64,000 bases of DNA from Desulfovibrio sp. (GTDB lineage: Bacteria; Desulfobacterota; Desulfovibrionia; Desulfovibrionales; Desulfovibrionaceae): contig JAITHT010000046.1 in the NCBI GenBank assembly GCA_031279825.1, forward strand, positions 1 to 64,000. The letters run 5' to 3'. Each line of letters starts with the position of its first letter. The stretch's first letter is position 1. The position numbers were made by a program, and so were the translations under genes. Below are positions 1-64,000 of the stretch, one piece after another. The notes beneath the pieces were generated by a model that had not been told where the DNA came from, did not search any database, and was given only the letters and a program-made list of their open reading frames with translations.

Positions 1-156
1 GTGTCCTGAGTCATAAATTCGCATTAAAAATCAGGACACTAGCCGCCGGGCCGTATTGCCCGGCGCGCCGCCGCAGGCGGCGGGAGCAAGCCGAAAATCA
101 CGTTTTTCGGCTTGCGATCTTCTCAGAAGTCTGTAAGCAAATTTCTGAGACACCAC
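1..156. repeat. MITE-like hairpin element, family A, copy 1 (possibly cut by window edge)
   Basis: It begins with a short palindrome (GTGTCCTGA at 1-9 and TCAGGACAC at 32-40), followed by two GC hairpins (42-64 and 68-82) and a long hairpin at about 90-120 whose core is GCCGAAAATCACGTTTTTCGGC. The tail at about 140-156 ends GAGACAC. The order of parts and the GCYGAAAATCAYGTTTTT core also occur at 4727-4884 and, more diverged, at 45208-45362. The GTGTC/GACAC ends and adjacent TA resemble IS630/Tc1-type ends, but no transposase is present. The relation to the other copies is by eye. Confidence 0.45.
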
Positions 157-175
157 ACGAGGATGCCCAAACAAC

Positions 176-2224
176 TCACTCTTGTTCCAGTAGCTCAAAA
201 ACATCCCTACTGCGCGGGGTAAGACGAATACGCAATTCAAGCCGACGCTCCGGGAGTTCTCCCGACGAGGTCCGGCGAAACTGCTGGTCATAGCCGGTGC
301 CGGTGGGGATGCCGTAAACGGAGATCTGCAATTTGGAACCTCTGGCATAAAGCATGGAGGCCAAGGTGCGCGCCCGGGCCTGGCTTAACTCGAAATTGCG
401 CTTGTCATTGCCCGAAGCGTCGGCGTAGCCGTAAACGGCAAGACTGACTACAATCCCCATTTCTCCTGCCAAATGCTCAATCTCAGAAAGAGTATCTACT
501 ATATTTTTCAGTTTTGGCAAGTCCACCGGTATGGGTACATCTTTGCCCAGAGGAAATTCCACAACGCTTGATTCAACCATGCGCACCATGTCGAAGAGCG
601 TATCCAGGCGCGAATCCTTAAGATCGGTTATAACGAGTTCCTTAATGCCGGGTACGGTTTTGGCCGTCCGTTTGATCTGCAGAATCCACTGCAAAGGAGC
701 AGAGCCCGAGAAGGTGAGCGTGCCGTCGCGCGTATATTTCATGCGCGTGCCTTCGGGCGGACGCAGTTCTTCCTGCACCCGCAGGGCTACAATTTCCGGA
801 TCAAAGGAGTCATAGGGAGTTTCCACCACATCAAAATCATAGGAACGGCCGCCGGCTTCCTGTATGATCAGGGGAATCGATCTGGCCAGTTTGTCGTGCA
901 GGCAGGTTATGCGCCACGGTTGATCCGTCGTGCGGTTCACGTGCAGGACAAGCACTCCGGGTTCCTTGCTCAGAATATCGAGAATTTTTTCACGAAACTG
1001 GTGCTGTTGCCGCTGCAAAAGCGCTCGCTGCTCCCCAAGGAGCGTCAGTTGCTGCTTCAGGAGCTCCCCTGTAGCCATTTCTTGCGCCGCCGTATACCTC
1101 GCGTACAGCCACATGCCCGTACCGGCGGCCATGAGCAGAAGCAGCAGCGCCAGCAGGGAGCGGATCCAAATGGGCGAAATTCTGCCCTCTTCAACAAATT
1201 TCGATTCCAGGCAGTCATCAAGCAATCCCCGGACGGCGAGAAAGGGCTCGTTGTCTCCGTTATAATTCTCCAGAACATCCGCCTGATCCACAAGTATGAG
1301 GTCAAGGGAGGAGCGCAGTGTCTCGCGGAATTTTATAGGCGGGGTGCCGCGCACCACGCAGGCGAGGTAGGCCAGAGGATGTTTTTCTACGAGGATGGTG
1401 AACTCCCCAAGCTGCAACTGTTCCAGAGAGCCTTCCCCACCGCTTGCAAAGCAATCGCGCACGAAATCCTGGATGGCGGTGAGCATGGCCGAGACCATGT
1501 CCGCATCCTGGGATTCCACTCCTTCGCCGACAATGTGGGTCAGCACGAGGCCGGTAGAGGCGTGAATAAGAAAGATCTGTTCCACCCTGTATACCAGGGT
1601 ATGCATCAGCACCACTTCGCTGAAGGGCTTGCCCGTGCGCAATGCTTCGAGCCTCCAGCGCAGCCCCTTCCAGGAGAAGGACATTTCTATGCTTTTATTA
1701 AAGCCCTCAAGCATGCTGCGAAAGGTTTCGGCAATTGAGCGGCGGATGGCCGGACCCATAATGGGAAATAAGGCGTTGGCGAAGGAGGCGCGATTCTTGC
1801 CGAAGGAGCGAGTGAGGATACTCCCCACAAGCGGCTCAAGAACGCGTTCCAGCTTGTCGTCCTTACGGGAGCGTAATAAAAGCGCCTCAGCCACCACAGA
1901 ACTTATCTCTTTGGAGTGCAGGCCGGGATCAGACAGGCGGGCATTGATCTGATCCAGCATGAGGAGTTCCCGTTGGAACATAAGGCGGCGTAAGGCGACA
2001 AGATCCGGCTCGTCAGGCGGCGGAGGCAGAGAGGGGGAGGCGTCTTGCGGATCGTCGGAAGGTAGTTCTCCCGTCTGCGGGGGAGAAGGCCCCGCTCCGG
2101 AATCAGCGCCGGAGGCGTCGGGAAAAACGTCCTGCCTGAGGGGCAAAGGTTTCATTTCCCCTTGAGGGTCCGTCGACGGGCCGCTTAAGAGGGAATCCGT
2201 CGGAAGAAAACTGCCGTCAGGCAT
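176..2224 (-). CDS. Membrane-anchored OmpA-family protein with large cytoplasmic N-terminal region
   Basis: The protein is about 682 aa. It starts with a Pro/Ser/Asp-rich stretch, then about 270 residues of predicted cytoplasmic sequence. A single membrane segment (IWIRSLLALLLLLMAAG, about residues 345-370) is followed by a periplasmic half ending in an OmpA C-terminal, peptidoglycan-binding-like domain (VYGYADASGNDKRNFELSQA, then the R-A-R-T-L-A pattern). The stretch with HASTGLVLTHI and LGEFTILVEKHPLAYLACVV, before the membrane segment, looks like an alternating beta/alpha sensor of roadblock or profilin type, which is only an inference. ATG at 2224 overlaps the upstream stop (ATGCCTGA); an in-frame TTG lies at 2248. 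It is coupled to the coiled-coil gene upstream and may link a cytoplasmic assembly to the cell wall. Confidence 0.75.
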   Translation of the reverse strand: MPDGSFLPTDSLLSGPSTDPQGEMKPLPLRQDVFPDASGADSGAGPSPPQTGELPSDDPQDASPSLPPPPDEPDLVALRRLMFQRELLMLDQINARLSDPGLHSKEISSVVAEALLLRSRKDDKLERVLEPLVGSILTRSFGKNRASFANALFPIMGPAIRRSIAETFRSMLEGFNKSIEMSFSWKGLRWRLEALRTGKPFSEVVLMHTLVYRVEQIFLIHASTGLVLTHIVGEGVESQDADMVSAMLTAIQDFVRDCFASGGEGSLEQLQLGEFTILVEKHPLAYLACVVRGTPPIKFRETLRSSLDLILVDQADVLENYNGDNEPFLAVRGLLDDCLESKFVEEGRISPIWIRSLLALLLLLMAAGTGMWLYARYTAAQEMATGELLKQQLTLLGEQRALLQRQQHQFREKILDILSKEPGVLVLHVNRTTDQPWRITCLHDKLARSIPLIIQEAGGRSYDFDVVETPYDSFDPEIVALRVQEELRPPEGTRMKYTRDGTLTFSGSAPLQWILQIKRTAKTVPGIKELVITDLKDSRLDTLFDMVRMVESSVVEFPLGKDVPIPVDLPKLKNIVDTLSEIEHLAGEMGIVVSLAVYGYADASGNDKRNFELSQARARTLASMLYARGSKLQISVYGIPTGTGYDQQFRRTSSGELPERRLELRIRLTPRSRDVFELLEQE

Positions 2225-2948
2225 CCTCAGACCCGTGATCGTCGTCAACTCGGCTTACGGTGTCATCGTCATCCGTCCGCGTATCCTGAATCGCCACCAG
2301 TGGAGAAAGTTCCGAGGACCACTGGCCGCTCAACTTTACGGCCATTTCCGTCAGCATGGCCGAGAAAGAAGAACGGTACACCATATCGTGGCGGATCTGC
2401 GCGGCCGTGTTTGCCAACACGTCCAAGGCGTTTTGATAGCGCTCTTCTATCTTGTTGGAGAGGCTCCCGCTTTCCTCAAGGAGAATCCGGCGCAATTCAC
2501 GTTCCGCGGTATCCAGAGTACTTGATACCTTGGCGATTTTCCTTTCAAGGATTGCAACGGCCGTCGCGATTTCTTTGCTCAAAAGACTTACAGCCTCAGC
2601 CCGTTCGCGCTGTTCGTTTTTGAGTGCCTCCGATCGTTCCCGCTGTTCCGATCTTAAAGTTTCGCCGCGTTCGCGTTGCTCAATTTTCAGCGATTCGTCG
2701 CGTTCATTCTGCTCTTCTTTCAAGCGGTGCAGGATAGTGGCTATCTCGCTTTTCATAAAATTTTCAAGCGAATCCAGGCGCGTTTTCAAACCGTCACGGC
2801 AATCGGCCACTTCACGCATAAAGCGTTCTTCCTGGCGCTTAAAGCGGGTTTCCATATCCTTGAGTTGGGCTCCGAACAGCAGATCCCGCACTTGATCCAT
2901 CTGGGGCGCGTCTTGAGGATGGGACAGATCGCCGGAGCGTTTTGACAT
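2217..2948 (-). CDS. Coiled-coil protein, partner of the downstream OmpA-family gene
   Basis: The protein is 243 aa with no signal peptide or membrane segment. Residues 1-35 carry a MDQVRDLLFGAQLKDMETR motif, followed by a long coiled coil (about 35-170) with a heptad-like repeat of the form E-Q-R-E-R-x-E-x-L-K in about four units. The C-terminal part contains another helical region and an acidic tail (about residues 220-243). ATG at 2948 has AAGGGAGT eight bases upstream. Its stop overlaps the start of the OmpA gene, so the two are probably translated together. I do not recognise a named family. It is likely a structural or scaffold protein in the cytoplasm. Confidence 0.7.
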   Translation of the reverse strand: MSKRSGDLSHPQDAPQMDQVRDLLFGAQLKDMETRFKRQEERFMREVADCRDGLKTRLDSLENFMKSEIATILHRLKEEQNERDESLKIEQRERGETLRSEQRERSEALKNEQRERAEAVSLLSKEIATAVAILERKIAKVSSTLDTAERELRRILLEESGSLSNKIEERYQNALDVLANTAAQIRHDMVYRSSFSAMLTEMAVKLSGQWSSELSPLVAIQDTRTDDDDTVSRVDDDHGSEDA

Positions 2949-3123
2949 TGGATGTACTCCCTTATTTTTTGTGTGGCGCGTTCATCAAGATATTTTGCGG
3001 AAATCGCGAGAGCGTCGTCGTATGGACCCTTCCCGCTTTATAAAGCGCGCTTGTCGGTGAAAGTTGTCCCGCCGGCGCGGCGGACAAAACGGAAAGGCGC
3101 GTGTGTATTCTCCAAGCTGGGTT

Positions 3124-3153
3124 ACAATATTATCAATCTTTCAACATTGTCAA
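3124..3153 (-). promoter_or_regulatory. Sigma70-type promoter for the coiled-coil/OmpA pair
   Basis: On the minus strand TTGACA (3148-3153) is followed after 18 bases by TATTGT (3124-3129). It lies about 175 bases upstream of the ATG at 2948 and no other gene lies between. Confidence 0.5.
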
Positions 3154-3236
3154 GAATACGGTAGCCCCGGCTCCGTGCTTTCATCAGAACTTCCTTTGTG
3201 GTTTGAAACCCCTGCCGCAAGGCCATATAGCCCCGA

Positions 3237-3306
3237 CCCCGCCCTGAAGGGCGGGGTTTCTTTCCGGGGCGGAAAGCTCGGGAGGGGTAAAAAACCCTCC
3301 CGAGCG
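3237..3306. terminator. Tandem strong GC hairpins, terminator-like
   Basis: CCCCGCCC-TGAA-GGGCGGGG followed by TTTCTTT (about 3237-3263) looks like a rightward intrinsic terminator. A second hairpin, CTCGGGAGGG-GTAAAAAA-CCCTCCCGAG, follows at about 3277-3305. No rightward gene ends here. The first hairpin resembles those found at the right ends of IS200/IS605-type tnpB elements, so a transposon-end remnant is an alternative. Confidence 0.45.
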
Positions 3307-3564
3307 CGAGGCGCGAAGCCATGAAGGCCTTCGCTACCTCATTTGGATCTGAAAAACGCGGTTTTTAGATCGCTCCGGCGGCTCGCAGCGTGCGGCCCAT
3401 GAGGCACAGACGACTGCTTGCCACAGGCAGGATAGCGGAATAGGGGGTGAAGGCGTTCGTTTTCACTCCCCGAAGGAGCGAGGGCCGTCCCGTTCCCGCG
3501 GGTCATCATGTATTTTCGCGGGCTGCGTCGCATGGAGCGTCTCAACGTTACAAAGCACTCATCA

Positions 3565-3612
3565 GAAAAGCAAAGGGACCGTACTCGACCAATACGATCC
3601 CTTTGCTTTTTC
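3565..3612. terminator. Bidirectional terminator-like inverted repeat
   Basis: The arms GAAAAGCAAAGGGACCGTA and TACGATCCCTTTGCTTTTTC flank a nine-base loop. One arm begins with A-rich and the other ends with T-rich sequence, so either strand would give a stem plus a U tract. There is no convincing gene on either side. Confidence 0.5.
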
Positions 3613-4185
3613 GAATCCGTCGCTACGACGCGTTCTTTCAGGAATTTCTGTCCGGCGATATCCGGCGTTGCCACACTTCCGGATTTCTCGAACAGGATCG
3701 GCCTTTCATAAAGGGGCCGATTCCACTGCGGCCAAGCTCTCTTTAACGTAGCGCCTTCACCGGGAGGAGAAATCAGTGAAGACGCCGACACAACCCGCTT
3801 CCGGCCATTCCGCTTTGTCTCGCATCGGAGTCATCCGGGGCTCAATACGCATCTGGGTATACCGCTTGTCCAAAGGACATGAAAAACGCATGGCTATTGA
3901 ACGAAATACGTCAGCGGACATGCTGTGCGCTTTGTTATGCATATCCCGTACCAGATATGTTGACTCCTTGGGGATGCCCGTAGCGCCCGGAGCAATTTCA
4001 AAATTAAAGCGCTCTTGCGGCGATTGCTTCGCACGCCGCGTGCCCATGAGGCACAGGCGAAATCCATTTTTTCAGACAGTATGGAACGGATCGTTTCAAA
4101 GTTACGATACGCCGGAATAACGGTAAGGTGAAAAGAACGCTATCTCAAAGATTCCCTGGGAAGGTAGGTAAGACGCTTGCATAAA

Positions 4186-4230
4186 TTGCACATATGTGCA
4201 AAAAATGAACAGCTACTGCACATGCGTGCC
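4186..4230. promoter_or_regulatory. Paired operator-like palindromes
   Basis: TTGCACATATGTGCAA (4186-4201) is a perfect 16-base palindrome. A second near-palindrome, TGCACATGCGTGCC (4217-4230), sits 30 bases further on, about three helical turns. Next come a hairpin CTCAAGGA-GATTT-TCCTTTGAG (about 4233-4254) and a TATAAT box near 4267. The layout resembles a regulated promoter pointing right, but only mutT (opposite strand) lies there. Confidence 0.4.
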
Positions 4231-4301
4231 TGCTCAAGGAGATTTTCCTTTGAGCGTCTTGAGCCTTGTATAATAGAGCCATAAAGAAATATGACCGGAC
4301 A

Positions 4302-4688
4302 TTACGGCGGCGTAATAGCGGCGACAATATGCGCGTCAGCCGGAAGAAAAGAGAGGAGGCGGGCTTCTTCAGGCGTGACCCAGAGCAATTCCTGCCCTTC
4401 GCGCGGGGCGGGTTCTCCGGAAAAAGCGGTAACGCGCATAAAGTGCAAGGCAACCGACAGTTCCGGGTACGCATGGGAACACGTCTGCCAAGGCATGAGA
4501 GAAATGCACGTTATGCCGAGTTCCTCGCGCAGTTCCCGGCGCAAGGTCTCTTCCATGCTCTCTCCGGGCTCCTGTTTGCCGCCGGGAAACTCCCAATAAC
4601 CGGCCAGGGATTTGCCCTCAGGCCGTCTGGCAACAAGAAAACGCCCGTTTTTCCAGAGTATGCCCACCGCTACCCGTACGCTTCTCAC
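4302..4688 (-). CDS. mutT: MutT-type Nudix hydrolase (8-oxo-dGTP diphosphatase)
   Basis: The protein is 128 aa, the usual length for MutT. It carries a complete Nudix box from GGKQEPGES through RELREELGI (residues about 36-58), with the metal-binding REXXEE residues present. The family hydrolyses oxidised nucleotides such as 8-oxo-dGTP to the monophosphate in the cytoplasm, preventing mispairing. The GTG start at 4688 is preceded by AAAAAGG. It stands alone, with family A element copy 2 in its upstream region. Substrate choice within Nudix proteins cannot be fixed from sequence, so another nucleotide is possible. Confidence 0.85.
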   Translation of the reverse strand: MRSVRVAVGILWKNGRFLVARRPEGKSLAGYWEFPGGKQEPGESMEETLRRELREELGITCISLMPWQTCSHAYPELSVALHFMRVTAFSGEPAPREGQELLWVTPEEARLLSFLPADAHIVAAITPP

Positions 4689-4726
4689 AGAGCCTTTTTC
4701 CCTTGACGCGCCGCGTCATCTACATC

Positions 4727-4884
4727 TAGTGTTTACTCGCAAAAATAAACACTATAAAATACTGGAGGGTTTTGCGCTGACGAAGGCGGCGTAAATCGGC
4801 TGAAAATCATGTTTTTAAGCCGACACTCCTGCAGAAATATCCGTAAAAAATATACTTAGAATTTTTGCAATTAAATAGACACTA
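4727..4884 (+). repeat. MITE-like hairpin element, family A, copy 2
   Basis: The 158 bp element is bounded by TAGTGTTTA (4727-4735) and TAGACACTA (4876-4884), imperfect terminal inverted repeats with 8 of 9 matches. Inside, a hairpin (AGTGTTTA/TAAACACT) is followed by a second one (GGCTGAAAATCATGTTTTTAAGCC) and an AT-rich tail. Much of it matches 45208-45362. It has no coding capacity and TA at both ends, which would suit a TA-targeting element. Confidence 0.65.
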
Positions 4885-5369
4885 GCGTCTTGTATGCTGC
4901 AATAAATAGCCTATTTTAGAGCATTTTGCAACGTGTAATGCCTGGCGGCGCCCCATATGCCCGTGCCTCAGTCCGTGCTCCGGGGGTGTCCGCGCGGGTG
5001 TCGGAAAGCATATGGCGGCCGCCTGTTCCGACAGAGCGGATGCCACTGACGGGGGAGTAACCATACAAGCCCGAAGATGCGGATAAAGGCGTTTACAGTT
5101 TATTTTCCGTGAGGTATAGAAGCCGGGCATAAGCTTGTGCGGCAAAGCCGTTGCGGGCGGGCCGGAAAAGGTGTTTTTCGGCGGAGTCGGCGGAGTGAGC
5201 GTTTTGCGCGCGCCCGGACGGATGATTGTGAGACAGTTTGGGCGAGTGGATGGAAAGCCGTTTTTTGCTGTAAAAGCGGCGTTTCTTGCGCGCCATGGCA
5301 TATACGACGGTCCGGGTGAAAGCGGAGGTCGGCTCAAAATCAATCGTAAGCGGTTTTTAAGGAGTTGTC
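4885..5369 (+). other. Non-coding stretch and long leader upstream of the aminotransferase
   Basis: No convincing gene. A short AGAGCATTTT sequence near 4919 recalls the family R repeat. The promoter at 5092-5120 would give a leader of about 240 bases, unusually long for a simple biosynthetic gene. An 80-aa frame (5135-5377) running into the next start has no recognisable features. Confidence 0.4.
5092..5120 (+). promoter_or_regulatory. Sigma70-type promoter for the PLP aminotransferase
   Basis: TTTACA (5092-5097), 17 bases, TATAGA (5115-5120). The expected transcript start near 5127 is about 240 bases before the ATG at 5370. Confidence 0.5.
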
Positions 5370-6488
5370 ATGCCTGAAGATCTTTTGCAGAATATTCGTC
5401 CTGTCCTTCTTATGGGGCCGGGCCCTTCTCCCGTATGCGAGGCGGCGTACGCCGCATTGGGCAAGCCGACCCTGGGCCACCTGGATCCGTATTTCATCAG
5501 GATTATGGATGCGATCAAAGAACATCTGCGTCAGATATTCCATACGAAAAACGAAATGACCCTGACCATTTCCGGCACCGGATCATCGGGAATAGAAGCC
5601 TGCTTCGTCAATCTGGTTGAGCCTGGAGACAGGGTGCTCATTCTGGCAAACGGCGTTTTCGGCAAGCGCCAACAAGATATGGCTGTCCGCCTGGGCGCCC
5701 GGGTGGATGTGCTCGACGTTGCGTGGGGAGAGCCGCTTTTGCCCGACGCCGTGAAGAAAAAACTCGCCGGTAGCGCCTATGACGTCGTGTCGATGGTGCA
5801 TGCCGAAACCTCCACGGGCGTGCGCAATCCTGTGGAGGAGATCTCTCCGCTCGTCAAGTCCACGGACTCCCTGTTCATAGTGGACTGTGTCACCAGCCTC
5901 GGCTGCATCCCGGTCGATGTTGACCGTTGGGAGGCCGACGCCGCGTGTTCCTGTTCCCAGAAAGGCCTTTCCTGTCCTCCGGGTCTGGCGCCGATTACCC
6001 TTTCCGCACGGGCCATGGCCAAGGTGAAGGGGCGTAAGAGCAGAGTGTCGAATTTCTATATGGATATGACGGCACTGACCACCTATTGGGAGGGCGACTC
6101 CCGGGCTTACCACCATACCGCGCCCAGCAATATGTATTATGCACTGTACGCGGCATTGCGCGAGTTTTTGCGGGAGGGCGAGGACAAGGTTTTCTCCCGG
6201 CATCTGGACACCCACGCCATGCTGGTCAGGGAGCTTGGCGAAATGGGGCTCACTTTGAGCGTCGCCGCGCCCCATCGCCTGCCCCAGGTGAACGTGGTAG
6301 GCATTCCCGAGGGAGTGGACGACGAGCAGGTCCGCAGCCGTCTTTTAAACGAATACCGTATTGAAATCGGTGCCGGTCTCGGCGCGCTTGCCGGCAAGGT
6401 ATGGCGTATCGGCCTCATGGGGCATGGCGCCAGACGGGAAAACGTGGAGAAGCTGCTGGACGCCATGCGCCGGATACTCGGCAGGTAG
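5370..6488 (+). CDS. Class V aminotransferase, alanine/serine-glyoxylate type
   Basis: The protein is 372 aa, typical for the AGXT/serine-pyruvate aminotransferase group. The N-terminal LMGPGPSPVCEAAYAAL and LGHLDPYF are hallmark sequences. The cofactor lysine is K198 in SCSQKGLSCPPG, and the aspartate of FIVDCVTSLG should contact the PLP ring nitrogen. These cytoplasmic enzymes move an amino group between alanine or serine and glyoxylate or pyruvate. AAGGAG lies upstream of ATG 5370. It is a single gene convergent with the DUF2325 gene, so context does not identify the substrate. (S)-ureidoglycine or phosphonate-type relatives are less likely alternatives. Confidence 0.85.
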   Translation: MPEDLLQNIRPVLLMGPGPSPVCEAAYAALGKPTLGHLDPYFIRIMDAIKEHLRQIFHTKNEMTLTISGTGSSGIEACFVNLVEPGDRVLILANGVFGKRQQDMAVRLGARVDVLDVAWGEPLLPDAVKKKLAGSAYDVVSMVHAETSTGVRNPVEEISPLVKSTDSLFIVDCVTSLGCIPVDVDRWEADAACSCSQKGLSCPPGLAPITLSARAMAKVKGRKSRVSNFYMDMTALTTYWEGDSRAYHHTAPSNMYYALYAALREFLREGEDKVFSRHLDTHAMLVRELGEMGLTLSVAAPHRLPQVNVVGIPEGVDDEQVRSRLLNEYRIEIGAGLGALAGKVWRIGLMGHGARRENVEKLLDAMRRILGR

Positions 6489-6497
6489 GGGCGAGAT

Positions 6498-6776
6498 TCA
6501 CGAACTGCCCGTGATGCATTTCCGCAGGGAGGCTATTCCTGAGGAATGGCTCATATGCAGGGGAATACGGTTGGTTTTGGCGTACTTCACGGCTTCTGAG
6601 CGGGCCGCGTGGGATACCTTGCCCGTGAAAAGAATGATCATGTCCAACTCGCCGAGTTGGTTTTTGATGCTGCGTTCCTGACCGGTAAAAACTTTGAGAT
6701 CGATGCCCAGCGTTTTTGCCGTTTCTACATATTCCTTACGCAGACGGTCCATGCCGCCCACAAGAGCCGCGCACAT
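6498..6776 (-). CDS. DUF2325 protein, end of feo locus
   Basis: The protein is 92 aa. It begins MCAALVGGMDRLRKEY and continues with a short Rossmann-like pattern (hydrophobic strand, glycine, helix) through LGELDMIILFTGKVSHAA. This fits DUF2325, a small domain of unknown role. I chose ATG 6776 because of the excellent AAGGAGGT seven bases upstream; the longer frame to 6878 would run into feoB. It lies 58 bases after the feoB stop on the same strand, so it is probably co-transcribed with feoB and may act with iron uptake. No catalytic residue is evident. Confidence 0.7.
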   Translation of the reverse strand: MCAALVGGMDRLRKEYVETAKTLGIDLKVFTGQERSIKNQLGELDMIILFTGKVSHAARSEAVKYAKTNRIPLHMSHSSGIASLRKCITGSS

Positions 6777-6834
6777 AGCGACCTCCTTATTGTTGTCGTC
6801 TATAACATCCGTGTTTCGGGTATCCGGTGGAAAA

Positions 6835-9048
6835 TCACGTCCTGAGAATGATCTGGTTGACTGCCGCAGCCACGGCAAAGGCCAGACTCAGGTTGAAAAA
6901 AAGGCTGAAGAACAGCCAGCGCCACTTGCCGGATTCCTGCCTGATGATGGCCAGGGTAACAAAGCATGGGGAGTACAGCAGGGTGAAGAGAAGCAGGGCC
7001 GCGGCATTGGCGGTTGTCCATTGCTTGTCCGCCCGGATGCGCTCCGCCAGAGATGTATCGTCCTCCGCGTCCACCGCGCCGAGGGAATAGGCCGTGCCGA
7101 GGGTCGCCACTACGACCTCCTTGGCCGCTATGCCGGCCACCAGGGCGATATTGGTGCGCCAGTCGAATCCCGCCAGGCCGGTCAGGGGTTCCAGGGCGAT
7201 GCCGATTTTGCCCGCGTACGAGTTGCGCAGGGCTTCGCCGGCCAGTTCGTTGTCTATGGCGGCTATTGCCGCTTCAAGCCGGGTTTTCGGCGGACTGTCC
7301 TCTTCTTTTGCCGTCTTCTGTGCGGAGTCAGCCGGGCGTCCTGAAGAAAGGGCGGCCTTTTCGGCGGCGAATTTTTCCTTCACATCGACGGGCAGTTCCG
7401 GAAAACTCATGCCGGCCCAGATAAGAACGGAGATGGCGAGAATAATGGTGCCCGCCTTCTTGATATATTGCCAGGTACGCTCCCATGTATGGATAAGCAC
7501 GCCGCTCAAGGTAGGGAGGCGGTAGGGGGGCAATTCCATGACAAAAGGGGTGGCCGCTCCTCTGACAACGGTGCTTCGCAGCAGGCGCGCCACCAGGAGC
7601 GCCGCTGCCCAGCCCGTCAAGGTGATACAGAACATAACCAGAGCCTGGCGTTCTTCGAAAAAAATGCCCGCGAAGAGCAGGAAAACAGGGAGTTTCGCCC
7701 CGCAGGCCATGAACGGGGCGGTGAGGATGGTGGCCAGACGTTCACGCGGACTGCGCAGGGTGCGTGTGGCCATTATGCCCGGCACGGCGCACCCGCCGGC
7801 TATGCCCCCGGACACGATAAAGGGCATGATTGAGGCGCCGTGCAGGCCGAATACGCGGAAAATTCTGTCCATCATGTAGGCCACGCGCGCCATATAGCCG
7901 GAATCTTCCAGCACGGAGATAAACAGGAACATGATGACGATAAGCGGCACGAAGCTGAGGACCCCGCCCGCGCCGTCGATGACTCCCGAGGTGATCAGGG
8001 ATTTGAGCATGCCGTCGTCCATGATCCTGCCCGCCGCGCCGTGCAGCCATTCAAATCCGGCGGCCAGCCAGTCTGAAGGGTAGGCCCCGATTTCAAAGGT
8101 GACGAAATACATGGCGTACAGGAGTCCCATGAGGATAAGAGGCCCGAAGAGGCGGTTGGTCAGCACCTGATCCAGCTTGTCCGACCAGGCGATGCGGTCT
8201 CCGATGCTTTTTTCCTCCGTCAGGACGCCCTGGCGCAGTACGGAGGCGATGTAGCCGTAACGGTAGTCGGCGATGACCGCTTCCGGAAAGCTGTTCAGGG
8301 TGCTTCGCAGGTGCTTTGTTACCTCGTCGGTCACGGCCGTGAGCCGCTTGTGCGTCTCCGGCGAAAATGCCTGCCCTTGGGCCAGAATGTCGGCGTCCCG
8401 CTCCAGATATTTGATGGCGACCCAGCGGGCAGGATATTTTCCCGCAAGAACATCAGCCTGCCTCACCAGCGGGATCATGCGCGCAAGCGCCTCGTCAATA
8501 TCCGATCCGTAAGAGATTTCCAGGGGAATCCATTCGCTGTTCCGGCGTTCTTCAGCCAGCGTGACGGCGGCGGCGAGGGCTTCCTTGAGGCCTTCGCCGC
8601 GTCTTGCCACAGCGGGCACGACGGGAAGGCCGAGAAGCTCTTCCAGGCGTCTTGCGTTGATGTTCAGCCCCTTGGCTTTGGCCTCATCCATCATATTCAG
8701 CGCCAGGACGACGGGCACGCCCAGTTCCATCAACTGGACGGCCAGATAAAGATTGCGTTCAAGCACTCCGGCGTTGACGACATCCAGTACGGCGCCGGGG
8801 CGCTCTTCCGCGAGTACTTTTCGCGCCACTATCTCTTCCAGGGAATAGGCGGTCAGAGAATAGGCGCCGGGCAGGTCCACCAGGGCAACGGCGGTTTTGC
8901 CGAGATGGGCCGTGCCTTCCTTTTTTTCCACGGTAATGCCGGGATAATTGCCTACGTGCTGGCGGGCGCCTGTATACCAGTTAAAGGCGGTGGTTTTGCC
9001 CGAGTTGGGGTTTCCGGCGATGGCGATAAAATTGTTTGCGGTGAGCAT
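6835..9048 (-). CDS. feoB: Ferrous iron transporter FeoB
   Basis: The protein is 737 aa. The N-terminal G domain shows G1 GNPNSGKTT, a DLPGAYSL G3 motif and NMMDEAK (G4). A guanine-dissociation-inhibitor-like region follows, then a polytopic membrane part with Gate-type segments (including SGGIAGGCAVPGIMATR and ACGAKLPVF). FeoB imports Fe(II) across the inner membrane and is GTPase-driven. A charged loop near residues 600-630 (RPADSAQKTAKEEDS) interrupts the C-terminal half. The start is ATG 9048 (MLTANNFIAIAGNPNSG); the 35 residues upstream in frame do not look like FeoB. It has its own Fur-box-like site upstream at 9212-9226. Confidence 0.95.
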   Translation of the reverse strand: MLTANNFIAIAGNPNSGKTTAFNWYTGARQHVGNYPGITVEKKEGTAHLGKTAVALVDLPGAYSLTAYSLEEIVARKVLAEERPGAVLDVVNAGVLERNLYLAVQLMELGVPVVLALNMMDEAKAKGLNINARRLEELLGLPVVPAVARRGEGLKEALAAAVTLAEERRNSEWIPLEISYGSDIDEALARMIPLVRQADVLAGKYPARWVAIKYLERDADILAQGQAFSPETHKRLTAVTDEVTKHLRSTLNSFPEAVIADYRYGYIASVLRQGVLTEEKSIGDRIAWSDKLDQVLTNRLFGPLILMGLLYAMYFVTFEIGAYPSDWLAAGFEWLHGAAGRIMDDGMLKSLITSGVIDGAGGVLSFVPLIVIMFLFISVLEDSGYMARVAYMMDRIFRVFGLHGASIMPFIVSGGIAGGCAVPGIMATRTLRSPRERLATILTAPFMACGAKLPVFLLFAGIFFEERQALVMFCITLTGWAAALLVARLLRSTVVRGAATPFVMELPPYRLPTLSGVLIHTWERTWQYIKKAGTIILAISVLIWAGMSFPELPVDVKEKFAAEKAALSSGRPADSAQKTAKEEDSPPKTRLEAAIAAIDNELAGEALRNSYAGKIGIALEPLTGLAGFDWRTNIALVAGIAAKEVVVATLGTAYSLGAVDAEDDTSLAERIRADKQWTTANAAALLLFTLLYSPCFVTLAIIRQESGKWRWLFFSLFFNLSLAFAVAAAVNQIILRT

Positions 9049-9211
9049 GCGCTTCTCTGTTTTTTGAGGTTTGCACCGTGACGTTCGCAACGCAAAAGAC
9101 GCGATTTGTTTACCTTGCTCCCGCCACCTATCGCGACGCGCCGGGCTCGGCAAGCCCGGCGGCAGGCACGCCGTCTGATAAGTATGTTCATACGGCGCTT
9201 ATTGATAAAAA

Positions 9212-9226
9212 TGAAAATCAATATCA
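9212..9226. promoter_or_regulatory. Fur-box-like site upstream of feoB
   Basis: TGAAAATCAATATCA matches the 7-1-7 Fur consensus TGATAATNATTATCA at most positions and sits in the 314-base gap between feoA and feoB. TTGACT at 9233-9238 on the minus strand could be the -35 box. The rest of the gap holds two hairpins (9139-9162 and 9271-9301), the latter possibly ending the feoA transcript. Confidence 0.5.
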
Positions 9227-9362
9227 AATATGAAGTCAAATATCCACAGTAGGCGGATTCTTCCGATACTCCGGCGCGGGATTGCCGGCACGCCATCCCG
9301 CTTTACCGGAAAAATCCGTGCCGGGAGATCACCGTGTAAGGATGATATTGCGGCGTAGCGGG

Positions 9363-9599
9363 TTACGTGATTTTAACGGCTATATAATCGGCCTCATGGT
9401 TGCGCAGTGTCAAGGTGAATTCTTTAAGGCGCAGGGCTATGGGATCTTTGAGAGGGGCGCGGCCGACAATCTGCACGTCAGCGCCGGGAATAAGCCCCAT
9501 GTCCCGGATGCGCCGCCCCATTTCACCGTCTGCATTGACGGCGGCGATGACGGCGCACTGTCCTTTTTGCAGGGACCGCAGTGAAACTGTGTCTTCCAT
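9363..9599 (-). CDS. feoA: Ferrous iron transport accessory protein FeoA
   Basis: The protein is 78 aa, the usual FeoA size, and folds as a small SH3-like beta barrel. Diagnostic sequence is GEMGRRIRDMGLIPGADVQIV, with C-terminal LKEFTLTLRNHEADYIAVKI. FeoA is a cytoplasmic partner that supports FeoB activity. It lies 60 bases after the Cys-rich peptide gene and 314 bases before feoB on the same strand. Confidence 0.93.
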   Translation of the reverse strand: MEDTVSLRSLQKGQCAVIAAVNADGEMGRRIRDMGLIPGADVQIVGRAPLKDPIALRLKEFTLTLRNHEADYIAVKIT

Positions 9600-9659
9600 G
9601 ATTGTCTCCGGTACGGTAAAGGTACGGCAACGGCGTCCTTGCGTGGATGCAAGGCGTTA

Positions 9660-9839
9660 TTAGCCGCAGGAACATGGCTTGTCCCGACTGTCAGGAACAT
9701 CCTCCGGCCGGTGACGCGATTGCGGCGCATCGCAACCGCATCGGCATCCGCATCCGCAAGCGGGGCGGATGAAGAGGCGGTAAAGGGCGTAGACGGCCGC
9801 CGCCGTCAGTATTGCGCCGACGATGATGTTGTTCCACAT
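9660..9839 (-). CDS. FeoB-associated Cys-rich membrane protein
   Basis: The protein is 59 aa. One membrane segment (MWNNIIVGAILTAAAVYALY) leads into a short cytoplasmic tail with a cluster CGCGCRCGC and a final CSCG, seven cysteines in all. This matches the small Cys-rich proteins found in feo operons, thought to handle iron or support FeoB; the exact role is unproven. ATG 9839 has a GGGGGGA stretch upstream and fits the family start better than the longer frame to 9986. It is the first gene after the Fur-controlled promoter. Confidence 0.8.
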   Translation of the reverse strand: MWNNIIVGAILTAAAVYALYRLFIRPACGCGCRCGCDAPQSRHRPEDVPDSRDKPCSCG

Positions 9840-9972
9840 AAGGAGATCCCCCCGAGGCGGACGGTTTGACGCGAGCCTTCGCCCGGCAAGCGCCGGCATG
9901 TCGCGTTGTGTCCGGCGCGGGTCCGGCCGTTGCCGGGCGAGGCGTCGGAGATGTTCACGTTCTTCTTTCGCA

Positions 9973-10000
9973 AGAGTATATGCCATTGAGAATGATTGTC
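9973..10000 (-). promoter_or_regulatory. Fur-controlled promoter of the feo locus
   Basis: On the minus strand TTGACA (9995-10000), 16 bases, TATACT (9973-9978). The palindrome TTGAGAATGATTGTCAA (9984-10000) fits the Fur consensus (13 of 15 in the 7-1-7 form) and covers the -35 box and half of the spacer. Fur with Fe(II) would block polymerase here, so the genes should be on when iron is scarce. Confidence 0.75.
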
Positions 10001-10040
10001 AAGATTTTCGCCGGAATATTTTCAGGAAGCGAAGAACGGC

Positions 10041-10529
10041 TTACCAGAGCAGCGACAGGGCGCGCCGCTCCTCCTCCGCCAGAGCGGAATCGACATATTC
10101 TACACGCACGGAGATACGGGTGCCCCCGCGCGCGTTGAAGATCCCCTCGACGCTCATGCGCCTGGGGGCGAGCGCGGCGGTGAGATCGTCGGCAATGCGG
10201 TTGGTCAGGTTTTCCATGAACGTCCCCTGGTTACGGAAGGCTCCCATGTAAAGCTTGAAGGATTTCGACTCCACACAGCGAAGATCGGGAACGTAGCGAA
10301 CGCGGATGGTGCCGAAATCCGGCTGCCCGGTCATGGGACAGAGGCTGGTGAATTCCGGATATTCCAGGATGATGACGTAATGGCGTTCCGGATAGCGGTT
10401 GGGAAAGGATTCCAGTATGGAAACGTCGGGCGCGTCGAAACGGGGGCGAGAAGAGGAGCCGAGCAGGGTCAGACCGGACCCGTCTTCCACGTCCGCGCTG
10501 TGATCGGTCCGGGCGGCATGTCTATTCAT
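10041..10529 (-). CDS. queF: NADPH-dependent preQ0 reductase QueF
   Basis: The protein is 162 aa, single-domain (short) QueF type. The catalytic Cys is in EFTSLCPMTGQPDFGTI, the QueF motif is in ESKSFKLYMGAFRNQGTFME, and the Asp of the QPDFG segment is present. It reduces 7-cyano-7-deazaguanine to preQ1 for queuosine in tRNA wobble positions. ATG 10529 has GAGG six bases upstream; in-frame sequence further upstream is not family-like. It is divergent from the cobalamin-riboswitch transcript. No preQ1 riboswitch is visible upstream. Confidence 0.93.
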   Translation of the reverse strand: MNRHAARTDHSADVEDGSGLTLLGSSSRPRFDAPDVSILESFPNRYPERHYVIILEYPEFTSLCPMTGQPDFGTIRVRYVPDLRCVESKSFKLYMGAFRNQGTFMENLTNRIADDLTAALAPRRMSVEGIFNARGGTRISVRVEYVDSALAEEERRALSLLW

Positions 10530-10626
10530 GAATATCCTCACGGAGAAAAGGGGGTTGTTACAGTATTTTTCCGGGGCGTTATTCCAAAAAACACCATCGG
10601 CGACTGCCTCAAACGCAAAAGTTTTT

Positions 10627-10650
10627 TGACATATTCCTATTTTTATGTCA
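10627..10650. promoter_or_regulatory. Inverted repeat in the queF-cbiK intergenic region
   Basis: TGACATA and TATGTCA (10627-10633 and 10644-10650) are perfect 7-base arms 10 bases apart. TTGACA at 10626-10631 could be the -35 of the rightward riboswitch transcript. A regulator site is an inference; no -10 is clear. Confidence 0.35.
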
Positions 10651-10692
10651 TTGAAATAAACGAAACCGCAATGCGCTGTTTTATTCAATAAA

Positions 10693-10849
10693 GATAAAGC
10701 GCCCCGCCGGGCTTAATAGGGAATCTCGTGTAAAGCGAGAGCGGACCCGCCGCCGTGTACCGGGCATAACCTTCTTTTCCTGACGCGCCACTGGGAATCC
10801 CCCGGGAAGGCCGGAAAAGAAGCCGGACAGCCGGAAGACCTGCTTTATC
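10693..10849 (+). ncRNA. Cobalamin riboswitch
   Basis: The closing stem GATAAAGC (10693-10700) pairs perfectly with GCTTTATC (10842-10849). In order come GGGCTTAATAGGGAA, the central GGACCCGCCGCCGT region, CACTGGGAATCCCCCGGGAAGG, and the B12-box region AGCCGGACAGCCGGAAGACC. These match the order of the cobalamin-riboswitch core. A hairpin region and a terminator follow before cbiK, so adenosylcobalamin or a relative should turn transcription off. Confidence 0.85.
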
Positions 10850-10920
10850 ATTTCGTCTGTGAGGACGGACCGCGGCAACGGGGCTTTTGCCGTGTGGTCT
10901 TTTCGGGGATGAATCCGTTT

Positions 10921-10951
10921 CCTCCGCCCTTTTTGGGACGGAGGTTTTTTT
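10921..10951 (+). terminator. Riboswitch-controlled intrinsic terminator
   Basis: CCTCCG (10921-10926) and CGGAGG (10939-10944), with CC/GG extending the stem, are followed by seven T. It lies 72 bases after the riboswitch and 78 bases before the cbiK ATG, the position expected for a cobalamin-triggered terminator. Confidence 0.8.
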
Positions 10952-11028
10952 ATTCCTGATTCCCGACGTCGCCCCATAGGTCTGTTCCGGAGGACAACGC
11001 GTCCACATCCGGAAGCAGGAGGTTCTTC

Positions 11029-11988
11029 ATGATGTACTCTTCCTCCCTTTGCCGTCACCGCGCCGCCGCTTGCGGGCGCGGGACCGTGGAGATCGGCCCG
11101 GGGACGCCCGCGCGGGCGCCGTTCGTCCGCATCGCGGCGATCCTGACCTTCCTTTTGTCCGTATGTTGCGGCGCGGCCTTTGCGGAGCACCCCTCAGGCA
11201 AGGATGCCGTGCTTATCGTCGCCTTCGGCACCAGCGTGGAGAAGGCGAGAATTTCTTACACCAATGTGGAAGAGCGTGTCAAAAAGGCTTTCCCGGACAG
11301 CGTGCTGCGTTGGGCATGGAGCGCCCGCTCGCTCCTTAAAAAAGGCCCGAAGGACAACCCCGCTCTCTCCGTGCAAGAATCCCTGGCAAAGCTCGCCGCT
11401 GAAGGCGTGGAAAATGTCTCCGTGCTCTCGTTGCACGTCATTCCCGGTTCGGAATACGCCGATTTGCTCCAAAACGCCCGCGCCTTTGAAGGTCTGCCAA
11501 AGGGACTGCGCCATGTACGCGTCGCTCCGCCGCTCCTCTCCGATACGGAGAGTCTGCGCGCCGTGGCGCGCCTTCTTCTGGAAACGGTACCGGCGGAACG
11601 TGGAAAAGACGAGGGAGTGCTGTTTGTCGGGCACGGCACCCATCATCCTTCGGGAGTGTACTATCCCGCCTTGCAGTATTATTTGCAGGCCATGGACGGC
11701 AACGCCTTTGTCGGGACGGTCGAAGGAGATCTCGATGTTGCAAGCGTCTTGCGGAGTATGAAGGGCAAGGGCCTGCGCAAGGTGTGGATGGCTCCGCTCA
11801 TGACGGTGGCCGGAGATCATGCCGACAATGACCTGTTCGGCCCCGAGGCCGACAGTTGGAAGCAGCGTTTTACAGCGGACGGCATCCAGGTGAGGAGCAT
11901 AGCCAAAGGCCTCGGCGAGTATCCTGCTTTTGTCGCCAGATGGATTGCCGGCCTGGAAAAAACGGCCGGACGGGAGTCGTCCCGATAG
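11029..11988 (+). CDS. cbiK: Exported sirohydrochlorin cobaltochelatase CbiK
   Basis: The protein is 319 aa. Residues about 36-53 (IAAILTFLLSVCCGAAFAE) form a signal-peptide core after an unusually long basic N-region. The mature part starts like CbiK (AVLIVAFGTSVEKAR), with FVGHGTHHPSG holding likely metal-ligand histidines and a second half near APLMTVAGDHADNDLFG. CbiK inserts Co(II) into sirohydrochlorin at the start of anaerobic cobalamin synthesis. Exported CbiK forms are known from Desulfovibrio. ATG 11029 follows AGGAGG by five to six bases. It is the first gene under the cobalamin riboswitch. Confidence 0.92.
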   Translation: MMYSSSLCRHRAAACGRGTVEIGPGTPARAPFVRIAAILTFLLSVCCGAAFAEHPSGKDAVLIVAFGTSVEKARISYTNVEERVKKAFPDSVLRWAWSARSLLKKGPKDNPALSVQESLAKLAAEGVENVSVLSLHVIPGSEYADLLQNARAFEGLPKGLRHVRVAPPLLSDTESLRAVARLLLETVPAERGKDEGVLFVGHGTHHPSGVYYPALQYYLQAMDGNAFVGTVEGDLDVASVLRSMKGKGLRKVWMAPLMTVAGDHADNDLFGPEADSWKQRFTADGIQVRSIAKGLGEYPAFVARWIAGLEKTAGRESSR

Positions 11989-12004
11989 CGCGAGTCGGGA
12001 TCCG

Positions 12005-12075
12005 TATTCCTCGTGCTCTGGCAACCGGTGTTCGCGTTGTCGGTTGACGGAGCATTTTCAAAGTGAAAATGCTCC
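12005..12075 (-). repeat. Family R inverted-repeat element, partial copy (reverse)
   Basis: Read on the minus strand it begins GGAGCATTTTCACTTTGAAA, with complementary AATGCTCC closing the hairpin, then a degenerate CAACCG...GGTTG hairpin and CACGAGGA. This is the left half of the repeat seen whole at 20291-20420. It fills the gap between cbiK and the VUT gene. Confidence 0.6.
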
Positions 12076-12146
12076 GTCCGAAGCATGACTTGCTATGGAC
12101 CGATTTATTCTGTGACGCCGGCTATTTTCGTTCGGGAGGAGTGATT

Positions 12147-12626
12147 GTGAAATATCTTGCGCTGTATGTTCTTTCCATTATCACGGTTAATTACGCTTTT
12201 GAGCGTGTTCCGCCGCTTGTTCTGCCCGGTGGGGATATCTGGTCGCCGGTGGCGCTTGTCGTGGGTCTGGTTTTTGTCGTCCGCGATTACGCGCAACGCG
12301 AGATCGGCCATGCCGTTCTGCCGGCCATGCTGTTCGGCGGGGCCATCAGTTGGTTTTTGGCCTCGCCGAACGTGGCCCTTGCCAGCGTATGCGCCTTTTT
12401 TGCCGGCGAACTGCTGGACTGGGCCGTGTATACGTTTACCGGCCGTCCTTTTTCCCAGCGGGTTCTTCTGTCCAGCGCCATCGGCACGCCGGTGGACAGC
12501 GCCGTGTTTTTGTCCATGGCGGGGCTGTTCTCGTTATCCTCACTGATTATGATGACCATAAGCAAGATGGCGGGCGCGCTCGTTGTTTTTTTTATCGTGC
12601 GCCGCCGCGAAGGGGTTTCCGCCTGA
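12147..12626 (+). CDS. VUT family transporter (queuosine-precursor/vitamin-type)
   Basis: The protein is 159 aa, with about five or six membrane segments filling it. The conserved VVRDYAQREIG near residue 50 and FFAGELLDWAVYTFTGRP fit the VUT_1 (YhhQ-like) family, whose best-known members take up queuosine precursors. The GTG start at 12147 follows GGGAGGA; another GTG at 12141 is possible. Its place after cbiK under a cobalamin riboswitch suggests a corrin- or cobalt-related cargo, whereas the nearby queF and the family favour a deazaguanine. The substrate is unresolved. Confidence 0.75.
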   Translation: MKYLALYVLSIITVNYAFERVPPLVLPGGDIWSPVALVVGLVFVVRDYAQREIGHAVLPAMLFGGAISWFLASPNVALASVCAFFAGELLDWAVYTFTGRPFSQRVLLSSAIGTPVDSAVFLSMAGLFSLSSLIMMTISKMAGALVVFFIVRRREGVSA

Positions 12627-12757
12627 AGTTGTTTGCGGAGGCCCCGGCGTCCCGCAGGGCGTCAGGGCGCGGAGTCTCCGGCGGGGAGAGCGGCATACTC
12701 CTTTGCCCGCGATGCGCCCGTGTCTCCGGTGTCCCACGGGAGTACGGGGAAAGTTGT

Positions 12758-13732
12758 ATGCGGAAAGCGTGTATGCTCCTGTCGGCGTTGTGCCTGCTGT
12801 GCTGTATGGATCCGTCGGAAAGGGCGCTTGCGGCCGCGCCGGCGGCGGGTGGACAAGCCGTGGAAGTTATTGACGACAGCGGCAACCCCGTCCGCCTGGA
12901 TGCGCCGGCGCGGCGGATCGTCGTTCTTTACGCGGGCTTCGGCGATACCCTCGCCGCCATGGGGCTTACAGGGTATGTGGCGGGACGCACGGTTTCCGAC
13001 GATACCCTGCCTCCCACCGTGCCGGCGGTGGGCACGCATATGCGGCCCAACATGGAACTGGTGGCGGCCCTGCATCCTGATTTGGCCTTACTGCTTGAAG
13101 GGAGGGAGGAAGCGGGAGCGACCGCGCTGTCTCTGGGCAGGCTGGGTATTCCGGTGGCCCGTTTCCGCGTATCTTCTTTCGACGATTTGTTTTCCTGCAT
13201 CGGCCGCCTGGGAACGCTTACCGGGGAACAGACCAGGGCGGAAATCCTGTTGGCGGACATGCGGGAGCGCCTTGATGCCGTACGGCGCAAAACGGCCACG
13301 CTTGCACGCAGGCCGACGGTCTTTTTTGAAGTCCGCTACCCCAACCTGCTCGGGGCCGGCGGCAGGAGCATGCCTGCGGACATTATTCGCGCCGCGGGCG
13401 GGATCCACTGTCTGGACGGCGAAAACAGCCGCATGGTGCGTTTGAATGAGGAACGCCTGCTTCTCCTGAATCCCGATATATATCTGATTCAGGAAGGAGC
13501 CATGAACAAAAACCCGATTCCTTTAGAAGATCGGTCGCATTTTCGGGCTTTGTCCGCCGTGCGTAATGCATGGAGTTTTACGGTGCCGGAGTCGCGTTTT
13601 TCCCGTCCCGGTCCGCAAAGCGTTTCCGCAGTGGAAGAACTGGCGGACATCATCCTGCGCCGGTATGCCGGAAAGCGGCGGATGCCCGAGTCGGAACAGC
13701 CGGATGAGGGATGGGCATCATGCGTGGAATAA
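12758..13732 (+). CDS. Periplasmic substrate-binding protein (BtuF/FepB-type)
   Basis: The protein is 324 aa with a signal peptide (MRKACMLLSALCLLCC...ALAAAPA). The mature part carries the two-lobe helical-backbone pattern of cobalamin/siderophore binding proteins: VEVIDDSGNPVRLDAPARRIVVLYAGFGD, AVGTHMRPNMELVAALHPDL, and the second lobe FFEVRYPNLLGAGG. ATG 12758 follows GGGGAAAG. No permease or ATPase is adjacent, so it must work with one encoded elsewhere. Position between cbiK and cbiL points to cobalamin, a cobinamide or cobalt-complex ligand. Confidence 0.8.
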   Translation: MRKACMLLSALCLLCCMDPSERALAAAPAAGGQAVEVIDDSGNPVRLDAPARRIVVLYAGFGDTLAAMGLTGYVAGRTVSDDTLPPTVPAVGTHMRPNMELVAALHPDLALLLEGREEAGATALSLGRLGIPVARFRVSSFDDLFSCIGRLGTLTGEQTRAEILLADMRERLDAVRRKTATLARRPTVFFEVRYPNLLGAGGRSMPADIIRAAGGIHCLDGENSRMVRLNEERLLLLNPDIYLIQEGAMNKNPIPLEDRSHFRALSAVRNAWSFTVPESRFSRPGPQSVSAVEELADIILRRYAGKRRMPESEQPDEGWASCVE

Positions 13733-13745
13733 AGGGTGTCAATGC

Positions 13746-14567
13746 ATGAGTGTGAAGACTTCCAAAACGCCGGGTAACGAAGCTCTGTCCTGGCCGCCGC
13801 GCGCGCCTCTTGCAAACGGCGGCGACGGCCGGGAACAAGGCAGGAACTCCGCATCGGGCGTGCTTTACGGTATCGGCGTTGGTCCGGGGTCGCCGGACTT
13901 GCTCACCTTGCGGGCGGTGGCGGCGCTTCGCTCTGCGCGGGTCGTTCTGGCCGCGGCCTCCCCCGGCAATGAGTATTCCCTTGCCTTGTCCATCGCCGCC
14001 CCCCATCTGCCTGAAGATGCGGAGATACTGCGTCTGAACTTTCCCATGACCCGCGATGCGCGGATTCTGGAGCAAGCCTGGTCCGACAACGCCCGTCAAG
14101 TGCTTGAGGTTCTCCATTCAGGGCGTGACGCCGCGTTCCTCACGCTCGGCGATCCCTTGATTTACAGCACCTTCGGCTATCTTCTGCATACGCTCCAAAC
14201 CCTTGAACCCGGAGTGACCGCGCGCGTCATTCCCGGCATCACCTCATACCAGGAGGCGGCCGCCAGGAGCCGGACGGTGCTCTGTCAGGGAGGGGAAAAT
14301 CTTCTGATCGTTTCGGGCATCAATGATGCCGACCGTCTCGCGCAGGCCATGCGCCTTGCCGACAGTGCGGTGATTTTGAAGGCCTACCGTAATTTCAGCA
14401 CGATTTCGGAGGTTTTGCGGGCAAACGGCAGGTCCGGACACAGCCTTTTCGCCTCCCGGCTCGGTCTGGATAATGAAATACTTCTGCGCGGGCTTGAAAA
14501 TGTTCCGGAAAACCCGCATTATCTTTCTCTCATTCTGGCTCCGCCGGACAGATCCGGCAGCGAGTGA
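13746..14567 (+). CDS. cbiL: Precorrin-2/cobalt-factor II C20-methyltransferase
   Basis: The protein is 273 aa. After about 35 variable residues it starts LYGIGVGPGSPDLLTLRAVAAL, the glycine-rich SAM-binding motif of the tetrapyrrole methylases. FLTLGDPLIYSTFGYLLHTL and VIPGITSYQEAAAR are characteristic of the C20 enzyme. It adds the C20 methyl to the corrin ring precursor. ATG 13746 begins 13 bases after the previous stop. With cbiK (cobalt first) the cobalt-factor II version of the reaction is most likely. Confidence 0.9.
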   Translation: MSVKTSKTPGNEALSWPPRAPLANGGDGREQGRNSASGVLYGIGVGPGSPDLLTLRAVAALRSARVVLAAASPGNEYSLALSIAAPHLPEDAEILRLNFPMTRDARILEQAWSDNARQVLEVLHSGRDAAFLTLGDPLIYSTFGYLLHTLQTLEPGVTARVIPGITSYQEAAARSRTVLCQGGENLLIVSGINDADRLAQAMRLADSAVILKAYRNFSTISEVLRANGRSGHSLFASRLGLDNEILLRGLENVPENPHYLSLILAPPDRSGSE

Positions 14568-14736
14568 ACGAATACGCGTCATTGCACCCCGGGGGACGGC
14601 ATGGAAGCGAATCTCCTTTGAGCGCATCCGTACGCCGCTTCCTTTCCTTACGCCCGTTTCGGCGCTCACGGCGCGGATGCGGCGCGTCCGCGCTTTTCCC
14701 TTGCGGCGCCTGAGACAAATATATTAAGGAAGTATT

Positions 14737-15156
14737 ATGCCTATGCAAACGATACCCTCCTCTTTTTCCCCCGGCAACGCGGCTTTTTTTCCTGATTTCG
14801 TCAAGGCGGGCGGGCTTGTTCCGGCCATTGTCCAGAACGCGCTTACGGGCGAGGTGCTCATGCTGGCCTATATGAATGAAGAAGCCTACCGCCGGACCCT
14901 GGAAAGCGGCGAGGCCCACTTTTGGAGCCGCAGCCGCCGGAGCCTCTGGCACAAAGGAGGTTCATCAGGACATGTGCAGAAAGTGCGCAGTATCCGTCTT
15001 GATTGCGATAGCGACGCCGTGCTGCTCCTCGTGGATCAGGTGGGCGGAGCAGCCTGTCATACGGGCTATCGCAGTTGTTTTTACCGTGAATTGAAAGACG
15101 GAGAGATTGCCGAGTGCTGTCCCGTAGTCTTTGACCCCGAGGAGGTCTATACATAA
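14737..15156 (+). CDS. hisI: Phosphoribosyl-AMP cyclohydrolase HisI
   Basis: The protein is 139 aa, a stand-alone HisI without HisE. Diagnostic parts are [37 protein letters not shown] and the [13 protein letters not shown]...[10 protein letters not shown] metal-binding region with Asp and Cys ligands. It opens the ring of phosphoribosyl-AMP in histidine synthesis. AAGGAAG precedes ATG 14737. The stop overlaps hisG by one base (TAATG), so they are coupled. They interrupt the corrin genes. Confidence 0.95.
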
Positions 15157-16034
15157 TGCCGGCGTCTATGCTTAAATTCGGTCTGCCCAAAGGTTCTCTC
15201 GAAGAAGCCACCCTGACGTTATTTGACAGGTCAGGCTGGAAAATCTCCATGCGCAACAGGAATTATTTCCCCGCGATTAATGATCCGGAAATGTCCGTAA
15301 GCCTGTGCCGCCCGCAGGAGATGCCCCTCTATGTGGCCGACGGCATTCTGGACGCCGGCCTGACCGGCAAGGACTGGGTGCTGGAAAATAACGCGGATGT
15401 TCAGGTCGTGGCGGATCTGATCTATTCCAAGATGAGCAACCGTCAGGCCCGCTGGGTGCTGGCCGTCGGCGGAGATTCTCCGTACACGAGACCCGAGGAT
15501 CTGGCCGGCAAGCGTGTGGCCACGGAAATCATGGGTTTGACCCGGCGTTATTTCGAGGAACGCAATATTCCGGTCAAAATCAGCTATTCCTGGGGCGCTA
15601 CCGAGGCCAAGGTGGTGGAAGGGCTGGCGGATGCCGTCGTGGAGGTGACCGAAACCGGCGCCACCATTCGGGCGCACGGTTTACGCATCATTGACGAGGT
15701 GCTGGTTACCAATACCCAGCTTATCGCCGGCAAGGACGCATGGGCCGACCCATGGAAGCGCCGTAAGATCGGGCAGATTACCATGCTCCTGCAAGGAGCT
15801 TTGCGGGCGGAATCCATGGTCGGCCTCAAAATGAATGCGCCTACGGCCAATCTGGAAGACATCCTGAAGCTTGTGCCCTCCCTTAATTCGCCCACTATCT
15901 CTAGTCTGCAGGACAAACGCTGGGTATCGCTGGAAATCATCATTGATACCGGCTTTGTGCGCGACTTGATTCCCAGACTGGTGGCGGCGGGCGCCGAGGG
16001 CATTATTGAATACCCTTTGAACAAAGTTATCTGA
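15156..16034 (+). CDS. hisG: ATP phosphoribosyltransferase HisG (long form)
   Basis: The protein is 292 aa, the long HisG form with its C-terminal ACT-like regulatory domain and no need for HisZ. The N-terminal KFGLPKGSLEEATLTLFDR and GLTGKDWVLEN, and the phosphoribosyl-binding VEVTETGATIRAHGLRIID, are typical. The C-terminal domain runs from about 215 to the end. It catalyses the committed step of histidine synthesis and the family is feedback-inhibited by histidine. GAGGAGG lies inside the end of hisI, ahead of the overlapped ATG. Confidence 0.95.
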   Translation: MPASMLKFGLPKGSLEEATLTLFDRSGWKISMRNRNYFPAINDPEMSVSLCRPQEMPLYVADGILDAGLTGKDWVLENNADVQVVADLIYSKMSNRQARWVLAVGGDSPYTRPEDLAGKRVATEIMGLTRRYFEERNIPVKISYSWGATEAKVVEGLADAVVEVTETGATIRAHGLRIIDEVLVTNTQLIAGKDAWADPWKRRKIGQITMLLQGALRAESMVGLKMNAPTANLEDILKLVPSLNSPTISSLQDKRWVSLEIIIDTGFVRDLIPRLVAAGAEGIIEYPLNKVI

Positions 16035-16084
16035 TATGACGGCGGCCGGGCCCGTTATGCCGCGAAATGTTGAGGAGAGATGCC

Positions 16085-16867
16085 ATGGGTGGCGCGAAAA
16101 CCGGGTACGGACGGGGCATGGTGTGGTTTGTCGGCGCCGGTCCCGGCGATCCGGAACTCATTACGGTTAAGGGCCGGCGTTTGATTGCCGAGGCGGATCT
16201 TGTGCTGTATACTGGTTCTCTGGTGCCTTGTTCCATGGTGGCCTGCGCCAAACCCGGCGCCAGGGTGGAAGATTCCTCCGGCATGACCCTGGAAGAAACC
16301 CACGCGCGCATACGCCGGACTGTCTTGTCCGGCCTTATGGTAGCCAGAGTGCATACGGGGGATCCCATGTTGTACGGAGCGGTCCGTGAACAAATGCGTC
16401 TGCTGGATCGGGACGGCATACACTATGCCGTGGTGCCCGGCGTCAGCGCGGTTTTTGCCGCCGCCGCCGCCGCCGGAGTCAGCCTGACCGTGCCTGAACG
16501 GGTGCAGAGCCTGGTTGTGACCCGGCTTGAAGGGAGAACTCCGGTACCCGCAGGGCAGAGGGTGGCTGATTACGTCCGGCACGGCGCTTCCCTTGCCGTA
16601 TATTTATCGGCGGCTTCTCCTGAAGCGCTGGCGGAAGAATTGCGCCGGGGCGGCGCGGAAGAGGATGTGCCCGTTTTGCTGGCGCATCGGGTGGGCCTGC
16701 CCGATGAAAAAATCGTCCCGACAACTCTGCGTGATTTGGAGGAGACGGCGCGCGGGCAGGATATCGGCCGACAGACAGTCTTTCTCGTTTTGCCGGGCGA
16801 AAGGCTGGGAGAAAGCCCTCCGTCGCGTCTTTACGCGCGCGATTTCACGCACGGCCGCCGGCAATGA
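16085..16867 (+). CDS. cbiF: Precorrin-4/cobalt-precorrin-4 C11-methyltransferase
   Basis: The protein is 260 aa. It starts VWFVGAGPGDPELITVKGRRL, the SAM-dependent tetrapyrrole methylase N-terminus. VARVHTGDPMLYGAVREQM and VVPGVSAVFAAAAAAGVSLT are C11-enzyme signatures. It methylates C11 of the corrin precursor. ATG 16085 follows GAGGAGAG; an upstream ATG (16067) would place that site inside the gene. It is 50 bases after hisG, probably in the same transcript. Confidence 0.9.
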   Translation: MGGAKTGYGRGMVWFVGAGPGDPELITVKGRRLIAEADLVLYTGSLVPCSMVACAKPGARVEDSSGMTLEETHARIRRTVLSGLMVARVHTGDPMLYGAVREQMRLLDRDGIHYAVVPGVSAVFAAAAAAGVSLTVPERVQSLVVTRLEGRTPVPAGQRVADYVRHGASLAVYLSAASPEALAEELRRGGAEEDVPVLLAHRVGLPDEKIVPTTLRDLEETARGQDIGRQTVFLVLPGERLGESPPSRLYARDFTHGRRQ

Positions 16868-16975
16868 CCGGCCTGAATTCGTCCTGGCATCGCTTCGGCG
16901 GCGGCTCGCGGCCTGCTGCGCGAATACGCCTCCGTCGGCCTTGTGCGCTACGACACTTGTATTGTTGGAGGATAT

Positions 16976-19114
16976 ATGCGTCTGAAAACGAAAATGCTTT
17001 TGTTTCTCGTTCCGGCTATCATCGTCTGCCTTGCCTCCATTACCACGTATAACCAGGTGCATGTTCGCGAGCAGGCGTGGAATTTTGCCCTGCAGCAGGC
17101 GGGCAATATTGCCGCGAAAGAAATGGAGCCGTTGCGTGATCGCCTGTTGCAGGCTCAAGGCATGCTCAAAAGCATGATTGCCGCATTGGAGAAATTCAAA
17201 AAGGAAAACAGAACCGACAGGGGGTATCTGCGCGATTTGGTCGCCGGTGTGGCCGCGTCCAACAGAAATTTTGTCGGCGCCTGGATGCTGTGGGAACCGA
17301 ACGCCTTTGACGGCAGAGACGCCGAATTTGTGGACAATGAGGATTACGGCAACCAGGAGGGACGCGCTAACGCCTACTGGCTGGATACAAACGGCGAACT
17401 CGCCTACGCGCCGTCGGACAATTACGACGGCGAACCGTACTATACCGTCCCTCAAAGCAAGGGCCGCATGTGCGTTATGCCTCCCTATATTGATGAGGAT
17501 ACGCCCACGAAGATTTTTATGAGCTCTATCGTGATGCCCCTGATTATTGACGGAAAATTCCACGGCGTCGGCGGTATTGATATTGAATTGAAGTCATTGA
17601 GCAATCTCATCGCCAAAGCCGATATTTACGGTACGGGCTATGCCCTGCTGATTTCCGATACGGGCGTTGTCGTGGGCTCTCCGCGCATGGAGGATGTGGG
17701 CAAGAATATCTCCGGGATATTGAGCGAAGAGGCCGTCGCTACGATGCGCGGCGCGGCGGATTCTCAGAAACAGCCGCTGTACAGAGGGAGATCCCTCTTG
17801 AACGACAAGGAGGAGATGCTGTTTTTATCCGTGCCGGTGCGCCTGGATGCCTTTGACGCGCCGTGGAGATTTCTTGTGGCCTTGCCCCTGGATAAGATTA
17901 TGGCCCATGCCGACAGGCAGTTCTATGTCTCCCTGGGAGTTGCCTGCGTGGGTATTCTTGCGTTGTTGCTTCTCGTCTTTGCGGTCGCCGGCAGCGTATC
18001 CCGTTCGATGCAGCGACTTGTTTGCGTTGCCGGCGAAGTGGCCGACGGCAACTATAAGGATTGGAGCGACGGCGGGGGCAATGTCCGGGAATTGCGGGAA
18101 TTGGAGGATTCCTTGCGGCGCATGTTGCGTTCCTTGTTTGACGCCATGCGGCATGCGGAACAGCAGGGGACGGAAGCCCGGCGCGAGGCCGATCGGGCGC
18201 AGGCGGCGGCGCGGGACGTGGAAGAAGCGCAGCGGCATGAGCTTGCCCGCCGGCAGGCCATGCACGATGTGGCCGGCAGGATGGAAGGGGTTGCCGAGGA
18301 CTTGCAGGCCACGTCGGCCGTGCTGGTGGAGAAAATAGGCGCGGCTTTCCTGAATTCGCAGAAGCAGGGAGGTCTTGTGGGTAATGCGGTCCACGCCTCG
18401 TCCCAGATGACTGATTCCACGCGGCAGGTGGCCGCCAATGCCGAAGATGTCGCCGGATTCGCCGCGCGGACTCAGGAGCGCGCCATGCAGGGCGCTGATG
18501 TCGTCAACAACACCATAGAAGCATTTGACGGCATCCATACCTCCACCGAGCGGATAGGCGTCCAGATGCGGGAATTGTCCGCCAGGACGGAAGGCATCGG
18601 GACCATTATCGGCGTGATCAGCGAAATTGCCGATCAGACCAACCTCCTGGCTCTGAACGCCGCGATTGAAGCGGCCCGGGCCGGCGAAGCCGGACGCGGC
18701 TTCGCCGTTGTCGCGGACGAGGTGCGCAAACTGGCGGAAAAGACCATGTTGGCTACACGCCAGGTGGATAGCGCTATAAGCGGTATTCAGACCAGCATGA
18801 ATGAAAGCCTTGAGGGAGTGAAACGAGCTGTGGAATCCGTGGGAAATACGGTGGAAGTCAGCCGGGAGGCGCGTTCTTCCCTGCAGGATATCGTGTCTTT
18901 GGTGCAGGCCATGAGCAGCCAGATTCAGGGCATAGCTTCCCTGTGCCAGGAGCAGTCCGTCGCAAGCCTGAGTATATCAAAACTGATGAACGATTTGGAC
19001 GAATTAAGCAAATCAGCCGCCTGCGCCATGGAAGACGGTTCTCAGGCGGCGGCCGAACTGCCCCCTCAGGCCAAAAAGCTGGGAGAGCTTGTCCATGCCC
19101 TGACGCAGAAGTAA
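16976..19114 (+). CDS. Methyl-accepting chemotaxis protein with periplasmic Cache domain
   Basis: The protein is 712 aa. TM1 is at residues about 7-25, followed by a 280-residue periplasmic dCache/PDC-type sensor domain ([56 protein letters not shown]). TM2 at about 320-342 leads to HAMP-like sequence and a coiled, Glu/Arg-rich linker. The signalling hairpin ([20 protein letters not shown] then [17 protein letters not shown]) is near 550-595. It controls CheA-type kinases in response to a small periplasmic ligand. Cache receptors often sense amino or organic acids, but the ligand is unknown. ATG 16976 follows TTGGAGG. Confidence 0.92.
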
Positions 19115-19205
19115 ATGCGGCGGGTAATGGTATGTCGACACAAAGCGTGCCGGAAGCTCTCCGTTTCCGTATCGCTTTTCACCCTAAATAAACGTGAGGT
19201 GACGT

Positions 19206-20267
19206 ATGAAAGGTTTCGCTATGCTTGGTATCGGCAAGACAGGTTGGATAACCAAAGACAAGCCGGCTTGCGGTCCTCTGGATGCCGTGGTGCGTCCCAT
19301 CGCCATCGCGCCTTGTACCTCTGACGTGCATACGGTGTGGGAAGGGGCCATCGGCGAGCGCAGCAATTTGATTCTCGGACACGAAGGCGTTGCGGAGGTG
19401 GTGGAAACTGGCTCCATGGTCAAGGATTTCAAAAAGGGAGACAGAGTTATCATCCCGGCTATCACTCCGGACTGGAGCGCCGTGGAATCTCAGGAGGGGT
19501 ATTCCACCCACTCCGGCGGGCTGTTGAACGGCTGGAAATTTTCCAATTCCAAAGACGGAGTGTTCGGCGAATTCTTTCACGTCAACGACGCGGACGGCAA
19601 TCTGGCTATCCTGCCCAAGGGCCTTGATCCGTGCTCGGCGACCATGCTCAGCGACATGGTGCCTACCGGCGTTCATGGGGCGGAACTGGCCGATGTGCAG
19701 TTTGGAGATGACGTGGCCGTCATAGGCATCGGTCCGGTGGGGCTGATGGCGGTTGCCGCCGCGGTTCTGCGCGGCGCGGCGCGCGTATTCGCCGTGGGTT
19801 CCCGCGCCGTATGCGTTGATGTGGCCAAAAAATACGGCGCTACGGATATCGTCAATTATCGCGACGGCGGCATTGTTGAGCAAATCATGGAAATGACTGG
19901 AAAAAAAGGCGTTGACAGGGTCATTATCGCCGGCGGCGACGTCAACACCATGATTGAAGCCATCACCATACTCAAGCCGGGCGGCCGCGTCGGCAACGTC
20001 AATTACCTGGGTGCCGGGGATCATGTGCTGATTCCTCGCCTTGAATGGGGCTGCGGCATGAGCCACAAGCAGATCCATTGCGGTCTCATGCCCGGCGGCC
20101 GCCGCCGCATGGAAAAGCTGGCCGCTCTGCTTGTCACCAAGCGTCTTGACCCCTCCCTCATGCTCACGCACCGTTTCCATGGTTTGGAAGCGGTGGAGCC
20201 CGCCCTGATGCTGATGAAAGACAAACCCAGAGATCTCATCAAGCCGGTGGTGCTGGTGGACAAGTAG
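19206..20267 (+). CDS. NADP-dependent secondary alcohol dehydrogenase
   Basis: The protein is 353 aa and closely follows the clostridial/Thermoanaerobacter isopropanol dehydrogenase pattern. The catalytic zinc ligands are C37, H59 and D150 (with E60), at exactly the expected positions. The NADP-selecting residues G198-S199-R200 and Y218 are kept, and the structural-zinc cysteines are absent. It interconverts secondary alcohols and ketones in the cytoplasm. It is a single gene with an adjacent family R repeat and a terminator shared with icd. Such enzymes are common in clostridia, so transfer is possible. Confidence 0.92.
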   Translation: MKGFAMLGIGKTGWITKDKPACGPLDAVVRPIAIAPCTSDVHTVWEGAIGERSNLILGHEGVAEVVETGSMVKDFKKGDRVIIPAITPDWSAVESQEGYSTHSGGLLNGWKFSNSKDGVFGEFFHVNDADGNLAILPKGLDPCSATMLSDMVPTGVHGAELADVQFGDDVAVIGIGPVGLMAVAAAVLRGAARVFAVGSRAVCVDVAKKYGATDIVNYRDGGIVEQIMEMTGKKGVDRVIIAGGDVNTMIEAITILKPGGRVGNVNYLGAGDHVLIPRLEWGCGMSHKQIHCGLMPGGRRRMEKLAALLVTKRLDPSLMLTHRFHGLEAVEPALMLMKDKPRDLIKPVVLVDK

Positions 20268-20290
20268 AGAATATCGCCCGATTGCGTCGT

Positions 20291-20420
20291 TAGAGCATTT
20301 TCACTTTGAAAATGCTCTGGCAACCGGCAGCGTAAGCGCCGGACCTCGTGCACGAGGAGTAGGCGAAACGTATTTTCGCCGAGGGCGACGAGTGCAACGT
20401 TTCAAAGGTAATCTGCTCTA
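20291..20420 (+). repeat. Family R inverted-repeat element, full copy
   Basis: The 130 bp element begins TAGAGCATTTTCACTTTGAA and ends in the inverted counterpart TTTCAAAGGTAATCTGCTCTA. Inside are a perfect left-end hairpin (AGAGCATTTTC/GAAAATGCTCT), CCGGC-AGCGTAAGC-GCCGG, CTCGTGCACGAG and GGCGAAAACGTATTTTCGCC-like stems. Nearly the same sequence appears at 61914-62043 and 62176-62295. It has no coding capacity. Confidence 0.75.
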
Positions 20421-20429
20421 CATCTAAGA

Positions 20430-20460
20430 GACCCGGGGAGGTTCCGCCTCCCCGGGTCTT
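20430..20460. terminator. Bidirectional terminator between adh and icd
   Basis: GACCCGGGGAGG (20430-20441) and CCTCCCCGGGTC (20447-20458) form a perfect 12-base stem with a five-base loop, between two convergent genes. The T run is short in both directions. Confidence 0.7.
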
Positions 20461-20461
20461 G

Positions 20462-21676
20462 CTACATCAAAGCGCAGATTCTTTCAGCGAAACGGGAGCA
20501 GGAAACCTCGCGCGCGCCGTGCATCTGCCGGGCAAGATCGTAGGTGACGTCTCCCGCGGCCACGGCTTTGGCCAGACCGGCGCGCACCAGTTCGGCCGCT
20601 TCTTTCCATTCCATAAAATCCAGCATCATGGCTCCGGAAAGAATGAGCGAACCGGGATTAACCTTGTCCAGCCCCGCGTATTTGGGCGCGGTGCCGTGCG
20701 TTGCTTCAAACACGGCGTAGTCGTCCCCGATATTGCCGCCCGGAGCCATACCGAGGCCGCCGACCATGGCCGCCAGGGCGTCGGACATATAATCGCCGTT
20801 GAGGTTGGGCATAGCCAGTACGCTGTATTCGGCGGGGCGGAGTAAAATTTGCTGAAACATGGCATCGGCGATGCGATCCTTAATGACGATTTTGCCGGCG
20901 GGAATAATGCCGCCGTGTTTTGCGGACAGTTCAGCCTCCGTCACCACGCGATCGGCGAATTCTTCGGCCGCGAGTTCATAACCCCAGCGGCAGAATGCCC
21001 CTTCGGTGAACTTCATGATATTGCCCTTGTGCACCATGGTGACGCTCTCTCTGCCGTTGAGCAGCGCGTACTGAATGGCCTTGCGTACGAGGCGCTGTGT
21101 GCCGAATTTGCTGATGGGTTTGATGCCTATGCCCGATCCCTCGCGAATGTCGCGGCCGCTGATTTTTTTCACAAGCTCGGCGATTTGCCGGGATTCCGGC
21201 GTGCCGCTCTCCCATTCCAGACCTACGTAAACATCTTCCGTATTTTCGCGAAAGATAACCATATCCACATCTTCCGGCTTCTTCATGGGACTGGGGACGC
21301 CGGGAATATAGCGCGTCGGACGCACGCAGGAGTATAGATCAAGGGCCAGACGCAGTGCGACGTTGACGCTACGGATACCCTTGCCCACAGGAGTCTGCAG
21401 GGGACCTTTGATCGCCACCCTGTAAGTGCGGATGGCTTCAAGGGTTTTTTCCGGCAGGGATTCTCCTGTGTCAAGAAAGCACTTCTCCCCGGCGGGCAGT
21501 TCAAGCCAGGTGACGGCGCGTTTACCTTGATAGGCTTTACGTACGGCTTCATCAAGGGTCAGGGCGGCGGCTTTCCATATGTCCGGACCGGTGCCGTCGC
21601 CGGGAAGGCAGGGAATGGTCGGTCTGTCCGGCGTGAGCACGGCGCCTGAAGGGCTGATGTGAATGATATCCGTCAT
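20462..21676 (-). CDS. icd: NADP-dependent isocitrate dehydrogenase
   Basis: The protein is 404 aa. Signatures include [36 protein letters not shown] with the isocitrate-binding Ser/Asn/Arg set, [15 protein letters not shown], and the nucleotide-site [17 protein letters not shown] that favours NADP. It oxidises isocitrate to 2-oxoglutarate and CO2 in the cytoplasm. ATG 21676 is nine bases after AGGAG; the frame to 21751 extends without family-like sequence. It shares the terminator at 20430-20460 with the convergent alcohol dehydrogenase. Confidence 0.95.
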
Positions 21677-22247
21677 GGTCGCTTTCTCCTGTAGCTTGTT
21701 TATCGATATATTTGAACACGCGGCGTGAGGCTCGTGTTTCGCGCGGGCCATACCGCTGTCGCGTAAAGCGCCTGCATGGCGTCGTTATCGGTCAGAAGCT
21801 GATACTGCATATTTATGTCCGGGTAAACCCTTCCTGCTCCCTGCTTTGCCTTACTTTTGCGCCATCCGTCCCGATGCCCCGCGCGGATACTCGAATGTTC
21901 CGCCGGCATCGGTCGTCGCCGGGGCGGCCTTTACGCCATTGCCGCTCCTTTTGAAAATCGACTTTTTTTTACTTTTGGGCTATTCTTTAAAAAGCGTCTG
22001 TAAACCCATAGTTGCGCAATACGCCCGGCGACCCCTGACCGTCGCGTCGCCGGAATATCTGCAGCAGAGTAACTGTGAAACGCTGCACCCGTCGTTGACG
22101 GCGAAAACAATGTTTGCCCGCTCTTCGTGCGCGCACGTCAGCGCGTATACTGTCGGTTGACAGAGCATTTTCGCAGTGAAACCGCTCCGGTTTCGGCGTT
22201 TCTGACGCGCGAGGGGATGCATATACGTACTGAAAAGGAGTTGCGCC
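21677..22247. other. Intergenic region between icd and chaN
   Basis: Divergent promoter region for icd (left) and the ChaN gene (right). No gene is supported. It contains the family R repeat at 22062-22188 and an AT-rich segment near 21958-21995 (ACTTTTTTTTACTTTTGGGC). Clear -35/-10 pairs could not be assigned. Confidence 0.4.
22062..22188 (-). repeat. Family R inverted-repeat element, diverged full copy (reverse)
   Basis: On the plus strand it runs AGCAGAGTAACTGTGAAACG ... GGCGAAAACAATGTTTGCC ... CGGTTGACAGAGCATTTTCG ... CCGCTCC. This is the reverse complement of the element at 20291-20420 with many changes. The stems remain recognisable. It lies 60 bases before the chaN start. Confidence 0.5.
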
Positions 22248-23633
22248 ATGCCGCAGGATACACCTGGTTCGCGTGTGCGGTCCGCTACGGGAATGGCGGC
22301 CTTTTGGCCCTTGCTGTTGTGTTGCTTTGTCGTGCTGACCGGAGGATGCGCCGGTAAAAACGGAAGAACGGCGGATGTGCCGGACGACAAGGCGAGCATC
22401 CGTTTTGTCCTGCCTGACGGAAGTCTTGCGGGCGAACGGGATATGCTCGCCCTTGTCGGCGAGGTCGACTATATCCTGTTGGGAGAAGTGCACGATAATC
22501 CCGTTGATCACAAAGCTCAGGCGGCATTTATCGACTTGGCGGTGCGCAAGGGCGGCGTTCGTCCTTTGCTCGGCTTGGAGATGCTGCCGCGCAGGTATTA
22601 CGATTTTTCACTGGCGGCCTTCGGCAAAGGGCAGATTTCCCTTGACGATTTGCCTGAAGCTCTTAATTGGAAGAATACTTGGGGCTATGATTTTGCTTTG
22701 TATCAACCTGTTTTTGAAACCGCCAGGAAGTACGGTCTGCAAATATACGGACTGAATCTGCCTGAGGCGGTGCGCCGGAGCGTAAGCCGCAAAGGTCTTG
22801 CCGGTTTGAGCGCAGTTGAAAAGAAAGAACTGCCCGCACGTATTATCCCCCCCCAAGCGGCGCAGATGGAAAAATTACTGGCGGTTTTTCGTATGCACGG
22901 AGGTATGAAAAGAGAGCGTCCCGGCGTTCCGGCGGCGGCATCCCTCTCAGGTGCGGAAGAGGGGCGGCGCAGGGTACTTCCCGTTGCGGAACGCGCGGCG
23001 CCGGAAGGGACGAGTACCCCTTACCGGCACGATCTGCCCGAGAAGGGAGGCGCAGGGATCGCGTCGGCGGCGGTGCAGGGGCTTGACCGTTTTATCCTTA
23101 TACAAAGTCTGTGGGACAGCACCATGGCCGAACAGGCGGTGACGATCCGGCGGACGCTGCGCCGGCGGCAACAAAAACAGTCGTCGCGCATACGGCCACT
23201 GCCGATGATCATCCTGGCCGGAGCCGGTCATGTGGAACACGGGTACGGCATCGCCTCCCGTATCAAGGCGCTGGAGCCGGGAGCGCGCATCGCGCTGGGG
23301 GTCCCTTTTTCGGGAGAAAGGCCCGAACCCGGAGCGGCGGATATCTATTATTACAGCGAAGCGCGTTCGCACAACCCGTTGGGCTTCATCTTTGCCGGAA
23401 GCGACGGAGGAATGCTGATAGTCAGGGTCGTTCCGGGATCGCGGGCTGAAGCGGCGGGGATGCGCGCAGGGGACAAGATTATCTGGGCGGACGAGATTCC
23501 TGTCCGTTCTTCCTCCGATTTGCATAAGGCCGCCATGCAGGCGAAACGCCAAAAACGTCCCTTGCGTTTTATTCTGGAAAGAGGCGGGGCTACGCTGCAG
23601 GTGCACATGCCGGCTCCCGAGAGCCGGGTGTAG
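22248..23633 (+). CDS. ChaN-type lipoprotein with C-terminal PDZ domain
   Basis: The protein is 461 aa. The signal peptide ends in a lipobox, VVLTGGC, with Cys34 as lipid site. The ChaN/heme-binding uptake fold starts at EVDYILLGEVHDNPVDHKAQ and includes LLGLEMLPRRYYD and a late LAGAGHVEHGYGIASRI. Residues about 215-275 are a charged, low-complexity insertion. The last 80 residues (LGFIFAGSDGGMLIVRVVPGSRAEAAGMRAGDKIIWADEIP) are a PDZ domain. ChaN proteins bind heme and dimerise at the membrane; the PDZ domain may bind a partner or peptide. No heme transporter is adjacent. Confidence 0.82.
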   Translation: MPQDTPGSRVRSATGMAAFWPLLLCCFVVLTGGCAGKNGRTADVPDDKASIRFVLPDGSLAGERDMLALVGEVDYILLGEVHDNPVDHKAQAAFIDLAVRKGGVRPLLGLEMLPRRYYDFSLAAFGKGQISLDDLPEALNWKNTWGYDFALYQPVFETARKYGLQIYGLNLPEAVRRSVSRKGLAGLSAVEKKELPARIIPPQAAQMEKLLAVFRMHGGMKRERPGVPAAASLSGAEEGRRRVLPVAERAAPEGTSTPYRHDLPEKGGAGIASAAVQGLDRFILIQSLWDSTMAEQAVTIRRTLRRRQQKQSSRIRPLPMIILAGAGHVEHGYGIASRIKALEPGARIALGVPFSGERPEPGAADIYYYSEARSHNPLGFIFAGSDGGMLIVRVVPGSRAEAAGMRAGDKIIWADEIPVRSSSDLHKAAMQAKRQKRPLRFILERGGATLQVHMPAPESRV

Positions 23634-23640
23634 TGGGAGT

Positions 23641-23664
23641 CGTCTCATACCCCCATGTGAGACG
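23641..23664 (+). terminator. Hairpin after the ChaN gene
   Basis: CGTCTCA and TGAGACG are perfect arms with a ten-base loop, eight bases after the stop codon. There is no T run, so termination by this hairpin alone is uncertain. Confidence 0.35.
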
Positions 23665-23774
23665 GCTTGCGGCCATGCTCGCTGGCGCGAAATTTGCAAA
23701 ATATTTTTTGTGCCATCAGGACTTTTGACGCACGCGGGAGTACCATCCCGCAACCATTATAAGCGAGAAGACAT

Positions 23775-25349
23775 ATGTCCATAGCTATGCCCGAAGCAAA
23801 AAAACGGCCGGTTTTCAGACCCGCGTACGTATTCCTGGCCTTTCTCGCGCTGGCGGGAATGCTCGCCGTGTATTGGCGTAATGCAGGCCAGGCGGATCTT
23901 GCGGGAGAGGTCAACGATTCGGTTATTGCCCTGCATCCCGGAATTTCCGGCATCGTCAGCCGGATAGAGGTTCGGGAAGGGCAACGGGTCGGCAAAGGGC
24001 AGGCGCTTGCGCGTCTTGACGCGAACGCGCAGCGGAAAGTCCTGGCTGAAGAGCGGCAGAAGCTGGCTCAGCTTGAAACGGCGCTGCCTTCTCACTACCT
24101 GCGTCGTCAGGATGGCCGGTTACGGGAAGAAGAAAGCCTGGAGGAACGCCTGCTTCGCCGGCGAAAAGAGGAAGAGGTAGCCGAGCGGCGCCTGCAACAG
24201 GCCGCCGAACACGAAGCGCAAGTCTCCATCCTGTATAACCGGGTTATGCTTGCCGCCCGAGAGAATGCCGCGCAGGAACGCGCCGTTGCCATTGCGGCCC
24301 TTGACGCGGCCAGACAGGCGACCCGGGAGGCCCGGGCGGCCTTTGAGTCCGTGAGTCATGCCCGTTCCGCCATCGCGGCGGAAATGCGCCGGGTTAAAGA
24401 TACGCAGAGAGCCGCCGGTATTGACGGCTTTTCTGCCGAGGTACGCATCAAAAACTACGAGTTGCAGCGTGAGCGGGTTCGCGCCGCGGAGGCCGCGCTT
24501 GACGCCGCTACGATCTACGCCCCGGAAAACGGCATTATTACGGAAATAGCCGCCAAAGAGGGTTCTATGGCCGTTGCCGGCGCGCCCTGCCTGTATATGG
24601 CTTCCCTTGACGCGCCTGTTACCATTGTGGCTCACGCCGAGGATGCTATAGCTAAAAAGTTGCGTCCCGGGCAGCAATGCCGGCTGAGCATTGCCGGAGC
24701 CTCTGATAATCCCTATTACGGGTACATCAGCGGTATTCTTCCCGAAAGCCGGAGGACTTCCGTCTCGGTTTCGCAGGGGGAGGCGGTGCCGGGGCTGCGC
24801 GTACTCATAGCGCTTGCCGATTCTGCCGGGAAAGATCGGGCGGGCATTTCCCAGACAGCGCCGGGCGGTGAGTCTACGCTGTATTTGCTTGGAGGGGCCA
24901 AAGCGGATATCAGCGTGCTTTTGAGAGAGCCCCTGTATACGCCGGCACAGTGGGCGTCCGGAGTTTCCGCCGGTCAAAGGGAGACTGACAAGGATGCGGC
25001 GGGCGCGGCTCCGTCAGCCGGCCTCTCCACCGGCGCGGCACCTGTTTTGAAACAGACGCCGGCGGCCGCTGTCCGGGAGGCTTCTCCTCCTGTCGCGCAG
25101 AGCGTATCCGGGCCGCCGCCGGTTTCCGCCAATCCTGAGGGGAGGGTTCTTCCCCCGGTGTCCCCGCCCGAGGTGAAGACGTCGTCCGGAAGTTCGCAGG
25201 GGCCTCTTGAAAGTACGCTGCCCTTGCCGCAACTGCCTCCTATGCAGCTTCCGGAGCAATTGCCGGGAAACTCCCCGCCGGAACGGCAAAATTCCCCCTC
25301 CTTGGTTACTCCGGAAATACTGGATCGGGAAGCGAACAGCGAACGGTGA
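23775..25349 (+). CDS. HlyD-like membrane-fusion protein with long proline-rich tail
   Basis: The protein is 524 aa. A single N-terminal membrane anchor (YVFLAFLALAGMLAVYW) precedes the first lipoyl half (ALHPGISGIVSRIEVREGQRV). A long alpha-helical coiled region (about 95-250, rich in Arg/Glu/Ala) is followed by the second lipoyl half (ATIYAPENGIITEIAAKEGS) and a beta barrel. Residues about 390-524 are a Pro/Ser/Gly-rich tail with no fold signal. These proteins bridge inner-membrane pumps to the outer membrane. No transporter or TolC gene is adjacent, so its partner is unknown. Confidence 0.82.
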   Translation: MSIAMPEAKKRPVFRPAYVFLAFLALAGMLAVYWRNAGQADLAGEVNDSVIALHPGISGIVSRIEVREGQRVGKGQALARLDANAQRKVLAEERQKLAQLETALPSHYLRRQDGRLREEESLEERLLRRRKEEEVAERRLQQAAEHEAQVSILYNRVMLAARENAAQERAVAIAALDAARQATREARAAFESVSHARSAIAAEMRRVKDTQRAAGIDGFSAEVRIKNYELQRERVRAAEAALDAATIYAPENGIITEIAAKEGSMAVAGAPCLYMASLDAPVTIVAHAEDAIAKKLRPGQQCRLSIAGASDNPYYGYISGILPESRRTSVSVSQGEAVPGLRVLIALADSAGKDRAGISQTAPGGESTLYLLGGAKADISVLLREPLYTPAQWASGVSAGQRETDKDAAGAAPSAGLSTGAAPVLKQTPAAAVREASPPVAQSVSGPPPVSANPEGRVLPPVSPPEVKTSSGSSQGPLESTLPLPQLPPMQLPEQLPGNSPPERQNSPSLVTPEILDREANSER

Positions 25350-25399
25350 GCCGTAAGGAGACAAGCGGATCAGAGTAAAAAACGCCGCATCGTTATCGT

Positions 25400-25458
25400 T
25401 AGAGCATTTTCACTTTGAAAATGCTCTGGCAACCGAACTAGAAGTGAAAATGCTCTTA
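25400..25458 (+). repeat. Family R inverted-repeat element, internally deleted copy
   Basis: TAGAGCATTTTCACTTTGAA with its hairpin partner and GGCAACCG is joined directly to a right-end-like TAGAAGTGAAAATGCTCTTA. The middle is missing. It separates the convergent HlyD and TauE genes and could act as a terminator hairpin. Confidence 0.6.
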
Positions 25459-26364
25459 ACGAAAGTACTCGACGGCGTATTTGACGGCGGTGGCGGAAAT
25501 AACGAGGCCGAGCATCCATTTGATGAGGGTGGGGGAGACGAATTTCTGGCAACGCGCGCCCAGATACATGCCGGCCATGCCGCCTGTGCCGAAGAGCAGA
25601 CCGAGGGTCCAGTCGGGAGATATGGACTGCTCCGGGAAAAACGGGGCAATGGCCATATAGAAACTTACCCCCGCCACGGAGGTCAGAAAGGTGCCCATAA
25701 GGGTCGAGCCGCTGATGGTATGCACGGGCAGACGGAACCATGATACGAAGAAGGGCGCGATAATGGCGCCGCCGCCGATGCCGTAGGTGCCGCCCACGAT
25801 ACCCACGATAAAGCTCAGCAGCGATATGCCGATGGTCGGGCAACTGTATATTTCGCCCTGAAAGCTGTAACTGATGCGGCGCAGGGAAAATTCCTTTACG
25901 TCAACGACAAAGTCCGTCCGATCGCCGGCGGAACTTTTGGAAGCGCCGGCGGCTTTGCCCGCCGGCTTTTTTTGCAGCAGATCCTTGATCAATCTGCCGC
26001 CTATATAGAACAGGACGCCGGCGGCGAACAGCTTGAAGGTTCTGGGGTCAGGCAGCCAGAGCACGCGGACGAAAGCCCCGATGAACACGCCGGGCAAGGT
26101 GCCGGCCGCGACGGTGAGGGCCAGAGGCCAGACCATGCGTTTTTCTTTGATATAGCGGTACACCCCGCTGGGAATGGCCACGACGTTGAAAAACTGATTG
26201 GTGGCGCTCACCGAGGGGCGAGTGTAGCCGAGTACGGACATTTGAAAGGGCAGAAGCAGAAAGGCTCCGGAGATGCCGCCCATGGAGGCGAGAAACGACA
26301 CGCCAAAGGCCGCCAGCGGAGGGATGAACGGAGAGACTTCGATTCCGGCTTCGGGAAAAAGCAT
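25456..26364 (-). CDS. TauE/SafE-family sulfite/anion exporter
   Basis: The protein is 302 aa with about eight membrane segments and the internal duplication of the family: PLAAFGVSFLASMGGISGAFLLLP in the first half and LLSFIVGIVGGTYGIGGGAIIAP in the second. A charged cytoplasmic loop with three near-consecutive Lys (LLQKKPAGKAAGASK) divides the halves. TauE/SafE proteins export sulfite, sulfoacetate or related anions, which would suit a sulfur-reducing organism. Start: ATG 26364, since the in-frame TTG 26406 falls in a repeated promoter region. It is convergent with the HlyD gene. Confidence 0.8.
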   Translation of the reverse strand: MLFPEAGIEVSPFIPPLAAFGVSFLASMGGISGAFLLLPFQMSVLGYTRPSVSATNQFFNVVAIPSGVYRYIKEKRMVWPLALTVAAGTLPGVFIGAFVRVLWLPDPRTFKLFAAGVLFYIGGRLIKDLLQKKPAGKAAGASKSSAGDRTDFVVDVKEFSLRRISYSFQGEIYSCPTIGISLLSFIVGIVGGTYGIGGGAIIAPFFVSWFRLPVHTISGSTLMGTFLTSVAGVSFYMAIAPFFPEQSISPDWTLGLLFGTGGMAGMYLGARCQKFVSPTLIKWMLGLVISATAVKYAVEYFR

Positions 26365-26387
26365 GACAGAGCTCGTGATAGTTGAGG

Positions 26388-26430
26388 ATATATACCACCC
26401 GGACAATTTATATATACCACCCGGACAATT
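26388..26430. repeat. Two tandem 21-base repeats at the tauE promoter
   Basis: ATATATACCACCCGGACAATT occurs at 26388-26408 and 26410-26430, identical and 22 bases apart (two helical turns). They cover the transcript start and the leader downstream of the -10 box of the tauE promoter. This is a typical place for a repressor. Confidence 0.6.
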
Positions 26431-26455
26431 ATAAACGCGCCGCGATATCCGTCAA
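26428..26455 (-). promoter_or_regulatory. Promoter of the TauE-family gene
   Basis: On the minus strand TTGACG (26450-26455), 16 bases, TATAAT (26428-26433). It lies within the last codons of nrnA, so tauE can be transcribed independently of the upstream operon. Confidence 0.6.
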
Positions 26456-27427
26456 TACTTTTTTCGCCGCGGCCTCCGGCGGCAGGGCAAGCTCCGCCCC
26501 GGCGGCGGCCGCATGGCCGCCGCCGCCGTACAGGGCGGCTATGGCGTTGACGTTGACGTCCCCCACGGACCGCAGACTGATCTTGCAGCGGGAGGGAGAG
26601 TCTTCCCTGACGAGGAGGCCTACGCGCACTCCGCGCAAACGGCGCAGCCAGGAGGCAAAGCCGTCCAGATCGGCCCTGGTCAGGCCAGACTCGTCCAAAT
26701 AGCGTTTGGGGATGAGGCTGCAGGCGACGGCTCCATCGGCATGCAGGCGTATTTCCGTCATCAGCCTGCCCCAAAGGCGCATTTTGGCTATATTCCAGGT
26801 ATTTTCGTATTTTGCGGTGAAAGTCGCGATGTCAAACCCTCCGGCGGCGAGGCGCGCGGCCAGGGCAAGGGTGTCGGAAGAGGTGTTGGCAAAGGAAAAG
26901 TTGCCCGTATCCGAGACCAGGGCAAGGTAGACGGCTTCGGCGAGATCTCCGGTGAGAGGGATACCCATATGCTCGGCCAGAAGCCCGACGAGTTCACCCG
27001 TGGAAGAGCGCGAGGCCTCCACCCAGTTGAGATCTCCAAAGCCGCCGTTACTGAGGTGATGATCGATGGTGACGAACGTAATGCCTTGCCAGTCCCCATC
27101 CGGTAATCCTCTTGCCTTGAGCTTGATTCTCAGATCCGGCTCGGTGCGGCTGATATCTCCGCAATCGGCCAGCAACAGCAGATCCGGCGTCCAGGCGCCG
27201 AGTTCGCGCAGCGATTGTACGCAAGGCGCGGGCAGAGACAGCCAGGCGAACGCGGTGGGCAGGCCTTCGCCAAGCAGAATGCGCACATCCGCTCCACGGC
27301 GGAGAGCGATATGGGCCAGAGCGGCCGCCGAGCCAACGGCGTCGCCGTCGGGGTTGACATGGGTAGCCACGAGTGCCCGTTCGGCTCGAGAAATGGCTTC
27401 GTTCAGAGAATCCTGAATAATGCGCAT
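26429..27427 (-). CDS. nrnA: DHH-family oligoribonuclease/pAp phosphatase NrnA
   Basis: The protein is 332 aa. The DHH domain shows HVNPDGDAVGS, LLADCGD, TIDHHLSNGGFGD and VSDTGNFSFANTS with the expected Asp/His metal ligands. The C-terminal DHHA1 domain ends in LYGGGGHAAAAGAEL. The family degrades short RNA (nanoRNA) and 3'-phosphoadenosine 5'-phosphate, the latter relevant where sulfate is activated. It is 46 bases after the DUF503 gene on the same strand and belongs to the nusA-infB gene group. Confidence 0.9.
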   Translation of the reverse strand: MRIIQDSLNEAISRAERALVATHVNPDGDAVGSAAALAHIALRRGADVRILLGEGLPTAFAWLSLPAPCVQSLRELGAWTPDLLLLADCGDISRTEPDLRIKLKARGLPDGDWQGITFVTIDHHLSNGGFGDLNWVEASRSSTGELVGLLAEHMGIPLTGDLAEAVYLALVSDTGNFSFANTSSDTLALAARLAAGGFDIATFTAKYENTWNIAKMRLWGRLMTEIRLHADGAVACSLIPKRYLDESGLTRADLDGFASWLRRLRGVRVGLLVREDSPSRCKISLRSVGDVNVNAIAALYGGGGHAAAAGAELALPPEAAAKKVLTDIAARL

Positions 27428-27473
27428 ACAGCACGCCGCTGTCGCCGGAGGAGGCGGTCACGTAAAGGGTGGA

Positions 27474-27770
27474 TCAGGGCAAGTCTTCGCCTTGGATGGA
27501 TATTTCGCCGTATACCATGTCTTCCGGACAGATTGCCTCCAGCATGGAAAGACACTTTGTCAGGCGGCTTTCAAGGTGACGCCTGTCATTGCTTACGGAG
27601 ACGACGGCCAGGCAGAGGCGGTCCATGTCGTTTTCACTGTTCACTTCGGCTATGCTCACGTTAAATTTGGCGCGCGCCTTCTGTTTGACGCTGTTGGCCA
27701 CGCGCCGTTTATCCTTGAGGGACTCATTGTCGTACAGGCGGAATTCCACGCCGAGAATGCCGATGAACAT
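27474..27770 (-). CDS. DUF503 (YlxP-like) protein
   Basis: The protein is 98 aa, one domain: MFIGILGVEFRLYDNESLKD with KRRVANSVKQKARAKFNVSI and the later LAVVSVSNDRRHLES. DUF503 proteins usually sit between infB and rbfA and are linked to ribosome assembly only by location. Here it follows infB by about 40 bases, and nrnA follows directly. No Shine-Dalgarno sequence is obvious, which suggests coupling to infB. Confidence 0.85.
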   Translation of the reverse strand: MFIGILGVEFRLYDNESLKDKRRVANSVKQKARAKFNVSIAEVNSENDMDRLCLAVVSVSNDRRHLESRLTKCLSMLEAICPEDMVYGEISIQGEDLP

Positions 27771-27811
27771 AGCGCGGGCGATTGCAGGCTAAGCGTCCTT
27801 GCAGGGCATTG

Positions 27812-30800
27812 TCACAATGTTGCCGCTTCTTCGACGATTTCGAAAACTTCAATGACGTCGCCGGCTTTGACGTCATTATAATTATCCAGGCCGATGCCGC
27901 ATTCGTAGCCCTTGGCCACTTCGCGCACGTCATCCTTGAAGCGGCGCAGGGAGGCGATCCTGCCGGTATGCACCACAATGCCGTCGCGGAGCAGGCGAAC
28001 ATGCGCGCCGCGAACCGCTTTGCCGTCGGATACGTGGCAGCCCGCCACCTGCCCCGCCTTGGGCACGGAGAATATTTCGCGCACCTCGGCGTTGCCCAGA
28101 AGAAGCTCGCGCGATACCGGGGCGAGCATGCCCTCCATGGCGTTTTTTATTTCTTCCACGAGTTTGTAAATAATATCGTAGAAGCGTATATCCACCTTTT
28201 CCTGTTCGGCCAACTCTTTCGCCTTGATTGACGGGCGCACGTTAAAGCCGATGATGATGGCGCCCGAAGCCGTGGCCAGCAAGACATCCGATTCGGAAAT
28301 GCCCCCGGTGCCGCCGTGAATGACGTTGATGCGGACTTTGTCGGTGGACAGCTTGTTCAAAGCGTCGGTAATGGCTTCCAGCGATCCTCGCACGTCCGCC
28401 TTGACGACCAGATTGAGAACCGCGGCCTCCACGCTGTCTGCCTTACGGGCCAGGAAGGTTTCCAGGGTAATCCTGGATTCTTTGGCCAGTTCCCGTTCCC
28501 GTTGCTTGAGAGCCCGGGATTCGGCTATACGGCGTGCCGTTTTTTCATCCGCGATACAGATGAACTCTTCGCCGGCTTCAGGTACACCTTCAAATCCCTG
28601 AACTTCCACAGGCATGGACGGGCAGGCATCTTTGAGTTTTTTCCCTTGATCGCTGAACATGGCGCGTACCCTGCCGGAATGGACGCCGCAGACAAACGAG
28701 TCGCCAAGGCGCAGGGTTCCCTGTTGGATAAGGACGGTGCCGAGGGAGCCTCGGCCCTTATCCAGCTTCGCTTCAATGATATGGCCCACTGCGGAGCGTT
28801 TGGGATTGGCCTTCAACTCCAGTATTTCCGCCTGCAAGGCCAGCAATTCCAGAAGATCGTCAAGCCCCGTACGGGTTTTCGCGGATACGTAGCTGAAGGT
28901 GGTTTCTCCTCCCCAGTCTTCAGCCACAAGGCCTTGTTCGGCAAGTTCCCGTTTGACGCGATCCGGATTAGCCGCTTCTTTGTCCATTTTGTTTACCGCC
29001 ACCATGATAGGCACGCCGGCGGCGCGGGCATGGTTGATAGCCTCTTTGGTCTGTTCCATGACGCCGTCATCGGCGGCCACTACCAGAACAACGATATCCG
29101 TGACTTCCGCCCCGCGCGCGCGCATGGCGGTAAACGCCTCGTGGCCGGGAGTGTCGAGAAAGACGATTTCGCCTTTTTTCGTTTTTACATGGTACGCGCC
29201 GATATGCTGGGTAATGCCTCCTGCTTCGCCCGATACCACTGATGATTTGCGGATGGCGTCCAGCAGCGAAGTCTTGCCGTGGTCAACGTGGCCCATAATG
29301 GTCACTACCGGAGGACGGGTGATGAAGTCTTCAGGCTTCTCCTCTTTTTGCTCCTGCTGGGCATCAATGAGATCCTGTTCTGAAAATCCCGTTTTTTCAA
29401 TTTCATAGCCGAATTCACCGGCCACCAGAATCGCGGTGTCGATATCCAGGGATTGGTTAATGGTGGCCATGACGCCGAGATTGAAAAGCACCTTGATGAT
29501 CTCTCCGGATTTAAGCGCCATTTGATGGGCGAGATCCGACACGCGAATAAATTCATCCACCTTGATTTTTCGTTTAACCGCCTTTAGCGGCTGAGTGCCG
29601 CCCACAGGCTGCTGTTCGCGCGATTTGCGCGGCTTCATCCGGCGGTTGGCCGCTTTGCCCCAGGCCACATCCTCCTCGCTCCCTTTTTCCCGATGGTCGA
29701 TAAACTCCACGGTACGTCTGCCCTTTTGCCGTTTTTTACGGCCTTGTTCGCCTTCCGGCGTAAGCGGGGCAAATCCTCCGCCGCCGGGTGCGCCGCTTGG
29801 CGGCCTGGGCATAAATCCGCCCTGCCTGCCGGAAGAAGAGGGAGCGGGACGGCTTCCGCCCGGGCGTTGCCCGGGCGCGCCGCTTTCCGGCCTGGCAAGG
29901 CCGGGACGGCCGTCGCTTTTCTCTCCTCCCGGACGGGGACGATGCGCCGCGGGCCGCTGTCTGTCCTGAACATAGGCTCTCGGGCGATCAGCCGTTTGCC
30001 GAGGATTAGGGAGGGAAATGACGCGTACCTGAGAAGCCTGCCTGCCTTCGTCATCACTTCCTTGTCCGCTTTCTCCATGATCCGCGCGCGCGGACAGGGC
30101 GGGCGCGGAAGAGAGCGCCATGCCGTCGGCTCCGCGTTCCGGTTCGGCGGAAAAGGCCGCCGGGTGAACGACGCGGGCGGATTTTTTGGGAGAGAGGGGG
30201 GCATGTTCCTGCGCTTCTTCCACAACGGGAGCGTCACGCTGCATCGTAGCCTCGCCCTGATCCGAAATGGGGGCTTCCGGCGGAGACGCGGCATCAGGGA
30301 GTGTTTTTCGGGAGACGGTAGCGGGATAGCGCACGATTCGGGCCATTACCGGAGAAGGCGTTTTGCTTGCCTCGTCAGGGAGCGTCGTGTTTTCCGCTAC
30401 GGGCTGGATTACCACTTGTCCTTCCGCAGGGGCTTCGGCTGCCGTCGCGGGGTCTTCTTTTTTCGCCGTTTCGGCGGGGAAGTCGCGAACGGGATTGACT
30501 TGTCGGGCGGGCGGGGGAGAGGCTTCAGGGGGAGCGTCAGCCAAGGGAGGCTGTACCGGCGCGGATGCGGGGGATTGTTCCGGCGTTTGCGCGCTTTCCA
30601 CTTCTTTGCGCCTGCGGCGGACGATTACCTCCTGCCTGTCTGTCCCGACGCCGGGAGAGAAGTGCTCGCGCAGTCGCGAGGCTTCCGCATCAAAAAGACT
30701 GCTGGCAGCGACTTTTGCGGCGGTGATGCCCAGATCTTTAGCCGCGGCAAGAACCTCCCTGGGCGAAAGGCCAAGGTCAACGGCCAGATCCTTCACTTTT

Positions 30801-30817
30801 TTCTTCTCGTCGCTCAT
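27812..30817 (-). CDS. infB: Translation initiation factor IF-2
   Basis: The protein is 1001 aa. The IF2 N-terminal domain (about 5-55: [20 protein letters not shown]) is followed by a long Pro/Arg/Gly-rich linker (about 60-400) and a second N domain (about 410-460). The GTPase has G1 [22 protein letters not shown] and NKMDKE. The C domains end near [14 protein letters not shown]-2 places initiator tRNA on the 30S subunit and joins subunits. The ATG at 30817 overlaps the ylxR stop (ATGA), with AGGAAA upstream. Confidence 0.97.
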
Positions 30818-31056
30818 ATTTCCTGCCCCTTTGTTTTCCTTTGAGTCCATCGGCGTGAAAAAGCTTCCCGGCACTGGGGCTGTCCGCAGAGATACATCCC
30901 TCTGCCGGGGGCTTTCTGCTTGAGATCCGGCAAGGGGAGCATCCCTTCCGGCGCTCGGGTGAATCTCGTAAGCGCCTTTTTAGGCGCGCGCTGTCGGCAA
31001 ATCGTGCACATACGCATAGGAACGTGTTTGGTTGTACGCGCCATGGTTGTCGTCAT
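30814..31056 (-). CDS. ylxR: YlxR-family (DUF448) RNA-binding protein
   Basis: The protein is 80 aa. The family pattern is clear: [19 protein letters not shown] with two Cys and a [16 protein letters not shown] Cys pair, giving a possible metal site. YlxR proteins lie between nusA and infB and bind RNA or nucleoid components. The start is the ATG 31056 overlapping the nusA stop (ATGA); a second ATG at 31044 is possible. It is translationally coupled on both sides. Confidence 0.9.
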
Positions 31057-32363
31057 TCCTGTTCCGTTTGCGCGGGGGTGTCGTCGTTGGCGCCAGACAG
31101 GGAGGGCGCGGTTTCGTCATCGCTATGCTTGGGGCTGAGAAAATTAATGGCCGTGCGCACATCGGCGATTTTTTCCGCCGTGATGCCGGGAATCGTCAGC
31201 AGGTCTTCGTCGCCTGCCGTACGGATGCTTTCTATGGAAGTAAAGCCGGTGGCAATGAAATTTTCCAGAGGAATTTCAGCCACGCTGGCCAACTGCTCGA
31301 GTCCCTGTCCGATGGCGTTGGCCTCGTTATAGCGGGTTTCCGTGTAGATATCGATTTTCCATCCGAGAAGCTTCGCGGCCAGCTTGACGTTTTGCCCTTT
31401 GCGCCCGATAGCGTTGGTAAGCTGATCGTCAGGCACGATGACTTCAAGCAGGTTTTCACTTTCATCCACGACAATGCGGGAAATGATGGCCGGGGATAGG
31501 GCGTTTCTGGCATATGTGGCGATATCTTGACTCCAGACGACTATGTCGATGCGCTCGCCGCGCAATTCCTGCACGATATTCTGGATGCGCGATCCGCGCA
31601 CTCCGACGCAGGCGCCCACCGGGTCCACGTCCCGATCCCGGCTCAAAACCGCCACCTTAGCCCGGCTGCCGGGATCGCGGGCTACTCCCATGATCTGGAC
31701 GACGGCGTCATCCACTTCCGGCACTTCGCGGCGGAAAAGAGCGGCCATGTAATCGCGGTGAGAACGCGACACGATGACGTGGGGGCCGCGTCCTTCCCGG
31801 CGTACTTCCACCAGCAGAGCCTGGATGCGATCTCCCCGTTTATAGTGCTCGCGGGGGATTTGTTCTTCTTTCGGCAGCAACGCCTCCGTACGGCCCAGGT
31901 TAATCACCCAGCCCGTCTTGTCGCGGCGTTGGATGATGCCGGATACGATTTCATTAATACGATCTTTATATTCGTCATAAATGACACTCTGTTCCGCGTC
32001 GCGCATGCGCTGGATAATAACCTGCTTGGCCGACTGGGCGGCGATGCGGCCCAAGTCCTCCACCCGCAGGCGGAAACCCACTTCATCGTCAAACTGTACG
32101 CTGGGATCGTGTTTTCTGGCCTCCTCAAGGGAGATTTGGGAAGCTTCATTTTCTATGTCTTCGTCAGCCACGACAATTTTAAATTGAAAGACATCCATTT
32201 CGCCGGTCTCTTCATTAAAGGAGACCTCCACATCCATACCCTCGCCGTATTTACGGACAACAGAGGTGCGTACGGCATCTTCCAGGGTTTCAATCAGCAT
32301 GGCTCGGTCAAGCCCCTTATCTTTGCTGATCTGCTCTATGGCTTTTTTAAGCTCCAGGCTCAT
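31053..32363 (-). CDS. nusA: Transcription termination/antitermination factor NusA
   Basis: The protein is 436 aa. The N-terminal RNA-polymerase-binding domain (MSLELKKAIEQISKDKGLDR) is followed by S1, then KH1 and KH2 (VGACVGVRGSRIQNIVQEL and NAIGRKGQNVKLAAKLLG). A short helical C-terminal repeat (LLTIPGITAEKIADV) and an acidic tail follow. NusA modulates pausing and termination and may control its own operon through the rimP leader. ATG 32363 is nine bases after GGAGGAG. Confidence 0.96.
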   Translation of the reverse strand: MSLELKKAIEQISKDKGLDRAMLIETLEDAVRTSVVRKYGEGMDVEVSFNEETGEMDVFQFKIVVADEDIENEASQISLEEARKHDPSVQFDDEVGFRLRVEDLGRIAAQSAKQVIIQRMRDAEQSVIYDEYKDRINEIVSGIIQRRDKTGWVINLGRTEALLPKEEQIPREHYKRGDRIQALLVEVRREGRGPHVIVSRSHRDYMAALFRREVPEVDDAVVQIMGVARDPGSRAKVAVLSRDRDVDPVGACVGVRGSRIQNIVQELRGERIDIVVWSQDIATYARNALSPAIISRIVVDESENLLEVIVPDDQLTNAIGRKGQNVKLAAKLLGWKIDIYTETRYNEANAIGQGLEQLASVAEIPLENFIATGFTSIESIRTAGDEDLLTIPGITAEKIADVRTAINFLSPKHSDDETAPSLSGANDDTPAQTEQE

Positions 32364-32408
32364 GGGAGATTCTCCTCCAATCATTACACAGCGGCGTTGC
32401 TGTTTTCT

Positions 32409-33077
32409 TTATTCAGAAGCGTGCGCGTTGGCGTTTTGTTGCCGGGAATTCTTTTTGCCCGCCGACTTGCCCGGTAGCGTCCGTTCCGGAATGCAGTGGA
32501 TTTGCGTGGCTTTTTTGACGTCGGCAAAGGCAAAGGCGATAATAGGCTCGTCATCGCCCGGCCGGGCCATAGCATCAGCCTTCAGAAAAAACAGGGCGTC
32601 GTGGGGTTTGTCCTTGGGGGCGCTTTGCGCTGAAGAATGTAAAAGGTTTTGTCCGGCAATCTCAGGCGGGTTTTCCTCTTCGTTCCGAGAGAGGAACGCG
32701 GGAACTTCTTGCAGCAGACCGCGGAATTTTTTTCTGCCGGGCCAGGCCGCCTGCGGTCGATGCAGCGTGATTTCCACCTTCTGTCCCAATGCGCGCGCAA
32801 GTTGCTCCGCAGAGAAGAATGTTCGTTCCAATCCGGGAGACGAGACTTCCAGCACATAGGCACCGGGGATACAGTCCTCCACATCCAGGCTTGCGCTGAG
32901 GAGACGGGAGAGTTCCGCGCATTGTTCTATGGAGACGCCGTTTTCATTTTCCACAAAGACGCGCACAATGCTGCGTCCGCCAAAGGCCAGTTCAATTCCC
33001 CAAAGTTCGAGGCCAAGGGAGGCGGTCAGAGGGGCGGTCATATCGGCAAGGGCGGCGGTCAGCGTGGAGTGATCCAT
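32409..33077 (-). CDS. rimP: Ribosome maturation factor RimP
   Basis: The protein is 222 aa, about 70 longer than typical RimP. The conserved part has LGLELWGIELAFGGRSIVRVF, SIEQCAELSRLLSASLDVED and YVLEVSSPGLERTF. Later residues (about 125-222) contain a longer, charged C-terminal domain. RimP assists 30S maturation. ATG 33077 is used because the sequence before it is terminator and leader DNA; a TTG 27 bases earlier lies in the U-tract region. No good Shine-Dalgarno sequence is visible. Confidence 0.88.
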   Translation of the reverse strand: MDHSTLTAALADMTAPLTASLGLELWGIELAFGGRSIVRVFVENENGVSIEQCAELSRLLSASLDVEDCIPGAYVLEVSSPGLERTFFSAEQLARALGQKVEITLHRPQAAWPGRKKFRGLLQEVPAFLSRNEEENPPEIAGQNLLHSSAQSAPKDKPHDALFFLKADAMARPGDDEPIIAFAFADVKKATQIHCIPERTLPGKSAGKKNSRQQNANAHASE

Positions 33078-33102
33078 CGTTTTACGGCTGGGTAAAAAGA
33101 AC

Positions 33103-33130
33103 AAAAAAAAGGGAGGCCGTCAGGGCCACC
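33103..33130 (-). terminator. Terminator-like hairpin in the rimP leader
   Basis: On the minus strand GGTGGCC (33124-33130) and GGCCTCC (33112-33118) with a five-base loop are followed by eight T (33103-33110). It sits between the promoter at 33234-33262 and the rimP start, so it is a candidate attenuator for the rimP-nusA-infB operon. Confidence 0.65.
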
Positions 33131-33233
33131 CTAATGAACCGCGACAGGTTCCCAGGATGATGGGATAAAACGCCGGCGGCGCGAAATCGGCATGCATGCG
33201 ACCGCGCAGCACTTTATCCCGCTGAGTTGCAGG

Positions 33234-33262
33234 CTTCTAGCATCGCCGTTCGCATTTGTCAA
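33234..33262 (-). promoter_or_regulatory. Promoter of the rimP-nusA-infB operon
   Basis: On the minus strand TTGACA (33257-33262), 17 bases, TAGAAG (33234-33239). The transcript would start near 33228 and carry a 150-base leader. The leader contains the complementary pair GGGATAAA (about 33213) and TTTATCCC (about 33164) and the terminator-like hairpin. Confidence 0.65.
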
Positions 33263-33399
33263 GCGCTTTTTGCGCGCCGCCGCCACGTCTGCCCTGGTTT
33301 GGCGAAACGCGTTTTCGTCGCGCGCGCCGAGGGGAGATATGCAATGCGACAACGCCGCGGGCGAGTTTCTCCCGGGGTGACGGGCGCGGTCCGGACGAT

Positions 33400-34317
33400 T
33401 CAGTTCAGGATATAGCGCATGGGATCGACGGGGATACCGCCGACAATCACTTCGTAATGCAGGTGAGGTCCAGTGCTGCGGCCCGTATTGCCGAGAGTGG
33501 CGATAACGTCGCCGCGCTGCACATACTGGCCCGCTTGCGCTATAGTCCGCTGCAGATGGGCGTAGCGCGTTACAATATTATTGCCGTGGTCGATCATCAG
33601 GCAGAGACCGTAGCTTCCGTCTTGCCCCGCGAAAGAGACCGTTCCCCTGGCGGGCGCCAACACGGGCGTGCCGATGCGGTTGGAAATATCCAGTCCTTTA
33701 TGCATGCTGCCGCTGCCGGAAAAAGGAGAACGCCTCCAACCGAATCCTGAAGTCAGAAAACCCTGGGTCGGCCAGATGGACGGCGTTGACAGCAGGGTGT
33801 CCTTATTGACGCGCAGGAAGTTCATCAACGTCTGCTGTGCGACTTCTTCCAGGGTGACGGTACCGGCAAGTTCATCCACCAGGCTGTGTGTGCGGCGGAT
33901 GAACAGTTCCCGGTGTCGGGCGAGAAATGCGGAATTGTTCAGGACGCCGGCGGATGTTTGAGGCGGGGACGCTTCTTCGTTCGCCTCCTTGCTGCCGCCT
34001 GTTTCTTTATCAATATTCACGAGTATTCGCAGTTTGGTGTCAAAATGCTGCACGCGCTGCAAGTTTTCTTCAAGAGTCTGAAGCTTGCCCGCAAGATTGA
34101 GCAGTTGGCTGTCATAGGCGCGGACGTTTTTCTGGCTTTCTTCAAGTTCCTGTTCCAGGACAAAGGATTTTGAGTAAAACCTCAGAAGATATACGTTTGT
34201 TCCGGCCAGAGCGGCCACCAGCAAAAATAACAGGACGCCCAGCCAGCCGCGTAGCCGGAGGTTGCGAAAGCCGCCTTCGCGGTCCTTGAAGATCACAACA
34301 TGGTAGTTTTTGAACAA
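33400..34317 (-). CDS. M23-family peptidoglycan endopeptidase
   Basis: The protein is 305 aa. The N-terminal cytoplasmic tail (FKNYHVVIFKDREGGFRNLR) precedes a membrane segment (GWLGVLLFLLVAALAGTNVYL) and a coiled coil (about 50-95). The LytM domain is at about 185-305 with the zinc ligands in MHKGLDIS and PHLHYEV and no loss of key residues. It cleaves peptide cross-bridges in the periplasm or activates amidases. Start codon TTG 34317 is preferred because the family begins MFKNYHVV; TAAGG lies about ten bases upstream. Confidence 0.85.
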   Translation of the reverse strand: MFKNYHVVIFKDREGGFRNLRLRGWLGVLLFLLVAALAGTNVYLLRFYSKSFVLEQELEESQKNVRAYDSQLLNLAGKLQTLEENLQRVQHFDTKLRILVNIDKETGGSKEANEEASPPQTSAGVLNNSAFLARHRELFIRRTHSLVDELAGTVTLEEVAQQTLMNFLRVNKDTLLSTPSIWPTQGFLTSGFGWRRSPFSGSGSMHKGLDISNRIGTPVLAPARGTVSFAGQDGSYGLCLMIDHGNNIVTRYAHLQRTIAQAGQYVQRGDVIATLGNTGRSTGPHLHYEVIVGGIPVDPMRYILN

Positions 34318-34455
34318 AGGGTATGCGCCTTACTACAGATGAAGGGGTTGGAGAACGGCAATTCCAATTTTAGCGGATACCGGTCCTTTTTTCAAAATTT
34401 GAATTGCTGCTTGGAGAAGCCAAGGCGGACGCCTACGCGTTTTGAGAGCCGCCTG

Positions 34456-34626
34456 CTATTTTCGCTTTCCGTCAAGAAAAGCGCGGGTCATGCCGGCCAG
34501 AAAGCCGGCGACGGCTCCGATGGCCACTGCCAGAAACATGTTTTCGCTGATGCCGAAAACATGACTGAAGGCGCCAAGGGCGCCGCCGATGAGGATGCCT
34601 CTGGTAATGCGTTCGACGACTCCCAT
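34456..34626 (-). CDS. Small membrane protein, two glycine-rich segments
   Basis: The protein is 56 aa: MGVVERITRGILIGGALGAF, a short loop, then MFLAVAIGAVAGFLAG and a basic tail (RAFLDGKRK). Two short hydrophobic glycine-rich helices suggest a hairpin in the inner membrane. ATG 34626 has AAGGA about eight bases upstream. It lies 138 bases ahead of the M23 gene on the same strand. The function is unknown and no family was recognised. Confidence 0.6.
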   Translation of the reverse strand: MGVVERITRGILIGGALGAFSHVFGISENMFLAVAIGAVAGFLAGMTRAFLDGKRK

Positions 34627-34753
34627 AAGTATTGTCCTTGCTGTGAAGCGGAGTGTTGTCTGGTTGCGCGTCAGTGCTGCCGGACGCCAGTTTTCACTCT
34701 CTCGCCAAAGGGCATTACCCTCTTTGTCCGCCCTTGGCAAGTGAGGCCGGAGG

Positions 34754-34909
34754 CTAGGGCGGCGTGTTAACGCTATGCCTTTTTGCCCTCCGGCTGCGTC
34801 AGATTGTGTCTGCCATCCCGGTCAAATAGCGTTTAAGAGTATATTCCCTCATGGCAGAGGCATCTTCCTTGCCGGAGAACAAAAATTTTATAACGTTAAC
34901 ACGCCCTAA
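34754..34909. repeat. Inverted-repeat-bounded element (MITE-like)
   Basis: CTAGGGCGGCGTGTTAACG (about 34754-34772) and CGTTAACACGCCCTA (34893-34907) are inverted copies with three extra bases on one side. The 120 bases between have no gene and run into the family R fragment at 34907. The GGGCGTGTTAAC ends resemble those of IS5-type elements, a comparison from memory that needs checking. Confidence 0.45.
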
Positions 34910-34935
34910 AGCATTTTCAAAGCGAAAACACTCTA
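34907..34935 (+). repeat. Family R left-end fragment
   Basis: TAAAGCATTTTCAAAGCGAA followed by AACACTCTA retains the imperfect terminal hairpin only. It directly follows the inverted-repeat element at 34754-34909. Confidence 0.4.
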
Positions 34936-35030
34936 ACTTTCGTTGCGGTGTAGAAATGAGCAAAAAATTTTGCCGGATGGGCTTTATCAGGCTTGAGTAT
35001 GTATGCGGCCGCAGTAGCGGTACGACGGCC

Positions 35031-35059
35031 TTGACAACGGCGGCAATATCTCCCACAAT
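35031..35059 (+). promoter_or_regulatory. Candidate promoter of the macroglobulin-PbpC operon
   Basis: TTGACA (35031-35036), 17 bases, CACAAT (35054-35059). It lies 88 bases upstream of ATG 35147. A 14-codon frame (35077-35121) with GAGGAAAAG before its ATG falls between promoter and gene. Confidence 0.4.
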
Positions 35060-35146
35060 CAGAAAAGAGGAAAAGTATGCTTTGTTTCCCCACGTATGGC
35101 GGTGTATGTTCCGTTTTTTAACAACAGCACGCAGGGTATATTTGTG

Positions 35147-38100
35147 ATGAATGATCTCCGGGCTCTCTTTAAGTGCGTCGGCGTATTCCTTGGCGTTTTT
35201 TTTCTCACGGGTATGGGGGGCAGACCCGATGGCGGCGCAGGCGCCCGGAGGGGGGAAGACTCCCCGCCGGCCTACGTCACAAAAGTGAGCATCCAGGATA
35301 CGGAAATTCTCAGAGGCAAAAAAGCCGCTGTCGTCACTTTTTCCGCTCCCATGGTTGATGCCGGGGCCGTAAACAAAAAAGCGGAGACAGCGGACAGCCC
35401 CTTTATTATCATACCCGCCGTAGGCGGAGAAGGCTATTGGGTGACCGACAGCAGCTTCGCCTTTATTCCTGACAATGACTTCCGGCGCGGCACGCAGTAT
35501 TTCCTCCACTTAAAGGACGATCTGAAGACGCTGGACGGCAAGCCGGCACGCTATCTGATTCATTTCAGGACTAAAGGCGTCGTTCTTTCGTCGTTGGAGG
35601 CGGAAAACTTCGATAAAAGCAAGCAGACGCTCTCCCTTGCCCTGAATTTTGATCAGGTGATACAGGCCAAAGCGCTTGAAGAGCATCTTGTCATCAAGGA
35701 CAAAGACAGCGGCGATATCCTGCCGTATACGGTGAGAGGAGGTTCCGAGCCGAGTTCCCGCCAGAAGCTGACCGTCAGCCTCGGCAAGTATCGTCCCAAG
35801 CTGGAGGTACTGCTGCGCGCCGATGCGGACGCCGACAAGCATTACCTCGGCTTGTCCCGGGAGTATACCCACAGCGTTTCCCTGCCGGTGCCGGAGGAAA
35901 CGAGAGCGGATCCGGTCACGCAACAGACCGACGCGCCTTCCGACATCAAAATCACGCATCAAAGGAGCGGGTGTTCCGACGGCGAGCTCTACGCCTATTT
36001 TGATTTGAGCGAGAATGTGCGAAGCGACAATTACAAGGATTTCATCAAAGTCGAGCCGGAAGGCCTGACGTATACCTTTGAGTATGGCGACAGGCTGCGT
36101 TTCGCGGAAGGGCTGAAACCAGGCATGCAACTCAGCGTCACCCTTAAGCCGGGGCTGGTGGACGAGGCCGGCCGCATACTTGCCGAGGAGCGCGGCGCTT
36201 CTGTGATAATAACGGATTACGAGCCGGCGGCGCGTTTCGCCCATCGCGGCAACTACCTTTCTCCCGTTTACGGCAGCCGCCTGGGCGTGGATGTGGTGAA
36301 CGCGGATAAGGTCGCCGTGGTTCTGCGCCGGCAGTATGATAACAATCTGCCCTTCATGACGTTGGAGCCGCGGTATTGGGTCAAAGATCTCATGCGCGAT
36401 GTCGGCATCAAGGAAGTTACGCTCGAAGGCGGCAAAAAGAATGAAATACAGCGCCGCTCCCTGAATGTGGCCGATCTGGTCAAGGGCAGGCGCGGCGTCT
36501 TTATGGTGCGTCTTGACGCCTATAAGGAAAAAACGCCCGATAGCGGCGGTTCCTATCTGGAGCTGGCAAACCACGATGAGCAGGTGGTGGTGCTTACGGA
36601 TATAGGAGTCACTGCCCGGGTCTTTCCTTCGGGCATAACGGTGTTTGCGGCCGCCCTCAGTACGGCCGCTCCGCTGGCCGGGGCCGACGTTCGGGTGTAT
36701 TCCGAGAGCAACCAGCTTGTCGCCCAGGGGAAAACCGGGCCTGACGGACTCTACGTCCATCGCTTGGGCCAACGATGGGATCCGCAACTCAGACCTGCCG
36801 TGGTCACCGTGCAATACGGCAGCGGGGATGATGCGGATTTGACCTTTTTGCCTCTGGACGGCTCAACGCAAAAAGAAATGGCCGATACGGCCCTGCGCGA
36901 CTATCTGGACGACGGGAACTACGAGGCCTTCGCCTACACGCCGCGCGGCGTGTTCCGGCCCGGCGAGCGCGTGGATGTCAAAGCTTTTGTGCGCAACAGC
37001 AGCCACCTGCCGCCGGAGCCTTTTCCCGTTCTGTTCAGGGTGACGTCGTCGCGCGATTTGGAGGCGGCCCGAGGCAGCGCCGTCTTATCCCGCGAGGGAG
37101 GGGCGGATTTTTTCTTCACGTTGCCTGCGACCGCTCCTACCGGAGAATACCACGCCTATGTAGAAGTGCCGGGGCAGAAAGGCGGCGGCCCGCTCGGTTA
37201 CTGCGTCTTTTCGGTGGAAGATTTCGTCCCTCCGCGCCTGGAGGTCGGCCTCACGCCGGAAGCGGACAGCCTCTCCGCAAAGGAAAAGTTGTCCGTAGAC
37301 GTATCCGGCCGCTATCTTTTCGGCACGCCCGGAGCGGATTTGCAGTATGAATTCGGCTACAGGGTCACGGCTAAGGCATTCACCCCCAAAGGCTGGGACG
37401 GCTACGTGTTCGGTGACGGCGAGCGCAAGTTCGACGCGCGGATGGATTTGCGTCACATGCTTGGTAAACTGGACGGCGACGGTCGCGCCAAGGCTGTTTT
37501 CTCGGCGCCGGCCGACTGGCTGCCGCCCGCTCTGCTCAATCTGTTTCTTGTGGCCAGCGTGCAGGAAGACGGCGGCCGTTGGGTGAGCCGGACCAGTCAA
37601 CTCACGTATTTTCCCACGCCCTATCTGCTCGGCCTTAAACAGGAAGGGGGGGACGCGCAGCCCGGCAAACCCGTCGCCATGAAGGTGGCGGCTGTTGATC
37701 CGGCGGGCAAGCCGGTTGCAGGCGGCGTCCTTAAGGCGGAAATTTTTCTGGTTAAAGGCGCCTGGTATACGGTATATCGCAACAACCGCTATGTCAGCCT
37801 TTGGGAAGAGCGCCTTATCGCCCAGGATGCATTCGCGCCGGAGGCAAAGAACGGTGAAGCCTCTTTTCTTTTTACCCCCAGGCAGTATGGCCGCTATCTT
37901 GTGCGCGTGTCCACGGCCGACGGCGCTATCGTCGCTTCGCGGCGAATACGCGCGATGGATGGGGAGATGTCCGCTTTTGAGGATGGATCGGGCCGTCTGG
38001 AGAGCGTCGAACTGAGCTTTGACAAAGCCGACTATCGTGTCGGGGACACGGCCAGGCTGTCCGTCAAGGCGCCCTATGCGGGTACGCTATTGCTCGGCAT

Positions 38101-40771
38101 TGAGCGCGGACCGCAGTTGAGCAGCCGGGTTGTTGCCATGCCTCAGCCCGCTACGGTGGTGGAAATACCCGTTACCGCGGATATGGATCCCAACGCCGCG
38201 ATTACCGCCTGGGTCATCCGTCCCGTCCGGGAGGAAAACAAGGAGTGGTATGCCCATCGCGCTTACGGCATGATCCCCCTTACGCTTTCCAAAACCCCTC
38301 ATAAACTGAAGCTTTCGGCCGAGACGCCGGACAGAGCTCTGCCCGATAGTCCTTTGTCCATAAGTTTCACCGTTTCCGACGAACAAGGCAGGCCTGTGGA
38401 AGGAGAATTCTCCGCCGCCTTTATTGACGAGGGCATTTTGTCCCTGACCGCCTTCGCCACCCCTGATCCGGTGGAATTCTTCATGGCCGACCGGCGCACC
38501 ACAGGACACAGCTTTGATATATACGACGCCCTGCTCAGACCTGAAGCCAAGGCAACCCCGCTGCTCCTTCCCGGTGGGGACGCCGCGCAATATTACCAGG
38601 GGTCTCTCAGCACGCAGCAGGTTTTTCTCACCGCGTACCAGCCCGCTGTACGCACTGACGCCGATGGCCGGGGAGAAGTGCGTTTTGATGTTCCGGAATA
38701 CTCCGGCAAGGGGCGCTTGATGATCGTGGGCGCGTCCGGCAATCTGTTCGCGTCTTCAGCCACCGAGATTCGCGTGGCCCGCGATCTGGTGATAGAGGCG
38801 TCTGCTCCGCGCGCCGTCGCTCCCGGCGATACCTTTGAGATTTCCTGCAACGTGTTCTCTACGGCTGCGGAAAACGGCGGCACCCTTTCCGGCCTTGCCG
38901 GGATTGATATTGCGGCCGAAGGCCCGATTCGGCTCAGCGGCGAGTTGCAAAAGTCCTTGCCCCTTACCGTTTCTTCCGATTCCGGAAAAGAGACGACTTC
39001 CTCCGTTTCCCATCGTCTTGCCGTCATGGGAGAAGCTCTCCAAGAGAGCGGCATAGGTGCCGTTATCGTCAAGGTATCCGTGCCCGGCCGCGACGATCTC
39101 TCCTTCAGCAAGCGGATTGAAGTGGCGGTTCGTCCGCCGTATCCGCGTACGGGCACCGTTACGACGGCCCTGCTCAGAGCCGGCGAAACCGCCACTATGG
39201 CTGTGCCCGGCGAATGGCTCAAGGGCAGCGTCAAGGCTTCGTTTTCCATGGATCGTTCTCCGGCGCTGACCATATTGCCCGCTTTGGAGTATTTAAGAGA
39301 GTATCCTTACGGATGCCTGGAGCAGATCACGTCGCGCGCCTGGCCCTATCTCGTCTTGCCCTCAGTGCAGGAACTGCTGTACCCCGATGCGGACAAAAAC
39401 GCCGCCGCCAACAACAGCAGGGCTATGCTCACGGATATTGTGGCCCGTATCGTCTCCATGCAGACAGGTGAGGGCGGCTTCGGCCTGTGGGCGGGCCGTT
39501 ATGCTCCCGACCCATGGAAAAGTGTGAACGCCGCCTTTTTTCTGGTGGAGGCCAAGGCAGGCGTGCCTGTGTCCAAAAACGCCATGGACAACGCGCTGGG
39601 CTATCTGCGCCTGCTTCTGGCGGCAAAGCCGCGAACAGACGAAACGATGACGGCGTATGACTATTCCACCAGGGCGTATGCCGCCTTTGTGTTGACCAGG
39701 GCAGGGGATCCCCCGGTAAGCTGGATACAGCATCTGAGCAAGCATGAAGAAGTAATGCTTCCCTCGGGCCGCATATTCCTGGCCGGGGCCAAAGCCCTGA
39801 AGGCCGGCAATTCAGGCGCGCTGAAAGCTTTGGAGGCAAAAGAAAAGAGCGCTTTTGCCTTTAAGGCTCTTCAGGAGGTGCCCAACGACAGCATGGAAGG
39901 CGATCTGCGCAATACCAGCCTCCGGCTGCTCCTATGGAGTTTGGTCGCTCCTAATGAACCTGAGGCGGCGCAGCTTTGCGCCAAGGTGGTTGCAAAGCTC
40001 GCGGACAAAAAGCGCTTCACCACGCAGGAGGCGGGCATGGCCGCTCTGGCCGTCGGCCGTTATCTGGAAAATACCGGCGCGTCGGCCAAGTCCTATACGG
40101 CGAAGATTGAGGCCGAGGGATCTCCGTTGGCAGCGGTTTCCGACGGCGGGCGTCTGGTTTTGAGTGACAGACGTCTCCCCTTGTCCGCGGATGGGCAACC
40201 TCCCGCGCTTTCCGTAGCTATGGGAGACGGAGGGCCGGCATACGGCGTATACAGCGTGCGCGGCGTACCCCGGAATATGCCCGAGCCGATTTTTTCAGGG
40301 CTGTCCGTGGGCCGGATATGGAAGGACGCCCAAGGCAAGGAACTTAACCTGAGTTCCGGCGCCGTCCGTGTAAAGAAGGGAGATCGCATCCTTGTCGAAT
40401 TGTGGCTGAGGCCGGATGAGCCGGTGTCGCATATTGCCCTGTCGGATCTTCTGCCCGGCGGCATGGAGGTGGAAAACCCCCGTCTGAAGACGGCCGCCGG
40501 AGCGCTGAGCGATGACGAAAGGAGGGAGAACGGCGGAGAAGACTCGGAGGACTCCGGCGAGGGCGCGCCGCAAGATGGCGGCATGTTCCTTGACCTGCGC
40601 GAAGACAGGCTTCTGGTCTTTTTTGACCGTGTGGAGGGCCACGTGGTCTATAGGTATTCCATGCGGGCCGTGAGCCGGGGGTCCTTTGTCCTGCCCCCTC
40701 TGGCGGCCGACGGCATGTATGATCCCGATATCCGCGCCGTGGACTCCGCCGGCATCGTGATCGTGGAATAG
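35147..40771 (+). CDS. Alpha-2-macroglobulin-family protease trap
   Basis: The protein is 1874 aa with an N-terminal hydrophobic export signal (CVGVFLGVFFLTGMGG). It carries MG-type beta-sandwich domains over the first 1000 residues and an alpha-2-macroglobulin domain (around QYYQGSLSTQQVFLTAYQPA). The thioester C1390-L-E-Q1393 lies in YPYGCLEQI, followed by a helical TED domain (about 1390-1690). Bacterial forms trap attacking proteases in the periplasm by crosslinking. The usual lipobox is missing: no Cys follows the signal, unlike YfhM. pbpC follows 137 bases later, matching the known pairing with peptidoglycan repair. Confidence 0.93.
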   Translation: MNDLRALFKCVGVFLGVFFLTGMGGRPDGGAGARRGEDSPPAYVTKVSIQDTEILRGKKAAVVTFSAPMVDAGAVNKKAETADSPFIIIPAVGGEGYWVTDSSFAFIPDNDFRRGTQYFLHLKDDLKTLDGKPARYLIHFRTKGVVLSSLEAENFDKSKQTLSLALNFDQVIQAKALEEHLVIKDKDSGDILPYTVRGGSEPSSRQKLTVSLGKYRPKLEVLLRADADADKHYLGLSREYTHSVSLPVPEETRADPVTQQTDAPSDIKITHQRSGCSDGELYAYFDLSENVRSDNYKDFIKVEPEGLTYTFEYGDRLRFAEGLKPGMQLSVTLKPGLVDEAGRILAEERGASVIITDYEPAARFAHRGNYLSPVYGSRLGVDVVNADKVAVVLRRQYDNNLPFMTLEPRYWVKDLMRDVGIKEVTLEGGKKNEIQRRSLNVADLVKGRRGVFMVRLDAYKEKTPDSGGSYLELANHDEQVVVLTDIGVTARVFPSGITVFAAALSTAAPLAGADVRVYSESNQLVAQGKTGPDGLYVHRLGQRWDPQLRPAVVTVQYGSGDDADLTFLPLDGSTQKEMADTALRDYLDDGNYEAFAYTPRGVFRPGERVDVKAFVRNSSHLPPEPFPVLFRVTSSRDLEAARGSAVLSREGGADFFFTLPATAPTGEYHAYVEVPGQKGGGPLGYCVFSVEDFVPPRLEVGLTPEADSLSAKEKLSVDVSGRYLFGTPGADLQYEFGYRVTAKAFTPKGWDGYVFGDGERKFDARMDLRHMLGKLDGDGRAKAVFSAPADWLPPALLNLFLVASVQEDGGRWVSRTSQLTYFPTPYLLGLKQEGGDAQPGKPVAMKVAAVDPAGKPVAGGVLKAEIFLVKGAWYTVYRNNRYVSLWEERLIAQDAFAPEAKNGEASFLFTPRQYGRYLVRVSTADGAIVASRRIRAMDGEMSAFEDGSGRLESVELSFDKADYRVGDTARLSVKAPYAGTLLLGIERGPQLSSRVVAMPQPATVVEIPVTADMDPNAAITAWVIRPVREENKEWYAHRAYGMIPLTLSKTPHKLKLSAETPDRALPDSPLSISFTVSDEQGRPVEGEFSAAFIDEGILSLTAFATPDPVEFFMADRRTTGHSFDIYDALLRPEAKATPLLLPGGDAAQYYQGSLSTQQVFLTAYQPAVRTDADGRGEVRFDVPEYSGKGRLMIVGASGNLFASSATEIRVARDLVIEASAPRAVAPGDTFEISCNVFSTAAENGGTLSGLAGIDIAAEGPIRLSGELQKSLPLTVSSDSGKETTSSVSHRLAVMGEALQESGIGAVIVKVSVPGRDDLSFSKRIEVAVRPPYPRTGTVTTALLRAGETATMAVPGEWLKGSVKASFSMDRSPALTILPALEYLREYPYGCLEQITSRAWPYLVLPSVQELLYPDADKNAAANNSRAMLTDIVARIVSMQTGEGGFGLWAGRYAPDPWKSVNAAFFLVEAKAGVPVSKNAMDNALGYLRLLLAAKPRTDETMTAYDYSTRAYAAFVLTRAGDPPVSWIQHLSKHEEVMLPSGRIFLAGAKALKAGNSGALKALEAKEKSAFAFKALQEVPNDSMEGDLRNTSLRLLLWSLVAPNEPEAAQLCAKVVAKLADKKRFTTQEAGMAALAVGRYLENTGASAKSYTAKIEAEGSPLAAVSDGGRLVLSDRRLPLSADGQPPALSVAMGDGGPAYGVYSVRGVPRNMPEPIFSGLSVGRIWKDAQGKELNLSSGAVRVKKGDRILVELWLRPDEPVSHIALSDLLPGGMEVENPRLKTAAGALSDDERRENGGEDSEDSGEGAPQDGGMFLDLREDRLLVFFDRVEGHVVYRYSMRAVSRGSFVLPPLAADGMYDPDIRAVDSAGIVIVE

Positions 40772-40792
40772 AGCATGGTACGCGTGAAACGC

Positions 40793-40824
40793 GCGGCAAG
40801 GATTTTTTGAAAAATCCTTGCCGC
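40793..40824. other. Perfect 15-base inverted repeat between the macroglobulin and pbpC genes
   Basis: GCGGCAAGGATTTTT and AAAAATCCTTGCCGC (two-base loop) lie 21 bases after the macroglobulin stop. It could be a transcription-attenuating or mRNA-stabilising hairpin; a plain intrinsic terminator is less likely because no T run follows. Confidence 0.5.
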
Positions 40825-40908
40825 CGGGGCGCCGCGTTCACTGTCATGGAAGCCGTCTCGCGAAGGTATTGCGCGAGGCTTTTCTTCGCCCGTCAGAGCA
40901 ATGTCAGA

Positions 40909-43359
40909 ATGAAGAGGAATAATCGTTTTCCCCGTACGCTTTTCCGTTGCATGATCGCGGGCGGAATCGCGGCGCTCTGCGCGTCGTGCGTTTTGGCTTT
41001 CGCCTGGATTGCGACGCCGGATCCGCTGCCGCAGGTGTTGCGCTGGCCGGTATCTCCGGTGTTGCTGGATAACGGGGGAAACCTGATCCATGCGCGCATG
41101 TCCTCTGCCCAGGAGTGGTGCCTGCCTGTTCCTTTGGAAGAGATGGGAGAATGGCTGCCTAAAACCTTGGTGGCTGTTGAGGACAGGCGTTTTTACGAGC
41201 ATTGCGGCATGGATGTTCTGGCCATTGCGCGGGCGGCGTTGCAAAACGCGCGCGCCGGCAGGGTGGTGTCGGGCGCGTCCACCATCTCCAGCCAACTTGT
41301 GCGCCTGAGCGTCCCCAGAGAACGAACAGCAAGCGCCAAGTTTATGGAATTCATGGGCGCGCTGAAGATTGAACGCCGCCTGAACAAAGGGCAGATACTG
41401 GAGCATTATCTCAACCGCGCTCCTTTCGGCGGTCCTATCCGGGGGGTGGAGGCCGCGGCGCGTATGTATTTCAGCAAGCGGGCCAAAGAATTGTCTTTAG
41501 GCGAGGCGGCTCTTTTGGTGGGTATGCTCAAAGGGCCCACAGCCTACAGGCCGGATAAAAACCCCGGGGCCGCTCTGAGGCGAAGGCAGCGCATCATTGT
41601 CAAGGTAGCGGACCAGGCGGGTTTTCCTGACGATTTGCGGGCGCTCGCCCTGGAGGAGCCCTTGCCGGCCTATCGTTCCGCCATGCCCGCCGCCGCCTGG
41701 CATTTTGCGAATCTGGCCTTTGCCGCATTGCCTCCTGAAGGCGGGGTGGCGCACAGCACCCTCGATATGCGGGCGCAGAAACTGTTGGAGCGCGCACTTG
41801 TCCGGCAATTGCGGCGTACCGCAAAAGACGTCACCGCAGCGGGCGCCGTGGTGGATAATCGTACCGCTTCCATCATCGCCTATGTGGGTAATGCCCGCTT
41901 TAATCCGGCAAACGGCACGCAGTGGGTGGATTGCGCCATAGCCCCGCGTTCGCCGGGTTCCGCGTTGAAACCCTTCATCTATCTGAACGCTATGGAGGCC
42001 GGCCATATCATTCCGGCCAGCCTGCTTGCGGACACTCCCCTGCAATTGGGCGGCGAGGCGCCGCGGAACTTCAGCCGGGACTATCGGGGGCCTGTAACGG
42101 CTCATGTCGCTCTGGCCGATTCCCTGAACGCGCCGGCCGTACGCGTCACGCGTATGCTAGGAGTGCGCGAGACTCTGTCTTCCTTGCGCCGGGCGGGTTT
42201 TTCCTTTCTTGATCGCCGGGATGAAGAGTATGGCGATTCTCTGGCCTTAGGAGCGGGAGAGGCGACGGTGCTGGAATTGGCCCGCGCTTACACGGCGTTG
42301 GCCAATCTCGGACTTGACCGCCCTCTGCTCTTGCGCCGTGCCGTCTTGCCGGGGGAGAACGTGGACGAAGAGAGAGGAACAAAACTGGGAATCGCAGGAT
42401 TGTATGGAAAAGATATACCCTTTGACGCTATGCCGAAAAACGGGAGATACCCGCCCGATGCGGTTTTGCCAGGCGGACTGGCCTGTGTCGCCGCGCAACT
42501 GGAGGCAGAGCGGACAGGGACGCTTCCCCAAGCCAGTCAGTTATACAGCCGGGAGGCTGCCTTTCTTATAGCAGATATTCTTAAGGACCCAGGAAGGTTG
42601 CCATTTCTTGCCCAACTGCTGCAGGCGCGCGACTCCCCTGTCGCCTTTAAGACCGGCACGTCTTTCGGCTTGCGCGATGCCTGGACCGCCGCGTATACTC
42701 CCGCCTTTACGGTGGTGATCTGGTTCGGCCGGGCCGGTGGCGGAAGCGATGCGCACCTTGTGGGAGTGTCCATGGCCGCTCCGGTCGCCATTGCCGTCGT
42801 GCGGGAACTCAGTGCCTTCGCTTCGCTGCAACAATCCTGGTATACCGCGCCGCCGGGTGTGGCCTCGGTCCGGGTTTGCAGTCTGTCCGGCGCGACCTTG
42901 TCTCCTTTTTGTCCCGCAGGCCGGACTGCGCTGTCCATCCGCAATGTATGGCGCACCGTGCCTTGCGCCATGCACGCGCTGAAGAACGGGCAAATCGCGC
43001 TTGTCTGGCCGCCGGAACTGGAGGATTTCAGACGCAAGCGCTTCAGCCGGGAAGATCTCAGCCGCAAGGCCGCTATTGTTTCTCCGATGCCGGGTGCCCG
43101 TTACATGCTCACTCCGGGCGCCCGCTTCAATCCCATTGTTCTGAGGGCGGAAGGGGTGGCCTACCCCGTATACTGGTATGCCGACGGCAAATATCTCGGA
43201 AAGCAGGAACGCGATGACCTGCCTCTGTACTGGGATCCCCAGGGCGGCGAGCACAGTATTTCTCTGCTCGACGCGCAGGATCGTATCGCCGCCGTTACCG
43301 TGCCGATCACCGATTTGGGAGCCGTCCGGGAAAAATCCCCTCCTTTGCTGTGGAAGTGA
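40909..43359 (+). CDS. pbpC: Penicillin-binding protein 1C
   Basis: The protein is 816 aa. One N-terminal membrane anchor (IAGGIAALCASCVLAFAW) is followed by the GT51 glycosyltransferase with catalytic Glu in AVEDRRFYEH, and ISSQLVRLSV, LNRAPFGG. The transpeptidase has S351-A-L-K354, the SLN motif in ADSLNAPAV, and K581-T-G. The C-terminal domain from about 710 is the BiPBP_C type of PbpC. It makes and repairs peptidoglycan in the periplasm. ATG 40909 lacks a strong Shine-Dalgarno sequence. Confidence 0.94.
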   Translation: MKRNNRFPRTLFRCMIAGGIAALCASCVLAFAWIATPDPLPQVLRWPVSPVLLDNGGNLIHARMSSAQEWCLPVPLEEMGEWLPKTLVAVEDRRFYEHCGMDVLAIARAALQNARAGRVVSGASTISSQLVRLSVPRERTASAKFMEFMGALKIERRLNKGQILEHYLNRAPFGGPIRGVEAAARMYFSKRAKELSLGEAALLVGMLKGPTAYRPDKNPGAALRRRQRIIVKVADQAGFPDDLRALALEEPLPAYRSAMPAAAWHFANLAFAALPPEGGVAHSTLDMRAQKLLERALVRQLRRTAKDVTAAGAVVDNRTASIIAYVGNARFNPANGTQWVDCAIAPRSPGSALKPFIYLNAMEAGHIIPASLLADTPLQLGGEAPRNFSRDYRGPVTAHVALADSLNAPAVRVTRMLGVRETLSSLRRAGFSFLDRRDEEYGDSLALGAGEATVLELARAYTALANLGLDRPLLLRRAVLPGENVDEERGTKLGIAGLYGKDIPFDAMPKNGRYPPDAVLPGGLACVAAQLEAERTGTLPQASQLYSREAAFLIADILKDPGRLPFLAQLLQARDSPVAFKTGTSFGLRDAWTAAYTPAFTVVIWFGRAGGGSDAHLVGVSMAAPVAIAVVRELSAFASLQQSWYTAPPGVASVRVCSLSGATLSPFCPAGRTALSIRNVWRTVPCAMHALKNGQIALVWPPELEDFRRKRFSREDLSRKAAIVSPMPGARYMLTPGARFNPIVLRAEGVAYPVYWYADGKYLGKQERDDLPLYWDPQGGEHSISLLDAQDRIAAVTVPITDLGAVREKSPPLLWK

Positions 43360-43405
43360 ACGCCGGAGCGCGTATTTGAAGATATACCGGATGCCGGAGG
43401 ACAGT

Positions 43406-44068
43406 ATGGAACATGTGTTGTTCGATCATGATCGGCTGGCCCGTATAGGGCTGCCGGAAGCGGTGTTCTGTGAATCCAAGTCTCCGGACGTGCTGGCGGA
43501 ACTGCTGATCGCCCACGGACGGAGAGGAGCGCGGCCGGCGCTTTTCACCCGCCTTGCCCCGAAGATCTTTTTCTCTCTGCCGGAAGACCTTCGTTCGCTG
43601 GTGGATTATCACGAGCTTTCTCGTACCGCCTTCGGCTCGGTCATGCCGGAAAAACGAACGGGCCGCGTGGCCGTTATTTCCGCCGGCACCGCCGACGGCC
43701 CGGTGACCTGGGAGGCCGCCCGCACTCTTGAATACCTCGGCATCAGGCATACGGTGTATGAAGACAGCGGGGTGGCCGGACTCTGGCGTCTCGCCTCCCG
43801 TCTGAAAGAAGTCAACGGGCACGATGCGATTATCGTTGTGGCAGGCCTCGACGCCGCCCTTGCCTCGGTTCTGGGGGGGCTTACCCCAAGGCCCGTGGTG
43901 GCCGTTCCTTCGTCTGTGGGCTACGGTATGGCCCGGCAGGGGGAATCAGCCTTGTGCAGTATGCTCGTCAGTTGCGCCCCCGGCGTCAGCGTCATGAATA
44001 TAGATAACGGATACGGCGCGGCCTGCGCCGCCGCGCGTGTCATAAATCTGCTTGCAGGCGTGGATTGA
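43406..44068 (+). CDS. larB: Nickel-pincer cofactor synthesis protein LarB
   Basis: The protein is 220 aa. The C-terminal half is PurE/AIR-carboxylase-like: VAVISAGTADGPVTWEAART, YEDSGVAGLWRLASRL, VVAGLDAALASVLGGL and the final NIDNGYGAACAAARVINLL. LarB carboxylates the pyridinium ring of nicotinic acid adenine dinucleotide to start the nickel-pincer cofactor. larC and larE are not in view. ATG 43406 is preceded by GCCGGAGG; its stop is three bases before holB. Confidence 0.88.
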   Translation: MEHVLFDHDRLARIGLPEAVFCESKSPDVLAELLIAHGRRGARPALFTRLAPKIFFSLPEDLRSLVDYHELSRTAFGSVMPEKRTGRVAVISAGTADGPVTWEAARTLEYLGIRHTVYEDSGVAGLWRLASRLKEVNGHDAIIVVAGLDAALASVLGGLTPRPVVAVPSSVGYGMARQGESALCSMLVSCAPGVSVMNIDNGYGAACAAARVINLLAGVD

Positions 44069-44071
44069 AAC

Positions 44072-45124
44072 ATGAAAAAATCCGCTGCGCCTAAAAGAAA
44101 ACGTGATGCCGGCAAAATCCGCGATGCCGGGCATGACGCATCCGGTACAACTGGAGTCGCCGCTTCGGATGATATTTTGCCCGGCAAGGAGGAAATTGCC
44201 GCCGCTCAGACAGCGATACGCGTATTTATGAAGGCTCCGGAGCAGGGGCGGATGCGCCTGTTTCTGGAACGCTTGCGCCCTGCTCCGCCTCAGGTCCTGC
44301 TGCTTGAAGGGGGAACAACTGATGATCGCCTGGCGGCGGCGCATTACTGGTCCCTGTTGCTCAACTGTCCCGCAGCGATTTCTCCGCCGGAGGGGGCGGG
44401 CGTCGGCGTTCCCTGTCTCGACTGTTCGGAATGCCTTCGTATGCTCATGCATATGCACCGGGACTGCTTTTTTTTTGACGGGCGCGCGGGCAGCATAAAA
44501 ATAGACGATGTGCGCGCTATGCGGGCCGTACTCGGCGAGCCGGCGCGCGAGGCCCGTTGTCGCACGGTCATTTTTTGTGAAGCCCAGTCTCTGGTGGAGG
44601 CCGCGGCCAATGCCCTGCTTAAATCCCTGGAGGAACCTCGCCCGGGTACATCCTTTGTGATTTTGGCCCCGCAACGGGAAGCATTGCTGCCGACTCTGGT
44701 GTCGCGAAGCCTCGTACTGACTTTGCCCTGGCCTCACGCGGCGGATCCCGGGAGTCAGGCGCATCTTGCCCCCTGGGAAGATGCTTTATGCTCGTTTTTG
44801 CGCGGCGGATGCGGTTTTTTCGAGCGGAGCGGCAGCAGGGGAGCGGTGAATCCGGCGCTTGCGCATGATCTGATCAACGTGTGCCGGCGCGCCTTGGTCA
44901 GGCGTCTTTTTTCCATGCAAAGCGGTATTGCGCCCGCCGAAGGTCTGGATGTCCTGCTGGCCCGGCTGCCTCTCCAGCGCCTGCGCATACTGGATGAAGC
45001 CCTGGCCGAATGCCAGGACAGCCTCATGTATAAAGTTGATGCCGCGCTGGTACTGGAGTGGCTCGCCACCCGCCTGTATCTGCTGCTGCCCGGGGCAACG
45101 ACCGATTCCCGTCCCACCCCGTGA
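44072..45124 (+). CDS. holB: DNA polymerase III delta' subunit
   Basis: The protein is 350 aa. The AAA+ fold lacks a proper Walker A (VLLLEGGTTDDRL in its place), as expected for delta'. The zinc ribbon is NCPAA...GVPCLDCSECLRM. The SRC-like VLSRS region is VSRSLVLTLPWP. KSLEEPRPGTSFV holds the conserved sensor segment. It is part of the clamp-loader complex. It starts four bases after larB, so the pbpC-larB-holB genes are probably co-transcribed. Confidence 0.9.
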   Translation: MKKSAAPKRKRDAGKIRDAGHDASGTTGVAASDDILPGKEEIAAAQTAIRVFMKAPEQGRMRLFLERLRPAPPQVLLLEGGTTDDRLAAAHYWSLLLNCPAAISPPEGAGVGVPCLDCSECLRMLMHMHRDCFFFDGRAGSIKIDDVRAMRAVLGEPAREARCRTVIFCEAQSLVEAAANALLKSLEEPRPGTSFVILAPQREALLPTLVSRSLVLTLPWPHAADPGSQAHLAPWEDALCSFLRGGCGFFERSGSRGAVNPALAHDLINVCRRALVRRLFSMQSGIAPAEGLDVLLARLPLQRLRILDEALAECQDSLMYKVDAALVLEWLATRLYLLLPGATTDSRPTP

Positions 45125-45207
45125 TTCGCGGGAATCCGACAGAGAAAGAGCAGAGCCGGCTTCCCCGGCGATTTGCGCTGCTTCGCGTAAGCTTTGAGAA
45201 ATGGACA

Positions 45208-45362
45208 TAGTGTTTACTTGCAAAAGTAAACACTATAAAACACTGGAGGGTTTTTACCGCAAAATTCGGCGTAAGCATGCTGAAAATATGTTTTTTTTCA
45301 GCAGACGATCCCGCAAAAATATCCGCAAAAAATATACTTGTTATTTTTGCAATTAGACAGTA
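45208..45362 (+). repeat. MITE-like hairpin element, family A, copy 3
   Basis: Begins TAGTGTTTACTTGCAAAAGT with a perfect ten-base hairpin (AGTGTTTACT/AGTAAACACT), then a GCTGAAAATATGTTTTTTTTCAGC hairpin and the AT-rich tail ending TTAGACAGTA. The closest relative is 4727-4884 (similar length, similar blocks). It ends 21 bases before the channel gene start, so it forms that gene's upstream region. Confidence 0.65.
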
Positions 45363-45383
45363 GGCATTATGTAAGGAGTTGTC

Positions 45384-47078
45384 GTGAAAGTCATTTTCTC
45401 CCAGATGGCTTTTTTTATGGCGCAACAGAGTAACAGGCGCAATGTGCGCTTCATGCTGCGTTTTACTTTGTTCATGTTCGGGCTGTTTTTCCTCTACAGC
45501 GTGCTCTTCCATTATATTATGGAGTTGGAAAACCGCTACTATTCACCTGTTACGGGCCTGTACTGGACGCTGACGGTCATGTCCACGCTGGGATTCGGCG
45601 ACATCACGTTCAGCAGCGATATCGGCAGGATTTTCAGCGTGGTCGTGCTTCTGTCCGGAGTCCTTCTCTTCATGCTGGTCATGCCCTTTACCTTTATCCG
45701 GTATATCTACTCGCCCTGGCTGGAAGCCCAGAGCAACGCCATGACGCCGCGCGAACTGCCCAAAGACACGCACGGGCATGTCATCATCGTGGGCACGGAC
45801 AGCAACGCCCTGAGCATTGCCTTGTCCTGCCGGCATTACGATATTCCGTATGCTTTGCTGGTGGCTGATAGCAGCAAGGCTCTGGAGCTTTTCGACAAGC
45901 GCCTGGGCGTGGTTCTCGGGGATTTGGACTCCGCGCTCAGTTATGAAGCGATGCGGGCCGATAAGGCCGCTCTTGTGCTGGCCTTGGATGATGACATGAA
46001 AAATACCAACATAGCGGCTACGGTACGCGAATATTCTTCTTCCGTGCGTCTGGCCGCGAGCGTGAGCAACGAGGAGTCCGCCGACATACTGACCCTGGCC
46101 GGGTGCGATCGTGTCTTCCAGTTCTCCAAAATGCTGGGGGAGGCCCTGGCCGGCAGAATCTTCACCCACAATGCCGAATCCAACATCATCGGCCGTTTTG
46201 AGGGATTCTGCATTGCCGAAAGCCCTGCCCACAATACCCCCCTTGTGGGTAAAAGTCTGCTGGAAAGCGATTTACGCGGTCGTTTCGGCCTGAACGTGGC
46301 CGGCATATGGCAAGGCAACCGGTATATGGTCGCCCGATCGGATACGCTTATCGACGAGGGATCGGTGCTTCTTCTTGCCGGCACCGCCGACATGCTGGAA
46401 AAATATGATCGCTCCCTCAGCAGAGAATGCAAGATCGTTCAGACTCCCGTACTGATTCTCGGCGGGGGGCGCGTGGGGACGGCGGCGGCCAACGCTCTGG
46501 CCCGCCGTAGGGTTCCTTTTCGCATTGTGGAACAAAAATCCGCTCTTGTGCCCGTCGATGACGAGCGCTACATTCTCGGCAACGCGGCGGATATCGCCGT
46601 CCTGCGCTCCGCCGGCATTGACGGGACGCAGACCGTTCTGGTCACGACGCATAACGATGATTTGAATATTTATCTTACCATCTATTGCCGCAAGCTTCGT
46701 CCGGATATTCAGATTATCAGCCGTTCGACCCTTGAGCGCAACGTGCCCTCACTGTACAGCGCCGGTGCCAATCTGGTCATGTCCCTGGCCGGCATGACCT
46801 CAACCGCGATTATCAATCTGCTCAAGCCGGGCCGTGTCTTCATGCTTACCGAAGGCCTGAACATCTTTCGTGTCGGCGCGCCTGCCTCCCTGGTGGGGGT
46901 GAACCTCATCGACAGCAATATCCGCGGGGACACCGCATGCAATGTCATCGCCGTCCGTAACGGGAGCAGACTGGCCGTGCCTCCCAATCCCCAGGAACGT
47001 ATCCGGCCGGATGACGAGCTTATCCTCATCGGCGCCGTTGAGGCTGAAAGACGCTTTATGCAGAAGTACTGCCGCTGA
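45384..47078 (+). CDS. Potassium channel with two tandem RCK (TrkA-type) units
   Basis: The protein is 564 aa. Two membrane helices flank the pore loop VMSTLGFGDIT; the filter T68-L-G-F-G-D73 differs from the usual TVGYGD. The first RCK unit (HVIIVGTDSNALSIALSCRH) and the second (PVLILGGGRVGTAAANALA) each have a Rossmann-like nucleotide site and a C-terminal TrkA_C-type domain. The architecture recalls GsuK-type channels gated by nucleotide/ion binding. Start GTG 45384 follows AAGGAG. It controls K+ flux across the inner membrane. Confidence 0.88.
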   Translation: MKVIFSQMAFFMAQQSNRRNVRFMLRFTLFMFGLFFLYSVLFHYIMELENRYYSPVTGLYWTLTVMSTLGFGDITFSSDIGRIFSVVVLLSGVLLFMLVMPFTFIRYIYSPWLEAQSNAMTPRELPKDTHGHVIIVGTDSNALSIALSCRHYDIPYALLVADSSKALELFDKRLGVVLGDLDSALSYEAMRADKAALVLALDDDMKNTNIAATVREYSSSVRLAASVSNEESADILTLAGCDRVFQFSKMLGEALAGRIFTHNAESNIIGRFEGFCIAESPAHNTPLVGKSLLESDLRGRFGLNVAGIWQGNRYMVARSDTLIDEGSVLLLAGTADMLEKYDRSLSRECKIVQTPVLILGGGRVGTAAANALARRRVPFRIVEQKSALVPVDDERYILGNAADIAVLRSAGIDGTQTVLVTTHNDDLNIYLTIYCRKLRPDIQIISRSTLERNVPSLYSAGANLVMSLAGMTSTAIINLLKPGRVFMLTEGLNIFRVGAPASLVGVNLIDSNIRGDTACNVIAVRNGSRLAVPPNPQERIRPDDELILIGAVEAERRFMQKYCR

Positions 47079-47143
47079 ACGGGAGAGTGCGTCGGGCAGG
47101 GGAGGAAAAAACATTCTTTTGCGGATTTTTTTTCACAAGAGGC

Positions 47144-47172
47144 TTGACCCTGCCGGGAAGAAGATGTAATAG
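47144..47172 (+). promoter_or_regulatory. Promoter of the ribosomal protein operon
   Basis: TTGACC (47144-47149), 17 bases, TAATAG (47167-47172). The next gene, rpsJ, starts at 47505, giving a leader of about 325 bases. A weaker TTGACA at 47281-47286 may be a second promoter. Confidence 0.6.
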
Positions 47173-47178
47173 CAATCT

Positions 47179-47504
47179 CCGCGCTGAGAATGGATATTGC
47201 AAGTGATATGTCCCTGTGACGGTTAAGGGAGGGCGGATGGAGTCCGCCTTATCGCGCCTGGTTGTACTACGCCAATCAGGTTTGACATTTGCAGGCTGAG
47301 TTGTCCTTTAATGTCTTGCCGTATCCCGTCCGGATTTTTTTCGGGCGGGGGGCGTCCACGCAGATGCGAAGCGCGTCTGGGCGGCCTGCAAAGAGTCCGA
47401 ATCCGGGAATTGTCCGGTCAGGTCGGCCAAAGCAGGTGATCGCGCGAAAATTTGTTTTGGTCGTTTGAAGCCGGCCTTTTTCTTTTATGACGGAGTAGCG
47501 AGCG
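47179..47504 (+). promoter_or_regulatory. Long rpsJ leader (possible ribosomal-protein control region)
   Basis: No gene. The leader contains the hairpin GGCGGAT-GGAG-TCCGCC (about 47232-47248), G- and C-rich blocks near 47320-47380 that could pair, and a poly-T/C stretch. Length and position fit operon autoregulation by a ribosomal protein such as L4, but no motif was recognised. Confidence 0.4.
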
Positions 47505-47822
47505 ATGACGACAGTCAGCAGTGATCGTATCAGAATCAAGCTCAAGGCATATGATTACCGTATTCTGGACAAGGCCGTTTCCGAGATAGTGGATACGGCG
47601 CGCAACACGGGTGCCGGCATTGCCGGCCCGATTCCCCTGCCCACGAATATCCACAAATATACGGTAAACCGTAGCGTGCACGTCGACAAGAAGTCGCGTG
47701 AACAATTTGAGATGCGTATCCATAAACGGCTGGTGGATATTCTTGAGCCCACCCAGCAAACGGTAGACGCCTTGGGCAAACTCTCTCTGCCTGCCGGTGT
47801 GGATGTTGAAATCAAGCTGTAG
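47505..47822 (+). CDS. rpsJ: Ribosomal protein S10
   Basis: 105 aa, standard length. [40 protein letters not shown] and [18 protein letters not shown] are characteristic. It is part of the 30S head and of the NusB-NusE antitermination complex. First gene of the operon. Confidence 0.97.
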
Positions 47823-47832
47823 TGAGGAAGTC

Positions 47833-48462
47833 ATGGCTGAGAAATTGGGAATTTTGGGTCGCAAGCTTGGCATGACTCGTATTTTCGCCAGCGACGGTTC
47901 CGCTGTTGCGGTTACCGTGATTCAGGCCGGCCCCTGTCCTGTGGTGCAGGTAAAAAACGCCGAAACCGACGGATACTATGCGGTGCAGATAGCCTTTGGC
48001 GCGGATAAAGAAAAGCACATGACAAAGCCGCTTGTCGGGCATTTCAATAAGGCGGGTAAGGGTTTTTTCCGCTCTTTGCGCGAAATCCGGCTGGAAGGCC
48101 CGGGGAATTTGGCGGTCGGCGATGAAATTTCGGCTTCTATTTTTGCCGCGGGCGAAAAGGTGAAGATCACCGGTCGAAGCATAGGCAAAGGCACAGCCGG
48201 CGTTATGAAGCGCTGGAATTTCCGCGGCGCGTGTTCCTCACACGGCGCGGAAAAGGTGCATAGAAGCGGTGGCTCCATCGGCAACAACACGGAGCCTTCC
48301 AAAGTCTGGAAGGGCAAAAAAATGGCCGGACATCTCGGTGCTCGACGGGTCACTTCTCACAATCTGGAAGTTGTCGCCGTTCGTCCGGAAGATAACGTGA
48401 TTTTGGTCAGGGGCGCCGTACCCGGTCCCAGGAACGGCCTGATCATGGTGCGTAAGCAGTAG
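47833..48462 (+). CDS. rplC: Ribosomal protein L3
   Basis: 209 aa. Starts [40 protein letters not shown] and [20 protein letters not shown] are the core L3 segment. ATG 47833 is used (GAGGAAG upstream). It initiates 50S assembly. It follows rpsJ by ten bases. Confidence 0.96.
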
Positions 48463-48476
48463 AAAAGGAAAAGCTC

Positions 48477-49124
48477 ATGGCTCAGGTAACCGTATTTGAT
48501 CAGGAAAAAAAGCAAGCCGGCAGCGTTACGCTTGCGCCGGAAGTTTTTGAAATCCCGGTGCGAGCTGAAATACTCAATCTGGTCGTACGCGCTATGCGCG
48601 CTTCCTGGCGTGCCGGCACCCACCAAACGCTGACCCGCTCCATGATGAAGGGAGGGGGGGCCAAGCCTTGGCGGCAAAAGGGCACGGGGCGGGCTCGCTC
48701 CGGATCCGGCATTTCGCCTGTCTGGACAGGCGGGGCCGTGGTGTTTGGCCCGCAGCCGCGCGACTACAGTTTTAAGGTGAATAAAAAGGTCCGTCGCCTG
48801 GCGTTGAAAATGGCGCTGTCTTCACGCCTTGCCGGGGAAAATCTTATGGTTGTAAAGGACATCTCCCTGCCTGAAGCCAAAACGAAGTATTTTGCCGGAA
48901 TCAAGCAGGCGCTGGGGCTGGACAAGGCCCTGGTGGTGGTGCCGAATGATGCGTATTCCCTGATGCTGGCCGGCCGCAATATTCCCGGGCTGATGTTGCT
49001 GCCTCCCGAACAGCTCAATGTATATGACGTGCTGAAGCACCCGCAGCTTGTGCTGCTTGAAGGCGTTATTGATCCCGTGACCGCGCGACTGCTGGCTCCT
49101 GCGGAAGAGATCGGGGCGGAGTAA
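48477..49124 (+). CDS. rplD: Ribosomal protein L4
   Basis: 215 aa. GTHQTLTRSMMKGGGAKPWR and GTGRARSGSGISPVW are the long internal loop that enters the exit tunnel. In many bacteria L4 also represses its own operon. AGGAAAAG upstream of ATG 48477. Confidence 0.96.
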   Translation: MAQVTVFDQEKKQAGSVTLAPEVFEIPVRAEILNLVVRAMRASWRAGTHQTLTRSMMKGGGAKPWRQKGTGRARSGSGISPVWTGGAVVFGPQPRDYSFKVNKKVRRLALKMALSSRLAGENLMVVKDISLPEAKTKYFAGIKQALGLDKALVVVPNDAYSLMLAGRNIPGLMLLPPEQLNVYDVLKHPQLVLLEGVIDPVTARLLAPAEEIGAE

Positions 49125-49134
49125 GGAGGGCGCC

Positions 49135-49434
49135 ATGGATTACACGCAAATTCTTATCAAGCCGCTTATTTCCGAAAAAGGCACTTTTTTGAAGGAAGAA
49201 GTCAACCAGGTGGCCTTTTTTGTGAGACGGAACTCCAATAAGGTTCAGATAAAAAAAGCGGTTGAAGATGCCTTTGCGGTGAAGGTAGAGGCTGTCAACG
49301 TGGTGGTGAAAAAGCCGCTGGCGAAGATTTTTTCCCGTGGCCGCAAGCGCCTTGCCGGTACGGTGCCGGGTTATAAAAAAGCCTATGTTACCTTGGCCCC
49401 CGGCAGTAAAATAGAGTTTTTCGAGGGAGTGTAG
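49135..49434 (+). CDS. rplW: Ribosomal protein L23
   Basis: 99 aa. [20 protein letters not shown] and [20 protein letters not shown] are typical. L23 sits at the tunnel exit and docks signal-recognition particle and trigger factor. GGAGG lies just before ATG 49135. Confidence 0.96.
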
Positions 49435-49436
49435 TT

Positions 49437-50261
49437 ATGGCCATACGTACGCTGAAACCCACCTCGGCAGGACGTCGCTTCCAGACGGTTTCCTCCTTTG
49501 AGGAAGTTACGGCCACGCGTCCTGAAAAGTCGCTTACCGTAGGGCTTTGCAAGTCAGCCGGACGTAATAATAACGGTCGCGTCACCAGCCGCCGTCGCGG
49601 CGGTGGCCACAAGCGCCTGTACCGTCTGATAGATTTCAAACGGGACAAGGTCGGCATAAGCGCCGTCGTGACCGGCATAGAATACGATCCCAACCGTTCG
49701 GCAAGAATTGCCCTTGTGCGTTATTCGGACGGTGAAAAGCGTTATATTCTCGCTCCGGTCGGCATTGCCGTGGGGGACAGCATCCTTACCGGCGAGGGCG
49801 CGGATATCAAGCCCGGCAATGCCCTGGCCTTAAGCCGGATTCCCGTGGGTACCCTGGTGCATAATATTGAACTGCATCCCGGACGCGGCGGGCAGTTTTG
49901 CAGAAGCGCCGGGACCTTCGCCCAGGTCGTGGCCAAGGAAGGCAAGTACGTCACCCTGCGCATGCCTTCGGGCGAAGTGCGCAAAGTGCTTGCGGTCGGC
50001 ATGGCTTCCATCGGCCAGGTGGGCAACATCCAGCATGAGAATATTTCCCTTGGCAAGGCCGGCCGCAATCGTTGGCTTGGCCGCCGTCCCAAGGTCCGCG
50101 GCGTGGCTATGAACCCGGTGGATCACCCCCTTGGAGGCGGCGAAGGCAGGAGTTCCGGCGGTCGTCATCCGGTGACCCCATGGGGTGTGCCCACCAAGGG
50201 CTACAAGACCCGTGACCGCAAGAAGGCTTCTTCCAAGCTGATTGTAACCCGGCGCAAGTAG
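49437..50261 (+). CDS. rplB: Ribosomal protein L2
   Basis: 274 aa. Begins [40 protein letters not shown] and the C-terminal [20 protein letters not shown] include the conserved His near the peptidyl transferase centre. The start is two bases after the rplW stop. Confidence 0.97.
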
Positions 50262-50275
50262 GTAGGAGTTGACCA

Positions 50276-50557
50276 ATGCCGAGATCACTGAAAAAAGGTC
50301 CTTTTGTGGACGGGCATCTGCTGCATAAAGTTGAAGCCGCCGTGGCGAATGGCGATCGCCGGGTTATTAAGACTTGGTCGCGCCGGTCAACCATATTGCC
50401 GGAAATGGTGGGGCTTACTTTTGCCGTCCATAACGGGCGCAAGTTCATCCCTGTGTTTATCACCGAAAACATGGTCGGGCATAAATTGGGCGAGTTTTCA
50501 CTCACCCGCGTTTTCCACGGTCATGCGGCGGACAAAAAGACGAAGGTCAAGAAGTAA
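50276..50557 (+). CDS. rpsS: Ribosomal protein S19
   Basis: 93 aa. [20 protein letters not shown] and [20 protein letters not shown] are standard. It pairs with S13 in the 30S head. TAGGAG lies upstream. Confidence 0.96.
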
Positions 50558-50568
50558 AGGGGGGTTGG

Positions 50569-50901
50569 ATGGAAACACGGGCAACCTTGAAAGGCGTGCG
50601 GGTATCACCGAGAAAGACCCGCCTTGTGGCGCGCAATGTGGTCGGACTTGAAGCCGCCAAAGCCTTGGATATTCTTCAGTTTACCCCGCAAAAGGCCGCT
50701 TTTGTCCTGCGCCAGGTGCTGTATTCGGCCGTTTCCAACGGTGCCAACGTGTCGTCTATTGATCCCGACGCGCTGATGGTAAAGGAAATTATTGTCAACG
50801 AAGGTCCCAGCTGGAAACGTTTTTTGCCGCGCGCGCAAGGCCGCGCCTCGCAAGTTAAGAAGCGTACCAGCCATATTACAGTCATTCTTGCCGAGAGCTA
50901 G
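50569..50901 (+). CDS. rplV: Ribosomal protein L22
   Basis: 110 aa. [20 protein letters not shown] and the hairpin region [19 protein letters not shown], which lines the exit tunnel, are clear. GGGGG-rich Shine-Dalgarno sequence before ATG 50569. Confidence 0.96.
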
Positions 50902-50909
50902 GAACAATT

Positions 50910-51551
50910 ATGGGTCAGAAAGTCAATCCCTTCGGGTTCCGGCTCGGGTACAACAAGAACTGGCAGTCCCGCTGGTACAGCAAAAAAGAGTACCCGGCCT
51001 TTGTTTATGAAGATCACACCATCCGCGCGCATGTGAAAAAGCTTTTGTTTGCCGCGGGCATTTCGCGCATTGAGATCGAGCGCCCCGGCGACAAGGTGCG
51101 GCTTATTCTTTCCACCGCCCGGCCCGGTATCGTCATCGGGCGCAAAGGCGTGGAAATAGAAAAGCTGCGTACCGATCTGCGCAAGGAGTTCGGGCGGGAG
51201 TTCGCCATTGAAGTAAACGAGATTCGTCGTCCCGAAATAGAGGCGCAGCTCGTGGCTGAAAATGTGGCTCAGCAGCTTGAACGTCGAGTGGCGTTTCGCC
51301 GCGCCATGAAGCGTACGGTGTCCATGGCCCGCAAGTTCGGGGCCGAGGGTATTAAAATCGGCTGTGCCGGCCGTCTTGCCGGGGCGGAAATCGCTCGCAG
51401 CGAATGGTATCGGGACGGTCGCGTGCCCCTGCAGACGCTTCGGGCCGACATTGATTACGGCTATGCCGAAGCCACCACCACTTACGGCATTATTGGCGTA
51501 AAGGTGTGGATATTCAAGGGTGAAATCCTCGACAATGAGGTGAATTCGTAA
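50910..51551 (+). CDS. rpsC: Ribosomal protein S3
   Basis: 213 aa. [20 protein letters not shown], the KH motif [18 protein letters not shown] and the C-terminal [19 protein letters not shown] define S3, at the mRNA entry site. Its stop overlaps rplP by one base. Confidence 0.97.
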
Positions 51552-51967
51552 TGCTTAGCCCCAAACGGACAAAATTTCGCAAGCTGCAAAAGGGCCGCCT
51601 TAAAGGTCCGGCATTACGCGGCGCGCAGATAGCTTTCGGCGATTACGGCCTTAGAGCTCTGGAGCACGGTAAATTGACCAATCAGCAAATAGAGGCCGCG
51701 CGTATTGCTATGATGCGTCACATCAAGCGCGGCGGGAAGGTCTGGATTCGCGTTTTTCCGGATCATTCCTATACGGCGAAGCCGCTTGAAGTCAGGATGG
51801 GTTCCGGCAAGGGCGCGCCTGCGGGCTGGTATGCCCCGGTGAAGCCGGGCCGTATTTTATACGAACTTAAGGGTGTGAGTTATGAGCTTGCCAAGGAGGC
51901 GCTTACCCGCGCCGCCCATAAGCTGCCTATAAAAACGTATATAGTGGCGCGGGAGGACTTGGCATGA
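51551..51967 (+). CDS. rplP: Ribosomal protein L16
   Basis: 138 aa. [20 protein letters not shown] and [20 protein letters not shown] with [20 protein letters not shown] are typical. Overlaps rpsC by one base and rpmC by four (ATGA). Confidence 0.97.
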
Positions 51968-52317
51968 GCGCGGTGAAACGTAAGGTCCGCCGTCTTGAGC
52001 GGTACCGGGCCAAAGTAAAGGGCAAAAGCGTCCCCGAAATTCAGGGAAAGGGCAAGGCAGACGCCCGTGACGGCAAGGCCGTGAATATCCGGGCCGCGCT
52101 TGCTCTGAAGAAAAAGAGCGGAAAAGCGGCGCGCGAATTCGATAATCTGGACATGGATAAATTGAAGAATATGCTTGAGGAAACCCGTAAGGAACTTTTT
52201 ACTCTGCGTTTCAGGCACGCTACCCGCCAGCTTGGGAGCACGGCATCCATTCCTGCGGCAAAACGCCGTATCGCGCGTATCCTTACTTTGATTAGGCAGA
52301 AGGAAGTGGGGGTATAA
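51964..52317 (+). CDS. rpmC: Ribosomal protein L29 with N-terminal extension
   Basis: 117 aa, nearly twice the usual length of about 60-65. The L29 domain occupies residues about 58-117 ([35 protein letters not shown]). It is preceded by a basic, low-complexity extension of about 55 residues ([15 protein letters not shown]...[13 protein letters not shown]). ATG 51964 overlaps the rplP stop (ATGA). An internal GTG at 52081 after AAGG could be the original start, but the frame upstream is open and strongly basic, so the extension is probably translated. Confidence 0.8.
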
Positions 52318-52318
52318 C

Positions 52319-52585
52319 ATGTCTGCAAGTCTTGAACACAGAAAGGGCAGATCGTTGGTGGGGATGGTTGTCAGCAATAAGAACGACAAGACTATTGTTG
52401 TTCGCGTGGAGTCGTTGATAAAACATCCCCTTTTCAAAAAGTTTGTTCGCCGTCACAAGAAGTTCACGGCGCATGATCCCAATAACGAATGCGGCTTGGG
52501 TGATACCGTCAAGATTATTGAGTATCGTCCTTTAAGCCGTAATAAGCGTTGGCATTTGGTTTCCATACTGGAAAAAGCCGTCTAA
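52319..52585 (+). CDS. rpsQ: Ribosomal protein S17
   Basis: 88 aa. [20 protein letters not shown] and [20 protein letters not shown] are characteristic OB-fold sequence. The start is one base after the rpmC stop. Confidence 0.95.
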
Positions 52586-52594
52586 GGAGCTGCC

Positions 52595-52963
52595 ATGATT
52601 CAGGTAGAATCCGCGTTGGAAGTGGCGGATAATTCCGGGGCCAAACGTGTCGCCTGCATTAAGGTGCTTGGTGGTTCCAAGCGTCGATACGCATCCGTAG
52701 GTGATATCATTATGGTTTCCGTGAAAGATGCCATGCCGCACAGTAAAGTCAAAAAAGGCGACGTGATGCAGGCTGTTATCGTTCGTACGGCCAAGGAACT
52801 TCGCCGGCCTGACGGTTCGTATATAAAATTCGACACCAATGCCGCCGTATTGCTGACCAAGCAGGGTGAGCCCGTCGGGACGCGTATTTTCGGCCCGGTC
52901 GCCAGAGAACTGCGTGCCAGAAACTTTATGAAAATCGTCTCTCTTGCTCCTGAGGTACTGTAG
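52595..52963 (+). CDS. rplN: Ribosomal protein L14
   Basis: 122 aa. [20 protein letters not shown] and [20 protein letters not shown] with [18 protein letters not shown] are standard. AAGGAG upstream. Confidence 0.97.
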
Positions 52964-52973
52964 GATCGCCGCC

Positions 52974-53336
52974 ATGAAACAGTTTCGTATTCATAAAGAT
53001 GATGTGGTGATGGTAATCGCCGGTAAGGATAAGGGCAAGATCGGCCGGGTTTTGAAAATTCTGCGTAAGCATGACAGGGTGCTTGTGGAAAAGGTCAATA
53101 TAGCCGTCCGGCATATGAGGCCCAATCCGCAACTGCAACAGCCCGGCGGCAGAGTGGAAAAAGAAATGCCCGTTCATGTGTCCAATGTGGTGGTGCAGTG
53201 TCCCGTGTGCAAGCAATCCACCCGTATCGGCTATCGATATTTAGAAGAAAGCAAGGACGGCAAAACCAAACGGAAACGGGTTCGATTCTGCAAAAAATGC
53301 AACGAAATTATGGCTCAGGGTGGTAAAAAGAAATGA
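52974..53336 (+). CDS. rplX: Ribosomal protein L24, zinc-ribbon type
   Basis: 120 aa. The KOW motif [19 protein letters not shown] is followed by [19 protein letters not shown]. The C-terminal half has two Cys pairs (QCPVCK and CKKCNE), a probable zinc site. ATG 52974; the longer frame to 52944 overlaps rplN. Confidence 0.95.
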
Positions 53337-53872
53337 CACGCCTTGAAAAACAATATCGCGAGAAAGTGGCTCCCGGCCTGCGGACGGAATTCGGTTATAA
53401 ATCCTCCATGCAGATCCCGGGGCTTGAGAAAATCTCGCTGAATATCGGTCTCGGCGCGGCTTCGCAGAACAACAAGCTTATGGAAGAGGCTGTTTCGGAG
53501 CTTACCTCCATCGCCGGCCAGAAAGCGGTGATTACGCGGGCCAGAAAGTCCATCGCCTCCTTTAAGCTGCGTGAGGGTATGCCCATTGGTTGCCGGGTCA
53601 CGTTGCGCGGTCAGAGAATGTGGGATTTTCTCGACAAATTGGTGAATTTCGCCCTGCCTCGTGTGCGCGATTTTCGCGGCATTCCTGACCGGGGCTTTGA
53701 CGGACGGGGCAATTTTACCTTGGGCATCAAGGAACATACCATCTTTCCCGAGTTGGAAGCCGATAGGGTGGAGAACCCTAAGGGCATGAATATCACCATT
53801 GTTACCACAGCCCGCACCGACAAGGAAGGCAAGCAGCTGCTCGAGCAGCTCGGCATGCCTTTCAGAAAGTAA
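53333..53872 (+). CDS. rplE: Ribosomal protein L5
   Basis: 179 aa. [40 protein letters not shown] and [20 protein letters not shown] are typical. It binds 5S rRNA. Its ATGA overlaps the rplX stop. Confidence 0.97.
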
Positions 53873-53884
53873 GGAGAAATTGTC

Positions 53885-54070
53885 TTGTCCCGCACTTCTC
53901 TTGAAATAAAGGCGAAACGCAAGCCGAAATTCAGCGCGCGCGCGTATAACCGTTGCCCCGTATGCGGCCGTGCCCGTGCGTATATGCGCAAATTCGGCCT
54001 CTGCCGCATCTGTTTCCGGAATATGTCCCTGCGAGGGGAACTGCCCGGAGTACGCAAGTCAAGCTGGTAA
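53885..54070 (+). CDS. rpsN: Ribosomal protein S14, zinc (type Z) form
   Basis: 61 aa. RCPVCGRAR and LCRICFRN give the C-X2-C...C-X2-C zinc site of the short S14. The start is TTG 53885, six to seven bases after AAGGAG, and reads [20 protein letters not shown]. No ATG is usable. Confidence 0.94.
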
Positions 54071-54095
54071 GATACGTGTTAAGGAGAATGATGAC

Positions 54096-54476
54096 ATGCT
54101 GACCGATCCCATTGCCGATATGCTGACGCGTATCCGCAACGCGCACTTGGCCCTGCATAAGGAAGTGAGTGTGCCGCGCTCGAAGATGAAGGAATCCATT
54201 GCCGCCATCCTCAAGCAGGAAGGATATGTTGACGACGTTGCAGTCGGAGACAAGGCTATTTCTATTACCCTGAAATATCACAAAGGCCGACCGGCTATCT
54301 CCGGACTCAAAAGAGTAAGCAAGCCAGGCCGTCGTGTGTACGTCGCATCTTCCCGAATCCCCCGGGTGCAGAACGGTCTCGGCATCTGCGTTCTCTCCAC
54401 CTCCAGCGGTCTGCTTGAAGGTCAGGCCGCGTACGAGAAGAGGGTGGGGGGCGAACTTGTGTGTGAAATCTGGTAG
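54096..54476 (+). CDS. rpsH: Ribosomal protein S8
   Basis: 126 aa. MLTDPIADMLTRIRNAHLAL and LGICVLSTSSGLLEGQAAYE are standard. ATG 54096 follows AAGGAG. S8 controls the spc operon in some bacteria. Confidence 0.96.
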   Translation: MLTDPIADMLTRIRNAHLALHKEVSVPRSKMKESIAAILKQEGYVDDVAVGDKAISITLKYHKGRPAISGLKRVSKPGRRVYVASSRIPRVQNGLGICVLSTSSGLLEGQAAYEKRVGGELVCEIW

Positions 54477-54485
54477 GGTGAGGAT

Positions 54486-55025
54486 ATGTCCAGAATAGGT
54501 AAAAAACCCATAGATCTTCCCAAAGGGGTTGAGGTCAGGTTTGACGGAAGCGTCGTGAATATCAAGGGTCCAAAAGGGAGCCTGACGACTCCGCTTGCCG
54601 ACTGCCTTGACTATGCGCTTGCCGGCGGCCAGGTAAGCATTACCCGCAAGGATGACAGTCCTCTGGCCAGGGCGCAGCACGGTTTGAGACGAACCCTGCT
54701 TGCCAATTGCATCGCGGGTGTGGATAAGGGATTTTCCAAAAGTCTGGAAGTCATCGGCGTGGGATACAGGGTGGCGGTTAAGGGCAATGTTGTCGAGCTT
54801 GCTCTGGGATTTTCGCATCCGATGATTGTGGAACTTCCCAAGGGAATTGAAGCCAAGGCGGAAGGTCAGAAATTGACCATCAGCGGTATTGATAAGGAGC
54901 AGGTCGGCGAGTTTGCGGCCCGTATTCGCCGGTTGCGTAAGCCTGAGCCCTATAAGGGCAAAGGAATCCGCTATGAAAATGAGCAGATTCGCCGTAAGGT
55001 CGGCAAATCCGGCGGCAAGAAATAG
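54486..55025 (+). CDS. rplF: Ribosomal protein L6
   Basis: 179 aa. SRIGKKPIDLPKGVEVRFDG, VIGVGYRVAVKGNVVELALG and the C-terminal RRLRKPEPYKGKGIRYENEQ are typical two-domain L6. Confidence 0.97.
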   Translation: MSRIGKKPIDLPKGVEVRFDGSVVNIKGPKGSLTTPLADCLDYALAGGQVSITRKDDSPLARAQHGLRRTLLANCIAGVDKGFSKSLEVIGVGYRVAVKGNVVELALGFSHPMIVELPKGIEAKAEGQKLTISGIDKEQVGEFAARIRRLRKPEPYKGKGIRYENEQIRRKVGKSGGKK

Positions 55026-55036
55026 GCAGGTGAGAT

Positions 55037-55399
55037 ATGGTTGCTATCAATAAGGAAGTTGCGAGACAGCGCCGTAAAGTGCGCATACGCAAAAAGATTT
55101 TCGGCACGCAGGGCCGTCCCCGTTTGGTGGTGTTTCGTTCCAACCTGCATCTTTACGCTCAGATTATAGATGATGAAAGCGGCACGACGCTTGTCAGCGC
55201 ATCCACTCTGGCCATGAAAGGTTCGGGTGAATTCGTGCGTTGCAGCAAAACCGGCGGCGAATTGGTGGGCAAGGAAATTGCGCGGCTTGCCAAAGAAAAG
55301 AGCATATCCCGCGTCGTGTTTGATCGTAACGGCTACATTTATCACGGCCGCATCAAAGCCGTGGCCGATGGAGCTCGTGAAGCCGGTCTTGACTTTTAA
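55037..55399 (+). CDS. rplR: Ribosomal protein L18
   Basis: 120 aa. [20 protein letters not shown] and [20 protein letters not shown] bind 5S rRNA. GCAGGTGAG lies upstream of ATG 55037. Confidence 0.96.
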
Positions 55400-55417
55400 T
55401 GTCAGCAGGTGAGCTCT

Positions 55418-55909
55418 ATGGAACAAAATGAATCGGGAATGGTTGAAAAGATTGTCGCCCTTAACCGTGTTGCAAAGGTTGTGAAGGGCGGTCGGAGATT
55501 TTCTTTCTCCGCTCTGGTGGTGGTGGGCGACGGCAAAGGTTCCGTGGGTTTCGCCCTCGGTAAGGCTCAGGAAGTGCCCGAAGCCTTGCGCAAGGCGACG
55601 GAACGCGCCCGCAAAACGATGATACGGGTTCCTCTGATAGAGGGAACATTGCCGTACGAGGTGCTGGGCGTTTACGGAGCCGGCAGGGTGATGCTCAAAC
55701 CTGCTTCACGCGGTACCGGTATCATTGCCGGCGGTGCCGTGCGTGCGATCATGGAGGCGGTCGGAGTTTCCGACGTGCTGGCCAAAGCCATCGGCACCAA
55801 TAATCCGCACAATGTCTTGCGGGCAACGGTTGAGGGGCTTGCGTCGCTTCGTAGCGCCGAGGCCGTAAGCGATATTCGCAGCAAAAAGCTCGCCACGCCG
55901 CGTAAATAG
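55418..55909 (+). CDS. rpsE: Ribosomal protein S5
   Basis: 163 aa. [40 protein letters not shown] and [20 protein letters not shown] are characteristic. S5 acts in decoding accuracy. ATG 55418 chosen over an upstream in-frame ATG. Confidence 0.96.
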
Positions 55910-56005
55910 CGCGTAATGGCGCGTATCGGCTCCGGCGGCGGAACATGTGGTACTGAAAAGCGCTATCCCGAAGTATTCAGGCGTCGGGGCAGGCAGGATG
56001 AAGTC

Positions 56006-56176
56006 ATGATCAAGGTAAAACTCGTTCGCAGTAAAATCGGCTGTAGCCCGAAACAGCGCCAGGTGTTGGCGGCCCTCGGCCTGCGGCGCATGCAGATGGT
56101 GAAGTCGTTTGAGGACAATGCCGCGATTCGCGGCATGATCGCCAAAGTACGGCATATGGTGGAGGTAAGTGAATGA
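56006..56176 (+). CDS. rpmD: Ribosomal protein L30
   Basis: 56 aa. [20 protein letters not shown] and [20 protein letters not shown] are the family core. ATG 56006 is chosen; the 30 residues ahead in frame are not family-like. Stop overlaps rplO. Confidence 0.93.
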
Positions 56177-56631
56177 TGCGGCTCCACTCCTTATATCCCT
56201 TTGTTGAAGAAAGGAAGACGCGCAAGCGCGTCGGCCGGGGCTCGGGATCAGGTCTTGGGTGTACCGCCGGCAAGGGCAACAAGGGTCAGAACGCCCGTTC
56301 GGGCGGTGGCGCCCCCGCCGGCTTTGAAGGCGGACAGATGCCCTTGCAGCGTCGTTTGCCTAAACGCGGGTTTAAAAACGCGCCTTTTAGAAATCGCTAT
56401 TCCCTTGTCAGTTTGGCGGTACTCGTCAGCCATTTTGAGGGCAAGAGCGCAATATCGCTTGAGGATATTTACGGGCGGGGGCTTGCGGGTAACGGCAAGC
56501 CGGTAAAGGTGCTGGATGACGGCGCGTTGACCTTAAGCGGCCCTTTGTGGATTGAAGCGCATACATTCAGCGCATCCGCGCGCGAAAAGTTGCGTAATGC
56601 GGGCGGTGAAGCCAAAGCCCTGGAAGGATAA
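56173..56631 (+). CDS. rplO: Ribosomal protein L15
   Basis: 152 aa. [20 protein letters not shown] and [20 protein letters not shown] are diagnostic. The start lies in ATGATG overlapping the rpmD stop (56173 or 56176). Confidence 0.96.
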
Positions 56632-56637
56632 TACATC

Positions 56638-57951
56638 GTGTCCGTGCAAGGCGTAAAAAATTTGGCCTACGTTCCCGATCTCTGGCGCAAGCTCGGCTGG
56701 ACCTTTATGATCCTTTTGGCGTACCGGGTGGGCATACATGTGCCTATTCCGGGTGTTGACGTCAAAGCCATGGCCGACTTTTTTGCCCAGGCCGAGGGAA
56801 CTCTGTTCAACGTGTTTGATATGTTTTCCGGCGGCGGACTTCGTAATGTGTCCATCTTCGCTCTTGGCGTGATGCCCTATATTTCCGCCTCCATCATCAT
56901 GCAACTGTTGCAGGTGCTCAGCCCGGATCTCAAGCGCATGGCCAAGGAGGAGGGGGGCGTCGGCCGGAAAAAGGTTACTCAGTATACCCGCTATGCCACG
57001 GTGCTGATCTCTCTCGTGCAGAGCTTCGGCCTTGCGACGATGCTTGAAGGGATGCCCAGCCCGCAGGGAATTCCCATGGTGCCTGAGGCGGGCGCCCTGT
57101 TCCGTGTGGTGACCATTGTTACCATGACCGCCGGCACCATCCTGATTATGTGGCTGGGAGAGCAGATTACGGCCAGAGGTATCGGCAACGGCATTTCTCT
57201 GGTGATTTTTTCCGGGATTGTCGCCGGCATTCCCAGGGCCATCGGGCAGACGTACGCCTTTTTGGGTGACACCATACCGTATATCCTGCTCCCGATAATC
57301 GGCGTCGTCATGGTTGCGGTGGTGCTGGTCATCGTGTTCGTGGAGCGGGCGCAACGGCGTATCCCCGTGCATTACGCGAAACGTCAGCAAGGGCGCAAGA
57401 TCTACGGCGGGCAGACGACGCATCTGCCGTTGCGTCTTAATACGGCCGGGGTTATTCCTCCCATTTTTGCGGGCAGTCTGCTGGTCTTTCCCGCGACGCT
57501 GGCCCAGTTTTCTCATAACGCCGTGCTTCAGTCCATGTCTCAGTGGTTTTCTCCAAGCACGATACTGTATAATGTCCTTTATGCCGCCCTGATTGTCTTT
57601 TTTTGCTATTTTTATACGGCTATTATTTTTGATCCCAAGGATATTGCCGAAAATTTAAAGAAGCAGGGAGGTTTTGTACCGGGAATCCGGCCCGGCGACA
57701 AAACCAGGGAGTACATCGGCAATGTGCTTACCCGCATTACTTTGTGGGGCGCCATATATATTACTCTTGTCTGTCTGTTGCCGCAGTTTCTCATAAGCTA
57801 CTTTAAAATTCCTTTTTATTTCGGCGGCACCAGCGTGCTCATTGTTGTCGGGGTGGCCATGGATTTTATGGGCCAGGTCAATTCATATATGATTTCACGC
57901 CAGTATGAAGGGCTTATGGGTAAAGCCAAGATAGCGGGCCGGTATCAGTAA
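56638..57951 (+). CDS. secY: Protein translocase subunit SecY
   Basis: 437 aa with ten membrane helices. RVGIHVPIPGVD, ALGVMPYISASIIMQLLQVL, GNGISLVIFSGIVAGIPRA and VERAQRRIPVHYAKRQQGRK are classic SecY segments, including the cytoplasmic loop that binds SecA and ribosomes. It forms the inner-membrane pore for secretion. The start is GTG 56638. Overlaps map by one base (TAATG). Confidence 0.97.
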   Translation: MSVQGVKNLAYVPDLWRKLGWTFMILLAYRVGIHVPIPGVDVKAMADFFAQAEGTLFNVFDMFSGGGLRNVSIFALGVMPYISASIIMQLLQVLSPDLKRMAKEEGGVGRKKVTQYTRYATVLISLVQSFGLATMLEGMPSPQGIPMVPEAGALFRVVTIVTMTAGTILIMWLGEQITARGIGNGISLVIFSGIVAGIPRAIGQTYAFLGDTIPYILLPIIGVVMVAVVLVIVFVERAQRRIPVHYAKRQQGRKIYGGQTTHLPLRLNTAGVIPPIFAGSLLVFPATLAQFSHNAVLQSMSQWFSPSTILYNVLYAALIVFFCYFYTAIIFDPKDIAENLKKQGGFVPGIRPGDKTREYIGNVLTRITLWGAIYITLVCLLPQFLISYFKIPFYFGGTSVLIVVGVAMDFMGQVNSYMISRQYEGLMGKAKIAGRYQ

Positions 57952-58715
57952 TGAAGAAATTCCGGGGAGTATTTCTTAAAAATGAAAATGAAATAGCCCT
58001 GTTGCGTGAAGCTAACCGTATAGGGTCGTTGATTCGCGAGGCCATGAAGGCTGAGGTCAAACCCGGCGTGGCGACCATGCGTTTTGAAGAAATCGCCCAG
58101 GATATATGTCGGACCTATGCTGTTCGGCCGGCCTTTCAGGGGTACCACGGATTCCCTTTTGCATTGTGCTGTTCCGTCAATGAAGAGGTGGTGCACGGAT
58201 TCCCCTCGCGTTCGCGGATTTTAACGGAAGGGGATATCGTCAGTTTTGACATGGGCGTGGTGTATGAAGGTTTTTATGGTGATTCCGCCTGTACGGTGGG
58301 AGTGGGGGTCGTTTCGGAAGAAGCGGCCAGACTCATGCGCGTGACCGAAGAATGTCTTTCGCGTGCTGTTGCCGCAGCAACCGTGGGTAACAGCATGAAC
58401 GACATCTCCAGGGCCGTGCAGATGCATGCGGAAGCGAACGGGTACTCAATAGTGCGGCGTTTTGTCGGGCACGGTATCGGGCGCAGTCTGCACGAAAAGC
58501 CGGAAATCCCGAATTTCGTGCCGGCATTCGGTACTCCTTTGCCTCTTAAGGTCGGCATGGTGCTGGCCATTGAACCCATGCTCACCATAGGGACGCATGA
58601 AGTGGACATTTTGGAAGACAACTGGACGGCGGTGACCAGGGACAGAAAGCTGGCCGCCCATTTTGAACATAGTATTGCCGTTATGCCGCATGGTCCGGAA
58701 ATTTTAAGTCTCTGA
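57951..58715 (+). CDS. map: Methionine aminopeptidase type I
   Basis: 254 aa. GYHGFPFALCCSVNEEVVHG, SFDMGVVYEGFYGDSACTVG, FVGHGIGRSLHEKPEIPNF and LAIEPMLTIG hold the five metal ligands (Asp, Asp, His, Glu, Glu). It removes the N-terminal Met from new proteins. There is no infA or adk between map and rpmJ. Confidence 0.95.
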   Translation: MKKFRGVFLKNENEIALLREANRIGSLIREAMKAEVKPGVATMRFEEIAQDICRTYAVRPAFQGYHGFPFALCCSVNEEVVHGFPSRSRILTEGDIVSFDMGVVYEGFYGDSACTVGVGVVSEEAARLMRVTEECLSRAVAAATVGNSMNDISRAVQMHAEANGYSIVRRFVGHGIGRSLHEKPEIPNFVPAFGTPLPLKVGMVLAIEPMLTIGTHEVDILEDNWTAVTRDRKLAAHFEHSIAVMPHGPEILSL

Positions 58716-58732
58716 GCATCGTATTTTTATTC

Positions 58733-58761
58733 TTGACATAGGATGGCGATAGAGCTATCTA
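58733..58761 (+). promoter_or_regulatory. Internal promoter ahead of rpmJ-rpsM-rpsK-rpsD-rpoA
   Basis: TTGACA (58733-58738), 17 bases, TATCTA (58756-58761). It lies 18 bases after the map stop and could boost the alpha-operon part of the cluster. Confidence 0.6.
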
Positions 58762-58825
58762 GCTCAGTTCGAGCCACGCACGTCAGCCGGCTTGGCGTAT
58801 TGAAGCAGCATATGTGGAGCGCATT

Positions 58826-58939
58826 ATGAAAGTACGGCCTTCGGTCAAAAGGATTTGCCCCAAGTGCAAGGTCATCCGCCGCCACGGCGTTTTGCGGGTG
58901 ATTTGCGATAACCCCCGGCACAAGCAGCGCCAAGGCTAG
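58826..58939 (+). CDS. rpmJ: Ribosomal protein L36
   Basis: 37 aa: [20 protein letters not shown] followed by [17 protein letters not shown]. The C-X2-C...C...H zinc ligands of the Zn form are present. There is no strong Shine-Dalgarno sequence (GGAGCGCATT upstream). It sits 17 bases before rpsM. Confidence 0.95.
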
Positions 58940-58956
58940 GCGAGCAGGAGTTTCAC

Positions 58957-59325
58957 GTGGCCAGAATCGCGGGAGTAGATTTGCCCAGAGGCAAACGCAC
59001 TGATATTGCCCTTACCTATATTTACGGCATCGGTCGGGCTACGGCTTTGAAAATTCTTGATGCCACAGGTGTGGATTGGGCTCGCGGAATAGACGATCTC
59101 TCCAATGAGGAAATTAACGAGATCCGCAAGGAACTTGAGCAACACTACAAGGTTGAAGGCGACCTGCGCCGCGAAGTCGGCTCCAGCATCAAGCGCCTTA
59201 TGGATATAGGATGTTACCGGGGTCTGCGCCATAGAAAGGGATTGCCGGCGCGCGGTCAACGCACCCATACCAACGCGCGTACAAGAAAAGGTCCGCGCCG
59301 CGGCGCCGCCCCCAAGAAAAAATAG
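58957..59325 (+). CDS. rpsM: Ribosomal protein S13
   Basis: 122 aa. [20 protein letters not shown] and [20 protein letters not shown] with a basic tail are typical. Start is GTG 58957 with GAGCAGGAG upstream. Confidence 0.96.
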
Positions 59326-59395
59326 GTATTGCCCGAGACGGGCGCTCCGCCGTATTCCTTTATCAATATTAACGAAAGTCATTTGAGAGTGCGAC

Positions 59396-59785
59396 ATGGC
59401 CAAAGCCAGACGAGTTGTCAAGAAAAAAGAAAAAAAGAATGTGCCGGTGGGTTTGGCCCATATTCAGGCTTCGTTCAACAATACTATTATCACCTTTACC
59501 GATACCCGCGGAAATGCCGTCAGTTGGGCAAGCTCGGGGCAGGCCGGTTTTAAAGGATCGCGCAAGTCCACCCCCTTCGCCGCGCAGGTGGCCGCCGAAC
59601 AGGCGGCCCGTAAGGCTCAGGATAACGGCATGCGTACTGTGGGCATTTATGTCGTCGGTCCCGGCTCGGGGCGGGAGTCCGCCATGCGCGCCATCAACAA
59701 TGCCGGTTTCAAGGTAGCGTTCATTCGAGACATCACCCCCATTCCGCACAATGGCTGCCGTCCTCCCAAGCGGCGCCGAGTGTAA
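59396..59785 (+). CDS. rpsK: Ribosomal protein S11
   Basis: 129 aa. [40 protein letters not shown] and the C-terminal [18 protein letters not shown] are standard. Confidence 0.97.
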
Positions 59786-59804
59786 GCCTTGAGGAGGAAC
59801 CCCC

Positions 59805-60431
59805 TTGGCCAAGTATAATGAAGCCAAATGCCGCCTGTGCAGGCGTGAAGGCAGCAAGCTCATGCTCAAGGGCGATCGTTGCCACACGGACAAGTGCGCG
59901 TTTGATCGCCGCCCCTACGCGCCCGGTCAGCACGGCAGGACGCGCAAAAAAGTCTCCGACTACGCCCTGCAATTGCGCGAGAAGCAAAAAGTACGCCGTA
60001 TCTACGGCGTCCTGGAAACGCAGTTTCGCAATTATTTCATTAAGGCTGATATGGCCAAGGGCATTACCGGCCATAATCTGCTCGCCAATCTGGAGCGCCG
60101 CCTTGACAGCGTGATATACCGTCTCGGATTTGCCGGTTCGCGCCAGCAGGCCCGTCAGTTTGTCCGTCACGGCCTGTTTACCCTGAACGGCCATAAGGTA
60201 ACCATTCCCTCTTTGCTTGTTCGTGTGGGTGATATTGTGGAAGTTCCGGAAAAGAAGCGTAAAGTCGCCGTGCTTGCCGAAGTGCCGCAACTTATTGCCC
60301 GCAGAGGCATTCCCGGTTGGCTTGAAGTTGACGGCACGGCTTTTCGCGGCGTTGTCAAGGCCCTGCCCCAACGCGAGGACATTCAGACTCCGATTAACGA
60401 GGATCTGATTGTCGAGCTTTACTCTAAATAA
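59805..60431 (+). CDS. rpsD: Ribosomal protein S4, zinc-binding form
   Basis: 208 aa. The N-terminal CRLCRREG...CHTDKC has four Cys for zinc. The S4/rRNA-binding domain is [20 protein letters not shown]. The start is TTG 59805 after GAGGAGGAA. It starts 30S assembly and may repress the alpha-operon segment. Confidence 0.96.
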
Positions 60432-60442
60432 CGGGTAGAAGC

Positions 60443-61486
60443 ATGATTTTTAAACAAGGCGACAGGCTTATTAATTCGCGCAATTGGTCAGAGTTGGTCA
60501 AGCCGGAGCAGGTTTCCCGTACGAGTGATGTTGAGGACAGCCTCTACGGTCGGTTCGTCTGCGAGCCTCTTGAGCGCGGGTACGGTACGACCATAGGCAA
60601 CGCGTTGCGTCGTATTTTACTGTCTTCGTTGCAAGGGGCGGCCTTTGTATCGGTAAAATTTTCAGGCGTGCAGCATGAGTTTACCACCATTCCCGGCGTG
60701 CTTGAAGACGTGACCGATATTGTGCTGAATTTTAAGCAGGTCCGTCTCGCCATGGATATTGACGAACCGCAGCGTCTTGTCCTGAGGGCGGTGGAAAAAG
60801 GCGCGGTTTCGGCGGCGGCGATACAGTGCACCCAGCATGTGGCCGTACTGAATCCGGAACAGCATCTTTTTACCGTCACCGACGCCGTTGATCTGCAGAT
60901 CGAACTGGAAGCCCGCATGGGTAAAGGCTATGTGCCGGCTGATATGCACGGGGTGCTTTCCGATGAAATAGGGCTCATTGCCCTGGACGCCAGTTATTCT
61001 CCTGTACGTAAGGTTTCCTATACCGTCGAGCAGGCCCGTGTCGGCCAGATGACCGACTACGACAGGCTGATTCTTGAAGTGTGGACGGACGGCTCCGTCA
61101 CGCCTGAAGATGCCCTCGCGTACAGCGCAAAGATTTTAAAAGATCAGCTCACAGTATTCATCAATTTTGATGAGCGCACGTCAGGAGAGAGCCAGGGGAG
61201 CAGTTCGGGCGTGAACGATATTAATGAAAATCTCTTTAAATCCATTGACGAGCTTGAGCTTTCCGTGAGGGCGACCAACTGCCTGAAGAGCGCCAATATC
61301 GCCTTGGTGGGAGAAATCGTGCAGCGTCAGGAGAATGAAATGCTTAAAACCAAGAATTTCGGCAAAAAATCTTTGGATGAGATTCGCCGTGTTCTTGCTG
61401 AGATGCATCTCGACTTCGGCATGAGGGTGGACGGATTCGAGAAGAAATATCAGGAATGGAAGAGGAAGCAGCAACATGAGGCATAA
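60443..61486 (+). CDS. rpoA: RNA polymerase alpha subunit
   Basis: 347 aa. The N-terminal dimerisation domain has [20 protein letters not shown] and [10 protein letters not shown]; the C-terminal domain (about 265-340) has [20 protein letters not shown] with the DNA-contacting loops, ending in a basic tail. It scaffolds RNA polymerase assembly and binds UP elements and activators. Its end overlaps rplQ by 11 bases. Confidence 0.98.
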
Positions 61487-61889
61487 TAAATCCGGCCGGA
61501 AGCTCGGCAGAAATCCTTCCCACAGAAAGGCCCTTCTGCGTAACATGGCGAAAGCCCTGCTTATCAACAGCAGCATTACCACTACGGAAGCCAAGGCGAA
61601 AACTCTGCGCGGCGTTGTTGACCCTTTGATTTCCCTGGCGTTGAAGAATGATGTGCACGCGCGCCGTCAGGCCTATTCTCTGCTTGGGGAGCATGGGCTT
61701 GTCAGCCGTCTTTTTGATGAAATAGGTCCGCTGTACAAGCAGGGAGGCGGATATACCCGGGTGGTCAAACTAGCTGTTCCCCGGAAGGGTGACGGCGCCT
61801 CCCTCGCCGTCATAGAACTTATCCATAAGCCATTGAAAAATGAAGAAAAAACTGTCGATAAAGATTCTTCGGCCAAGGTCTCCAAATAA
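61476..61889 (+). CDS. rplQ: Ribosomal protein L17
   Basis: 137 aa. [40 protein letters not shown] and the [20 protein letters not shown] segment are typical, with a Lys/Asp tail. Its ATG is within rpoA (11-base overlap). Last gene of the operon. Confidence 0.97.
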
Positions 61890-61913
61890 GCGTTATGGTG
61901 ATGCTATCGTTGA

Positions 61914-62043
61914 CAGAGTGCGTTCACTTTGAAAATGCTCTGGCAACCGGCAACGTAAGCGTCGGCTCTCGTGCACGAGGAGTAGGCGAAACGTGTTTTC
62001 GCCGAGGGCGACGAGCGCAACGTTTCAAAGTGAATCTGCTCTA
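61914..62043 (+). repeat. Family R inverted-repeat element, full copy
   Basis: 130 bp, from CAGAGTGCGTTCACTTTGAA through CTCGTGCACGAG and GGCGAAAACGTGTTTTCGCC-like stems to TTTCAAAGTGAATCTGCTCTA. Close to the copy at 20291-20420. It lies between the rplQ stop and the operon terminator, and its last base is the first base of the terminator stem. Confidence 0.75.
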
Positions 62044-62083
62044 AAGCGGCCCTCTCCCTCTGTTGTGAGGAGAGGGCCGCTTT
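62043..62083 (+). terminator. Intrinsic terminator of the ribosomal protein operon
   Basis: AAAGCGGCCCTCTC (62043-62056) pairs perfectly with GAGAGGGCCGCTTT (62070-62083); a T-rich end follows. 154 bases after rplQ. Confidence 0.75.
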
Positions 62084-62175
62084 ATGTAATTTACACGCTT
62101 GTGGGAACCTGTTAGAGCAGAGGTGTCCGCCGGTTCGTTGCGGAGAAAAGACGGCCCATGTTGGCGCTCTTTCCA

Positions 62176-62295
62176 TAGCTGGGGCATTTTCACTTTGAAA
62201 ATGCCCGTCAACCGGCAGCGTAAGCGCCGGTTGCGTGCACGAGGAGTGGGCGAAACGAAACGGCGAGGGCAAGGTTGCAAAGTTGATCTGCTCTA
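62176..62295 (+). repeat. Family R inverted-repeat element, copy abutting an aminotransferase
   Basis: TAGCTGGGGCATTTTCACTT with its hairpin partner, CAACCGGC-AGCGTAAGC-GCCGGTTG and GTGCACGAGGAGTGGGCGAA, ending GCAAAGTTGATCTGCTCTA. The right end is 17 bases before the start codon at 62313, so the element is the 5' region of that gene's mRNA or its promoter. Confidence 0.7.
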
Positions 62296-62312
62296 ATGGA
62301 GGAGTCCTTCAC

Positions 62313-63485
62313 ATGAAACTTGCCGACCGCGTGGCGCAGCTTAAGCCTTCCGCCACCCTTAGCGTCAGCGCGAAAGCCCAGGAACTGAGAGCCGCAGGGC
62401 GGGAAATATTCAGTCTTTCCGTGGGGGAAACTGATTTTCCAACGCCGGCATATATATGCAAGGCGGCTCAAGACGCCATAGACGCCGGTTTTACGCGGTA
62501 CACGCCCGTACCCGGCATACCGGAGTTGCGCCTTGCCGCCGCGGGCTACTTCAACAGGCATTACGGCATTGCCGCCGAGGCTGATCATATCATCATAAGC
62601 AACGGCGGCAAGCATTGCCTGTACAATGTGTGCCAGGCGCTGCTTAATCCCGGAGATCACGTGCTGATTCCCGCGCCGTATTGGGTGAGTTATCCGCCTA
62701 TGGTGGAACTCGCCGCCGCCAAGCCGGTGATCATCAGCACGGCGCCGGAAAGAAATTTCAAAGTCTCTCCGACGGATCTGGAAAAGAGCCTGACGCCGAA
62801 AACCCGTCTGCTTCTGCTCAATTCCCCTTCAAACCCCACTGGCTCCTGCTACGGCAAGGAGGAACTCGACGCCATCGCCGAATGGGCCGTTGCGCGCGGC
62901 GTAACGGTCATAGCCGACGAGATTTATGATCAACTGGTTTACGGAGATACGCCGGCCCTAAGCTTGTGCGCCTGGTGGCAAAAGCACCCGGAGAATTTCG
63001 TCATTGTCAACGGAGTGGCGAAAACCTTTGCCATGACGGGCTGGCGGGTGGGCTACACGCTTGGTCATCCGGATCTGATCCGGGCCATGTCCCGTTTGCA
63101 GGGGCAATCCACCTCCAATATTTGCTCAGTCTCGCAGAAAGCCGCAGTCGCCGCCTTGAACGGGCATATGGATACGGTGGAAGAAATGCGCGTTGCCTTT
63201 GAGCGCCGTAGCGCCTTAGCCATGGAGATTGTTTCCGCATGGCCTGATGTGCTTTGCCCGCGCCCCCGGGGCGCGTTTTATATTTTTCCGGATGTGCATC
63301 GTCACTACGGCGCGCGCTTTTCCGATTCCACCAGCCTGTGCACCCTGCTGCTGTCTGAAGTCGGGGTGGCTCTCGTCCCCGGCGCGGCTTTCGGCGATGA
63401 TCGCTGCATCCGCATTTCTTACGCCGTGAGCGATGACGCCCTGATCAAGGCGCTTCACCTTGTGGAGAAGGTATTGCTGGGTTAA
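62313..63485 (+). CDS. Class I aminotransferase, aspartate aminotransferase type (1b)
   Basis: 390 aa. It starts MKLADRVAQLKPSATLSVSA. IFSLSVGETDFPTP, YTPVPGIPELR, LIPAPYWVSYP, SPSNPTGSCY, ADEIYDQLVY and the PLP-lysine region GVAKTFAMTGWRVGY are classic for the bacterial type-I-gamma/AspB group. It exchanges amino groups between aspartate and 2-oxoglutarate in the cytoplasm. GGAGGAG is eight to nine bases before ATG 62313. Substrate range within the group is not fixed by sequence. Confidence 0.92.
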   Translation: MKLADRVAQLKPSATLSVSAKAQELRAAGREIFSLSVGETDFPTPAYICKAAQDAIDAGFTRYTPVPGIPELRLAAAGYFNRHYGIAAEADHIIISNGGKHCLYNVCQALLNPGDHVLIPAPYWVSYPPMVELAAAKPVIISTAPERNFKVSPTDLEKSLTPKTRLLLLNSPSNPTGSCYGKEELDAIAEWAVARGVTVIADEIYDQLVYGDTPALSLCAWWQKHPENFVIVNGVAKTFAMTGWRVGYTLGHPDLIRAMSRLQGQSTSNICSVSQKAAVAALNGHMDTVEEMRVAFERRSALAMEIVSAWPDVLCPRPRGAFYIFPDVHRHYGARFSDSTSLCTLLLSEVGVALVPGAAFGDDRCIRISYAVSDDALIKALHLVEKVLLG

Positions 63486-63526
63486 GATTGCAGAGTAATT
63501 GTATCGACATATTACGGAGAACATCT

Positions 63527-64000
63527 ATGGAAATACGCAAACATGTGCTTGACTGGACCTACGCCTTCACCTGCCGCCTGCAGAGCACGTCGCCTGAAAG
63601 CTCACTTTTTGCCGGCCGCCTTGAGGCTTGCGCGCAAAGACTGCAAGGCGAGCTTCAGGCGGGTACCCTGCCGTATCTGAATATGCCTTTCCGTCAGGCT
63701 CTTGAAGCGGATTTGCCGCCGGTGCTTGAGCGTATCCGTTCTTATAAGCATATGATGCTGCTGGGTATCGGCGGATCCGCCCTTGGCGCCAGGGCCTTGC
63801 AGAAAGCGTTTTTCCCGGCTCAGGATCGTCCCGGGCACACTGGTCCTTTTTTGTGGATAGCCGACAACATTGACGCCGATACTCTTGACGCCTGGATGGG
63901 GATCCTTGATCCCAAGGAAACGGTGGTAGTGGTCATTTCCAAATCCGGCGGCACAATTGAGACCATGGCCCAATATTTTCTGGTGCGCCGCTGGCTTCAG
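63527..64000 (+). CDS. pgi: Glucose-6-phosphate isomerase (5' part, cut by window end)
   Basis: The first 158 codons are visible and remain open at the window edge. MMLLGIGGSALGARALQKAF is the sugar-phosphate isomerase P-loop region, and WIADNIDADTLDAW with VVISKSGGTIETMAQYFLVR is the second conserved segment. It interconverts glucose-6-phosphate and fructose-6-phosphate. ATG 63527 has ACGGAGAA upstream. It starts 41 bases after the aminotransferase, so the two may be co-transcribed. Confidence 0.9.
   Translation, partial: MEIRKHVLDWTYAFTCRLQSTSPESSLFAGRLEACAQRLQGELQAGTLPYLNMPFRQALEADLPPVLERIRSYKHMMLLGIGGSALGARALQKAFFPAQDRPGHTGPFLWIADNIDADTLDAWMGILDPKETVVVVISKSGGTIETMAQYFLVRRWLQ

Follow-up and report, generated by a model that had tools for sequence, protein, structure and literature searches.

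The window, a stretch of 64,000 nucleotides of Desulfovibrio DNA, carries a gene for a compact membrane protein of the VUT family, which is located among genes for cobalamin synthesis and uptake and downstream of a cobalamin riboswitch. The following features were identified around this gene:

10041..10532, up to 10688, minus strand: queF, preQ0 to preQ1 reductase (PF14489 100 bits, TIGR03139 159 bits, both above the cut-off)
10680..10861, plus strand: cobalamin riboswitch aptamer, RF00174 (90.7 bits, E 3.8e-21, full-length)
10920..10951, plus strand: terminator-like hairpin with a T7 run (fold of 10862-10960: -44.9 kcal/mol, z -3.4)
11029..11988, plus strand: cbiK, cobaltochelatase of the periplasmic type (PF06180 186 bits; signal-peptide-like N-terminus ...RIAAILTFLLSVCCGAAFAE)
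12005..12083, minus strand: half copy of a dispersed element of ~140 nt with a perfect hairpin at its end, in the gap between cbiK and the VUT gene
12147..12626, plus strand: compact VUT-family membrane protein, 159 aa, five predicted helices (PF02592, ortholog context, model pLDDT 88.5)
12758..13732, plus strand: BtuF-like periplasmic substrate-binding protein, Peripla_BP_2 (PF01497 74.6 bits)
13746..14567, plus strand: cbiL, precorrin-2 C20-methyltransferase (TIGR01467 216 bits, above the cut-off)

Profile matches confirmed the gene order that had been read in the first-pass annotation, coordinates included, with the VUT gene placed between cbiK and the genes encoding the BtuF-like protein and CbiL. 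The divergent queF upstream of the riboswitch was likewise confirmed by a TIGR03139 score above the cut-off on the minus strand; translation probably begins at the ATG near 10532, and the open reading frame reaches an upstream TTG at 10688. The hairpin at 10920-10951 probably represents the expression platform of the cobalamin riboswitch. With its signal-peptide-like start the cbiK product resembles the periplasmic CbiK known from Desulfovibrio vulgaris. The BtuF-like protein shares about 50% identity with the protein or domain beside a FecCD-ABC fusion in two related loci (L153 and L156; L, G and C denote loci, genomes and contigs). The VUT gene has a GTG start preceded by GGAGG and is separated from cbiK by 158 nt and from the BtuF-like gene by 131 nt.

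A compact form of the VUT protein

The VUT protein matched PF02592 (Vut_1) with 35.8 bits, above the curated gathering cut-off of 27.2 bits, and covers only profile positions 60-140 of 152, which is about half of the profile. It scored 26.7 bits with TIGR00697, the NCBIfam equivalog for queuosine precursor transporters, whose cut-off is 50.95 bits. All 39 aligned homologs matched PF02592 at E <= 0.001, and a TIGR00697 hit was likewise obtained for 39 of 39 (best E 1.6e-9). Because it stays below the cut-off of the NCBI equivalog the protein should not be filed there, though it would work like YhhQ. Five long helices are present in the AlphaFold2 model (pLDDT 88.5, pTM 0.83), whereas QPTR/YhhQ proteins are expected to have six transmembrane helices.

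Profile-profile alignment of compact VUT proteins with canonical YhhQ homologs of the same bacterial family gave a probability of 95% over 59 columns, and a D and a DSxxF motif are common to both profiles. In the tree, very long branches lie between compact and canonical VUT proteins, and the window protein was placed within a compact Desulfovibrio clade. When the model was compared with solved structures using Foldseek, only insignificant matches were obtained (ECF S-component 4dve, E 0.66). A profile search of solved sequences with the VUT protein gave no significant match, and no experimental test of any member of the compact subfamily was found in the literature. The window protein is a member of a compact, five-helix, deeply divergent VUT subfamily.

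Genomic neighbours and distribution of compact VUT genes

The closest orthologs of the window protein (55-72% identity) directly adjoin queF in Desulfovibrionaceae and relatives. VUT and queF are often divergent with only an intergenic region between them (L003/L161, L159, L160, L173, L174, L175), or they are arranged head-to-tail in tandem (L001, L168). In the D. desulfuricans group tgt adjoins the VUT ortholog (L178-L180, L014), and in Rhodospirillales the adjoining gene is queG (L004, L005, L007, L012, L015), and queF, tgt and queA are found nearby. The orthologs therefore display the genomic association with queuosine genes (queF, tgt, queG and queA) that is used to recognize QPTR/YhhQ transporters. 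In at least 23 genomes, from other genera of the same bacterial family, this position next to queF is taken by a canonical YhhQ homolog.

An alternative reading is that the compact VUT carries another purine or base and not a queuosine precursor. According to the literature, COG1738 might also comprise carriers of other purines (PMC5372724), guaA adjoins VUT in L168, and for some family members (L163, L164, Roseobacteraceae and Rickettsiella) a queuosine gene was absent among the identified neighbours. We nevertheless regard this reading as quite improbable, given the repeated adjacency of the orthologs to queF, tgt and queG, the mutual exclusion with YhhQ and the preQ0-salvage genotype of the host, which are described below.

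Two further arrangements were observed among the VUT loci. A third, intermediate VUT type of about 165-193 aa is encoded in L184 and L185 (G039 of genus g39, and G549); it is distant from both the compact and the canonical forms and adjoins queF in L184. In Roseobacteraceae and Paracoccaceae (L020, L022, L023, L025), the compact VUT gene is preceded by a gene whose large product gave a weak, MASE1-like match and followed by three conserved ORFs of about 350, 520 and 590 aa, the L020 copies of which gave no Pfam match.

The distribution of the VUT forms was surveyed in 149 genomes of the bacterial family. Compact and canonical forms were never found together, as the canonical form was detected in none of the 26 genomes bearing the compact one, compared with 76 of the 123 genomes lacking it (Fisher p 5.5e-10, relatedness ignored). 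In genera g26 and g34 some sister species carry the compact and others the canonical form. The compact VUT was not enriched among queC-less genomes (28 with, 30 without, p 0.88); the informative comparison is that of the transporter type among queF-positive, queC-negative genomes, in which preQ0 has to be supplied externally if queC is really missing. These 37 genomes comprised 13 with the compact form, 19 with the canonical form and four with the intermediate form, the latter located next to queF. The genome of the window (G000) contains queF and tgt, and neither queC nor a queD-type PTPS nor QueG was found in its assembly, which is 83% complete, so that queC and queD may have been missed. 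With queF and tgt and without detectable queC and queD, the host appears to salvage preQ0. A grouping of the window protein with preQ0/preQ1 transporters, which the first-pass annotation had named as part of what would speak against its own reading, is supported by context and distribution. In the tree the protein lies very distant from YhhQ.

The VUT gene within the cobalamin cluster

For Desulfovibrio, a B12-riboswitch operon cbiK-btuCDF-cbiL has been published as part of the regulon (PMC545781), and the layouts found in two relatives agree with it. In Desulfovibrio cuneatus (L156) the riboswitch is followed by cbiK, a FecCD-ABC fusion (btuCD), btuF and cbiL, and in G141 (L153) by cbiK and then by one fusion of all three transporter parts. 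The latter is a single ORF of 977 aa (L153:370-3303) comprising FecCD permease, ABC ATPase and periplasmic binding protein domains; with the binding domain C-terminal on a cytoplasmic ATPase it is topologically odd, and an assembly or frame artefact is possible. In the window, the btuCD slot between cbiK and btuF is taken by the VUT gene. A different arrangement was found in G107 and G056, which encode the closest cbiK (57-59%): here cbiK is located 3' of a riboswitch-nrdD-nrdG operon, and btuF-cbiL and btuCD form separate units. The variation between these genomes and L156/L153 indicates that the cobalamin cluster is fluid in this genus. The order riboswitch-nrdD-nrdG-cbiK in G107 and G056 (L149, L151) constitutes one apparent operon, which joins a B12-independent ribonucleotide reductase with the cobaltochelatase.

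The exact btuCD position between cbiK and btuF (as in L156 and L153), together with a score below the NCBI cut-off for queuosine precursor transporters, could be taken to mean that the VUT protein replaces BtuCD and imports corrinoids or cobalt, either by itself or together with the BtuF-like protein. If this were true, a VUT member with a corrin substrate would have been captured as the corrinoid permease of the cobalamin operon. We consider this highly improbable. A FecCD or ABC ATPase domain, as in BtuCD-type corrinoid permeases, is absent from the VUT protein, for which PF02592 was the only match above the cut-off. The genome of the window has a FecCD-ABC fusion on contig C16 with no related binding-protein gene nearby, in line with its being the partner of this BtuF, and G107 and G056 also have btuCD apart from btuF-cbiL. 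Moreover, orthologs with as much as 72% identity have queF as a neighbour, and no ortholog was encountered within a cobalamin cluster. The possibility, raised in the first-pass annotation, that the VUT family has a member connected with corrins or cobalt was therefore not supported: orthologs at 55-72% identity adjoin queF, tgt or queG, the host has queF and tgt with neither queC nor queD detected, and btuCD is kept on C16. The related idea that VUT stands in for a lost BtuCD was rejected, as the same genome carries btuCD at another site.

With respect to control by B12, the RF00174 aptamer lies upstream of the VUT gene on the same strand, which upholds this part of the description of VUT as lying inside the riboswitch transcript; co-transcription itself is what we infer from this order. 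No second riboswitch was detected, the stretch from cbiK to VUT contained no promoter-like site on the plus strand, and the hairpin in this gap lacks a T run. Repression of VUT by B12 through read-through is possible on these sequence features and, if it occurs, is best read as a by-product.

Alternatively, VUT might have been recruited to the B12 regulon, so that preQ0 uptake would be deliberately repressed together with cbiK, btuF and cbiL. Apart from the position of VUT 3' of the riboswitch and cbiK with no promoter-like site in between, this is favoured by the presence of a VUT gene near a B12 riboswitch in two relatives. However, in L168 VUT precedes the riboswitch, whose target is metE, 3' of queF, and in L187 VUT is oriented divergently from the riboswitch, which controls nrdD, so that neither VUT gene is part of the riboswitch transcript. 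Among roughly 40 other VUT loci scanned, some of them short, none had VUT 3' of a co-oriented B12 riboswitch. In addition, the 158- and 131-nt gaps isolate VUT in the window, whereas cbiK, btuCD and btuF abut or overlap in L156. QueG, the B12-dependent enzyme of queuosine synthesis, was found in 0 of 15 genomes of the genus, which makes functional co-control by cobalamin unlikely. The co-control of queuosine and cobalamin supply proposed in the first-pass annotation is thus retained as possible read-through, and as a functional link it is opposed by an arrangement seen in no other scanned locus and by the missing QueG. That B12 control would be sensible because QueG needs cobalamin was also considered and rejected for this genus, as QueG was not found in it.

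The half element in the gap between cbiK and VUT matches the full copy at 20285 over 70 nt. Seven copies of the element core are present in the window:

12005-12083, 20285-20425, 22063-22196, 25396-25435, 34903-34942, 61908-62043 and 62176-62295

The hairpin pattern of the element was observed four times with 0 expected, and similar inverted GAGCATTTTCACTTTGAAA-type sequences are located at both ends, so that the element looks like a small non-autonomous transposon (MITE). The half copy between cbiK and VUT may mark a rearrangement, and a similar fragment is located upstream of the VUT gene in L160. Partial copies were also seen in related genomes (L160, L164, L201), and one such hairpin lies just past btuCD on contig C16 (L198).

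Proposed function and comparison with known transporters

Building on family membership, the context of the orthologs, the genotype of the host and the btuCD slot in relatives, we infer that the compact VUT is a QPTR-like importer of the inner membrane for a 7-deazaguanine, most likely preQ0. Imported preQ0 would be reduced to preQ1 by the neighbouring QueF, and preQ1 would then be inserted into tRNA by TGT. A lineage-specific rearrangement would have interleaved the queF-VUT pair with the cobalamin cluster and thereby put VUT between cbiK and btuF. Any B12 response would arise from read-through of the riboswitch-controlled cbiK message as a side effect, with no sign of corrin or cobalt carriage. 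We assign a probability of roughly 85% to this reading, namely a preQ0/preQ1 importer set in a B12 cluster by rearrangement with an incidental B12 response.

From its distribution in Desulfovibrionaceae, the compact subfamily seems to be functionally equivalent to YhhQ, and it could fill a missing-transporter gap in many sulfate reducers and some alphaproteobacteria. As the NCBI queuosine transporter model misses the window protein, family cut-offs alone would name such proteins only 'VUT family', and an operon position beside cbiK, btuF and cbiL can, taken alone, mislead functional assignment.

Compared with the published cbiK-btuCDF-cbiL operon of Desulfovibrio (PMC545781), the window cluster has the same order of riboswitch, cbiK, btuF and cbiL, but it lacks btuCD and has VUT in its place. 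ECF-type QueT/QrtT proteins are predicted importers of queuosine precursors (PMC11130926) and share this predicted role with the compact VUT, which belongs to a different family; the Foldseek match to 4dve was insignificant. Relative to YhhQ/QPTR (COG1738, PF02592, TIGR00697), the compact VUT is shorter (about 159 aa with five predicted helices, compared with about 220 aa and six), covers half of the Pfam profile, scores below the NCBI equivalog cut-off and, in the set searched, never coexists in one genome with the canonical form. It nevertheless shares with YhhQ/QPTR the Pfam family, the segment with D and DSxxF, the slot beside queF and the preQ0-salvage genotype.
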